The position numbers were made by a program, and so were the translations under genes. 50,158 bases of DNA from the NCBI GenBank assembly GCA_017881025.1, contig JADGRJ010000004.1:1-50158 (forward strand). The letters run 5' to 3'. Below the pieces are notes generated by a model that was given only the letters and a program-made list of their open reading frames with translations, did not search any database and was not told the DNA's origin. The stretch comes from Rhizobacter sp. Lineage in GTDB: Bacteria > Pseudomonadota > Gammaproteobacteria > Burkholderiales > Burkholderiaceae_C. Position 1 is the first letter of the stretch; each line of letters opens with the position of its first letter. Below, in pieces: positions 1 through 50,158 of this stretch.

Positions 1-210
1 TGACCCGATCCTCAATCAGCGTCTGTCGGTCAAGCTTCGTTCATTCGTGCGCCAAGGAAAGCCCCGAGTTGAGGGGTCTTCGGCACTTTGCTCGCGGCGG
101 ATGAGGCCAAGGTTAGCAAGCAACGTGCCGAAATCGAGGTTCGTTGACGGGAGCGTTCAAAGACCACACACGCGCGTGCGAAAGTAGCAGGCGACCGACG
201 TGCGCGCGCA
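1..210. other. non-coding stretch downstream of parB
   Basis: No open frame with a recognisable protein is seen on either strand in these bases. The stretch lies 3' of parB on the minus strand. In many Betaproteobacteria the ATP synthase operon follows parB, so its leader could begin here, but no atp coding sequence is visible and no strong promoter was found. Confidence 0.4.
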
Positions 211-1131
211 TCAGTGGCCGACGTGTCCGAGCCGCGCCAGCAGCCCGTTCAGCTCGTCGAGCGAAGCGAAGGCGATCGCGATCTCGCCCGCCTCGCCCTG
301 GCTCGTGCGCTTCTTCACGCGCACCTCGACCGGCGCCGAAAGCACGTCTGACAGTTGTTGTTCGATGCGGTCGATATCGCGCCCTTTCTGACGAATCGCG
401 CGCGCCCTCGGCGTCTGCGCCGACGCCGGCGAGGACAGACGTCCGACCCGCCTTTCGGCGTCGCGGACGCTCAGCTTCTTGGCGACGATCTCGTTGGCCT
501 CGATGATCTGGCGCGCGCCGTCGAGCGCGAGCAGGGCGCGCGCGTGGCCCATCTCGAGATCGCCGACGAGCAGCATCTGCTGGACCGGCTCGCTGAGATT
601 GAGAAGGCGCAGCAGGTTGGTCGTCGCGCTGCGCGAGCGGCCGACGGCGCGCGCCGCCGCCTCGTGGGTCATGCCGAATTCTTCCGTGAGGCGGCGCAGG
701 CCGCGCGCCTCCTCGAGGGGGTTCAGGTCCTCGCGCTGGATATTCTCGATCAGCGCCATCGCCGCCGCGGCCTCGTCGCTGACGTCGCGGACGAGCACCG
801 GCACCTTGTCGAGGCCGGCCAGGCGGGCAGCGCGAAAGCGGCGCTCGCCGGCGATGATCTCGAAGCGGCGCGCCCCGCCGGCGCCCGGCTGCGCGAGCGG
901 GCGGACCAGCACCGGTTGCATCACCCCCTGTGCCTTGATGCTTTCGGCGAGCTCGTAGAGCGCGCCCTCGTCGATGCGCGTGCGCGGCTGGTAGCGGCCG
1001 GGCTGGATCTGGTCGAGCGTGAGGGTGTGCGGCTCGCCGTCGGATTCGGCAGCTGCTGCGACGTCGACGACGCGGGGGCCGAGGAGCGCTTCCAGCCCCA
1101 TGCCGAGACCCTTCGGTTTCTTCGTCGCCAT
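211..1131 (-). CDS. parB: chromosome partitioning protein ParB
   Basis: ParB/Spo0J family CTPase clamp that loads at parS sites and, with ParA, segregates the origin region. The 306 residues have the family layout: a short basic N-terminus, a CTP-binding domain with GERRFRAARLAG (about 95-106) and ENIQRED (129-135), a helix-turn-helix at about 154-179 (MTHEAAARAVGRSRS), and a C-terminal dimerisation part. The ATG at 1131 gives the typical start MATKKPKGLGMG. Three parS sites lie 2.8-3.9 kb away in rsmG and mnmG. Unusually, the gene does not follow parA directly: argC (opposite strand) and an acetyltransferase lie between, so parB must use its own promoter in the 83 bases shared with argC. Confidence 0.97.
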   Translation of the reverse strand: MATKKPKGLGMGLEALLGPRVVDVAAAAESDGEPHTLTLDQIQPGRYQPRTRIDEGALYELAESIKAQGVMQPVLVRPLAQPGAGGARRFEIIAGERRFRAARLAGLDKVPVLVRDVSDEAAAAMALIENIQREDLNPLEEARGLRRLTEEFGMTHEAAARAVGRSRSATTNLLRLLNLSEPVQQMLLVGDLEMGHARALLALDGARQIIEANEIVAKKLSVRDAERRVGRLSSPASAQTPRARAIRQKGRDIDRIEQQLSDVLSAPVEVRVKKRTSQGEAGEIAIAFASLDELNGLLARLGHVGH

Positions 1132-1214
1132 GAACCGCCATTGTCGGCGCAGTCAGGCGCCGCGCAGGAACGCCCGCCGTGCTTTATGCTGTCGATCCCC
1201 TGCGAAAACTCATC

Positions 1215-2159
1215 ATGGCGACCCGCGTCTTTGTCGATGGCCAGGAAGGCACCACCGGCCTTCGCATCAACGAGTACCTCGCTCGCCGCAGCGATGTCGA
1301 AGTCCTGCGCGCGGCACCCGCGCTGCGCAAGGATCCTGCCGAACGCACACGGCTGTTGAACGCGGCCGACGTCGCCTTTCTCTGCCTTCCCGATGCGGCG
1401 GCGCGCGAAGCGGTCGCGCTCGTCTCCAACCCGTCGACCTGCCTGATCGACGCGAGCACGGCGCACCGCACCGCGAGCGACTGGGTGTTCGGCCTGCCCG
1501 AGCTCGTCGCCGACCAGCGCGCCCGCATTCGCGCCTCGAAGCGAATCGCCAACCCGGGCTGCCACGCGACCGGCTTCATCCTGCTCGTGCGGCCGCTCGT
1601 CGACGCCGGGCTGGTGTCGTCGACGGCGCTCCTCAGCGCGACCTCGATCACCGGCTATTCCGGCGGCGGGAAGAAGATGATCGAGCAGTACGAAGCCGGC
1701 GGCGATCCGCGCCTGGCGTCGCCCCGTCCGTACGGGCTCAAGCTCAACCACAAGCATCTGCCCGAGATGGCGGTGCACAGCCGCCTCGAGTCGGCGCCCG
1801 TCTTCATGCCGATCGTCGGCAATTTCCTGAAGGGCCTGTCGGTCGCGGTGCCGCTGCACCTGGCGACGCTGAAGCGAGGCACTGCGGCCGAGCAGCTCCA
1901 CGCGGCGCTGAGCGAGCGCTACGCCGGCGAGCGCTTCATTCGCGTCATGCCGTTGCGCGACGAGGCGACGCTGGCGGACGGCTACTTCGACGTGCAGGAG
2001 TGCAACGACACCAACCGCGTCGACCTGTTCGTGTTCGCGAGCGAAACGCAGGCGCTGCTGATGTGCCGCCTCGACAACCTCGGCAAGGGCGCGAGTGGTG
2101 CCGCGGTGCAGTCGATGAACGTGCACCTCGGCCTCGACGAGGCGACCGGGCTGGTCTAG
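1215..2159 (+). CDS. argC: N-acetyl-gamma-glutamyl-phosphate reductase, short form (type 2)
   Basis: Arginine biosynthesis enzyme that reduces N-acetylglutamyl phosphate to the semialdehyde with NADPH, in the cytoplasm. The 314-residue protein is the short ArgC type. It shows the nucleotide-binding turn GTTG (12-15), the catalytic cysteine in ANPGCHATG (Cys116) and the glycine-rich GYSGGGKKM segment. The frame is open to an ATG at 1179, but the ATG at 1215 ([12 protein letters not shown]) fits the family start. It is divergent from parB and convergent with the acetyltransferase gene that ends at 2194. No other arg gene is in the window. Its position between parA and parB is odd and suggests an insertion or rearrangement. 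Confidence 0.95.
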
Positions 2160-2193
2160 CGCGTCCTTGCGACGTGCCGCTCAGCCGGCGCCA

Positions 2194-2994
2194 TCAGCCA
2201 GCGTTCGGCGTTCGGTAGTGATAGGCGTAGCCGTCGGCGAAGCCGAGGCGCCGATAGATCCGTCGCGCGACCTCGTTGGCGGCGTCGACCTGCAGGTAGC
2301 CCACCGTCGCGCCGCGACTCGCGGCGAGGGCGAGCAGATGCCGGCACACCCGCTCCGCGTGGCCGCGGCCGCGCGCGGTCTCGGCGGTGATGACGTCGTA
2401 CAGGCCCGCGACGCGGCCCTCAATCACGACCAGCCCGGCGGCGACGACCTCGCCTTGCGCATCCTTGGCGAGCACGGCGTGATGTGTCACTGCGGGCCTT
2501 GCGATGCGGTCGGCGTGGGCGTTTCGCTCGATGGCAGACGAGCCTCGCGCGCGGCCGACCCAGGCGGCGAACGCCGCTGCGTCGGCGGTTTCGATGGCAC
2601 CGCCCGCGGCTGCAGGGCCGCCCTGGGCCGTGAACGCGGCGAGCGAGGCGACGACCATGACGCGCGTGTCGTCGACGCGCACCATGCCCAGATCGGCGAG
2701 GTGGCGATCGAGTCCCGGCGGCTCGGAGAACGGCGTGATCCGCACGTAGGGCCGAAGCCCGGCCGCCGCGAAGAGCGGCAGGCAGACGGCGAGCTTGGCG
2801 TCGACGCCCAGTCTGCCGGGAGCAACCGCTTGGATGCAGCGCGCTCGCTTGGCCTTGCCCGGCGACAGGCGCAGCAGCCAGCCGTCGACCCAACGCTGCT
2901 CGCGCGGCGCGCTCGCGTTGATCCCGGCATCCTCGATGCAGGCGAGCAGTGCCTCATCGAGGGGCGCGGGCGCCGTCGACCGAGTCGTGCTCAA
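2194..2994 (-). CDS. GNAT family N-acetyltransferase
   Basis: Probable acetyl-CoA-dependent acetyltransferase of 266 residues; substrate unknown. The C-terminal half carries the GNAT core: a beta strand then an acetyl-CoA loop of the ARGRGHAERV type, and the closing segment NEVARRIYRRLGF. The N-terminal half (RWVDGWLLRLSPGKAKRAR) resembles the first domain of two-domain GNAT proteins. The most likely start is the TTG at 2994, which overlaps the parA stop in TTGA and implies coupled translation. A frame extending upstream to 3333 lies inside parA and is rejected. It occupies the place where parB is normally found behind parA. Confidence 0.85.
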   Translation of the reverse strand: MSTTRSTAPAPLDEALLACIEDAGINASAPREQRWVDGWLLRLSPGKAKRARCIQAVAPGRLGVDAKLAVCLPLFAAAGLRPYVRITPFSEPPGLDRHLADLGMVRVDDTRVMVVASLAAFTAQGGPAAAGGAIETADAAAFAAWVGRARGSSAIERNAHADRIARPAVTHHAVLAKDAQGEVVAAGLVVIEGRVAGLYDVITAETARGRGHAERVCRHLLALAASRGATVGYLQVDAANEVARRIYRRLGFADGYAYHYRTPNAG

Positions 2995-3809
2995 GCCACC
3001 GGCTCGGCGCGTAGCGCGTCGGCGCGCGCTGCCATCTCGCGCGCGAAGTCGAGAAACGCGAGCGCGCCTTTCGAGGCGGGGTCGAAGACGAGCCCCGGCA
3101 TGCCGTAGCTCGGGGCTTCCGCAAGGCGCACGTTGCGCGGGATCACGGTGTCGAACACCTTGTCGCCGAAGTGCGCCTTCAGCTGCTCGCTGACCTGCGA
3201 CTGGAGCGTGATGCGGGCATCGAACATGACGCGCAGGATGCCGATCACCTGGAGCGCCGGGTTGAGGTTCGCGTGCACCTGCTTGATAGTGTTGACGAGG
3301 TCCGAGAGGCCCTCGAGCGCGAAGTACTCGCACTGCATCGGCACGACGACACCGTGCGCGCTCGACAGCCCGTTCAAGGTCAGCAGGCTCAGGCTCGGCG
3401 GGCAGTCGATGAGGACGAAGTCGTAGTCGGCTGTGACCGCCGTGAGGGCGCTGCGCAGGCGCTTGTCGCGCCGCTCGAGGCCGACGAGCTCGACCTCGGC
3501 GCCGGCGAGCTCGCGATTCGCGCCGACGACGTCGTAGCCGCCCTGGGGGCTGGCCCGCCGTGCCTCGGCAACCGTGGCGTTCTCGAGCAGGACGTCGTAG
3601 ACGCTGAGGTCGAGGGCCCGCTTGTCGATGCCGGACCCCATGGTCGCGTTGCCTTGCGGGTCGAGGTCGACGACGAGGACGCGGCGGCCGAGCTTGGCGA
3701 GGCCCGCAGCGAGATTCACTGTCGTGGTGGTCTTGCCGACGCCGCCTTTCTGATTGGCGACGCAGAAGATCCGCATAGTCGACGTGTTGAGAGGACTAGC
3801 GTTGCTCAT
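2991..3809 (-). CDS. parA: chromosome partitioning ATPase ParA
   Basis: Deviant Walker ATPase that binds DNA non-specifically and moves ParB-parS complexes. The 272-residue protein shows the deviant Walker A KGGVGKTT (21-28), the Walker A' region LDPQGNATMGSG and the Walker B strand VLIDCPPSLSLLT. The ATG at 3809 overlaps the rsmG stop in ATGA, which favours it over the internal ATG at 3776 that begins just before the first beta strand. It lies in a tightly overlapping minus-strand run mnmG-rsmG-parA-acetyltransferase. The parB partner is about 1.9 kb further on, behind argC. Confidence 0.97.
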   Translation of the reverse strand: MSNASPLNTSTMRIFCVANQKGGVGKTTTTVNLAAGLAKLGRRVLVVDLDPQGNATMGSGIDKRALDLSVYDVLLENATVAEARRASPQGGYDVVGANRELAGAEVELVGLERRDKRLRSALTAVTADYDFVLIDCPPSLSLLTLNGLSSAHGVVVPMQCEYFALEGLSDLVNTIKQVHANLNPALQVIGILRVMFDARITLQSQVSEQLKAHFGDKVFDTVIPRNVRLAEAPSYGMPGLVFDPASKGALAFLDFAREMAARADALRAEPVA

Positions 3810-4501
3810 AAGCGTGCGCTCGCTCCAAGATCGAGCGGTTGAATCCAGACGATGCACCGGTCGGCATTCAAGCCGGGGACGGCGAGGGGTTCCACGTGGA
3901 ACGTCAGCCCTTTCAAACCCTCCAGCTCGGCATGGGGCGCCTTGCCTTTCATCGCCATCCAGGTTCCTCGTTCTTCCAACAGGTGGCGAGTCGCGGCGAC
4001 GAAGTCCTGCAGTGAAGAGAAGGCCCGGCTTGCAACGACGTCGAATCGACTCTCGACGAGGGTCTCGACTCTCTGGTGCAGCGCCGTGACGTTCTTCACG
4101 CCGAGGGTCCCGGCAGCGTGGGTGATGAACGCGGTCTTCTTGCCGACGCTGTCGACGCAGACAACCTCTCGCTCCGGCGCCACGACGCCGATGACGATCC
4201 CCGGCAGGCCGGCCCCGCTGCCGACATCGAGCAGGCGCTCGCCGGTCGCGTTTCCCCGGCGACGAAAGAGGGCGGCGGCGGCAGCGAGGCAATCCAGAAT
4301 GTGCTGCGTCACCATGTCTCGAGGATCGCGGATCGCAGTCAGGTTGTAGGTGGCGCTCCACCGCTGGATCAATCGGACGTAGGCCACCAAGCGGTCGACC
4401 TGCGCCGCGGTCAGCGGCAGCGCCAGGGTCGCCGCTCCGCTGGAGACAAGATCCGCGAGCTCGGCGTCGTCGACTCGCGTGGGTTCGGTCGCAGCGCTCA
4501 A
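3806..4501 (-). CDS. rsmG: 16S rRNA (guanine-527-N7) methyltransferase RsmG
   Basis: Class I SAM-dependent enzyme that makes m7G527 in 16S rRNA. The 231 residues contain NLTAI (53-57), the HILD segment near 67-70 and the SAM-binding loop [10 protein letters not shown] (92-101), as in GidB/RsmG. The start is read as TTG at 4501, overlapping the mnmG stop in TTGA; no ATG gives a better N-terminus. A parS site lies in the 3' part of the gene and encodes FHVE. It is in the classic order mnmG-rsmG-parA. Confidence 0.95.
3889..3902. promoter_or_regulatory. parS site 1 (ParB binding palindrome)
   Basis: A perfect 14-base palindrome GTTCCACGTGGAAC lies inside rsmG. This is the core of the chromosomal parS consensus bound by ParB in many bacteria. 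Two more sites of the same class lie about 1 kb upstream in mnmG. Confidence 0.9.
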
Positions 4502-6447
4502 GCGTCGGCGCTGGAAGGCGTGGGAACCAGGCCGGCACCTTCGACACGGCGATGCTTCTTGACGTGGACCAGCAAAAGCGACATCGCGGCGGGCGTCATG
4601 CCCGGCAACCGCGATGCCGCGCCGATGCTGGCTGGCCGCTGAGAAGTCAAAGCCTGGCGCGCTTCGAACGACAGGGCTCGGATCGCGCTGAAATCGAGAT
4701 CCGCCGGAATGAGCGTCGACTCGGCGCGGACGGACCGCTCGACGTCCGCCTGCTGCTTCTCAACGTAGCCGGCGTAGCGCATCGCGGTCTCGATCTGGTC
4801 GATGACCTGGTCGGCGAGCTGGCGGCCTGCCTCCGATCGCAGGGTTTCACGTGAAACCAACGAGCTGGAAAGATCCGGCGAGGCGACGATCGTGTCGAAG
4901 CTCGCACCCGGGCGCCGCAACAACTCCAGCAGGCTGCGCGAGCCGCCGGCGCCGGCGTCGCGAATCGGAACTCGGGTCGTTGACAAGCGCGTGGTTTCAC
5001 GTGAAACGAGCTCGCACTTCCTTGAAAACACCGCCCACCGCTCATCGCCGACCAGCCCGAGGCGCCGGCCGACGGCGGTCAAACGCAAGTCGGCGTTGTC
5101 TTCGCGCAGTTGCAGTCGGTACTCGGCGCGGCTGGTAAACATGCGGTACGGCTCGGTCACCCCTTTCGAGACCAGGTCGTCGATGAGAACGCCGAGGTAC
5201 GCCTGGTCGCGCGGCGGGACCCAGGGCGCGTCGCCGCGCGACTGGAGTGCGGCGTTGACGCCGGCATGCAACCCCTGGGCAGCCGCTTCCTCGTAGCCGG
5301 TGGTGCCGTTGATCTGACCGGCGAAGAACAGGCCCGCGATCGCCCGCGTCTCGAAACTCGGTTGCAATGCCCGGGGATCGAAGAAGTCGTATTCGATGGC
5401 GTAGCCGGGACGAACGATGTGCGCCGATTCGAGACCGGCGATCGAGCGCACTGCCTCGATCTGCACGGAAAAGGGCAGCGACGTCGAAATGCCGTTCGGA
5501 TAGACCTCGTGCGTGGCGAGCCCCTCGGGCTCGAGGAAGATCTGGTGCGAATCCTTGCCCGCGAAGCGGTTCACCTTGTCCTCGATGCTCGGGCAATAGC
5601 GCGGCCCGACGCCGTCGATGAGTCCGGCGAACATCGGGCTTTGGGCGAAGCCGGACCGAACGATCTCGTGGGTTCGCGCGTTGGTCTGGGTGATCCAGCA
5701 AGAGGCCTGGCGCGGGTGCTGGCGCGGATCGCCCAGGAAGCTGAACACGGGCAGGTCGTCGATGTCGAATCCCGGGCCGACGCCGTCGCCGGGCTGTTCG
5801 ACGAGCTTGCTGTAGTCGATGGTCCGACCGTCGAGCCGAGGCGGCGTCCCGGTCTTGAGACGCCCCTGGGGAAGCTTGAGCTCCTTCAGCCGCGCCGACA
5901 ACATTTTGGCCGGCGCCTCGCCTGACCGACCCCCGGCGTGGCTGTCGAGGCCGATGTGGATCCGGCCGTCCAAAAAGGTCCCGGCCGTCAAGACGACGCA
6001 CGTGGCGTCGAAGCGAACGCCCACTTGCGTGATGACGCCGCAAACACGGTCTCCTTGAACGACAAGGTCGTCGCACGCCGCCTGGAACAGCAAGAGATTC
6101 GGCTGGTTCTCGAGACGACGCCGGATCGCCGCCTTGTAGAGCGCGCGATCCGCCTGTGCACGCGTCGCGCGCACCGCCGGACCTTTCGAACCGTTCAGGA
6201 TCCTGAAGTGGATGCCGGCCTCGTCGGCCGCCGCGGCCATCGCGCCGCCGAGGGCGTCGATCTCCTTGACGAGGTGGCCCTTGCCGATGCCGCCGATCGA
6301 CGGGTTGCAGCTCATCTGCCCCAAGGTCTCGATCGAGTGCGTGAGAAGCAACGTCGTCGCGCCCATGCGTGCGGCAGCGAGCGCCGCCTCGGTGCCGGCG
6401 TGGCCGCCACCGACGACGATGACGTCGAAATGTCGAGGAAACTGCAT
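4498..6447 (-). CDS. mnmG: tRNA uridine-5-carboxymethylaminomethyl modification enzyme MnmG (GidA)
   Basis: FAD protein that, with MnmE, modifies the wobble uridine of several tRNAs. The 649 residues include the FAD dinucleotide fold [12 protein letters not shown] (11-22) and the signature [18 protein letters not shown]. The length is a little over the usual 620-640. The ATG at 6447 ([15 protein letters not shown]) is preferred over a 30-residue upstream extension, and AAGGG precedes it. Two parS palindromes lie in the C-terminal part; both are read as VSRET (about residues 480-485 and 530-535) and may account for some extra length. mnmE, its partner, is not next to it. Confidence 0.97.
4843..4858. 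promoter_or_regulatory. parS site 2 (ParB binding palindrome)
   Basis: A perfect 16-base palindrome GGTTTCACGTGAAACC inside mnmG. The core GTTTCACGTGAAAC is the parS variant known from several Proteobacteria. In the MnmG frame it encodes VSRET. Confidence 0.93.
4994..5007. promoter_or_regulatory. parS site 3 (ParB binding palindrome)
   Basis: A second copy of GTTTCACGTGAAAC, about 150 bases from site 2, again inside mnmG and again read as VSRET. The close pair could form a ParB nucleation centre. Confidence 0.93.
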
Positions 6448-6471
6448 CCGGCCCTTTGCGCGTGAGGACCG

Positions 6472-6477
6472 ATTGTA
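6472..6477 (-). promoter_or_regulatory. candidate -10 element upstream of mnmG
   Basis: On the minus strand the hexamer TACAAT (5 of 6 matches to the sigma-70 -10 box) sits 24 bases before the mnmG ATG, in the 43-base gap after the ElaA-like gene. No good -35 box is found at 16-18 bases, so the call is weak. It would allow mnmG-rsmG-parA to be expressed apart from the transporter genes upstream. Confidence 0.35.
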
Positions 6478-6490
6478 TTTTTCCCTGCGC

Positions 6491-7018
6491 TCAGCCGCCT
6501 TTTCGCTGCACCGAAATTCCCGCACCGGGCGCGACATGAACCATCTCGGTATGGTCGATGCCGTCCTCGAGATAGCGCGGCCCGGCGACGACGAAGCCGA
6601 GCGACGCGTAGAACGACTCGAGCCGCGACTGCGCCGAGATGCGGACCGCCACGCCCGGCCAGGTCTCGGCCGCGTGCGCGAGCGCGCGGACCATCGTCTC
6701 GCGCCCGAGGCCGCGACCGCGCGCCACAGCCGTCGTGATGACCCGGCCGATCGACGCCTCGGCGTACTTCGCGCCCGGCTCGAGCAGGCGCGCGTAGGCG
6801 AGCGGCTCGCGCTGCAGCGGCGACCACGCGGCGAGGTGCCAGGCGCGCTCGTCGAGGCCGTCGGCGTCCATGAAGGCGCATTGCTGCTCGACCGAGAACA
6901 CCGCCTGGCGCGCCATGTAGATGTACTGCAGCTCGCGCACGGTGAGCGACTCGAACGGCGCGAAGCGCCAGACCGGCCGCGCGCCGAGGCCTGCCGCCAC
7001 CGCGCTCGCGTCGCTCAC
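6491..7018 (-). CDS. ElaA-like GNAT acetyltransferase
   Basis: A 175-residue protein of the ElaA branch of GNAT acetyltransferases; its substrate is unknown. Typical ElaA segments are seen: the early [21 protein letters not shown], then AWHLAAW, the acetyl-CoA loop in [11 protein letters not shown] and a final [18 protein letters not shown]. The start is the GTG at 7018, overlapping the stop of the ABC permease in GTGA. It closes the transporter run and is separated from mnmG by 43 bases. Confidence 0.9.
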
Positions 7019-8186
7019 TTCACCGCCGCCTGATGGAGCTCGCGGGCGACGTACCAGACGCCGACCGCCGTCAACGCGACGCACACGCCGAGCGGGATCA
7101 GCACCTGCTCGACGCCGAGCGCCTCGCCCTTCAGCACCCGCGTCATCAGCGAGTTCTGCGCCAGCGCCGGCGCCCACAGGTGCCACGGCGCCTCGCCGCC
7201 GAGATCGAAGACGTTGACGAGCGGCAACAGCGACACCGCCAGGACGACGATCGTCGAGCTCGCCTGCGCTTCCTTGAACGAGCGCGAGCGGATCGCGACC
7301 GCCATCAGCACCGCCGCCAGCGCCGCCGCGAGCGGCAGCAGGATGACGATGAACAAGCCCGCCTCGCGCGGCCCGTACTGGAACATCGCCGCCAGCGTGT
7401 CGCTGCGCAGCACCCACTGGCCGGGAAGGAAGCTGAAGCAGCTGAGGACGGCGATGAGCATGCTCACGCAAGCGACCGCGCCCCACTTGCCGGCGACGAG
7501 CGCCCAGCGCTCGGCCGGGTTCATGAGCAGCGGCTCGAGCGAGCCGCGTTCGCGCTCGCCGGCGGTCGTGTCGAGGGCGGCGTTGAGCGCGCCGTAGAGC
7601 ACCGCCATCATCACGAAGTACGGCAGCATGCCGGTGATGCGGGTGGCGCGCGTCTGCGTGCTGGCGAGGTCGCGGTCCTCGACCTGCATCGGCTCGAGCA
7701 GTTGCGCCGAGACGCCGCGCAGCGCCAGGCTGAGGAGCGCCCGCTCGCGGCTGAAGCCGCCGAGGAGTCGCTCGATCCGCGTCGTGCTCGCCTCCGAGCG
7801 CTGGTTCGCGCTGTCGGAGACGATCTCGACGATCGGCACGTCGCCGCGGACGAGCGCCGCCTCGAAATCGGGCGGCACGACGACGACCGGATCGCTGAAG
7901 GTCGAGCGCCGCAACCGCGCCTCGAAGTCGGCCGGCGCCTCCTTGACGACGTAGGTCTGGCGCTCGAGAAAGTTGCGCAAGGTCGGTGCGTTCGCGAGCC
8001 CGGCGACGTAGACCTCGCGCTGCTCGGCGCGCGATTCGAGCGACGCGACCAGGCCCGAGATCGCCATCAGGACGAGCGGCCCCATCAGCACCGACGACAC
8101 CAGCACCGTGGCGAGCGTGCGTCGATCCCGCAGGGCGTCGCTCAGCTCCTTGCGCAGGACGACGAATGCGGCGGCGATCGATCGCC

Positions 8187-8190
<4 letters not shown>
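7015..8190 (-). CDS. ABC-2 type exporter permease, NatB-like
   Basis: Integral membrane subunit of an ABC exporter, 391 residues. One membrane helix lies near residues 26-48, followed by a large extracytoplasmic region of about 180 residues and then five or six hydrophobic segments in the C-terminal half. This is the NatB/ABC-2 layout known for sodium or drug export. The ATG at 8190 overlaps the ATPase stop in ATGA, so the two subunits are probably made together. The substrate cannot be told from the sequence. Confidence 0.9.
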
Positions 8191-9037
<847 letters not shown>

Positions 9038-9041
<4 letters not shown>

Positions 9042-10597
9042 CGCGCCAGCTTCGCGCTGATGTCGCCCTCGGCCGCGACCGGCCGGAACGCAGGCGGGCG
9101 CGGCACGCCGGCGGCGCAGCCGGCGTCGACCGCGAGCGCGTCGCGATCGTCGCTCGCGTCGATGAAGCGGAAGACGACGTCGCGCACGCAGCCGATGCCG
9201 AGGACGCCGTGGCCAGCGTTGGCGACGACGACGTGGCGCGCCATCGGCCCGAGCGCGCGCACGACGCGCTCGCCGTGGCGCGGCGGCGTCGCCGGGTCGA
9301 TTCCGCCGCTCAGCGCGAGAACCGGGGAAGCGGCCGCGACGACGCTGTAGAACGCCGGCGCCACCTCGCCGCGCGGCCACGCCGAGCACAGCCGCTCGTA
9401 GAAGCGCGCGAACTCGAGGCCGAAGTCCGGGCCCGGCCGGTCGCCGCTGAAGCGAAGCCGCGGCACGTCCTCGGCGCAGACGACCGAGAGGTGCATGCCG
9501 GTCGCGAGCCGCATCGCCTTGCGCGAGCTGAAGGTGGCGTTCAGGCCGATCAGCCCGGCGAACTCGCCGCGCGACGCGGCATCGATCGCCTCCGGCAGCG
9601 CCGCGGCGAGCGCCGGCGCGTAGAGCGCACTGCGCACCGCGCCGAGCAGCATGTCGCGCGTCAGGACGAACTCCTCGGCACGGCCGCTCAGCGGGTGCGC
9701 CGCCTTGACCGTGCGCGGCAGCGATTGCAGCAGCGCCGTGAAGCGCCGGTGCAGGTCCGGGTGGTCGCGTGCGCACGCGGCCTCGGCGGCGCAGGCGGCG
9801 GCGAGGGCGTCGAACGCCGCCTGGTTGTCGAACGAGAAGCTCGCCGGCAGCGCCATGTCGGGCGGCGCGACGCCGTCGATCACGCTGCGCCGCACCGCTT
9901 TCGGAAACTGGCGCTGGTACTCGAGCGCGACCCGAGTCCCGTACGACGCGCCGACCAGGTCGATGCGCTCGGCGCCGAGCTCGCGCCGCACCGCGTCGAG
10001 GTCCTGCACCGCGATCGACGTCGTGAAGAGGCCCAGGTCGCTCTCGTTCGCGATGTAGGGGAGCTTCAGCAGCTGCGCCTTGCATTGCAGGGCGAGCCGG
10101 TACTGCCGGTCCGGATCGGACTGTTCGGCGAGCGACTCGTGCTCGGGGTCGGCGCACGCGAGCGGCGCCGAGCCGCCGGTGCCGCGCTGGTCGACGAAGA
10201 CGATGTCGCGCCGGTTGTTGAGGCGGCTGAAGAGCGTCATCGTCGATGCGGCGACGGCGATCGCGCTCTGCCCCGGGCCGCCGGCGAGCAGGAACACCGG
10301 GTCGGGAAACTTGCGCCGCGCCATCGCCGGAACGACGACGTAGCGGATCGCGATCCGGGCGCGATCCGGATGCGCCGGGTCGAGCGGCCGCTCCAGCGTG
10401 CCGCAGAGGACGCCGTTGCGGATGCCGGCGACGTGGCAGTCGGCGAGCGCCGACGACGACGCCGGCGCGGCAGGCGGAGTCGGCCCGGCCGCGACGGCCC
10501 GGGCCAGGGCGCAGACCGCGAGGGCCGCGCCGAGCGCGAGCCTGGCGCGGCGCGACCTCGGGCGCGCCGCGCGAGCCGCGATCGCCAGCGGCGTCAT
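9038..10597 (-). CDS. exported alpha/beta hydrolase, tripeptidyl aminopeptidase / proline iminopeptidase type
   Basis: A 519-residue serine hydrolase with a hydrophobic N-terminal export signal (about 18-37). It shows the oxyanion region LLAGGPGQ (103-110), DQRGTGGS (136-143), the nucleophile elbow GASYG (Ser218), an acid in LSGGIDPATPP and a histidine in VANAGHG, as in the TAP-like peptidase group. It may cleave N-terminal residues from peptides or act as an esterase in the periplasm. The ATG at 10597 overlaps the stop of the glutaredoxin-like gene in ATGA. Its link with the ABC exporter downstream is suggestive only. Confidence 0.9.
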
Positions 10598-10962
10598 TCG
10601 CCGAGTGTGCGCTTCAGCTCACCGCTGGTCACGAGCCGCTCGAGCTCGCTCGCGCCGCCGACCAGCGTGCCCTTGACGAAGACCATCGGAAAGGTCGGCC
10701 AGCCGGTCCACATCTTGAGCGCGTTGCGGCGCCGCCATTCGCCGAAGTAGCTGCCGAACTCGAGGTAGTGGTGGGCGATGCCGGCAGCGTCGAGCAGCTT
10801 GCGCGCCCGGCGCACGTGCGGGTTGCCGGCCATGCCGACCACCAGCACCGGGTTCGACGACGCCGCCGCCTGGACGTTGTGGACGATGTCGGCGTTGAGG
10901 TTGGCGACGGTGTCCCGGATCGCCGGGTGCAGGCGGGCCTCTTCGAGAACGGTACGGGACAT
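10594..10962 (-). CDS. glutaredoxin-fold protein without the active-site cysteine
   Basis: A 122-residue protein matching monothiol glutaredoxins in layout. The glutathione-binding WPTFPMVFVKG and the GG turn (LVGGASELE) are present. The loop that should hold CGFS reads GMAGNPHVRRAR, and the usual GGC position is GGA, so no catalytic cysteine is present. A redox role by the usual mechanism is therefore unlikely; it may bind glutathione or act in protein contacts. The ATG at 10962 (MSRTVLEEA) is chosen over one 39 bases upstream. The stop overlaps the hydrolase start. Confidence 0.85.
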   Translation of the reverse strand: MSRTVLEEARLHPAIRDTVANLNADIVHNVQAAASSNPVLVVGMAGNPHVRRARKLLDAAGIAHHYLEFGSYFGEWRRRNALKMWTGWPTFPMVFVKGTLVGGASELERLVTSGELKRTLGE

Positions 10963-11032
10963 GGGCGCGTGCGGAAGATCGACGAGCGCGCACCTTACCA
11001 CCGCCCTGCGTCGCCTCGCGGCGGCGGGCGCC

Positions 11033-11938
11033 TCAGCCCGCCAGCGCGCCGCTCTTGAAGTCTTGCACCGCGCGCTGCAGCTCGGCGGTCGTGTTCATCA
11101 CGAACGGGCCGTACTGCGCGATCGGCTCGCCGAGCGGATGGCCGGCGACCAGGAGAACGCGCGCCGCCTCGGCCGCATCTGCCGGCACCGCGAAGCGGAC
11201 GCCGTCGCCGCCGGCGTCGTTGGCGAGGATCGCCATGCGGTCGGGCTCGACGGTCGTCGCGCCCGCGGCGCCGATCGCGACCGGGGTCGCGCCGAACACG
11301 TAGGCGAAGGCGTTGTGGCCCGCGGGCAGCTCGGCGTCGAAGGTGCTGCCGGGCGGCAGGGTCAGGTCGAGGACGACCGGCTCGGTCTTCGGCCGCGTCA
11401 CCGCGCCCGCCGTGCCGTCGCTCCTTCCGGCGATGACGCGGACGCGAACACCAGCGGCGCCGGTGTACGCGGGCACCGCGTCGGGAGCGATGTCGCGGTA
11501 CGCCGGCGCCGTCATCTTGTCGGCGGCGGCGAGGTTGACCCAGAGCTGGAAACCCGCCATGCGGCCTTCCTCCTGCTCGGGCATCTCCGAGTGGATGATG
11601 CCGCGCCCCGCGGTCATCCACTGGACGCTGCCGGGCTCGAGCAGGCCGACGTTGCCGACGCTGTCGCGGTGGCGCATGCGCCCCTCGAGCATGATGGTCA
11701 CGGTCTCGAAGCCGCGGTGCGGATGGTCGGGGAAGCCGCCGACGTAGTCGCTCGCCGAGTCGCTGCCGAAGGCGTCGAGCATCAGGAACGGGTCGAGGCG
11801 CTTCTGCAGCGGCTGGGTCAGGACGCGCGTCAGCTTGACGCCGTCGCCGTCGGAGGCGGCCTGGCCGCGGACGACGCGCTCGACGGCGCGCGAGACGAAG
11901 GGGCTGGCCGGGGTGGTGGCGGTGTTCATGGAACCCAT
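11033..11938 (-). CDS. pirin family protein
   Basis: Bicupin protein of 301 residues. The N-terminal cupin carries the pirin signature with metal-binding histidines (DHPHRGFETVT, then the HSEMPEQEEG region), and the C-terminal domain ends in GPFVMNTTAELQRAVQDFKSG. Bacterial pirins include quercetinases and regulators, so the precise role is open. An ATG at 11929 (MNTATT) is an equally good start. It is divergent from the GST gene, with 123 bases between them, and is separated by 70 bases from the glutaredoxin-like gene downstream. Confidence 0.94.
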   Translation of the reverse strand: MGSMNTATTPASPFVSRAVERVVRGQAASDGDGVKLTRVLTQPLQKRLDPFLMLDAFGSDSASDYVGGFPDHPHRGFETVTIMLEGRMRHRDSVGNVGLLEPGSVQWMTAGRGIIHSEMPEQEEGRMAGFQLWVNLAAADKMTAPAYRDIAPDAVPAYTGAAGVRVRVIAGRSDGTAGAVTRPKTEPVVLDLTLPPGSTFDAELPAGHNAFAYVFGATPVAIGAAGATTVEPDRMAILANDAGGDGVRFAVPADAAEAARVLLVAGHPLGEPIAQYGPFVMNTTAELQRAVQDFKSGALAG

Positions 11939-12061
11939 GTAGCGACGACTTCGCCGTCGTCAACGTCGCCTTCTTGCAACGCTGGCTTCAATTGGCGCGA
12001 ACAGCGCCGCCAGCAGGCTCGCGGTCTAATAGCCCTCCCTCCCCCTCATCGACGCAACCCC

Positions 12062-12670
12062 ATGAAGCTCTACTACAGCCCTGGCGCCTGCTCGCTCTCG
12101 CCGCACATCGTCCTACGCGAGTCGGGCCTCAAGTTCGAGCCGGTCCTCGCCAGCACCAAGACCCACAAGCTCCAGGACGGCACCGACTTCTACACGATCA
12201 ACGCCAAGGGCTACGTGCCGGTGCTCGAGCTCGACAACGGCGAGAGGCTCACCGAGGGCCCGGCGATCGTCCAGTACATCGCCGACCAGGCGCCGGCGAA
12301 GAACCTTGCTCCCGCCGCCGGGACGATGGCGCGCTATCGCCTGCAGGAATGGCTCAACTTCACGACCAGCGAGATCCACAAGACCTACAGCCCGCTCTTC
12401 AACCCCGACGTTCCCGAGGCGTACAAGGCGATGGCCAAGGCGAAGCTGCTCGACCGCTACCGCTGGGTCGATTCGCAGCTCGAAGGCAAGAGCTACTTGC
12501 TCGGCGATGGGTTCAGCGTCGCCGATGCCTACCTCTTCACCGTCACCAACTGGGCCAAGCACGTCGGCATCGACATTTCTGGCTTCAAGAACCTCGGCGC
12601 CTTCATGGCCCGCGTCGCGGCTCGACCCGCGGTGCAGGAGGCGATGAAGGCCGAGGGCCTCCTCAAGTAG
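12062..12670 (+). CDS. glutathione S-transferase, beta class-like
   Basis: A 202-residue cytosolic GST. The N-terminal thioredoxin fold begins MKLYYSPGACSLSPHI with Cys10, the residue typical of beta-class enzymes. The glutathione-binding turn follows (GYVPVLELDNG, then LTEGPAIVQYIAD). The helical domain has the N-capping region GDGFSVADAYLF. It likely conjugates or reduces electrophiles. The ATG at 12062 gives the family start; the long upstream frame overlaps pirin in antisense and is rejected. Confidence 0.95.
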   Translation: MKLYYSPGACSLSPHIVLRESGLKFEPVLASTKTHKLQDGTDFYTINAKGYVPVLELDNGERLTEGPAIVQYIADQAPAKNLAPAAGTMARYRLQEWLNFTTSEIHKTYSPLFNPDVPEAYKAMAKAKLLDRYRWVDSQLEGKSYLLGDGFSVADAYLFTVTNWAKHVGIDISGFKNLGAFMARVAARPAVQEAMKAEGLLK

Positions 12671-12674
12671 GCCG

Positions 12675-13037
12675 ATGCGCCGGAACGCTGCCCTGATCGC
12701 GCTGCTGGCGGCGGGCAGCGCCGGCGCGATGCCCGCGTCGCCCGGCCGCTACGACGCCGAGCTCTGCGTCGCGACCCGGCCGCAGGAGGCGCCGACCTGT
12801 GGCGCCGCCGAGGTCGAGGTGACGCCGGCGCGGATCAGCGTCCGCGTCGCCGACATCGTCTACCGGCTCGCGCTCAGGACCGCCCAGCTCGACGTCGAGA
12901 CGATGCACGGACAGATGCAGATCGACGAGTTCAGCGCCGCCTACGCCTGGGAGGGGTCGACGCTGCGCTTCAGCGACGCCGCCAAGGACGTTCGCTACGA
13001 GGTGCGGATCGGCGCGCGCCGGGCCGCCGCCCGGTAG
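12675..13037 (+). CDS. small exported hypothetical protein
   Basis: A 120-residue protein of unknown function. It begins with a probable signal peptide (MRRNAALIALLAAGSAGAMP) and the rest is predicted soluble with beta-rich character (RYDAELCVATRPQEAPTC, then RISVRVADIVYRLAL). Two cysteines lie 15 residues apart and could form a disulfide in the periplasm. It starts 4 bases after the GST stop, so the two are probably co-transcribed. Confidence 0.7.
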   Translation: MRRNAALIALLAAGSAGAMPASPGRYDAELCVATRPQEAPTCGAAEVEVTPARISVRVADIVYRLALRTAQLDVETMHGQMQIDEFSAAYAWEGSTLRFSDAAKDVRYEVRIGARRAAAR

Positions 13038-13065
13038 GAAGCCGCCCCCTTCGCGGCGCGCGGCG

Positions 13066-14652
<1,587 letters not shown>

Positions 14653-14707
14653 GGCGGCAACCCGGCGCCGCCCGGCGCGATCGACATGGCGCGGGCCGGC
14701 GCGCCGA

Positions 14708-16423
14708 TCAGGCGCTCGCCTTGGCAGGCGCCTTGAGCAGCGCCTGGCACGTCGCGCGCTCGCTCGCGCTGTGCGTCGGCGCGGCGCACAGGGCGTCGAG
14801 CTTGATCTGCAGGCGAGCCATCGCGGCGCGATGCGCACCGGCCTTGTTCCACGCCTGCAGCTTGCCGCCGGCCTTTTGCAGGTAGCGCGCACTGCGTTCG
14901 TAGAACGCATCGGACTGCGACGCCGCCTCGCTCCAGAGCTGCGCCGTCGCCGCCTCGATCGTCGCCTCGTCGGTCGGCGCGAGGTCGACCAGCGCGTTGA
15001 CGTAGCTCGAGCCCCATTGCAGACGCGTCGCCGGACCTTCGCTCTTCTCGAAGGCTTCGCGGTACCAGCGCAACGCCTCGGCCTTGTCGCCGCGCTTCTT
15101 GGCGTTGCCCGCGAGCTCGGACATGAGGTAGTACGGCGAGTGGCTCTTGGCGAGGTTGGCCTTGAGGAGGGCGTCGGAGTCGGCGCCGAGGCCGGCGTGC
15201 TCGAGCAGGTAGGCCGCGGCGGTGATGACCGCCTGGCGCTCGTAGCCGTCGGTGATCTCGAGGTCGGCGCGCACCGTCTGCGCGCGCACGTCGGCGACGA
15301 GGTCGGCGGGCAGAGCGATCGGCGCCGCGCGCTTCGCGCCGGGCTTGCCGGCATCGGGCTCGACGACGTCGATGCGCGCGAGGTCGACCTGCGCGATCAG
15401 CGCCTGCATGCGGTCGGCGCGCGACAGCGCCGCGTCGGCCTCGAGCCGCTTCAACGCGGTGTCGAAGGCGGCGACGAGCGCGCCGCGATCGGCCGATCCC
15501 TTCGCGCTCAGCGCGCGGACGATCTCGGCGGCGTAGTTGGTGACCATGTCGGTCTGCCCGTGCGTGCGCGCTTCGTCGCCGAGGAGGGCGATGACCGCGG
15601 CACGCGTCGCCGCGTCGACGCGCGCCGGCTTCTTGGAATCGGCGGCGACGAGCGCCTTCAGGCGCAGGCGCATCGCGGTGTCGGGCGCGTCCTTCGGGCA
15701 GGCGTCGGCGAGGGCGAGCAAGGTCGCGGGCAGGCGCTCCTTGGCGATCACCTGCTGGTGGTCGGTCTCCCACGAATAGAAGGCGAGCAGGCGCCAGTCG
15801 TTGGCGCCGAGCGTCGCCGGCTTGGCGAGCGCGTCGGCGAGGACCGCGCCCACCGGCCGCGCCGCGTTCATGCCGAGGGTGAGCACCTCCGTGTAGCGGA
15901 CCGGCTCGACCTCGCCCGGCAGCCGCGTCACTTCCCGCCCCTGCGGGTTGAACAGCACCATCGTCGGATAGCCGCTGACGTGAAAGCGCGCGCCGATCTT
16001 CTGTGCGCCCGGGCTGTCGCCGTCGACGTAGACCGGGACGAAGCCGCGCGAGCGCTCGATGAAGTCCTGGCGGTTGAAGAGCGTCACCTTGACCTGGTTG
16101 CACGGCGGGCACCACTTGGCGCCCCAGTAGACGAAGACCGGCTTGTTCTCGTTCTTCGCGGCGGCGAAGGCGGCGTCGATCTCGGCGTCGCTGGCGGCCT
16201 GGCGCCAGGCGATGCCGGCGTCCGCATTCTCCGGCGCGGCAGCCTTGGTGCCGGCGGCCGGCGCGGTCGGCACCTTTGCAGCCGGAGCGGCCATCGTCGC
16301 GCTGACCCCCGGCGCGGCCGGGGACGTTGCCGGCTTGTCGCAGGCGGCCAGCGCGAGCGCCGCGGCGAACGTCGCGAGCGCGGTGACGGCGGAGGCGGGC
16401 CGGGCGGTGCGGGTCGGGTTCAT
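14708..16423 (-). CDS. thioredoxin-fold lipoprotein with helical C-terminal region
   Basis: A 571-residue predicted lipoprotein. A signal peptide ends in the lipobox ALAAC (Cys28), followed by an Ala/Pro-rich linker. A thioredoxin domain at about 75-200 has the active site WCPPC (Cys105, Cys108) and the cis-proline region GYPTMVLF. The remaining 370 residues are mostly helical and TPR-like. It is probably a periplasmic thiol reductase or a thiol-linked envelope factor. The ATG at 16423 is preceded by GGGAG at good spacing. It may share a transcript with the EamA exporter upstream (33 bases) and the ABC ATPase downstream. Confidence 0.88.
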   Translation of the reverse strand: MNPTRTARPASAVTALATFAAALALAACDKPATSPAAPGVSATMAAPAAKVPTAPAAGTKAAAPENADAGIAWRQAASDAEIDAAFAAAKNENKPVFVYWGAKWCPPCNQVKVTLFNRQDFIERSRGFVPVYVDGDSPGAQKIGARFHVSGYPTMVLFNPQGREVTRLPGEVEPVRYTEVLTLGMNAARPVGAVLADALAKPATLGANDWRLLAFYSWETDHQQVIAKERLPATLLALADACPKDAPDTAMRLRLKALVAADSKKPARVDAATRAAVIALLGDEARTHGQTDMVTNYAAEIVRALSAKGSADRGALVAAFDTALKRLEADAALSRADRMQALIAQVDLARIDVVEPDAGKPGAKRAAPIALPADLVADVRAQTVRADLEITDGYERQAVITAAAYLLEHAGLGADSDALLKANLAKSHSPYYLMSELAGNAKKRGDKAEALRWYREAFEKSEGPATRLQWGSSYVNALVDLAPTDEATIEAATAQLWSEAASQSDAFYERSARYLQKAGGKLQAWNKAGAHRAAMARLQIKLDALCAAPTHSASERATCQALLKAPAKASA

Positions 16424-16456
16424 CGCGTCTCCCAAGGGACCGCCATCATGGCGCAA

Positions 16457-17419
16457 TCAGTCGACCGGTGCCGGCGCCTCGCGCACCGGGCCGCGCGGCG
16501 ACGAGGTGAACTGCGCCAGCGCGACGCCGGCGAGCGTGATCGCCGCGCCGGCGATCTTGGCGGCCGAATAGCGCTCGCCCGTGAGGCCCCACGCGACCAG
16601 TCCGGCGACCGGCGGCATCAGGTACATCAGCGGCGCGGTCGGGCCGACGCCGCGCACCGCGTTGACCCAGCCCCAGACCAGCCAGCCCATGAAGGCTGAG
16701 ATGATGACGGCGTAGAACGTGCCGGCCCAGACCGCCGGCGAAATCTCGCCCCAGCGGACCGCGAGGCCGGCGGGCAGGCTGAGCGCGACCACCGGCAGGC
16801 TGCCGAACAGCACCGCGTAGGTCATCACGGTGACGCCGCCGAGGCGCTCGATGTAAGGCTTGGCGGCGACCGTGTAGTACGAGAAGAACGAGGCCGCGAC
16901 GAGGAGGACGAGGTCGCCGGCGCTCGCCTGCCAGTGGCCGCCGAACAGCTTGTCGGAGAGGAACACGACGACGCCGACGCAGGCGACCGCGACGCCGGCG
17001 ACCGAGCCGCGCGTCAGCGCCTCATGGCCGTGCCAGTGCAGGATCAGGAGCGTGAACACCGGACCGCAGGCGAGGATGAGCGAGCTCGAGAACGCCGTCG
17101 ACCAGTGGATGCCGTAGGTCACCAGACCGACGTGGAGCAGGTGGCCGACCAGGCCGAGGCGAAGCAGCGCGAACGCATCGGCGCGCGAGACGCGCGGCCA
17201 GTGCAGGCCGAAGCGAAGGCACAGCAGGAGCGTTGCCGCGACGGGCATGATCAGGTAGCGGACGAACAGGAAGCCGCCGGGCGACAAGGCCTGGAAGATC
17301 GCCTTCTGGACGCTGAAGTTGGCGCCCCAGACAAGGATCAGGACGAGCGCCGCCCAGAGCGCCTGGCGCGAGCGGTCGGCGGCGGCGGCGGGCGAAGAGG
17401 TGGTCGACGCGGCGGTCAT
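16457..17419 (-). CDS. EamA/DMT family transporter
   Basis: A 320-residue inner-membrane protein with about ten hydrophobic segments in two EamA repeats. The first begins ALWAALVLILVWGANFSVQKA; the second ends with PPVAGLVAWGLTGERYSAAKIAGAAITLAG. Drug/metabolite transporters of this group export amino acids or other metabolites; the substrate is not predictable. The start is 7 bases after the stop of the upstream gene, indicating an operon. Confidence 0.93.
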   Translation of the reverse strand: MTAASTTSSPAAAADRSRQALWAALVLILVWGANFSVQKAIFQALSPGGFLFVRYLIMPVAATLLLCLRFGLHWPRVSRADAFALLRLGLVGHLLHVGLVTYGIHWSTAFSSSLILACGPVFTLLILHWHGHEALTRGSVAGVAVACVGVVVFLSDKLFGGHWQASAGDLVLLVAASFFSYYTVAAKPYIERLGGVTVMTYAVLFGSLPVVALSLPAGLAVRWGEISPAVWAGTFYAVIISAFMGWLVWGWVNAVRGVGPTAPLMYLMPPVAGLVAWGLTGERYSAAKIAGAAITLAGVALAQFTSSPRGPVREAPAPVD

Positions 17420-17426
17420 CGGCGCG

Positions 17427-18236
17427 TCACGGCGTCGCCGCGGGCGGCGCGGCGTCGTCGGCGCCGCCGGCCGTCGCGCCGAGCGGCATCTGCGCGTCGT
17501 CGAGGCACCAGCCGTCGACCGGCGACGCTCGCGCCAGCGCCATCCAGAGCGCGAAGCCGATTCGCGTAGGTCGCTTCGGCGCCGGCCGCGCGACCTCGAG
17601 GCCGCGCCCGCTCGCGACCAGCACGCCGCATTCGGCCGGGATCTCGTCGGCAGCGGCGATGCCTTCCTTGATCACGTACCAGCACTCGCCGCCGAGGTCG
17701 AGGTACGCCTGGCGCTTGCCGGCGCGGCGCAGGTCGGCAAGGAGGTCGGCGCGCTGCACCTTCACCTCGTGGACGATCGGCTCGGCGTACGCCTCGACGG
17801 TCGTGTGGCGGATCGAGAAGACGTCGGGCATCGCCATCGCCCAGCCCGCGTCGACGCGCGCGCGCACGGCGAGGCCGCGCCAGACCAGGCGCCCAGCGCG
17901 CGTCATCTCGCGGGCGACGCGCTCGACGAGCAGCTCGTGGGCGTCGCGACGCGACCGGTTCCTGGCCAGCGACTCGGCGAGGACGGCGATGCCGGCATCG
18001 GTGACGCGGATCGTCTCGTGGCCGAGCGGCCCGCGCTCGCGCTGCAGGAGGCCGGCGGCAAGCAGCTCGACCTCGATGCCGTCCTGGCACGGCCAGCCGG
18101 CCGAGCGGTAGACCTCGCGCAGGCGCCGCTTGTGGACGATGCCGAGCGCGACGGCCGGGGCGCCGGCGGGGCTCATGGAAGCCTGGGAAACGTCGAGCAT
18201 CGAAAGCAGCGCGGCACGGGTCGGGCGAGCCGTCAA
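17427..18236 (-). CDS. putative PD-(D/E)XK-fold protein with N-terminal winged helix
   Basis: A 269-residue protein that I do not recognise as a named family. Residues about 30-90 look like a winged helix (KRRLREVYRSAGWPCQ, then LGHETIRVTDAG). The centre has the pattern of a restriction-endonuclease-like core: PD at 137-138, then HEVKV with Glu157 and Lys159, then ADLLADLR, KRQAYLDL and CWYVI. This resembles MmcB-type DNA repair proteins, whose fold is PD-(D/E)XK. Function in DNA metabolism is an inference. It is the first gene of the minus-strand group and is divergent from the polyamine-binding gene. Confidence 0.75.
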   Translation of the reverse strand: MTARPTRAALLSMLDVSQASMSPAGAPAVALGIVHKRRLREVYRSAGWPCQDGIEVELLAAGLLQRERGPLGHETIRVTDAGIAVLAESLARNRSRRDAHELLVERVAREMTRAGRLVWRGLAVRARVDAGWAMAMPDVFSIRHTTVEAYAEPIVHEVKVQRADLLADLRRAGKRQAYLDLGGECWYVIKEGIAAADEIPAECGVLVASGRGLEVARPAPKRPTRIGFALWMALARASPVDGWCLDDAQMPLGATAGGADDAAPPAATP

Positions 18237-18331
18237 CCATACCGCGATTCGGCCGTTCGAAGCTTTTCGCGCAGGTACGATGAGCGGACGCCCTCCCTTC
18301 CTCGCACCGCCAAGACCAAGGACCCGAACCG

Positions 18332-19471
18332 ATGACCCACCGCCCCGGCCTGCACTTCGTTCGCCGCCTCGGCGCGACCTTCGCGCTGCTCGCCGCCGGC
18401 GCGTCGAGCGCGCTCGCCGCCGACGCGAAGGTCCTCAACATCTACAACTGGTCCGACTACATCGCCGAAGACACGATCAGGAACTTCGAGAAAGAGACCG
18501 GCATCAAGGTCAACTACGACAACTACGACAGCAACGAGGTGCTGCTCGCCAAGCTCGTCGCCGGCAACACCGGCTACGACATCGTCGTCCCCGGCGCGCA
18601 CTTCGCGAAGACGCAGATCGAGGGCGGCCTGCTGCAGAAGCTCGACCGCGCCAAGCTCACCAACTGGGGAAACCTCGACCCGGCCCTCCTGAAGCAGCTC
18701 GCCGCGGTCGACCCGGGCAACCAGTACCTGGTCGACTGGCTGTGGGGCTACGTCACGATCGGCATCAACGTGCCCAAGGTGAAGGCCGCGCTCGCCGCCC
18801 CGCCAAACGCGCTGCCGATGCCCGACAACGCCTGGAGCCTGATCTTCGATCCGAAGTACGCGGCAAAGCTCAAGGGCTGCGGCGTCAACTTCCTCGACTC
18901 GGCGTCGGAGGTGCTGCCGGTCGCGCTGCTCTACGTCGGCAAGCCCGCGTACAGCGCCAACGCCGCCGACTACGACGCCGCCGCCAAGATGCTGCAGTCG
19001 GTGCGGCCCTACGTGACGCGGTTCTCGTCGTCGGGCTACATCAACGACCTCGCGGCCGGGTCGCTGTGCGCGGTGATGGGCTATTCGGGCGACATCAACA
19101 TCGCCCGCGCGCGTGCGCTCGAAGCGAACCCGAAGCAGCCGGCGGCGATCGAGGCGCTCATCCCCAAGGGCGGCGCGACGCTGTTCTTCGATTCGATGGC
19201 GATCCCCAAGGACGCCAAGAACGTCGCCAACGCGCATCTCTTCATCAACTACATCCTGCGTCCCGACGTCGCCGCCGCGCTCACCAACAAGGTGTTCTAC
19301 GCCAACCCCAACGCGGCCTCGCTCAAGTTCGTCAAGAAGGACGTCGCCGAGAACAAGACGATCTTCCTCCCGGCCGCCGACAAGGCGCGCATGACGCCGC
19401 CCGACGCCGTGCCGCAGGCGATCCGGCGTGTGCAGACGCGCATCTTCACGAACTTCAAGGCCGGCCGCTGA
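18332..19471 (+). CDS. potF: spermidine/putrescine ABC transporter periplasmic binding protein, PotF-like
   Basis: A 379-residue periplasmic solute-binding protein. A signal peptide ends near SSALAADAK. The mature start VLNIYNWSDYIAEDTIRNFEKE is the PotD/PotF hallmark, followed by GYDIVVPGAHFAKTQ and VDWLWGYVTIGIN. It would deliver putrescine or spermidine to an ABC importer, but no PotGHI genes are nearby, so it works with a distant importer or has another role. It has a divergent neighbour on the left, 95 bases away. Confidence 0.93.
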   Translation: MTHRPGLHFVRRLGATFALLAAGASSALAADAKVLNIYNWSDYIAEDTIRNFEKETGIKVNYDNYDSNEVLLAKLVAGNTGYDIVVPGAHFAKTQIEGGLLQKLDRAKLTNWGNLDPALLKQLAAVDPGNQYLVDWLWGYVTIGINVPKVKAALAAPPNALPMPDNAWSLIFDPKYAAKLKGCGVNFLDSASEVLPVALLYVGKPAYSANAADYDAAAKMLQSVRPYVTRFSSSGYINDLAAGSLCAVMGYSGDINIARARALEANPKQPAAIEALIPKGGATLFFDSMAIPKDAKNVANAHLFINYILRPDVAAALTNKVFYANPNAASLKFVKKDVAENKTIFLPAADKARMTPPDAVPQAIRRVQTRIFTNFKAGR

Positions 19472-19489
19472 CGCGGACGCAGGCCAGGC

Positions 19490-19768
19490 TCAGGAGACTT
19501 TCACGCCCTTCCAGAAAGCGACGCGGCCCTTGATCTCCCTGGCCGCGTCGCTCGGCTCGGGGTAGTACCAGACCGCGTTCTCGTTCATCTCGCCGTCGAC
19601 CATCAGGCTGTAGTAGTGCGCCTGGCCTTTCCAGGCACAGCTGGAACGGTGATTGCTGAAGGTGACGTACTCGCGCTTCAGGCTCGCCTCGGGGAAGTAG
19701 TGGTTGCCCTCGACGACGACGGTGTCGTCGCTTTCGGCGATGGTCGCGCCGTTCCAGGTGGCTTTCAT
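19490..19768 (-). CDS. DUF427 domain protein
   Basis: A 92-residue protein covering one DUF427 domain: MKATWNGATIAESDD, then NHYFPEASL, FSNHRSSCAWKGQAHYYS and the end of type WYYPEPSDAAREIKGRVAFW. The family is small, widespread and of unknown biochemical role. It converges with potF and is divergent from the flavodoxin-like gene. Confidence 0.92.
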   Translation of the reverse strand: MKATWNGATIAESDDTVVVEGNHYFPEASLKREYVTFSNHRSSCAWKGQAHYYSLMVDGEMNENAVWYYPEPSDAAREIKGRVAFWKGVKVS

Positions 19769-19824
19769 CTCGCACGTCCTTGATGAGAAGGCGGAATACT
19801 AGCGATGACCAGGAAGGCACGCCG

Positions 19825-20898
19825 ATGACCATCAAGATCCGCAAGGGCCAGGCGCCCGGCAACCTCGAGCGCGGCGAGTTCGCCCTGCGCTTCCGCGCCT
19901 CGTTCGTCGACCCGGCGTTTCGCGCCGAGGACGGCGCCATCGACCGCCTCGAGGCGATCGCCTGGGATGCGTATTGCGACGGCCGCAAGGCGCCGATGAC
20001 ACGCAAGGCCGGCCCCGGCTACGCCGACCCGGACTACGACCTCTCGGTGGAGTGGATCGAGACCAAGGCGCGCCTCGAGCAGGCAGAGGCGTCCTGGGCC
20101 GACCCGAAGACGAAGACGCGCGCGCTCGTCATCTGCGGCTCGCCGCGCAACGACGGCACCTGTCCGGGCGAGATCTCGAAGACGTTTCGCCTCGCCGGGA
20201 TCGTCAGCGACGAGCTGGCGAAGGCCAAGGTCGAGGTCGATTTCCTCGACCTCAGCCTGCTCACCTCGGAGTACGGCCGCAAGATCCATCCGTGCAAGGG
20301 CTGCGTGTCGACGGCGATGCCGCTCTGCCACTGGCCGTGCAGCTGCTACCCGAACCACTCGCTGAACCAGGTCCACGACTGGATGAACGAGATCTACGAG
20401 CGCTGGGTCGCCGCGCACGCCATCGTCATCGTCACGCCGACGCACTGGTACAGCACGTCGAGCGCGCTCAAGCTGATGATCGACCGGCTCGTCTGCGCCG
20501 ACGGCGGCAACCCCGACCCGACCTCGACCCACGGCAAGAAGCCCGAGTTGGCGAAGGCACTCGAGCTGAAAGGCTGGGATTATCCCAAGCACCTCGCGCG
20601 CCGCGTCTACGGCGTCGTCGTCCACGGCGACGTCGCCGGCATCGAGGGCTCGCGCCGGGCGCTCTCCGACTGGCTCGACTGGATGGGCCTGATCGATGCC
20701 GGCGCGCAGGCGCGCCTCGATCGCTTCATCGGCTACTACGAGCCCTACGCGACCAGCCACGAGGCGCTCGATCGCGACGAGGCGGTGCAGGAGGAGACTC
20801 GCAACGTCGCCCGTGCCGTCGCGCAGACGACCACGGCGCTGCGCCAAGGCCAGCTCGACGACGCGACCCGGCCGCAGCGTCCGCCGCGGCCGAAATAG
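19825..20898 (+). CDS. NADPH-dependent FMN reductase / flavodoxin-like oxidoreductase
   Basis: A 357-residue protein with a flavodoxin fold. After about 90 N-terminal residues of unknown role comes the FMN phosphate loop VICGSPRNDGTCPG, then KIHPCKGC and IVTPTHWYSTSSALKLMIDR, as in NADPH-dependent FMN reductases. A segment of about 24 residues after the first sheet holds five cysteines (CKGC, LCHWPCSC), more than needed for FMN binding and perhaps a metal or redox site. The ATG at 19825 has AGGAAGG upstream, better than the ATG at 19780. Confidence 0.9.
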   Translation: MTIKIRKGQAPGNLERGEFALRFRASFVDPAFRAEDGAIDRLEAIAWDAYCDGRKAPMTRKAGPGYADPDYDLSVEWIETKARLEQAEASWADPKTKTRALVICGSPRNDGTCPGEISKTFRLAGIVSDELAKAKVEVDFLDLSLLTSEYGRKIHPCKGCVSTAMPLCHWPCSCYPNHSLNQVHDWMNEIYERWVAAHAIVIVTPTHWYSTSSALKLMIDRLVCADGGNPDPTSTHGKKPELAKALELKGWDYPKHLARRVYGVVVHGDVAGIEGSRRALSDWLDWMGLIDAGAQARLDRFIGYYEPYATSHEALDRDEAVQEETRNVARAVAQTTTALRQGQLDDATRPQRPPRPK

Positions 20899-20962
20899 CC
20901 GGATTCGCGATCGAAATGGCCGGCGCGAGCGCAGTCGCCCCGGTCCGTGTAACCTTGGATTG

Positions 20963-20976
20963 TTGCACTGCAGCAA
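20963..20976. promoter_or_regulatory. inverted repeat TTGC-N6-GCAA upstream of the esterase gene
   Basis: The 98-base gap before the PHB-type esterase holds TTGCACTGCAGCAA, with 4-base inverted arms around a centre that includes CTGCAG. Its place 21 bases before the start would suit an operator. TGCA-rich sites are bound by PHB regulators in some bacteria, so a PhaR-type site is possible but unproven. Confidence 0.25.
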
Positions 20977-20996
20977 AGTGCGTTTCGAGAGGCCGC

Positions 20997-22166
20997 GTGA
21001 AGAACCCATTCCTGAAGAAGATTCTCGCCGCCAGCCGCCTGACTGGCCAGGGCAAGCTCGTCGAAGCCACGATGGCGATCCAGCGTGCGCTGTCGGGTGA
21101 GCCGCAAGCGCGCGCTTACACCAGGGCCTCGTGGCCGGGCGCCGGTGGGGCTGGTGTGATCGATTCGCCGCTCGTCCTCGACGGCCTGGTGACGCAGCCC
21201 GTGGCGGCGCAACGACGCGCCGTCGACGACATTTCGACGGCGGGCCGATTCCTCGACAGCAGCTTCACCGGCGCCGCCGGAACGCGCGCCTTCAAGCTCT
21301 TCCTGCCCGGCGGCCTCGAGGGCGAGATGCTGCCGCTCGTCGTCATGCTGCACGGCTGCACCCAGGACCCCGACGACTTCGCCGCCGGAACTCGGATGAA
21401 CGAGCTCGCGCAGGAGGAAGGCTTCTTCGTCCTCTACCCGGCGCAGGCGGCGCGGTCGAACTCGCACAAGTGCTGGAACTGGTTTTCTCCCGCCGACCAG
21501 CGTCGCGGCGCCGGCGAGCCGGCGCTCCTCGCCGGCATGGTCCGTCACGTCATGCAGACCCACCCGGTCGACGGCGACCGCGTCTACGTCGCCGGCCTCT
21601 CGGCGGGCGGCGCGATGGCGGCGATCCTGGCGAGCGAGTACCCCGACCTCTTCGCCGCCGCGGGCGTCCATTCCGGCGTCGCGGCCGGCGCCGCACAGGA
21701 CGTCGCCTCCGCGTTCTCGGTGATGAAGTCCGGGCCGGCCGCCGCGGCGTCCTGGCCGAGCGCGGGCGCGACGCGCTGGCCGACGCCGGCGCGCGACGCC
21801 AAGGCCGACGGCGCGGCGCGGCAGACGCACGCGCCCGTGATCGTCTTCCACGGGGATGCCGATGCCACCGTCGCCGCCGTCAACGGCGACGCGGTGATCG
21901 CCGCCGCGCTCAGCGCGGCGGACGCGGTGGCGGAGAAGGTCGACGACGGCCTGGCCGCCGGCACGCGCCGCGTCCACCGCACGGTCTGGCGTCACGCCAA
22001 TGCGGGCGCCGACGCGCCGACCCTGGCCGAGCACTGGGTCGTCCAGGGCGCGGCGCACGCGTGGTCGGGCGGCGCTCCCGCCGGCTCGTACACCGACCCG
22101 CAGGGCCCGGACGCTTCGCGCGAGATGCTTCGCTTCTTTCTCGACCACCCGCGCCGGCGCGCCTGA
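20997..22166 (+). CDS. PHB depolymerase family esterase
   Basis: A 389-residue alpha/beta hydrolase of the poly(3-hydroxybutyrate) depolymerase type. It shows the oxyanion region VVMLHGCTQDPDDFAAGT (about 115-132), the lipase box GLSAGG (Ser202), an acid in FHGDADATV and a histidine in VVQGAAHAWSGG. No signal peptide is seen; the N-terminus KNPFLKKILAASRLT is typical of the cytoplasmic-looking branch seen in Burkholderiales. It may act on polyhydroxyalkanoate oligomers or on other esters. The start is GTG at 20997, preceded by GAGAGG. Confidence 0.92.
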   Translation: MKNPFLKKILAASRLTGQGKLVEATMAIQRALSGEPQARAYTRASWPGAGGAGVIDSPLVLDGLVTQPVAAQRRAVDDISTAGRFLDSSFTGAAGTRAFKLFLPGGLEGEMLPLVVMLHGCTQDPDDFAAGTRMNELAQEEGFFVLYPAQAARSNSHKCWNWFSPADQRRGAGEPALLAGMVRHVMQTHPVDGDRVYVAGLSAGGAMAAILASEYPDLFAAAGVHSGVAAGAAQDVASAFSVMKSGPAAAASWPSAGATRWPTPARDAKADGAARQTHAPVIVFHGDADATVAAVNGDAVIAAALSAADAVAEKVDDGLAAGTRRVHRTVWRHANAGADAPTLAEHWVVQGAAHAWSGGAPAGSYTDPQGPDASREMLRFFLDHPRRRA

Positions 22167-22229
22167 GTCGAGGTGCCGGTTCGCCCGTCGCGCCGCCGGC
22201 GTCGTGCGACGCCGTAGACTTCGCCCCCC

Positions 22230-23657
22230 ATGAAACGCGACCCGCTCGCGGCGATGCTCTTCGCCCTCGGCCTGGCCGGCTGCGCCGCGACCGGCACCGG
22301 CGCCCCATCGGCACCGGCCGTGGCGCCGGCGTGGCTGGCGCCGCTGCCGCACGGCGGCGACGTCGCCGAGTTGCGCCGCTGGTGGACGCAGTTCGACGAC
22401 CCGCTGCTCGCACGCCTGATCGACGCCGCCGAGACGGCGAGCCCGACGATCGCCAGCGCCGCCGCGCGGATCGCCGACGCGCGCGCGCGCCGAGCCGCCG
22501 CCGGCGCGGCGCTGTTGCCGTCGCTCGACGCCAACGCCAGCGTCGGCCGGGGTCGTCAGGACGTGAGCCTGCCGGTCGGCACGAGCGAAAGCATCGGCCT
22601 GCAGGCGAGCTGGGAGCTCGACGTCTTCGGCCGCAACCAGGCCGCCCGCGACGGCGCCGAGGCACGCGTCGAAGGCGCGCAGGCGTCGTGGCACGACGCG
22701 CGTGTCGTCGTCGCCGCCGAGACGGCGAACCAGTACCTCACGCTGCGCGCATGCGAGTCGCTGCTCGCGCAGGCGCGCCTCGACGCCGACTCGCGCGCCG
22801 AGACGGCGCGCCTGACCGAGCTCAGCATGCAGAGCGGCTTCGAGTCGCGCGCCAACGCAGCGCTGACGCGGGCGAGCTCCGCGCAGGGACTGGTCGGCGT
22901 CAAGCAGCAAGGCGAGCAGTGCGAGCGCGACGTCAAGGCGCTCGTCGCCCTCACCGGCCTCGCCGAGCCCGAGCTGCGCGCTCAGCTCGCCGCCGCCGCG
23001 GCGCGCCTGCCCGTGCCGGCGGCGATCGCGGTGCCTGCCGTTCCGGCAGCGGCGCTGGCGCAGCGGCCCGACGTCCTCGCGCGCGCCCGCGACGTCGTCG
23101 CCGCCAGCGCCGACGTCAGCGAAGCGCGGGCGGCGCAGTGGCCACGCATCACGCTCGCCGGCAGCGTCGGCGCGGCCCGGTTCGACTCGGGCCTCGGCTC
23201 GCTGAGCGGAACGACCTGGAGCATCGGCCCGGTCGTCGTCAGCCTGCCGGTGTTCGACGCCGGCGCGCGGCGTGCCAACGTCTTCGCCGCCAGAGCCCGC
23301 TACGACGAGGCGGCGAGCGCCTACGCGGCGACCTTGCGCAACGCGATCCGCGACGTCGAGAACGCGCTGATCGCCCTGCAGGGAACCGCCGACCGCAGCG
23401 CCGACGCGCAGACCGCGGCCGACAACTTCGAGGTCTCGTACCGCGCCACCGAGGCGCGCTACAAGAGTGGCTTCGGCACGCTGTTCGAGCTCGAGGACGC
23501 GCGCCGCAGCGCCCTGGCGGCGCAGAACACGCTGATCGACCTGCGCCGCGAGCGCGTCGCCGCCTGGATCGCCCTCTACCGCGCCCTCGGCGGCGGCTGG
23601 TCGCTCGCAGACGAGCGGACCGCTGCCACGTCTCCGGTTCGTCCCCCTTCGTCATGA
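22230..23657 (+). CDS. RND efflux outer-membrane lipoprotein, NodT/OprM family
   Basis: Outer-membrane channel of a tripartite efflux pump, 475 residues. The signal peptide ends in LAGC (Cys18). Two OEP repeats follow: WWTQFDDPLLARLIDAAE, ASWELDVFGRNQAARDGAEA and, in the second half, VVVSLPVFDAGARRANVFAARARYD and RYKSGFGTLFELEDARRS. It forms the first gene of a coupled operon: its stop overlaps the adaptor start in ATGA. Confidence 0.95.
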   Translation: MKRDPLAAMLFALGLAGCAATGTGAPSAPAVAPAWLAPLPHGGDVAELRRWWTQFDDPLLARLIDAAETASPTIASAAARIADARARRAAAGAALLPSLDANASVGRGRQDVSLPVGTSESIGLQASWELDVFGRNQAARDGAEARVEGAQASWHDARVVVAAETANQYLTLRACESLLAQARLDADSRAETARLTELSMQSGFESRANAALTRASSAQGLVGVKQQGEQCERDVKALVALTGLAEPELRAQLAAAAARLPVPAAIAVPAVPAAALAQRPDVLARARDVVAASADVSEARAAQWPRITLAGSVGAARFDSGLGSLSGTTWSIGPVVVSLPVFDAGARRANVFAARARYDEAASAYAATLRNAIRDVENALIALQGTADRSADAQTAADNFEVSYRATEARYKSGFGTLFELEDARRSALAAQNTLIDLRRERVAAWIALYRALGGGWSLADERTAATSPVRPPSS

Positions 23658-24810
23658 CCCTTCGTTCACGCCGCCTTCTCCTGTCCGCCCTCACCGGACT
23701 CGCCGTCGCGACGACGGCGATCGTGCTCGGGGTGCGCGCGAACGCGGCCGATGACAAGAAGGCGTCCGCCCCCGTCAAGCCGGCGCTGAGCGTCGTCGTC
23801 ACCCGGCCGCAGCGCGCGACGATCCCGGTGTCGGCGCGCGCCAACGGCAACATCGCCGCCTGGCAGGAGGCGAGCGTCGGCACCGAAGCGAACGGCTTGC
23901 GCCTGGCCGACGTCCGCGTCAACGTCGGCGACGTCGTCAAGCGCGGTCAGGTCCTCGCCACCTTCGCGCCCGAGTCGATGCAGGTCGATCTGCTGCAGGC
24001 ACGCGCCGCCGTCGCCGAAGCCGAAGCGACGCTCGGCGACGCCGCCGCCAACGCCGAGCGGGCGAAGAGCCTGCGCGCGACCGGCGCCTTGAGCGAAGCG
24101 ACGATCAACCAGTACGTCACCGCCGAGCGCACCGCGCGGGCCCGCCTCGACGCGCAGCGCGCGGCGCTGCAGGCGCGCCAGATCAAGGTCGGCCAGACCG
24201 CCGTCGTCGCCCCCGACGCCGGCGTGATCTCGTCGCGCAGCGCGACCGTCGGCGCCGTCCTACCGGCGGGGCAAGAGCTGTTCCGCCTGATCCGCCAAGG
24301 CCGGCTCGAGTGGCGCGCCGAGGTCGCGTCGTCGGACCTGGCGCAGATCAAGGCGGGCACGCGCGTCACCGTCACGCCGGCCGGCGGCGCGCCGATCGTC
24401 GGCACCGTGCGCATGGTCGCGCCGACGGTCGACCCGCAGACGAGGAACGGCATCGTCTACGTCGACCTGCCGGATCCGGGCAGCGCCCGCTCCGGCATGT
24501 TCGCGCGCGGCGAGTTCGAGACCGGCAGCTCGAGCGCGCTGACGCTGCCGCAAAGCGCCGTGCAGCTGCGCGAAGGCTTCAGCTACGTCTTCAAGGTCGG
24601 CGCCGACAACAAGGTGACGCAGACCAAGATCGATGTCGGCCGCCGCTTCGGCGACCGCATCGAGGTCACCGGCGGCCTCGCCGCCGACGCCCGCGTCGTC
24701 GCGATGGGCGGAGGCTTCCTCGCCGAAGGCGACACGGTCCGCGTCGTCGACACGCCGCCAGCGATGACCGCGAGCGCGACGTCGGCCGCACGGGCGACGC
24801 CGCCCAAGCC

Positions 24811-24814
<4 letters not shown>
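23654..24814 (+). CDS. RND efflux membrane fusion protein (adaptor)
   Basis: Periplasmic adaptor of 386 residues. An N-terminal signal or anchor (about 8-31) is followed by a lipoyl-like half (EASVGTEANGLRLADVRVNVGDVVKRGQVLA), a helical hairpin (about 110-175) and a beta-barrel part with VVAPDAGVISSRSATVG. This is the HlyD/AcrA layout. The ATG at 23654 overlaps the preceding stop, and its own stop overlaps the pump start, so all three pump proteins are probably translated in a coupled way. Confidence 0.95.
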
Positions 24815-29427
<4,613 letters not shown>

Positions 29428-29428
29428 G

Positions 29429-30451
29429 TCAGCCGCCGGCGGGCGCGGCCAGCACGAGGTCGGCGATCACCGGCCGGTGGTCCGACGCCTCGGCGCCGCC
29501 GACGAAGCAATCGCGAACGGCGATCCCCGGGCCGACCAGGATGTGGTCGATCCGCAGGAACGAGACCGCCGGCCGCAAGGTGTGGCCGTAGCTGTAGCCC
29601 CAGCCGCGGCCGGCGCTCGCGAAGGCGTCGCGCAGGCCGGTCGCGAGCAGGCTGCCGACGACCGCCGACGACTCCGGCGCGTTGAGGTCGCCGGCGACGA
29701 TCAGCGGCCGGGTCGCCGGACCGAGGGCGCGCGCCAGCGCGCGCGACTGGGCCAGGCGCGCTTCGTGGTTGCGGCGCCAGGGCTCGATGCCGTCGAAGCC
29801 CTCGCGACGCGCGGCGAGCAGGCCGCTGCGCGGCGACTCGAAGTGGATGGCGATCAGGTCGAAGGCGCTGCCGTCGCGCTCGACGCTGCAGCGCACATGG
29901 ACCAGCTGATCGCCGCCGGTATCGACCTGCGCGGTGGCGCAGCGCAGCGGAAAGCGGCTGGCGACGAGGTACTGCCCTTCGGCAAAGACCTGCGGCAAGC
30001 CGGCGAGGAGCGCCGCCTTGTCTTCGGCGCGCCAGTGACGCAGGCCGCCGGCGTCCTGCATGACGAGGATGTCGGCGTGCTGCGCCGTGACCTCGCGGAT
30101 CAGCGCCGCGACGCCGCCGGGGCGCTCGAGCGCCAGCGCCGCCTTGGCGTTGTAGGTGACGAGGCGAAACGTGCTTCCTTCGCCGTCGCGCGAATGCCAT
30201 TCGAATCCCATCGCGACGACGGCGACTGCCATGACCGCCGCCGCGGCGACGACGATCCAGCGCCAGCCGAGCGGCAGCGCGAGCAGCAACGCGAGCAAGG
30301 CCGGCGCGAGCAGGATCGGGTAAGGCAGGTAGCGCGAGAGCTCGAGCCACCACGGGCCGTCGCTGCCGAGCTGCTGGGCGGCGGTGATCGCCGCGACCGC
30401 GGCGACGAGCAGCAGGACCAGCGCGCGCAGCGCGCCGCGGACGTACGCCAC
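29429..30451 (-). CDS. membrane-anchored endonuclease/exonuclease/phosphatase family protein
   Basis: A 340-residue protein with three N-terminal membrane helices (about 5-85) and a C-terminal EEP domain. The catalytic pattern is present: TYNAKAAL, ILVMQDAGG, VAGDLNAPESS, RIDHILVG and ASDHRPVIADL. Members cleave phosphodiester or phosphomonoester bonds; those with membrane helices probably face the periplasm. Note the acid site read as QD where many members have QE. The start is GTG at 30451, with AGGGG just after the ptrB stop, 5 bases upstream. Confidence 0.9.
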   Translation of the reverse strand: MAYVRGALRALVLLLVAAVAAITAAQQLGSDGPWWLELSRYLPYPILLAPALLALLLALPLGWRWIVVAAAAVMAVAVVAMGFEWHSRDGEGSTFRLVTYNAKAALALERPGGVAALIREVTAQHADILVMQDAGGLRHWRAEDKAALLAGLPQVFAEGQYLVASRFPLRCATAQVDTGGDQLVHVRCSVERDGSAFDLIAIHFESPRSGLLAARREGFDGIEPWRRNHEARLAQSRALARALGPATRPLIVAGDLNAPESSAVVGSLLATGLRDAFASAGRGWGYSYGHTLRPAVSFLRIDHILVGPGIAVRDCFVGGAEASDHRPVIADLVLAAPAGG

Positions 30452-30456
30452 GTCCC

Positions 30457-32550
30457 CTACGCGCCGACGAGGCCGAGCTCGATGAGCAGGAAGACGTCGT
30501 CCTCGGCGATCTCGCGCAAGGCGTCGAAGCGGCCCGAGGCACCGCCGTGGCCGACCTCGAGGTTGATCTTGAGGAGGAGCGGCCGGTCGTCGCTCTTCAG
30601 CGTGCGGAGGCGTGCGACGTACTTGGCCGGTTCCCAGTAGGCGACCTGGGTGTCGTTGAGACCGGTGCGTACGAGCATCGCCGGATAGGCACCGGGCTCG
30701 AGGTTGTCGTAGGGGCTGTAGGCGCGCATCCAGGCGTACTGCTCGGCGATCTTCGGGTTGCCCCACTCGATGAACTCGCCGACCGTGAGCGGCATCGTCT
30801 CGTCGAGCATCGTCGTCACGACGTCGACGAAAGGCACCTGCGCGACGACGGCGCGAAAGAGCTTGGGGCGCTGGTTGACGACCGCGCCCATGAGCAGGCC
30901 GCCGGCGCTGCCGCCTTCGATCGCGAGCATCGCGGCCGTCGTCCGGCCGGTGGCGACGAGCGCCTCGGCGCAGGCGATGAAGTCGCCGAAGGTGGTTTGC
31001 TTGCGCGCCATCTTGCCGGCTTCGTACCAGCTGCGGCCGAGGTCGCCGCCGCCGCGGATGTGGGCGATCGCGAAGACGACGCCGCGGTCGAGCAACGAGA
31101 CGCGCGACTGCGAAAAGGCGGCGTCGATCGGGATGCCGTAGCTGCCGTAGCCATAGAGAAGCAGCTGCTGCGGCCCGTCGCGCTTCATGTCGCGCCGGTA
31201 GACGAGCGAGATCGGCACGTCGGTGCCGTCGCCGGCGCGCGCGAACGTGCGCTCGCTCGCGTACAGCGAGGGGTCGTATCCGGGCACCGGCTGGCGCTTC
31301 CTCAGCACGCGCTCGCGCGTTGCCAGCTCGTAGTCGAAGGTCGACGCCGGCGTCGTCAGCGAGGTGTAGACGAAGCGCAGCGTCGCCGTCTCGAACTCGG
31401 CGTTGCCGCTCGTGTGGACGCTGTACGCCGGCTCGTCGAAGGCGATCGTGTGGTCGTCGCCCGAGGCGAGGTCGATGACGCGCAGCTGCAGGCTGCCGGC
31501 GACGCGCTCCGTGACGGCGAGGTGGCCGGCGAAGACGTCGACGTCGTCGAGCATGACGTGGTCGCGCGCGGCGATCAGCTCCTCGGCCTTCGCCAGGTCG
31601 GGCGCCTCGGCGTCGACCGTGACGAGGCGGAAGTTGCGCCCGGTGTCGTTGATGCGGACGTAGAAGCGGCCGGCACGGTGCTCGACGTCGTACTCGATGT
31701 CCGCGCGGCGCGCGAACACCGCGCGCAGCGCGAACGGCCGGTCGGCTCCGGTGTCGCCGTCGGCGACGTGCCACTCGGTCGAGTCCTTGCTCTCGCTGCC
31801 GAGGAGCAGGTAGCGCTCGTCGAGCGTCTTGCCGACGCCGATGTCGAACAGCTCGTCGGCTTCCTCGAACAGCAGCTCGTCGGCGTCTGTCGAACCCATG
31901 GCGTGGCGCCAGAGGCGGTTCGCCCGCTTGGTCTCGTCCATCGTCACGTAGTAGAGCGTGCGGCTGTCGTTCGCCCACGCCGCCGATGCCACCTCGTCGA
32001 CCGACCAGTCGTCGACGCGGCCGCTGGCGAGGTCCTTGACGTGGAGCGTGAAGTCGCGCCCGCCGGTGACGTCGGTCGTGTAGGCGAGCCGCGTCGCGTC
32101 GCGCGTGACGGTCGTCAAGCCGAGGCGCAGGAACGGCTTGTCGCGGGCGAGCTCGTTCAGGTCGAGCAAGGTCTCGTCGACGCCGTTCGGGTCCAGGCGT
32201 CGGTCCGGGTCGACGGCGCGCCGGCGCAGGTAGTGCGGGTACTGCTCGCCGCGCCGCGTCTGCGTCGCGTACCACCAGTCGCCCTTTCGCATCGGCACCG
32301 AGTCGTCGTCCTGCTGGATGCGCGACATCATCTCCTGGTAGAGCGTCTCGCTCAGCGCCGCGTGCGGCGCGAACCAAGCGTCGGCGTAGGCGTTCTCCGC
32401 CTTCAGGTAGGCGAGCGTGCGCGGATCGTCGCGGTCGCGAAGCCAGAAGTAGTCGTCGACGCGCGGGTCGCCGTGCACGCTCACGTCGCGCGCCTCGCGC
32501 GGCGCGAGCGGCGGCGCCGGTGCGCGCGCCGCCGGCATCGATGCGCTCAT
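30457..32550 (-). CDS. ptrB: oligopeptidase B (S9 prolyl oligopeptidase family)
   Basis: Serine peptidase of 697 residues that cuts peptides after Arg or Lys. The N-terminal part (DDYFWLRDRDDPRTLAYLKAEN) and a beta-propeller precede the hydrolase domain with GYGSYGIPIDAAFSQSR, RGGGDLGRSWYEAGKM, the nucleophile in EGGSAGGLLMG (Ser near 545), Asp in RTGLNDTQVAYWEPAK and His in EVGHGGASGRFD. No signal peptide. The ATG at 32550 overlaps the stop of the phosphoesterase gene in ATGA. Confidence 0.95.
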   Translation of the reverse strand: MSASMPAARAPAPPLAPREARDVSVHGDPRVDDYFWLRDRDDPRTLAYLKAENAYADAWFAPHAALSETLYQEMMSRIQQDDDSVPMRKGDWWYATQTRRGEQYPHYLRRRAVDPDRRLDPNGVDETLLDLNELARDKPFLRLGLTTVTRDATRLAYTTDVTGGRDFTLHVKDLASGRVDDWSVDEVASAAWANDSRTLYYVTMDETKRANRLWRHAMGSTDADELLFEEADELFDIGVGKTLDERYLLLGSESKDSTEWHVADGDTGADRPFALRAVFARRADIEYDVEHRAGRFYVRINDTGRNFRLVTVDAEAPDLAKAEELIAARDHVMLDDVDVFAGHLAVTERVAGSLQLRVIDLASGDDHTIAFDEPAYSVHTSGNAEFETATLRFVYTSLTTPASTFDYELATRERVLRKRQPVPGYDPSLYASERTFARAGDGTDVPISLVYRRDMKRDGPQQLLLYGYGSYGIPIDAAFSQSRVSLLDRGVVFAIAHIRGGGDLGRSWYEAGKMARKQTTFGDFIACAEALVATGRTTAAMLAIEGGSAGGLLMGAVVNQRPKLFRAVVAQVPFVDVVTTMLDETMPLTVGEFIEWGNPKIAEQYAWMRAYSPYDNLEPGAYPAMLVRTGLNDTQVAYWEPAKYVARLRTLKSDDRPLLLKINLEVGHGGASGRFDALREIAEDDVFLLIELGLVGA

Positions 32551-34157
32551 CGCGGCGGCTCGAGCGCGGCCGTCAGGTCGCCCATCGGCGCCTGGCCGTT
32601 GGCGGCCAGGGCCCGGTCGCGCAGCTCGATCCCGGGCAACGGCGCAAGGTTCCAGCGCCGCGTCACGAAGCGCAGGATCGAGCCGGTGTCGTACGGCGTC
32701 TTGTCGACGAATCCCTTCTTCGCGAGCGGCGAGACGATGATCGCCGGCACCCGCGTCGCCGGCCCCCAGCGATCGCCCTTGGGCACGCGAGCGTGATCCC
32801 AGAAGCCGCCGTTCTCGTCGTAGGTGACGACGACGAGCATGCGCGGCCACTGCGGGCTCTTCTCGAGCGCGGCGACGACGCTGGCGATGTGGGCGTCGCC
32901 CGCTGCCACCGTGGTGTAGCCGGGATGCTGGTTCAGGCTGCCCTGCGGCTTGTAGAACGAGACCGCGGGCAGGCGGCCGGCGGCGGCGTCGGCGAGGAAC
33001 TCGCTGTCGAAGTCCTTCAGGTGGGCGGCGCGGTAGGCGGCGCGCGTCGCCGGGTCGAACGCGGCGTAGTAGTTGAACGGCTGATGGTGCGGCTGGAACT
33101 GGACCGCGCCCTTGTAGATGACGTCGCGCGCCTCCTTGGTCTCGGCGCTCGCCGTCTTCCAGGCGCCGCCGTACCACGCCCACGAAACGCCCTTGGCGTC
33201 GAGGCGGTCGCCGATCGTGGCGAGCGTTTGCGGCGGCAAGGTCGTCGCCGCGGTCGGGTCGGCGTAGCGCGGGTCGCCGCCCGCCCCGGGCGCGATGCCG
33301 CTCGGCTGGTACGCGGGCTGCATCGTGTTGACGGCATGGAACATGCCCTTCTCGTCCTTCGGCGTCAGCAGGCTGTCGTGACGAAAGCTCGGCGCGCCGC
33401 GGAGCGCGCTGCCGGCGGCGCTGGCGGCCGCCGCGAGGCGAATGCGACCGCGCGCGTCGGTCTCGATCTCCGAGATGAGGCCCTTGGCCGGCGAGCCCGG
33501 CGCGTCGGCGTTCGGATATTCGGGGGCGCACGCGCACACCAGGTACTGGTGGTTCAGAAACGAGCCGCCGAACGCGCCCATGAACAAGTTGTCGGCAAGC
33601 GTGTAGCGGCGCGCGACCCGCCACATCGCCAGCGAGCTGCCGTCGTAGTAGCCCATCGACAGGCCGCCGGCATCCGACCAGGCCGCGAAGCTGTCGTTGC
33701 TGCCGCCGTTGATCTGCATCAGGTTGTTGTAGTAGCGGTGGACGAGGTTGCGCGTCATCACGTCGAACGGCACGACGACGCCGCCACCGGCGAGGGCATT
33801 GGCGCCGTTGAGCTGAAACGGGCGGTTCGGCAGCGCCGAGGATTGCGCTTCGCTCACCGTCACCTGCTGGCCGCGCGCAGTCAGGCCGCCCCACGCCGGC
33901 GGCAGGGTCGCGAGCGGCGAGCCGTCGCGGTCGACCTGCGCCACCAGGGCGCCGACCGCGCTCGGATTGACGCCCGGGATGCCGTTGGCGCCCGGGAACA
34001 GGCCGAAGAGCGTGTCGAAGGCGCGGTTCTCGGCGTAGATCACGACCACCGTATCGATCGCGTCGAGCGCGCGCCGGTCGTCGGAGCGCGGCGCGGGGGC
34101 GCTGCAGGACAGCAGGGCGCCCGAGAGGACGAGGGCGATCGGTGCGAAACGTTTCAT
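32547..34157 (-). CDS. phosphoesterase family lipoprotein (acid phosphatase / phospholipase C type)
   Basis: A 536-residue exported enzyme. The signal peptide ends in a lipobox-like LLSC. The phosphoesterase family pattern is present: VVVIYAENRAFDTLFGLFPG at the start, the metal-site region around GGSFLNHQYLVCAC, and VVTYDENGGFWDHARVPKGD with TRVPAIIVSP near the end. It resembles AcpA-type acid phosphatases and bacterial phospholipase C. The ATG at 34157 is the family-like start; longer upstream frames run into the divergent promoter region. Its stop overlaps the ptrB start. Confidence 0.92.
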   Translation of the reverse strand: MKRFAPIALVLSGALLSCSAPAPRSDDRRALDAIDTVVVIYAENRAFDTLFGLFPGANGIPGVNPSAVGALVAQVDRDGSPLATLPPAWGGLTARGQQVTVSEAQSSALPNRPFQLNGANALAGGGVVVPFDVMTRNLVHRYYNNLMQINGGSNDSFAAWSDAGGLSMGYYDGSSLAMWRVARRYTLADNLFMGAFGGSFLNHQYLVCACAPEYPNADAPGSPAKGLISEIETDARGRIRLAAAASAAGSALRGAPSFRHDSLLTPKDEKGMFHAVNTMQPAYQPSGIAPGAGGDPRYADPTAATTLPPQTLATIGDRLDAKGVSWAWYGGAWKTASAETKEARDVIYKGAVQFQPHHQPFNYYAAFDPATRAAYRAAHLKDFDSEFLADAAAGRLPAVSFYKPQGSLNQHPGYTTVAAGDAHIASVVAALEKSPQWPRMLVVVTYDENGGFWDHARVPKGDRWGPATRVPAIIVSPLAKKGFVDKTPYDTGSILRFVTRRWNLAPLPGIELRDRALAANGQAPMGDLTAALEPPR

Positions 34158-34258
34158 TCCGGCTCGGGGTCGTGGCGGAGGAGCGGATTCTCCGGCGCGG
34201 CGCGGCCACGGGCAACGCGGGCAAACCTGCTGGCGACGCGGCCTTGCGGGGACCCGTC

Positions 34259-34287
34259 TTGACTTTTGCCGATCAGGCTCGCCGAAT
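34259..34287 (+). promoter_or_regulatory. candidate promoter for the VOC gene
   Basis: TTGACT (5 of 6 to the -35 box) lies 17 bases before CCGAAT (3 of 6 to the -10 box) in the 200-base divergent region. The -35 is good, the -10 is poor, so this is tentative. Confidence 0.35.
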
Positions 34288-34289
34288 GT

Positions 34290-34323
34290 GGGGACGGCCC
34301 GAGCGCGCGCCCGCGCCGTCCCC
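34290..34323 (+). other. GC-rich hairpin in the leader of the VOC gene
   Basis: GGGGACGGC and GCCGTCCCC form a perfect 9-base-pair stem with a 16-base loop, lying between the candidate promoter and the ribosome binding site (AGGAG at about 34348). There is no T run after it, so a classic terminator is unlikely; it may stabilise the leader or block readthrough. Confidence 0.5.
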
Positions 34324-34357
34324 ATCCCCCGGCAAGCACCCTGCAATAGGAGCCTCC

Positions 34358-35119
34358 ATGTCATACACGCCCGGAAGATTCGTCTGGTTCGAGCATCTCT
34401 CGAACGACATCCCGAAAGCACGCGACTTCTACGAGAAGCTGTTCGGCTGGAACACCGAGATGATGGCCATGTCGAGCGGCGATCCCTACGCGATGATCCA
34501 CAACGGCGAGGCCGCGATCGGCGGCTACTCGCAGGCGCCGGCGGGGTCGCCGCCGCAATGGATGTCGTACCTGTCCGTGAGCGACGTCGACAGCGCCTAC
34601 AAGGCAGCGCTCGCCGCCGGCGCGAAGAGCCTGGCCGCGCCCATGGACTACGGCTCGGCGGGACGCATGGCGACGATCGCCGACCCGACCGGCGGCGTCT
34701 TCTCGCTCTGGCACGGCGCCCAGGGCGATCCAGCCGAGACCGAGACCACGCCGCCCGGCGGCTTCATCTGGGATGAGCTGTCGACCCAGGACGAGAAGAT
34801 GGCGCTCGCCTTCTACGAGAAGGTCTTCGCTTTCACGAACGATGCGATGCCGATGGCGCAGGGCCCTTACTACGTGCTCAAGCAGGGCGACAAGGGCCGC
34901 GCCGGCCTCTACAAGGCGATGGATGCGGCGATGCCGACGATGTGGACGCCGTACGTGTGCGTCGCCGACTGCGACGCGACCAGCGCGAAGGCGACCAGCC
35001 TGGGCGCGACGGTGTGCGTGGCGCCGACCGACATCCCGGGCGTCGGCCGGCTGGCCCTGTTCAACGACCCGCAGGGCGCGTCGATCGCGATCCTGAAGCC
35101 GAACCCGAGCATGACCTGA
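34358..35119 (+). CDS. VOC family protein with two glyoxalase-like domains
   Basis: A 253-residue protein with two vicinal oxygen chelate domains. The first begins [26 protein letters not shown] and ends [14 protein letters not shown]; the second begins [24 protein letters not shown] and ends [14 protein letters not shown]. This two-domain form is common in bacteria and is usually annotated as glyoxalase or CFP30-like; the true substrate is unknown. The ATG at 34358 has AGGAG upstream. A longer frame from 34142 crosses the divergent promoter region and is rejected. Confidence 0.93.
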
Positions 35120-35227
35120 GCGAGCGGCCGGCGCGCGCCGGGTTCGCCGGGCGCAGACGCCGGCCACGCGTCTTCGCGGCGCTTCCAGATCGGGCAACAT
35201 CGGGGCTTCCGTCCGCGAGGATCGCCC

Positions 35228-36493
35228 ATGGACCGCCCCGAGCCTGCCGCCGTCTTTCCCGACCTGCTCTCCTGGGAGAGTTCCGGCACCAGCCGAATCC
35301 CGTTTTCCGCCTATACGAGCGAGACGCTCCATCGGCGCGAGCTCGAGCGCTTCTTCTACCGCCGCCACTGGTGTTACGTCGGCCTCGAGGCCGAGATCCC
35401 GAACCCGGGCGACTTCAAGCGAACCGTCGTCGGCGAGCGATCGGTGATCCTGGTACGCGCGCAGGACGGCGAGATCAACGTCGTCGAGAACGTCTGCGCG
35501 CACCGCGGCATGAGCTTTTGTCGCGAGCGGCACGGCAACCGCAAGGACTTCACCTGCCCTTATCACCAGTGGAATTACTCGCTCAAGGGCGACCTGCAGG
35601 GCGTGCCGTTCCGGCGCGGCGTCAAGCAGGACGGCAAGGTGCAGGGCGGCATGCCGGCCGACTTCAAGACGGCCGACAACGGCCTCACCAAGCTCAAGGT
35701 CGCGGCGCGCGGTGGCGTCGTCTTCGCGTCGTTCGATCACGAGGTCGAGCCGCTCGAGGACTTCCTCGGCCCGACCATCCTGCGCTACTTCGATCGCCTC
35801 TTCGACGGCCGCGCCTTGAAGCTGCTCGGCTACAACCGCCAGCGCATTCCGGGGAACTGGAAGCTGATGCAGGAAAACATCAAGGACCCGTACCACCCGG
35901 GCCTCCTGCACACCTGGTTCGTCACCTTCGGCCTCTGGCGCGCCGACAACAAGTCGCAGCTGGTGATGGACGATCGCTTTCGCCACGCGGCGATGATCTC
36001 GACGCGCGGCCAGAGCGGCGCGGCCGCCGACGTGACGCAGGTGGCGAGCTTCAAGGCCGACATGAAGCTCGAGGACCCGCGCTTCCTCGACATCGTTGCC
36101 GAGCCGTGGTGGGGCGGGCCGACGGCGGTGATGACGACGGTCTTTCCGAGCGTCATCTTCCAGCAGCAGGTGAACTCGGTGTCGACGCGCCACATCCAGC
36201 CCGACGGCCACGGTTCCTTCGACTTCGTCTGGACCCACTTCGGCTTCGCCGACGACACGGCCGAGATGACCGAGCGGCGCCTGCGCCAGGCCAACCTGTT
36301 CGGCCCGGCCGGGTTCGTCTCGGCCGACGACGGCGAGGTCATCGAGCTGTCGCAGCAGGGCTTCGAGCAGAAGCCGTTCCACCGTACCCTCGCCGAGCTC
36401 GGCGGCACCGACGTCGCCGACGCCGACCACATGGTCACCGAGACGCTGATCCGCGGCATGTACCGCTACTGGCGCGAGGTGATGGAGGCATGA
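35228..36493 (+). CDS. ring-hydroxylating dioxygenase alpha subunit, anthranilate/salicylate type
   Basis: Catalytic subunit of a Rieske non-haem iron oxygenase, 421 residues. The Rieske cluster ligands are Cys90 and His92 (CAHRG) and Cys110 and His113 (CPYHQW). The mononuclear iron site has His219 and His224 with bridging Asp216 ([14 protein letters not shown]). Length and motifs resemble the AndAc and salicylate 5-hydroxylase group, which act on amino- or hydroxybenzoates; the exact substrate is not certain. Its stop overlaps the beta-subunit start in ATGA. The Rieske ferredoxin is encoded downstream; the reductase is missing. Confidence 0.94.
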
Positions 36494-37032
36494 GCCCGCC
36501 GGGCCGCCTCAAGGGCGAATACCGGAGCGCGCAGCGCGAAGGTTCTCCGAGCGTGGTCGAGATCGACTTCGCCGCGTACCACGCGCTGGTGCAGCTCTAC
36601 GCCGACTACGCGTACGCGGTCGACTCGGGCGACTGGGACCTCTGGCCGGGATTCTTCGTCGACGACTGCCGCTACCGCCTCGTGCCGCGCGAGAACCACG
36701 AGCGCGGCCTGCCGCTGGCGACGCTTTCGTTCGAGAGCAAGGGCATGCTGAAGGACCGCGTCTACGGCATCCGCGAGACGCTCTTCCACGACCCCTACTA
36801 CCAGCGCCACGTCGTCGGCGCGCCGCTCGTTCGCGCCGCCAGCGCGGGCCGGATCGAGAGCGAGGCGAACTACGCCGTCTTTCGCACCAAGCTCGACGGC
36901 CCGAGCACGGTCTTCAATGTCGGCCGCTATCTCGACGTCGTCGTCGCCACCGCCGACGGGCTCAAGTTCGAGAGCCGCACCGTCGTCTTCGACAGCGAGA
37001 TGATCCCGAACTCGATCATCTATCCGATATGA
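36490..37032 (+). CDS. ring-hydroxylating dioxygenase beta (small) subunit
   Basis: A 180-residue structural subunit of the oxygenase above, with the NTF2-like fold. Typical segments are [39 protein letters not shown] and a final [21 protein letters not shown]. The ATG at 36490 overlaps the alpha stop. A GTG at 36553, with GAAGG before it, would give the more usual 159 residues, so the true start is uncertain. Confidence 0.92.
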
Positions 37033-37042
37033 GCCCGTTCCG

Positions 37043-37360
37043 ATGAGCAGCGCCGCCTGGACCCCGGTCGCCTCGCTCGACGATTTCGCCGCCAGCGACG
37101 CGGTCAAGGTCGACGTCGGCGGCAAGGAGATCGCAATCTACCTCGTCGACGGCAGCGTCTACGCGACCGCGAATCGCTGCACGCACGGCGACGCGAGCCT
37201 GTGCGACGGTTTCCTGGAACGCCACGAGATCGAGTGCCCGCACCACCAGGGTCGCTTCGACGTCCGCACCGGTGCGGCGCTCTGCGCGCCGGCGGAGATC
37301 GCGCTGGCGACCTACCCGGCGCGGCTCACCGGCGACCGCGTCGAGCTGCAGCTCGACTGA
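37043..37360 (+). CDS. Rieske [2Fe-2S] ferredoxin of the dioxygenase
   Basis: A 105-residue electron carrier for the oxygenase. Cluster ligands are Cys46 and His48 (NRCTHG) and Cys65 and His68 ([10 protein letters not shown]). It has the single-domain layout of NagAb/AndAb-type ferredoxins. It begins 10 bases after the beta-subunit stop and is surely part of the same operon. Confidence 0.95.
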
Positions 37361-37440
37361 GCTCGCTCGCGCGCGGCCGACGGGCGCGGGGATTCGCCGA
37401 TCACCGGCTCGCGCCCGAGTTGCTATCGTCCGGGTCGCCG

Positions 37441-38646
37441 ATGAAAGCGCCGATGCAACCCGTCATCACCAGCCTGCTCGACACCGATCTCTACAAGTTC
37501 ACGATGTGGCAGGCGATGCTGCATCGGCACCCGGAGACGCACGCCGAGTACACGTTCCTGTGCCGCAACACGCCGGCGTATCCGCTCGCCGAGCTCGTCC
37601 CCGACCTGAACCGCGAGCTCGACGCGCTGTGCGCGCTCAACTTCCGCCCCGACGAGCTCGCCTACCTGCGGTCGCTCCGCTTCATCCGCTCCGACTTCGT
37701 CGACTTCCTGCGCATCTTCCACTTCCAGCGCGACTTCATCAGCGCGCGCGCCGCCGCCGACGGACGCGGCCTCGAGATCGTCGCGAGCGGGCCGCAGGTG
37801 CACGTGATGGCGTTCGAGATCTTCGTCCTCGCCATCGTCAACGAGCTCTACTTCCGCCGCTTCGACGCCAAGGCGGCGATCTCGGAGGGACGCGCTCGCC
37901 TCGCCGCGAAGATCGAGCGCCTGCGCGAGTTCGAGAAGGAGCCGAAGCGGGCGACGCCGTTCGAGTTCTTCGACTTCGGCGTGCGCCGGCGCTTCTCGGG
38001 CGAGTGGCACCGCGAGGTGCTCGTCACGCTTAAGCGCGAGGTGCCGCAGTTCTTCAAGGGCGCCTCCGACGTGCTCTACGCGCGCGACCTCGGCCTGGTG
38101 CCGATCGGCACGATGGCGCACGAGTACCTGCAGACCTTCCAGACCCTCGGCTTTCGCCTGCGCGACTTCCAGCGCGCCGCGCTCGAGGCGTGGGTGCAGG
38201 AGTACCGCGGCGACCTCGGCACGGCGCTCACCGACGTCGTCGGCATGGACGCCTTCCTCGCCGACTTCGACCTCTACTTCGCCAAGCTCTTCGACGGCCT
38301 GCGCCACGATTCGGGCGATCCGTTCGTGTGGGGCGAGAAGGCGCTCGCCCACTACGAGAAGCTGCGCATCGACTCGCGCACCAAGCGGCTTGTCTTCTCC
38401 GACGGCCTCGACTTCGAGAAGTCGTTCGCGCTCTGGCGCCACTTCGCCGACCGCGCGCCGTGCGGCTTCGGCATCGGCACCAACCTCACCAACGACATGG
38501 GCCTCAGGACGCTGCACATCGTCATGAAGCTCACCCACGCCAACCACCAGCCGGTCGCCAAGCTCTCCGACAGCCCCGGCAAGCTCCTCTGCGACGACGA
38601 GACCTTCCTCGCCTACCTGCGCCAGGTCTTCAACGTGCCGGCGTGA
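37441..38646 (+). CDS. pncB: nicotinate phosphoribosyltransferase
   Basis: NAD salvage enzyme of 401 residues, the normal PncB length, joining nicotinate with PRPP at the cost of ATP. Family segments include [32 protein letters not shown], the region with the phosphorylated histidine [11 protein letters not shown], and [15 protein letters not shown]. The ATG at 37441 gives the standard N-terminus; the long upstream frame overlaps the ferredoxin and is rejected. It has an 80-base gap to the ferredoxin, so may be a separate unit. No anthranilate or kynurenine genes lie nearby. Confidence 0.96.
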
Positions 38647-38673
38647 ACTCGCTCGCGCGCTAAGCTCTCCGCT

Positions 38674-40107
38674 ATGGCGGCGGACGGCAGCGCATCCTCG
38701 ATGACGACGGCGACGGGGACCGATGGAACGCCGTCGCCCGCTCTGCGCGCGGTGACGCTCGCCAGCGCGGTCGATTTCGCCGGCTTCCGGCGCGCCTGCC
38801 GCCAGCTCTGGGCCGAGCAGGTCGCCCCGGACCATGTCAGCTGGCACTGTGCCGACGACGCCGAAGGCGACCTTTTCGAGACCGATCCGCAGGCCGGCCC
38901 GCTCGCCGCCGCCGCGGCCGAGCCGGTGCCGCCGGTCAACGCGCCGGCGGCCTTCCTGCCGCTCAGCGAAAGCGTCGTCCTGCACCGCGATCCCGACCGC
39001 TTCGGCCTGCTCTACCGGCTGCTGTGGCGCTTCCAGGTCGAGCCGGGGCTGCGCGCCGATCCGCTCGATCCCGACTGGCTGCGCGCCGACGAGATGGCGC
39101 AAGCGGTGCGGCGCGACATGCACAGGATGAAGACCTGCGTTCGCTTTCGGACGATCGCCGACGAAACGGGTGGAGCGCCGCTGCACGTCGCCTGGTTCGA
39201 GCCCGAGCACCACATCGTCGAGGCGACGGCTCCGTTCTTCGCGCGCCGCTTCACCGCCATGCGCTGGGCGATCCTGACGCCCGAGCGCAGCGTCCGCTGG
39301 GACGGCGAGCGGCTCGTCCTCGGCCCGGGGGCGAGGCGCGAGCAGGCGCCGCCGGCCGATGCCGGCGAGAAGCTCTGGCTCACCTACTGCGAGAGCATCT
39401 TCAACCCGGCGCGCCTGAAGCTCGGCGCGATGCACAAGGAGATGCCGAAGCGCCACCCGGCGACCGAGCCGCAACCGACGCCGGGCGGCGCTTCGCCGCG
39501 CAGCCTGCCGGCGCTGCGCGAAGCGCTCGAGCGCTGTCGCGAGTGCCCGATCGGCGAGCACGCGACGCAGGCCGTGCCGGGCGAAGGGCTCAAGCACGCC
39601 CGCCTGATGTTCGTCGGCGAGCAGCCGGGCGACCAGGAAGACCTGCAGGGCAGGCCCTTCGTCGGCCCGGCCGGCATGCTGCTCGCGCGCGCGCTCGAGC
39701 AGCTGGGCGTGCCGCGCGAAAAGGTCTACATCACCAACGCGGTCAAGCACTTCAAGTTCGAGTGGCGCGGCCAGCGCCGAATCCACAAGACGCCGGCGCA
39801 GCAGGAAGCCGCAGCGTGCCTGCACTGGCTCGAGAGCGAGATCGAGCTCGTCGACCCCGGCGCGCTGGTCGCGCTCGGCGCGACGGCGGCGCGCCAGCTC
39901 ATGGGCACGGCGGTCGCGGTGACGCGCGAGCGCGGCCGCTGGCTCGAGCGCAGCGACGGCCGCAAGGTGCTGATCGCGTTGCACCCGTCGGCCCTGCTGC
40001 GGATGGAGCCGGCCGACAAGGCGGCCGCGTACGCCGCCTGGGTCGCCGACCTTCGCAAGGCGGCGGCGCACTTCGAAGCCGGGACGACGACGCCGCACGA
40101 GCCGTAG
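38674..40107 (+). CDS. DUF4130-UdgX fusion, uracil-DNA glycosylase family protein
   Basis: A 477-residue fusion. The first about 270 residues match the DUF4130 type (RLLWRFQVEPGL, RDMHRMKTCVRFR, FEPEHHIVEATAPFFARRF). The last about 190 are a family 4-like uracil-DNA glycosylase of the UdgX type: CRECPIG, FVGEQPGDQEDLQGRPFVGPAG, the loop RRIHKTP with His371 and the end LHPSALLRM. In mycobacterial UdgX the matching histidine forms a covalent link with the abasic sugar after uracil removal. DUF4130 proteins are often found with a radical SAM protein, which is absent here. It starts 27 bases after pncB. Confidence 0.93.
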   Translation: MAADGSASSMTTATGTDGTPSPALRAVTLASAVDFAGFRRACRQLWAEQVAPDHVSWHCADDAEGDLFETDPQAGPLAAAAAEPVPPVNAPAAFLPLSESVVLHRDPDRFGLLYRLLWRFQVEPGLRADPLDPDWLRADEMAQAVRRDMHRMKTCVRFRTIADETGGAPLHVAWFEPEHHIVEATAPFFARRFTAMRWAILTPERSVRWDGERLVLGPGARREQAPPADAGEKLWLTYCESIFNPARLKLGAMHKEMPKRHPATEPQPTPGGASPRSLPALREALERCRECPIGEHATQAVPGEGLKHARLMFVGEQPGDQEDLQGRPFVGPAGMLLARALEQLGVPREKVYITNAVKHFKFEWRGQRRIHKTPAQQEAAACLHWLESEIELVDPGALVALGATAARQLMGTAVAVTRERGRWLERSDGRKVLIALHPSALLRMEPADKAAAYAAWVADLRKAAAHFEAGTTTPHEP

Positions 40108-40116
40108 CCGTCCTAC

Positions 40117-40146
40117 AGCCCGGTCGGGCCCCGCCTGACCGGGCTT
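40117..40146 (+). terminator. terminator-like hairpin after the UdgX gene
   Basis: AGCCCGGTC and GACCGGGCT form a 9-base-pair stem with an 11-base loop, starting 9 bases after the stop codon. Only two T follow the stem and no T run is present, so it may be a weak or factor-aided terminator or a 3' stabilising structure. Confidence 0.45.
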
Positions 40147-40213
40147 CGTCTCGTCCGGTGCTGCAATCGAAGTTCAGGGCCGGAACCGGCCTGCTTCGAT
40201 GAAGGCTGACGAC

Positions 40214-40714
40214 ATGAATGACACGAACGCATCGCGCGACAAGCTCTGGAAGATGATCAAGGGCATCAAGTTCGCGATGTTCACCACCCGCCACGGCAAC
40301 GGCCACCTGCACGCGCGGCCGATGACGACGCAGAACAAGGCCCTCGAGAGCGACGACAGCCTGTGGTTCTTCATGTCCAAGAAGGGCGATCCGGTCGACG
40401 ACCTCAAGGCCAACCCGGTGGTGGGCGTCGTCTATGCCGATCCGTCTTCGGACACCTACGTGTCGGTCTCGGGCACGGCGGCGATGCTCGGGGACGCGGC
40501 GAAGAAGGAGCAGCTCTGGAACAAGGCCGCCGAAGCCTGGTTCCCCGGCGGCCCGACCGATCCGGACCTGGCGCTGGTGCAGGTGCAGATCATTCACGCC
40601 AACTACTGGGACGTGAAGGAAAGCAAGCTGGTCCAGCTCTTCGCGATGGCCAAGTCCGTCGTCACCGGCAAGCCCCCGCAGCTCAGCGAGCACGCCGAAG
40701 TGCGCATGCGCTGA
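40214..40714 (+). CDS. pyridoxamine 5'-phosphate oxidase family (general stress type) protein
   Basis: A 166-residue protein with the split-barrel flavin-binding fold. Typical segments are LWKMIKGIKFAMFTT, LHARPMTTQ, LWFFMSKKGDPVDDLKANP and VQVQIIHANYWDVKESKL, as in the GS26-like stress protein group that binds FMN or F420. The reaction is unknown. The ATG at 40214 has GAAGG 8 bases upstream and is preferred over the ATG at 40199. The adjacent hairpin separates it from the UdgX gene. Confidence 0.9.
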   Translation: MNDTNASRDKLWKMIKGIKFAMFTTRHGNGHLHARPMTTQNKALESDDSLWFFMSKKGDPVDDLKANPVVGVVYADPSSDTYVSVSGTAAMLGDAAKKEQLWNKAAEAWFPGGPTDPDLALVQVQIIHANYWDVKESKLVQLFAMAKSVVTGKPPQLSEHAEVRMR

Positions 40715-40836
40715 CGCGGTAAAGGTCACGGCGCGGCCGCGCGGCGTCGATCTGGGCGGCGACCCCGGCGCTGTTCGGCGCATCGCCTGCGGGCGGGCGC
40801 CGGTATCGTCTCGTCGTCCACTGCCGGGTGACTGCC

Positions 40837-41100
40837 ATGCGCCACGCTCCCTCCACGCTCCACTTCTCGCACGCGTTCCGTTCGCCGCCACCGCCGGGGG
40901 CGATCGAATGGGAAGAGCTCCCCTCGCTCGCGCAGCGCGTTCGTCAGGCTGCGGTAGGCCCTGCCACCTCGCCCTGGGACGCGACCCGTCCGGCCGAGCT
41001 CGAAAGCACGCCGGCCTCGCAGCCGTTTCGCGAGCTCAAGGGCGTCGCGATCCGCGAGGTGAACGAGCCCGACGTGTTCCGTCATTTCTTCGGCCGCTGA
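40837..41100 (+). CDS. small hypothetical protein
   Basis: An 87-residue frame of unknown function. It has no signal peptide or membrane segment. The N-terminus is HAPSTLHFSHAF, the centre holds GAIEWEELPSLAQRVRQA, and the C-terminus ELKGVAIREVNEPDVFRHFFGR looks like a real, charged and aromatic protein end rather than random high-GC translation. No clear ribosome binding site is seen. Confidence 0.45.
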   Translation: MRHAPSTLHFSHAFRSPPPPGAIEWEELPSLAQRVRQAAVGPATSPWDATRPAELESTPASQPFRELKGVAIREVNEPDVFRHFFGR

Positions 41101-41185
41101 TCCGGCCCCAAGCCTTCGCCGCCAGGCGCGATTCGCGCCCGCCGGCCTTCGCTATCCTGAGGGCTGCGCCTGACCACGGCCCGCC

Positions 41186-41683
41186 ATGACCTCTCCTGCC
41201 GACCCGCCCGCCGCGCCCGCGCCGCGCGTCCGCTATTTCTGGGAAGACTTTCCGGTCGGCCAGGTGCGCGAGTTCGGCGCCTACCTCGTCACCCGCGAGG
41301 CCGTGCTGGCCTTCGCGCGCGAGTTCGACCCGCAGCCGTTTCACCTCGACGACGTCGCCGCCGAAGCGTCGCTCTTCGGCCGCCTCGCGGCGAGCGGCTG
41401 GCACACCTGCGCGATCGCGATGCGAATGATGTGCGACGCCTACCTGCTCGAGTCGGCGAGCCTCGGCTCGCCCGGGCTCGAGAAGCTCAGCTGGAACAAG
41501 CCCGTCTATCCCGGCGACACGCTGCACGTTCGGCTCGAGGTGCTCGAATCGCGCGCCCTGGCGAGCCGGCCCGAGGTCGGCATCGTCCGCTCGCGCTGGG
41601 AGGTGATGAACCAGGACGACGAGACCGTGCTGACGATGGAAGGCTTCGGCATGTTCCGCCGCCGCGCGCCGGCCGCGACCTGA
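41186..41683 (+). CDS. MaoC-like hot-dog dehydratase
   Basis: A 165-residue single hot-dog protein. The hydratase 2 motif is present with the catalytic pair Asp and His (FAREFDPQPFHLD), then SLFGRLAASGWHTCAIAMR and the end VLTMEGFGMFRRR. Members hydrate enoyl-CoA, for example in fatty acid or PHA routes; the acyl chain is not predictable. It stands alone, with 85 bases before it and 193 bases after it to the kinase module. Confidence 0.93.
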   Translation: MTSPADPPAAPAPRVRYFWEDFPVGQVREFGAYLVTREAVLAFAREFDPQPFHLDDVAAEASLFGRLAASGWHTCAIAMRMMCDAYLLESASLGSPGLEKLSWNKPVYPGDTLHVRLEVLESRALASRPEVGIVRSRWEVMNQDDETVLTMEGFGMFRRRAPAAT

Positions 41684-41876
41684 GCATCGCGGCACGAACG
41701 CGCGTTGAGGCGCGCGATGACGTGATTTTGTTGCGCCGCCTGCAGCGTCGCGATGACAGCCGGGCGCCATCCCGCGCGCGACAATGCCGGGCCCGCTCTG
41801 CGCCGCCCCGCGCGCTGCAGCGGTGGTCCTGGGGTCGGCGCCGCGCCGGTACCAGGGCAGGAGCCGATTGATCACG
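41684..41876. other. leader region of the kinase module
   Basis: No gene is seen here. GGAG at 41860-41863 is a possible ribosome binding site for a TTG at 41868 or, less ideally, the ATG at 41877. GACAAT at 41780 resembles a -10 box but has no partner -35. An in-frame ATG at 41784 would add 31 residues of low complexity and is not favoured. Confidence 0.3.
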
Positions 41877-43469
41877 ATGACCCCGCTTCCCGAACTCGAG
41901 GCCGTCCGAGTTGCGCCACCGGCGATGCCCGGCCACACCCTGCCGATCGGCACGCGTCTTCGCGAGTACGAGATCAAGGGGCTGATCGGCGAAGGCACCT
42001 GCAGCATCGTCTATCTCGCCTGGGACCACGCCCTGCAGCGCAAGGTCGCGGTCAAGGAGTACATGCCGGCGTCGATGGTCGGGCGCATGCAGGGATCGAC
42101 GAGCGTCGTCGTCGCCGCCGACCGCCATCTCGATGCCGTCCGCGCCGGCCTGAAGGCCTTCATCAACGAGGCGCGCCTGCTCGCCCGCTTCGACCACGCG
42201 TCGCTGGTCAAGGTCTACCGCTTCTGGGAAGAGAACGGCACCGCCTACATGGTGATGCCCTACTACGAAGGCCCGACCCTGAAGGCGGCCCTCGCCGAGC
42301 TCGGCCACGTGCCGAGCGAGAGCGAGCTGCGTGCCTGGCTGAAGCCGATCCTCAACGCCGTCACGCTGCTCCACGAGGGCGTGACCTGGCACCAGAACAT
42401 CGGCCCCGACGAGATCGTCCTGACGCCGTTCGGCCCGGTCCTGCTCGGCTTCGCCGCGTCGGCGCACGCGCTCGAGGCGATGAATCACACGCCGGCGGCG
42501 GCGCTGAAGGCCGGCTTCGCCGCGATCGAGCAGTACGGCAGCGAGGCGGGAACGACGCGCGGCCCGTGGACCGACCTGTACGCGCTGGCCGCCGTGATCT
42601 ACGCGGCGATCACCGGCAACGAGCCGGCCCCCGCCGCGGACCGGCTCGCCAACGACCGGCTGCGGCCGCTCGCGGTCGTCGCTGCCGGCCTCTACAGCCC
42701 CCGATTCCTGGCCGCGATCGACGCCGCCATGGCGGTGCAACCGAAACAGCGCCCGGCCAACCACACCGAGTTCCGCGCCCTGATGGGCGACATCGAGGCG
42801 CCGGAAGCGGTCTCGCTCGCGCCGCGCCCCGACCTGATGCAGGAGCCGTTCGCCGGTGCCGCCGCGAGCGACCGCGAGGTCACCGTGCCCGACCGGCCGC
42901 TCCTCGCCGTCGCCGAACCGGTGCCGTCGGCGACGCCCGCAGCGGTGCGCGACACCCGCGACACCCAACCGCCGCGCCCCGCCGCGCGGCGCGTGCCGGC
43001 ACGTTCGGCGGCCGACGACGTCGACCGGGCGACGCCGTCGTGGATGAAGAGCGCCGGGGCACGCTTGCTCGGCAAGCGCGCGCTGTACGGCATCGTCGCC
43101 GGCACCTGCGCCCTGATCGGCATCGCCGCGCTCGTCCTCCAGTTCGCGACCCGTTCGGCAGCTCGCGCGCCACCGGTGGCGACGTCGGCGGCGGCGTCGG
43201 CGGCAGCGATGCGCAGCGCGCCGGCGACGCCGGCCCCGGCCATCGCCAAGGCGTCGGCGACCGCCACCACCGCCACGCTCGCGTCGCGAACCCCCGCCAC
43301 GGCGACGCCGACGGCAGCGCGGGTGCCCGTTCCGGCGCCGACGCCGCCTGCCGTTCCGGCCGCGTCGCCGCTCGAGCGCCAGGCGCGCTGCACCGAGATC
43401 CTGCAGAAGGCCTCGCTCGAGAAGATCACTCCGGCCGAGACCGATTTCTTCAAGCGGGAATGCAAATGA
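41877..43469 (+). CDS. membrane Ser/Thr protein kinase homologue, predicted pseudokinase
   Basis: A 530-residue protein with an N-terminal kinase-like domain (about 25-300), an Ala/Pro-rich linker, one membrane helix (about 400-422) and a short periplasmic tail. The ATP lysine (VAVK, Lys60) and the helix C glutamate (NEAR, Glu98) remain. The catalytic loop reads HQNIGPDEIVL, so the HRD Asp is Asn174 and the metal-binding Asn is Glu179; the DFG is GFA (191-193). The glycine loop is altered too (GEGTCSI). The downstream paralogue has all these residues. The tail holds Cys505 and Cys529. Its stop overlaps the first lipoprotein gene in ATGA. Confidence 0.92.
   Translation: MTPLPELEAVRVAPPAMPGHTLPIGTRLREYEIKGLIGEGTCSIVYLAWDHALQRKVAVKEYMPASMVGRMQGSTSVVVAADRHLDAVRAGLKAFINEARLLARFDHASLVKVYRFWEENGTAYMVMPYYEGPTLKAALAELGHVPSESELRAWLKPILNAVTLLHEGVTWHQNIGPDEIVLTPFGPVLLGFAASAHALEAMNHTPAAALKAGFAAIEQYGSEAGTTRGPWTDLYALAAVIYAAITGNEPAPAADRLANDRLRPLAVVAAGLYSPRFLAAIDAAMAVQPKQRPANHTEFRALMGDIEAPEAVSLAPRPDLMQEPFAGAAASDREVTVPDRPLLAVAEPVPSATPAAVRDTRDTQPPRPAARRVPARSAADDVDRATPSWMKSAGARLLGKRALYGIVAGTCALIGIAALVLQFATRSAARAPPVATSAAASAAAMRSAPATPAPAIAKASATATTATLASRTPATATPTAARVPVPAPTPPAVPAASPLERQARCTEILQKASLEKITPAETDFFKRECK
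42201..42297 (+). repeat. 97-base direct repeat, copy 1
   Basis: This stretch is identical, base for base, to 45133-45229 in the second kinase gene. It encodes the hinge region around YRFWEENGTAYMVMP. A further 34-base identical block lies just upstream in both genes. Confidence 0.95.
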
Positions 43470-44686
43470 GCGGCGCCCTCGGCCGCTTCGCGCGCAGGGC
43501 GTCGATGCCCGGGGTCGCCCTCGCGCTGGCGCTGCTGCTCGGCGCCTGCTCGTCCTCGGAGCCGCAGACCTTCGAGAAGGCGCTCGCCGACGCGACCGAC
43601 AACCTGGTCGCGCAGACCGGCAGGCTGCCCGTGTTCCTGGCCCGCATCGAAGCGCAGCTCGCCAAGCCCGATCCGAAGCTGCCCAAGCGCTTGGTGACGA
43701 TCGATCCGATGCTCGACACCATCACCGGGCAGCAGACCGAGACGACGGCGCTGTTCGAGCGGCGCGTCACGCAGCGCATCGGCAACCTCTATCCGCAGTT
43801 CCAGTTCCTGCCGTTCCAGGCCCAGAACCTGGCGCGCGCCCAGTACCTGCTCGCCGGGACGATGTCGAAGGTGCCGACCGCGCCGATCGCCAAGCCGTCG
43901 GTGCGCCTCAGCCTCGCGCTGATCGAGCTGAAGACGGGTCTCGTCGTCGCCCAGGCGTCGGCGCTGGCGCTCGAGGAAAACCTCGACAGCACGCCGTCGC
44001 GCTACTACCGCGACAGCCCGGTGCTGATCAAGGACAAGGTCGTCGAAGGCTATGCCAAGTCGGCGGCGACGCCGGTCGGCCAGCGCGCCGACGCGTACTA
44101 CATGGAGCGCATCGGCGCGGCGAGCGTGATCAACGAAGCGACCTCGCTCTACAACGCCGAGAAGTACCAGGACGCGCTCGGCACCTACCGCACGGCGTTG
44201 TCGACGCCGCAGGGCGAGCAGCTGCGCGTGCAGAGCGGCATCTACCTGTCGAACATGAAGCTCGGCCACCTCGCCGAGGCCGAGCAGGCGTTCGGTCGCA
44301 TCGTCGCGCTCGGCATCGCCTACAACGAGCTCGGCGTCAAGTTCCTCTTCAATCCGGGCAGCGTCGACTTCTGGTCCGACCCGAAGATCAGCGGCTCGTA
44401 CGGCATGTGGCTGCGCCAGATCGCGCGCGAGGCGGTCGCCTCCAAGAGCTGCGTCGCGATCATCGGCCACACCAGTCGCAGCGGCCCCGGGCCGGTGAAC
44501 GACGCCCTGTCGCTGAAGCGGGCGCAGTACGTGCGCCAGCGCCTGGCGCTCGAGGCGCCCGAGCTCACCGCGCGCACGCGCGCCGAAGGCATGGGCTTTC
44601 GCGAGAACATCGTCGGCAGCGGCACCGACAACGGCTTCGACGTCCTCGACCGCCGGGTCGAATTCAAGATCGTCCCCTGCGGCTGA
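43466..44686 (+). CDS. OmpA-like lipoprotein 1 of the kinase module
   Basis: A 406-residue lipoprotein (lipobox LLGAC, Cys28). The N-terminal domain (about 35-205) looks like a CsgG/FlgO/LpoB-type alpha/beta fold by its pattern of a conserved VTIDPMLD strand and AQYLLAGTM, though this is tentative. A TPR-like pair follows (SLYNAEKYQDALGTYRTAL, LGHLAEAEQAFGRIVALG). The C-terminal OmpA-like domain has GHTSRSGP, NDALSLKRAQYVRQRL and DRRVEFKIV, the peptidoglycan-binding pattern. It is probably outer-membrane anchored and bound to the cell wall. The second lipoprotein is a clear paralogue. Confidence 0.9.
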   Translation: MSGALGRFARRASMPGVALALALLLGACSSSEPQTFEKALADATDNLVAQTGRLPVFLARIEAQLAKPDPKLPKRLVTIDPMLDTITGQQTETTALFERRVTQRIGNLYPQFQFLPFQAQNLARAQYLLAGTMSKVPTAPIAKPSVRLSLALIELKTGLVVAQASALALEENLDSTPSRYYRDSPVLIKDKVVEGYAKSAATPVGQRADAYYMERIGAASVINEATSLYNAEKYQDALGTYRTALSTPQGEQLRVQSGIYLSNMKLGHLAEAEQAFGRIVALGIAYNELGVKFLFNPGSVDFWSDPKISGSYGMWLRQIAREAVASKSCVAIIGHTSRSGPGPVNDALSLKRAQYVRQRLALEAPELTARTRAEGMGFRENIVGSGTDNGFDVLDRRVEFKIVPCG

Positions 44687-44715
44687 CGTCGGGCTGAAAA
44701 TAGGCGGCAACTGCG

Positions 44716-46497
44716 ATGAGCACTGCCGACGACGACGACGAGAAGACCCTCAGCGGTCCGCCGACCCCGGGCGCGGCGCGCTTGGGCGGGGCGCGCGACG
44801 ACGTCGAGACCGGGATCCAGGCCGAGCGCCGGCGCGGCCGGGCCTCGTCGGCGCCGCAGCCCGGCCATACGCTGCCCCTCGGCACGCGCCTGCGCGACTA
44901 CGAGATCACCGGCCTGATCGGCGAGGGCGGCTTCGGCATCGTCTACCTCGCCTGGGACCATTCGCTGCAGCGCAAGGTCGCGATCAAGGAGTACATGCCG
45001 GCGTCGATGGCGGCGCGCGTCAACGGCTCGTCGGCGATCGTCGTCAAGTCGGAGCGCCACCTCGACACCTTCCGTGCCGGCCTGAGGAGCTTCGTCAACG
45101 AGGCGCGCCTGCTCGCCCGCTTCGACCATCCTTCGCTGGTCAAGGTCTACCGCTTCTGGGAAGAGAACGGCACCGCCTACATGGTGATGCCCTACTACGA
45201 AGGCCCGACCCTGAAGGCGGCCCTCGCCGCGCTCGGCCGGGCGCCGCGCGAGGACGAGCTGCGCGCCTGGCTGCGGCCGCTGCTCGACGCGCTCGCCGTC
45301 ATGCACGCGGCGCAGTGCTACCACCGCGACATCGCGCCCGACAACATCCTGCTCACGCCGCGCGGACCGCTCCTGCTCGACTTCGGCGCGGCGCGCCGCG
45401 TCATCGGCGACATGACGCACGCGATCACGGTCGTGCTCAAGCCCGGCTACGCGCCGATCGAGCAGTACGGCGACGTCGCGACGATGTCGCAGGGCGCGTG
45501 GACCGATCTCTACGCGCTCGCCAGCGTCGTCTACTACGCGATCGAGGGCAAGACGCCGACGTCGTCGGTCGAGCGGCTGATGGACGACCGGCTCGAGCCG
45601 CTCGCCGTCTCTGCCGCGGGCCGCTACGGCGACGCGTTCCTGAGCGCGATCGACGCGGCGCTCGCGGTGCGGCCCGCCGACCGGCCGCAGACCGTGGCCC
45701 AGTTGCGCGCCTTGCTCGACGCCGATCTGCCGGCGCAAGCCGCGGCGCCGGAGCGCGATACCGGCACGGTTGCGTACACGACGGTTCCGGCGACGCTGAC
45801 CCCGGAGCTCGCGACCCAGCTGCTGCCGCGGGCCAAAACGCCCGCGACGCCGATTCCCTCGATCCCGACGCCGAAGCAGGCCAGCCCGGGGCGACGCTCG
45901 GCGGCATCGCTGCTGCTCGGCGCGGCGATCCTCGCGGTGATCGCGACGGCGACGCTCTTCGCCTGGCTTCAGCCGCGCGGCGCGGCTCCGCCCGCCCCCA
46001 GCCCGGCGGCGTCGGCTTCGGCGATGGCGCCGGCCGCGTCCACTGCCGCGCCTTCGGTGGCGACGCCGCCTGCGGCCAGCACGCTGGTGGCCCCGCCGCC
46101 CGCGGCCACCACCACTGCCGACGTCGGTGCGCGCGCGCCGGTCGACGCGGCGCCGCCGGTGGCTGCGGCGTCGCCGGTTGTCGCAGCGCCTGCGGCCGAG
46201 GCGAAGATCGAGCGCACGCCAGAGGCCGCGGTCGAACGGCCGCCAGCAGCGCTTCCGGTCGAGCGCGCGACCGTCGACGCCGACCCGGCGTCCGGTGTCG
46301 CTTCGACGCCGGCGCGACCGCCGCGACCGCGGCGCGAGGCGGCGCCCGCACGCGCCGACAGCGCGGCCGCCGTGGCCAAGCCAACTTCACCGCGCGCACC
46401 CACGATCAGCGCGCGGTGCAGTGATATTCTGCAAAAGGCCTCGCTCGAGCCGCTCACCGCCGCCGAGGCCGCCTACCTGAAGAGGGAATGCCGATGA
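44716..46497 (+). CDS. membrane Ser/Thr protein kinase, catalytically complete
   Basis: A 593-residue kinase. The domain (about 55-330) has the glycine loop GEGGFGIVYLA, Lys91, Glu129, the catalytic HRDIAPDNILL (Asp205, Asn210) and DFG (222-224), so it should be active. A Thr/Pro/Ala-rich linker, one membrane helix (about 395-415) and a long Ala/Pro/Val-rich periplasmic stretch follow. The last residues, CSDILQKASLEPL to KREC, match the tail of the upstream pseudokinase with the same 24-residue cysteine spacing. It starts 29 bases after lipoprotein 1, with AGGCGG before the ATG, and overlaps lipoprotein 2 in ATGA. Confidence 0.95.
   Translation: MSTADDDDEKTLSGPPTPGAARLGGARDDVETGIQAERRRGRASSAPQPGHTLPLGTRLRDYEITGLIGEGGFGIVYLAWDHSLQRKVAIKEYMPASMAARVNGSSAIVVKSERHLDTFRAGLRSFVNEARLLARFDHPSLVKVYRFWEENGTAYMVMPYYEGPTLKAALAALGRAPREDELRAWLRPLLDALAVMHAAQCYHRDIAPDNILLTPRGPLLLDFGAARRVIGDMTHAITVVLKPGYAPIEQYGDVATMSQGAWTDLYALASVVYYAIEGKTPTSSVERLMDDRLEPLAVSAAGRYGDAFLSAIDAALAVRPADRPQTVAQLRALLDADLPAQAAAPERDTGTVAYTTVPATLTPELATQLLPRAKTPATPIPSIPTPKQASPGRRSAASLLLGAAILAVIATATLFAWLQPRGAAPPAPSPAASASAMAPAASTAAPSVATPPAASTLVAPPPAATTTADVGARAPVDAAPPVAAASPVVAAPAAEAKIERTPEAAVERPPAALPVERATVDADPASGVASTPARPPRPRREAAPARADSAAAVAKPTSPRAPTISARCSDILQKASLEPLTAAEAAYLKRECR
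45133..45229 (+). repeat. 97-base direct repeat, copy 2
   Basis: Identical to 42201-42297 in the pseudokinase gene. Identity of this length, including all third codon positions, in otherwise diverged paralogues suggests recent gene conversion or recombination. Confidence 0.95.
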
Positions 46498-47696
46498 GGG
46501 TCTCACCCGTGGCGCTGCGTCGCGCCGCATCCGCCTGCGCCGCTGTCGTCGCTGCCGTGCTCGCCGCCGCGTGCGCCGCGCCGCAGGCGACCAGCGTCGG
46601 CGAGTTGCCGTTCGAGCAGGCCGTCGCGCAAGCGACCGATGGTCTCGCCACCCAGGTCCAGAAAGGCCCCGCGTTTCTCGCCAAGCTCGCCAAGCGCAGC
46701 GTCGTCGTCGACCCGATGCTCGATGCGACGACCGGCCAGCAGACCGCGGCGACGACCTTGCTCGAGACCCGAGTGAGCGAGCGGCTGACGACCAAGTTCG
46801 ACCTGTTCGAGCTCCTGCCCTTCCAGTCGACGAACCTGAGCAAGGCCCAGTACCTGCTGACCGGGACGATGACTCGCGTGGCGGGTGACGGCACGGCGAA
46901 GAAGCGTGCCCTCCAGATCCACCTCGCGCTCACGGACCTGAAGACCGGCGCCGTCGCCGCGCAGGCGTCGGCGCTCGCCCTCGACGAAGGCCTCGATCAC
47001 ACGCCGCTCGCCTACTACCGCGACAGCCCGGTGCTGGTGAAGGACAACGTGATCGAGGGCTACGCGCGCACGTCGGCGACGCCTCCCGGCCAGCGCGGCG
47101 ACACGTTCTACCTCGAGCGCATCGCCGAGGCGACGCTGATCCACGAGGCGACGACGCTCTACAACCAGGAGCGCTACGTCGAGGCGCTCGGCCGCTACCG
47201 GAGCGCGTTGGCGATGCCGACCGGCGAGCAGCTGCGCGTCGTCAACGGCATCTACCTCGCGAGCGCCAAGCTCGGCCGCACCGCCGAGGCCGAACAGGCG
47301 TTCGGCCGCGTCGTCGCGCTCGGCATCGCCTACAACGAGCTCGGCGTGAAGTTCCTCTTCAACCCGGGCAGCACCCAGTTCTGGTCGGATCCGAAGGTGA
47401 GCGGCGCCTATCCGATGTGGCTGCGCCAGATCGCGCGCGAAAGCACCGGCGCCAGGGTCTGCATGAACATCGTCGGCCACACCAGCCGCACCGGCTCGGA
47501 GCCGGCCAACGACGCGCTCTCGCTGCAGCGCGCCAACTTCATCCGCGAGCGCCTCGCCGCCGAAGCGCAGTCGCTGGCGGCGAAGACGAAGACCTCGGGC
47601 ATGGGCTTTCGCCAGAACATCGTCGGCAGCGGCACCGACAACGCCGTCGATGCGCTCGACCGCCGCGTCGAGTTCCGGATCGTCCCCTGCACCTAG
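46494..47696 (+). CDS. OmpA-like lipoprotein 2 of the kinase module
   Basis: A 400-residue paralogue of the first lipoprotein with the same order: lipobox LAAAC (Cys27), an alpha/beta N-terminal domain (VVVDPMLDATTGQQT, AQYLLTGTMTR), TPR-like repeats (TLYNQERYVEALGRYRSAL) and an OmpA-like end (GHTSRTGSEPANDALSLQRANFIRERL, DRRVEFRIV). The ATG at 46494 overlaps the kinase stop; an ATG at 46488 is an alternative. It likely sits in the outer membrane and binds peptidoglycan, close to the periplasmic tail of its kinase. Confidence 0.9.
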   Translation: MRVSPVALRRAASACAAVVAAVLAAACAAPQATSVGELPFEQAVAQATDGLATQVQKGPAFLAKLAKRSVVVDPMLDATTGQQTAATTLLETRVSERLTTKFDLFELLPFQSTNLSKAQYLLTGTMTRVAGDGTAKKRALQIHLALTDLKTGAVAAQASALALDEGLDHTPLAYYRDSPVLVKDNVIEGYARTSATPPGQRGDTFYLERIAEATLIHEATTLYNQERYVEALGRYRSALAMPTGEQLRVVNGIYLASAKLGRTAEAEQAFGRVVALGIAYNELGVKFLFNPGSTQFWSDPKVSGAYPMWLRQIARESTGARVCMNIVGHTSRTGSEPANDALSLQRANFIRERLAAEAQSLAAKTKTSGMGFRQNIVGSGTDNAVDALDRRVEFRIVPCT

Positions 47697-47712
47697 GGCC
47701 GAGGAAGCCCGG

Positions 47713-48057
47713 GTGAACGCCGCGGCACGGCGGCCGCGCTCGCACCACTACAGCGTCTACGTCGTCGAGCTCGCCGACCCGGTCTGGAACGTCGCCGGCT
47801 TTCGTCGCGCCAACCCCGACTACCGGCTCGGCCAGCCTTTCGTCTACGTCGGCATGACCGGGCTCGATCCCGACCTCCGCTTCGACCGCCACATGGCCGG
47901 CATCCAGGCGAACCGCTTCGTTCGCGAGTTCGGCGTGCGCCTGCTGCCCGCGCTCTACGAGGTCTACAACCCGATGCCGTACGACGCCGCGCGCGACATG
48001 GAGGTCGAGCTCGGCATCGCCTTGCGCGAGGCCGGCTACGGGGTCTGGCAGGCCTGA
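47713..48057 (+). CDS. small GIY-YIG-like protein
   Basis: A 114-residue protein with a GIY-YIG-like pattern: HHYSVYVVEL for the first strand, FVYVGMTGLDPDLRFDRH for the YIG strand and the following arginine helix, and ARDMEVELGIALREAGYGVWQ with a possible catalytic glutamate. Nuclease activity is a guess. The start is GTG at 47713 with GAGGAAG upstream. It begins 16 bases after lipoprotein 2, so it may be co-transcribed with the kinase module. Its 3' end overlaps the convergent methyltransferase gene by 22 bases. Confidence 0.75.
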   Translation: MNAAARRPRSHHYSVYVVELADPVWNVAGFRRANPDYRLGQPFVYVGMTGLDPDLRFDRHMAGIQANRFVREFGVRLLPALYEVYNPMPYDAARDMEVELGIALREAGYGVWQA

Positions 48058-49343
48058 GTGGTGACCTCGTCGGCGCTCGACTGCCGGCGCTGGAGGAGCG
48101 TCTCCAGGCATTGCTCGCGGATGCCGTAGAACGACTTGAGATCGTCGAGCTCGCCGCGCGCCCGCGCTTCGTGGCCGGCGCCGGCGCCGCGCCGCTTGGC
48201 GAGGATCATCTTGTTCTTGCTCGTGTGCTCGAGCGAGACGAACTCGAACACCTGCGCGTCGTAGCCGCAGGTCTCGAGCAGCAGCGCGCGCATGCTGTCG
48301 GTCACCATCTCGGCCTCCTGGCCGAGGTGGATGCCGTGGCGGAGCAGGCCCGAGAGCAGGCGCGGCCGCGCGATCTGCGGCCGGAGCTCCTTGTGGCAGC
48401 ACGGCGAGCAGACCAGGACCCTGGCGCCGGCGCGCAGGCCGAGGTCGATCGCGTGGTCGGTCGCGGTGTCGCAGGCGTGCAGCGCGATCATCACGTCCAT
48501 CGCCGCCGGCGCAACGCTGCGCAGGTCGCCCTCGACGAACGTCAGCCCGCTGCATCCCGAGCGCTCGGCGACGCCGTTGCAGTACGCGACCAGGTCGGCG
48601 CGCAGCTCGACGCCGGTCACCTCGGGCGCGCGGCCGAAGCGACGGCGCAGGTGCTCGTGGACGGCGAAGGTCAGGTAGCCCTTGCCCGCGCCGTAGTCGA
48701 CGACGCGGATCGGCGCCGCGCCAGCGCCCCGTGTCGATGCCGGCAAGGCGTCGAGCGCGTGGTCGAGGACCTCGAGGAACTTGTCGATCTGGCGCCACTT
48801 GCGCGCCATCGACGGCACCAGACGATGGCTCGCGTCGGTGAGGCCGAGCTCGACCAGGAAAGGCAGGTCGAGCGGCAAGCGGCGCTCGCGCGCGCGGTCG
48901 TGCCGGGCGAGGGCATCGACCGCAGTCGCGGCGCGATCACCGGCCGCGCGCTCATGCCGGCGCAGCGTCGCCTGGCCTTTCTTGCTGACCAGCAATTGCG
49001 TGTCGGCGCCGGCGGCATGCAACGTCGCGTGCGCGAAGGCGGGCGAGTGGCCGGGGTCGAGCAAGGTCGCGACCTCGACCATGCCGTCTTCGACCGTGAG
49101 ATTGCGCGTGACGTCGCGCGTCGCGTGCTCGGCGACGAACGAGAGCGCCGGCGCGCCCTTCAGCGCGATCAGGCGAACGCGAACGGCGCTCGGCCCGGCG
49201 CCGGCACGGCGCGGCTTCGACAGCACGATCGACGCGAGCGCGCCGGCGTCGATCGCACGGCGCGCTTCGGCGAGGAACGCGTCGAGCGGCGCCGGGCGCT
49301 CCGGTGCAGGCGCAAGGGTCGGGGTCGGGACGGTGCGGGCCAT
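48036..49343 (-). CDS. class I SAM-dependent methyltransferase, METTL25/RRNAD1-like
   Basis: A 435-residue protein. The N-terminal half (to about 165) is of unknown fold; the C-terminal half has the SAM loop VVDYGAGKGYLTFAV (214-228), TGVELRADLV, the acidic IALHACDTATDHAI and the motif CSPCCHKEL. These segments match the Methyltransf_32 group, which includes eukaryotic METTL25. The substrate is unknown, perhaps RNA or a ribosomal component. The ATG at 49343 (MARTVPTPT) is preferred over one 78 bases upstream. It is divergent from the LysE gene, with 80 bases between. Confidence 0.9.
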   Translation of the reverse strand: MARTVPTPTLAPAPERPAPLDAFLAEARRAIDAGALASIVLSKPRRAGAGPSAVRVRLIALKGAPALSFVAEHATRDVTRNLTVEDGMVEVATLLDPGHSPAFAHATLHAAGADTQLLVSKKGQATLRRHERAAGDRAATAVDALARHDRARERRLPLDLPFLVELGLTDASHRLVPSMARKWRQIDKFLEVLDHALDALPASTRGAGAAPIRVVDYGAGKGYLTFAVHEHLRRRFGRAPEVTGVELRADLVAYCNGVAERSGCSGLTFVEGDLRSVAPAAMDVMIALHACDTATDHAIDLGLRAGARVLVCSPCCHKELRPQIARPRLLSGLLRHGIHLGQEAEMVTDSMRALLLETCGYDAQVFEFVSLEHTSKNKMILAKRRGAGAGHEARARGELDDLKSFYGIREQCLETLLQRRQSSADEVTTQACQTP

Positions 49344-49423
49344 GGCGGGCAGGATTCGCAGCGATTGTCCGCGCCACCGCCCGAACGACAATCGAGCCCC
49401 CCGTTCGTCCCTCCCCGCCACGC

Positions 49424-50038
49424 ATGTTCGGAATCGCCGACTACCCCTCGTTCGTCGTCGCCGTGATCGTCTTCCTGATGATCCCCGGCCCCGGCAACCT
49501 CGCCCTGATCACCTCGACCGGCAAGGGCGGTCTGCGCGGCGGCTTGGCCGCGACGCTGGGCGTGATCGCCGGCGACCAGGTGCTGATGTGGCTCGCGGTC
49601 GCCGGCGTCGCCGCCCTGCTCGCCGCGTATCCGCCGGCGTTTCGCGGCGTCCAGTGGCTCGGCGCCGGTTACCTCGCCTGGCTCGGCCTGCGCATGCTGC
49701 TCGCCAAGCCGGGCGACGCGCCGGTGCTGCAGATCCGCGCCGGCCAGTACTTGCGCCAGGCCTTCGCGATCACCCTGCTCAACCCGAAGGCGATCGTCTT
49801 CTACATGGCGTTCTTCCCGCTCTTCGTCGACCCGGCGCGTCCGGCCGGCATCGCCACGTTCGGGGTCATGGCGGCGACGATCGCCGCGCTCACCTTCCTC
49901 TACGGCTTGATCATCACCGTGCTCACGCACCGGCTCGCCGAGCGCATGCGCGCCAATCCGCGCGTCGGTCGCTTCGTGGCCCGCGCCGCGGGCGTCTTCA
50001 TGATCGGTTTCGGGCTGAAGCTGGCCCTGTCGCGCTAG
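49424..50038 (+). CDS. LysE family amino-acid exporter
   Basis: A 204-residue inner-membrane protein with about six hydrophobic segments. The LysE/RhtB signature is present: FLMIPGPGNLALITSTGKGG near the N-terminus, then YLAWLGLRMLLAK and ITLLNPKAIVFYMAFFPLFV. Members export amino acids such as homoserine, threonine or lysine; the substrate is not predictable. The ATG at 49424 is the family start; the longer frame from 49304 runs into the divergent gene. Confidence 0.95.
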   Translation: MFGIADYPSFVVAVIVFLMIPGPGNLALITSTGKGGLRGGLAATLGVIAGDQVLMWLAVAGVAALLAAYPPAFRGVQWLGAGYLAWLGLRMLLAKPGDAPVLQIRAGQYLRQAFAITLLNPKAIVFYMAFFPLFVDPARPAGIATFGVMAATIAALTFLYGLIITVLTHRLAERMRANPRVGRFVARAAGVFMIGFGLKLALSR

Positions 50039-50061
50039 CTCAAGTCAGCGCTGGCTTCTCG

Positions 50062-50158
50062 TCAGGCAGCGAGCGGCTGGCGGCGCGCGGCGTCGAGCTG
50101 CTCGAGGGTGGCTTCGAGGTCGAGCTGGCGAGTGAGCAGCGCCGCCAGCTTGGGCGTG
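50062..50158 (-). CDS. 3' end of an unidentified gene, cut by the window edge
   Basis: On the minus strand an open frame enters from the right edge and ends at TGA (50064-50062). The 32 visible residues end QLDLEATLEQLDAARRQPLAA, a helical, charged pattern that looks like real coding sequence. No family can be named. It converges with the LysE gene, with 23 bases between stops. Confidence 0.5.
   Translation of the reverse strand, partial: TPKLAALLTRQLDLEATLEQLDAARRQPLAA

Follow-up and report, generated by a model that had tools for sequence, protein, structure and literature searches.

A conserved two-cysteine C-terminal tail on interchangeable signalling proteins encoded beside a three-part lipoprotein: a candidate trans-envelope module

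The 50,158-nucleotide stretch of Rhizobacter sp. DNA analysed here (the window) carries two adjacent gene pairs, each encoding a kinase-like membrane protein followed by a lipoprotein with an OmpA-like domain. Sequence comparison of related loci indicates that the lipoprotein is conserved together with the C-terminal end of the upstream protein, a two-cysteine tail of 27 residues, and not with the kinase.

Results

All four genes lie on the forward strand. K1 (41877..43469) encodes a membrane-anchored pseudokinase of 530 amino acids (PF00069, E 1.5e-17) and is followed by L1 (43466..44686), a lipoprotein of 406 amino acids with its lipobox Cys at 43547-43549; then come K2 (44716..46497), a membrane-anchored Ser/Thr kinase of 593 amino acids with intact catalytic motifs, and L2 (46494..47696), a lipoprotein of 400 amino acids with a putative lipobox Cys at 46572-46574. 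The gene coordinates bear out the order described in an earlier note on this DNA, together with the ATGA overlaps within the pairs (43466-43469 for K1/L1, 46494-46497 for K2/L2) and the 29 bases that separate one pair from the other. The pairs are paralogues (K1 and K2 are 55% identical, L1 and L2 61%) and the quartet is present in five of the six genomes of the genus, this one included; the sixth (G004) has a single pair. Because the pairs are paralogous and the quartet recurs, the layout is not due to chance. It had been thought undescribed, and no account of a kinase/OmpA-lipoprotein layout was found in the open PMC literature, as far as its available text goes. The six flanking proteins scanned in the window are ordinary metabolic or transport proteins, with no secretion or polysaccharide gene among them.

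Both pairs had been described as containing kinases, which stands for K2 and fails for K1. The K2 kinase domain (44899..45726) retains all Hanks-type residues, namely the Lys of VAIK (44977-44988), the Glu of EAR, and the Asp residues of HRD (45322-45330) and DFG (LLDFG, 45373-45387). The K1 pseudokinase domain (41967..42794) keeps the VAIK-type Lys and the helix-C Glu but has HQN for HRD (42390-42398) and GFA for DFG (LLGFA, 42441-42455). All five K1 orthologues have HQN, with GFA, GFG or GLG at the DFG position, and both catalytic Asp residues are gone. The dN/dS ratio of the K1 domain is 0.11-0.46 over 10 genome pairs, and by this measure the domain is under purifying selection. K2-L2 appears to be the catalytically competent pair of the window; the pseudokinase pair K1-L1 has been retained and probably serves to tune K2 or as a scaffold for it. 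The kinase domains also gave PADLOC matches to the PD-T4-6 and mad6 models. As proposed earlier, each kinase-like protein has one membrane helix and an external tail: hydropathy shows a single strong hydrophobic helix at 45913..45969 in K2 (residues 400-418) and at residues ~403-421 in K1, followed in both by a Pro/Ala-rich stretch and then the C-terminal tail.

The lipobox, TPR-like and OmpA-like parts attributed to both lipoproteins were all recovered, though the TPR match falls below cut-off. Each has a signal peptide and a lipobox-like site (LGAC in L1, a weaker AAAC in L2). In an AlphaFold2 model of L2 residues 36-200 (pLDDT 90.6), the N-terminal domain (46599..46988) is predicted to have the LpoB fold, with Z 9.7, rmsd 2.8 and 108 residues aligned against LpoB 4q6z; Foldseek likewise returned LpoB 4q6l (E 1.2e-4), with PelC, TolB and CsgG next. 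The corresponding L1 domain (43568..43969) was placed by alignment to L2. Sequence models reach L2 only below their cut-offs (PF13036, E 0.0082, 16.5 bits against 22.3; TIGR02722, 13.9 bits against 110.55), and L1 was not listed for either. TPR-like helices follow at 44096..44323 in L1 (TPR_2, E 0.0017, below cut-off; alignment to the L2 model) and at 47103..47330 in L2 (model pLDDT 88.0; TPR_2, E 0.0078, below cut-off). The OmpA-like domains (44324..44683 in L1, 47331..47693 in L2) match PF00691 above the Pfam cut-off, and comparison with TagL 5m38 gave Z 14.9 and rmsd 2.2 over 112 residues. The residues that hold diaminopimelate (DAP) in such domains are taken here to be the equivalents of D271 and R286 of Acinetobacter baumannii OmpA, located by alignment to 3td3. 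Ser replaces this Asp in both L1 (44474-44476) and L2 (47484-47486); all of the 79 lipoproteins compared keep the Arg, whereas none has the Asp, 74 carrying Ser there and 5 carrying Gly. In a second set of 46 lipoproteins it is Ser in 42, the pattern used leaving the other four unresolved. The residue after the lipobox Cys serves as a guide to outer-membrane location under a rule from E. coli. It is not Asp in any of the 30 rows that reach this position (of 32), and the lipoprotein is therefore predicted to lie in the outer membrane.

The two-cysteine tail occupies 43386..43466 in K1 (RCTEILQKASLEKITPAETDFFKRECK) and 46414..46494 in K2 (RCSDILQKASLEPLTAAEAAYLKRECR), and its cysteines may form a disulphide. 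A profile was made from 18 tails of a first set of loci, two of them from the window. This set had 84 lipoprotein rows, of which five near-identical ones were removed to leave 79, with 76 testable for the tail; L066-L069 had been left out earlier because they duplicate L042, L043, L046 and L044. The profile matched 61 of 5427 ORFs in the first set (E<=0.1; a scan that still includes the near-copies L074, L077 and L153-L155), and 60 of these end directly upstream of a lipoprotein gene, the remaining one lying two genes upstream. In 12 whole genomes, all chosen as lipoprotein carriers, 18 of 18 matches (E<=0.01) end directly upstream of a lipoprotein when coordinates are compared. Since the profile was built from first-set tails, these two results are partly circular; this is not the case for the second set of 46 loci from outside the order, none of which is in the profile. 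There, 22 of 846 ORFs matched and all 22 lie upstream of the lipoprotein on the same strand. This second set comprises nine of nine matches of one search, 35 of 45 of another, one locus from G617 and one plasmid match, and leaves out nine further matches and L223, where the contig ends at the gene. The idea that the tail is absent from copies outside Burkholderiales is wrong for many of them. None of 6273 shuffled C-termini matched the profile, and no lipoprotein ORF was among the profile matches listed, the scan covering C-terminal 60 residues only. As all loci were chosen for holding the lipoprotein, tails elsewhere could be missed.

The association is not universal. In the first set, where the two window pairs count as tail-positive by definition, 19 of 76 testable lipoproteins have no strict tail gene: 12 have no tail directly upstream (nothing recognisable in nine, a protein of 740-790 aa in three) and seven have a look-alike end. 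The tail-like ends of L048, L122, L169, L183, L187, L188 and L189 miss E<=0.1 and are outside the strict counts. The second set has 24 of 46 without a strict tail, 19 with none (one at a contig end) and five weak, L224, L274, L280, L282 and L292 missing the cut.

The dN/dS of the tail is 0-0.18 where defined, compared with 0.32-1.07 for the linker. The tail is also kept in L222, L287 and L173, although there the lipoprotein starts further downstream, at a distance of hundreds of bases or of one gene. Caspase partners that appear to be exported bear the same tail, which points to a periplasmic position for it.

When kinase loci are compared, the tail diverges in step with the lipoprotein and not with the kinase domain. 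The partial correlation of tail distance with lipoprotein distance, given the kinase, is 0.66 (0 of 2000 permutations as high), whereas that with kinase distance, given the lipoprotein, is 0.155 (p 0.09). At L073, a different kinase (30% to K2) occurs with a tail (79%) and a lipoprotein (70%) of the K2 type.

What precedes the tail is exchangeable and may be a Ser/Thr kinase, a pseudokinase, a TIR domain, an ExeA-like ATPase, a J-domain, an exported caspase or an unknown domain. With partner classes assigned by hand (L184 as an ATPase by BLAST only), an even sample of the window's family (52 lipoproteins, 51 testable) had a kinase or pseudokinase upstream in 26, an ExeA-like ATPase in five, TIR in three, a 740-790 aa protein in two, a short or unknown protein in seven (three with a look-alike tail only) and nothing recognisable in eight. 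A kinase-type partner was found for 44 of the 79 first-set lipoproteins, and the 46 loci outside the order had a kinase in two, a J-domain in eight and a caspase in seven. Most partners with a kinase, TIR, ATPase, caspase or J-domain have intact motifs; the Glu of SEWVxEEA is kept in 4/4 TIR partners, and both the GHG and DACR motifs in 7/7 caspases. The ATPase partner at L182 matches TIGR03015 below its cut-off, and L165 and L166 are short tail proteins without an effector. DUF4384 was considered as a further effector, but L079 (23.8) and L086 (25.8) score below the Pfam cut-off of 27, and in L084 it sits between the membrane helix and the tail, so an accessory role in the periplasm is the likelier one. 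A tree of the lipoproteins, with long branches for L122, L183, L174, L048, L184 and others, shows grouping by partner type.

The earlier note had proposed a fixed pairing of kinase with lipoprotein. The pairing is conserved for the tail and the lipoprotein, but naming the kinase was too narrow since partners are swapped; a pairing with the kinase domain itself is ruled out by the swapped partners, the co-divergence of tail and lipoprotein, and L073. That note held that a lipoprotein family found mostly without kinases would count against its proposal; this is the situation outside the order for the kinase but not for the tail.

Discussion

We consider it reasonably probable that these loci encode a two-part trans-envelope signalling module in which the tail docks on the lipoprotein and the effectors are interchangeable. 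The first part would be the LpoB-like/TPR-like/OmpA-like lipoprotein in the outer membrane, and the second a partner whose tail of about 27 residues ends in the periplasm. Most partners would consist of a signalling domain expected in the cytoplasm, a membrane helix, a variable linker and the tail, with the caspases apparently exported whole. The tail would dock on its cognate lipoprotein, and a change in the outer membrane or periplasm, presumably the stimulus, would affect docking or clustering, thereby switching the domain at the partner's far end, the signal passing inward. The conserved pairing is most naturally read as a trans-envelope link, but gene order and co-divergence could also reflect co-inheritance.

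Parts of this model resemble known systems. In YfiB-YfiR-YfiN, an OmpA-like outer-membrane lipoprotein controls an inner-membrane enzyme, and its structures 5eb1 and 6ikk were among the structure matches of the OmpA-like domain. Both systems have an OmpA-like lipoprotein, an outer-to-inner-membrane signal and a cytoplasmic output; however, the lipoprotein described here includes an LpoB-like and a TPR-like part, its OmpA-like domain is without the ligand Asp and it goes with many kinds of partner, and no YfiR-like protein was found among the window genes scanned. LpoB is an activator that reaches its inner-membrane enzyme, PBP1B, across the periplasm, and it has the same fold as the lipoprotein N-domain (4q6z, 4q6l, 2mii), but here the partner is not a penicillin-binding protein, TPR-like and OmpA-like parts are added and the sequence match is marginal. 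PknB-type PASTA kinases share the cytoplasmic Ser/Thr kinase, single membrane helix and external part. K1 and K2 differ in having a linker and short tail outside and a separate lipoprotein; they score 85.2 and 113.7 bits against NF033483 (cut-off 450), with no Pfam match to PASTA repeats in either. Zorya ZorB shares an OmpA-like domain in an envelope system, and its PADLOC match to L2 (E 1.1e-5) is confined to that domain; the scanned genes of the window include no motor resembling ZorA.

It is possible, though unlikely, that the loci are conflict or cell-death systems in which the lipoprotein senses envelope attack, with the partner as an effector that kills or protects. A constant part serving exchangeable effectors is known from other systems, and the lipoprotein family is patchily distributed (39 of 250 genomes of the bacterial family, 3 of 300 of the order). 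TIR, caspase, kinase and pseudokinase partners resemble the effector lists of published conflict systems, inactive kinases included, as given in PMC7159879. That source also describes a two-gene system in which an EACC1 component lies 5' of a protein that has a caspase (or cyclase) and a variable C-terminus. EACC1 and adaptor systems likewise combine a constant component with exchangeable domains that include caspase, TIR and kinase, but they use a small EACC1 membrane domain or homotypic adaptors (in the EAD type, the same small domain on both partners), whereas the present loci have a tail predicted in the periplasm and, as a separate protein, the lipoprotein with its three parts. The constant tail here stands at the C-terminus, with the lipoprotein encoded on the 3' side, which sets EACC1 apart by description, and a Pfam scan of the four window proteins found no caspase or cyclase. 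Against a conflict role, nothing clear by way of defence context was found among the six ordinary window flanks or the ten neighbour proteins of two TIR loci, nine of which have no PADLOC match at E<=1e-5; the tenth matches several ATPase models (best mad3, E 5e-37) and was taken as a generic ATPase. The grouping of the lipoprotein tree by partner type suggests slower turnover than expected of defence genes, and a housekeeping role would be just as conceivable for partners with a J-domain or an ExeA-like ATPase.

Rather unlikely is a dedicated envelope-stress pathway, in which a defect of the cell wall or outer membrane, reported by the lipoprotein, leads the kinase to phosphorylate targets in the cytoplasm, and the other partners are unrelated reuse. 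The frequency of kinase-type partners in the first set, the intact motifs of K2 and the LpoB fold agree with this, but at least four other recognised partner types bear the same tail, kinases are rare in the second set, and kinase domain and tail are uncoupled by the co-divergence data and L073.

The suggestion that the lipoprotein tethers to the cell wall does not hold up well, as the peptidoglycan-binding Asp is lost in all 79 first-set lipoproteins and replaced by Ser in most of the second set. A tether whose OmpA-like domain grips peptidoglycan and passes tension to the kinase is improbable on these grounds, despite the clear OmpA fold and the invariant Arg. Another reading is a structural machine, with the lipoprotein as an assembly or export factor and the tail protein merely its inner-membrane anchor. 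LpoB, PelC, CsgG and TolB-N share a fold, and the matches to the last three, the ExeA-like ATPase partners such as L182 and the effector-free L165 and L166 would fit; the ordinary window flanks and the motifs kept by most partners make it decidedly improbable. That the tail merely results from translational coupling, with no role as protein, is scarcely credible: it overlaps the next gene's start through the ATGA in the window, but its low dN/dS and its retention without an adjacent lipoprotein start speak against this.

Beyond the two-part docking module, a wider proposal is put forward tentatively: the lipoprotein family and tail may form a general trans-envelope receptor platform that plugs any fused effector into outer-envelope sensing, serving in part of the family as envelope-triggered immunity or cell death. 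Kinase-pseudokinase pairs as in the window would then be a regulated form, and the tail and lipoprotein would have the plug-in role that cytoplasmic adaptor domains have in immune and cell-death proteins. Cytoplasmic systems are known in which effectors are exchanged on a constant adaptor, and so are lipoproteins of the outer membrane that report to a single enzyme of the inner membrane; a constant docking tail in the periplasm that serves kinase, TIR, caspase, J-domain and ATPase proteins would, if true, join the two. The 27-residue tail profile provides a simple handle with which further members and outputs can be sought, and natural pairs of kinase and pseudokinase are available for study. 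If the model is true, it would represent a general route linking the state of the Gram-negative envelope to very different outputs.

Results

Two gene pairs lie in tandem on the forward strand of the window, each an upstream kinase-like protein followed by a lipoprotein: K1 (41877-43469) with L1 (43466-44686), and K2 (44716-46497) with L2 (46494-47696). Both pairs have an ATGA overlap, 29 bases separate them, and identity over the alignment is 55% for K1 and K2 and 61% for L1 and L2. The quartet was present in five of six genus genomes searched (the window's own, G001, G002, G003 and G005) and the remaining one, G004, carries one pair only. The gene calls and this recurrence bear out the gene order, overlaps and spacing given in the earlier note. 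Six proteins flanking the quartet were ordinary in a domain scan. A single protein at 38674-40107 fuses DUF4130 with a uracil-DNA glycosylase domain. Elsewhere in the same genome, this family has a third and more divergent lipoprotein (L053, G000:C271:6203-7321), where a contig end hides its partner.

The upstream partners end in sequences like RCSDILQKASLEPLTAAEAAYLKRECR, a tail of about 27 residues with two cysteines. A profile built from 18 tails was searched against the last 60 residues of each ORF. In a first set of lipoprotein loci, 61 of 5427 ORFs matched at E<=0.1, and 60 of these end directly upstream of the lipoprotein; the other, a kinase in locus L173, is separated from that locus's lipoprotein by one gene. 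When 12 whole genomes were searched and coordinates compared, all 18 matches at E<=0.01 were directly upstream of a lipoprotein, and eight weaker ones (E 0.06-0.95) were partial and lay elsewhere. A second set of 46 loci, from an alphaproteobacterial plasmid of Indioceanicola profundi and three families sampled at class and phylum level, contributed no sequence to the profile. Here 22 of 846 ORFs matched at E<=0.1, all upstream of the lipoprotein on the same strand, at distances reaching 1203 bases in L222 and 582 in L287; in L294 and L295 they end 13 bases before the lipoprotein open frame, whose start had been misjudged by the automatic listing. Shuffled C-termini gave no match to the profile (0/6273). 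By these sequence comparisons, the constant element of the upstream partner is its tail. The pairing proposed in the earlier note is conserved in that a tail gene precedes the lipoprotein, but the kinase is not its constant part.

The first set held 79 non-redundant lipoproteins, of which 76 were testable after three at contig ends were left out. A strict tail gene (E<=0.1) was upstream of 57: in 41 of 44 kinase or pseudokinase partners, 5/5 ExeA-like ATPases, 3/4 TIR proteins, 3/3 of DUF4384 type, 2/2 of unknown type and 2/5 short proteins, with one more cut by a contig end. Nine of the 76 had no recognisable partner, and three were preceded by a protein of 740-790 aa. Among the 46 loci of the second set, 27 had a tail gene (22 strict, 5 weak) and 19 had none, including L279 at a contig end. 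These 27 partners were eight J-domain proteins, seven caspases (L257 and L259 classed by BLAST), two kinases and ten without a recognised effector (L280 was not scanned). The kinase, originally named as the lipoprotein's partner, thus fits 44 of 76 loci in the first set, pseudokinases included, but only 2 of 46 in the second. Characteristic motifs were retained in the TIR (SEWVxEEA, 4/4), ATPase (Walker A and B, 5/5), caspase (GHG and DACR, 7/7) and J-domain (HPD, 8/8) partners. Judged by these assignments, the domain before the tail is exchanged between loci.

Several loci depart from this layout. L054, L055 and L173 have a three-gene form, in which a kinase with a divergent two-cysteine end is followed by the 740-790 aa protein and the lipoprotein; a weak Ig-like match, below cut-off, was seen in the L055 protein only. 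In L165 and L166 the tail is on very short frames (119 and 169 aa) with no recognised domain, possibly adaptors or frames broken upstream. The L230 lipoprotein lacks a tail gene and is directly 3' of an ABC transporter gene; L260, L261 and L262 also lack one, and the C-terminus of their preceding gene resembles that of this transporter.

Tail and lipoprotein change together across 40 of the 44 kinase loci (pattern-positive tail and kinase match on one ORF), as aligned here. Tail distance correlated with lipoprotein distance (r 0.81; partial r 0.66, 0/2000 permutations as high) and with kinase distance (r 0.64; partial r 0.155, p 0.09). In Piscinibacter sakaiensis (L073), a kinase domain of another type (30% to K2) is combined with a K2-like tail (79%) and lipoprotein (70%). 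Among quartet genomes, dN/dS was 0-0.18 for the tail where defined (2/20 pairs undefined) and 0.32-1.07 for the adjacent linker. A tree of 72 lipoproteins clustered by partner type, with TIR, ATPase, DUF4384 and unknown partners forming one group each, and needed 10 partner-type changes compared with 27.2 when labels were shuffled. Three lipoproteins from MAGs labelled Candidatus Rokuibacteriota (L079, L085, L086) fall within its Burkholderiales-rich part, a placement that would reflect transfer or binning error.

The lipoprotein was found in 39/250 genomes of the window's family and, at full length, in 3/300 of its order, where the next match (61.7 bits) was the OmpA domain alone. It was found in 4/369 genomes of the class sample and 4/398 of the phylum sample (own included in both), and in 9/199 and 25/42 genomes of the families of G1245 and G575.

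K1 retains the VAIK-type lysine and helix-C glutamate, but HQN replaces HRD and GFA replaces DFG, and in the alignment both aspartates are missing in all five quartet genomes. K2 has the full set of catalytic motifs, so only one of the two kinases of the earlier note stands; K1, by its motifs, is no kinase in the usual sense. Its domain is judged not to be decaying because dN/dS was 0.11-0.46 (10 genome pairs, simple Nei-Gojobori count), compared with 0.05-0.36 for K2. In the same alignment, partners at L045, L048 and L183 also lack normal kinase motifs. The loss takes forms unlike that in K1, suggesting that pseudokinases evolved on more than one occasion alongside these lipoproteins.

An AlphaFold2 model of L2 (32-row alignment, mean pLDDT 88.0) has a C-terminal OmpA-like domain (TagL 5m38, Z 14.9, 112 residues) and TPR-like helices, as the first reading of the sequence had it. 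The helices follow an N-terminal part that, modelled separately (pLDDT 90.6), best matched LpoB (4q6z, Z 9.7, rmsd 2.8, 108 residues), then PelC, TolB and CsgG. All 79 non-redundant members retain, in their OmpA-like domain, the Arg of the residue pair known to hold the ligand; the Asp of that pair is replaced by Ser (74/79) or Gly (5/79), and two cysteines of the domain are conserved in 79/79 and 78/79.

Discussion

In E. coli, a residue other than Asp after the lipid-bearing cysteine directs lipoproteins to the outer membrane. None of the 30 aligned rows (of 32) that reach this position has Asp, which by that rule would place these lipoproteins there. Most first-set partners show a membrane helix, mostly single, which lies some 90-240 residues from the C-terminal end (in L084, 331) and after the signalling domain where this is known; eight of those listed, some incomplete, had no helix above threshold and a few had two or three. 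At the N-terminus, five caspases from a single family (L229, L256-L259) have a segment resembling a signal peptide; two further caspases, L224 and L292, have an apparent lipobox there. Such export signals would put the whole protein, tail included, outside the cytoplasm. The tail should be periplasmic, and the exported-looking caspases offer independent support.

YfiB-YfiN and LpoB-PBP1B act across the same envelope space with a single partner each, whereas here partners are exchangeable. Kaur and colleagues describe EAD and EACC1 systems, in which a constant component is likewise combined with exchanged TIR, caspase and kinase domains, the kinases of one class being mostly inactive (PMC7159879, PMC8195603). 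The main text of PMC7159879 mentions OmpA once, as an effector of iSTAND systems that follows a membrane helix, and PMC10907252 treats other putative sensors; the relevant passages of the three papers do not describe the tail or the lipoprotein. No closer description of the layout was found in open PMC text, within which the claim of an undescribed system holds. When 10 neighbour proteins of two TIR loci were scanned with PADLOC, one ATPase (L168:4764-5540) matched several models for ATPases of defence systems, mad3 most strongly (E 5e-37), and was taken for a generic ATPase.

From the genes, the tie between tail and lipoprotein, the domain swapping and the pseudokinase, we infer docking, a signal and an outcome. 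The lipoprotein would be an outer-membrane receptor that docks the periplasmic tail of its partner, and docking would control whichever domain the partner carries at its opposite end. On this reading, output in the window would come from the K2-L2 pair, with K1-L1 acting as a regulator.
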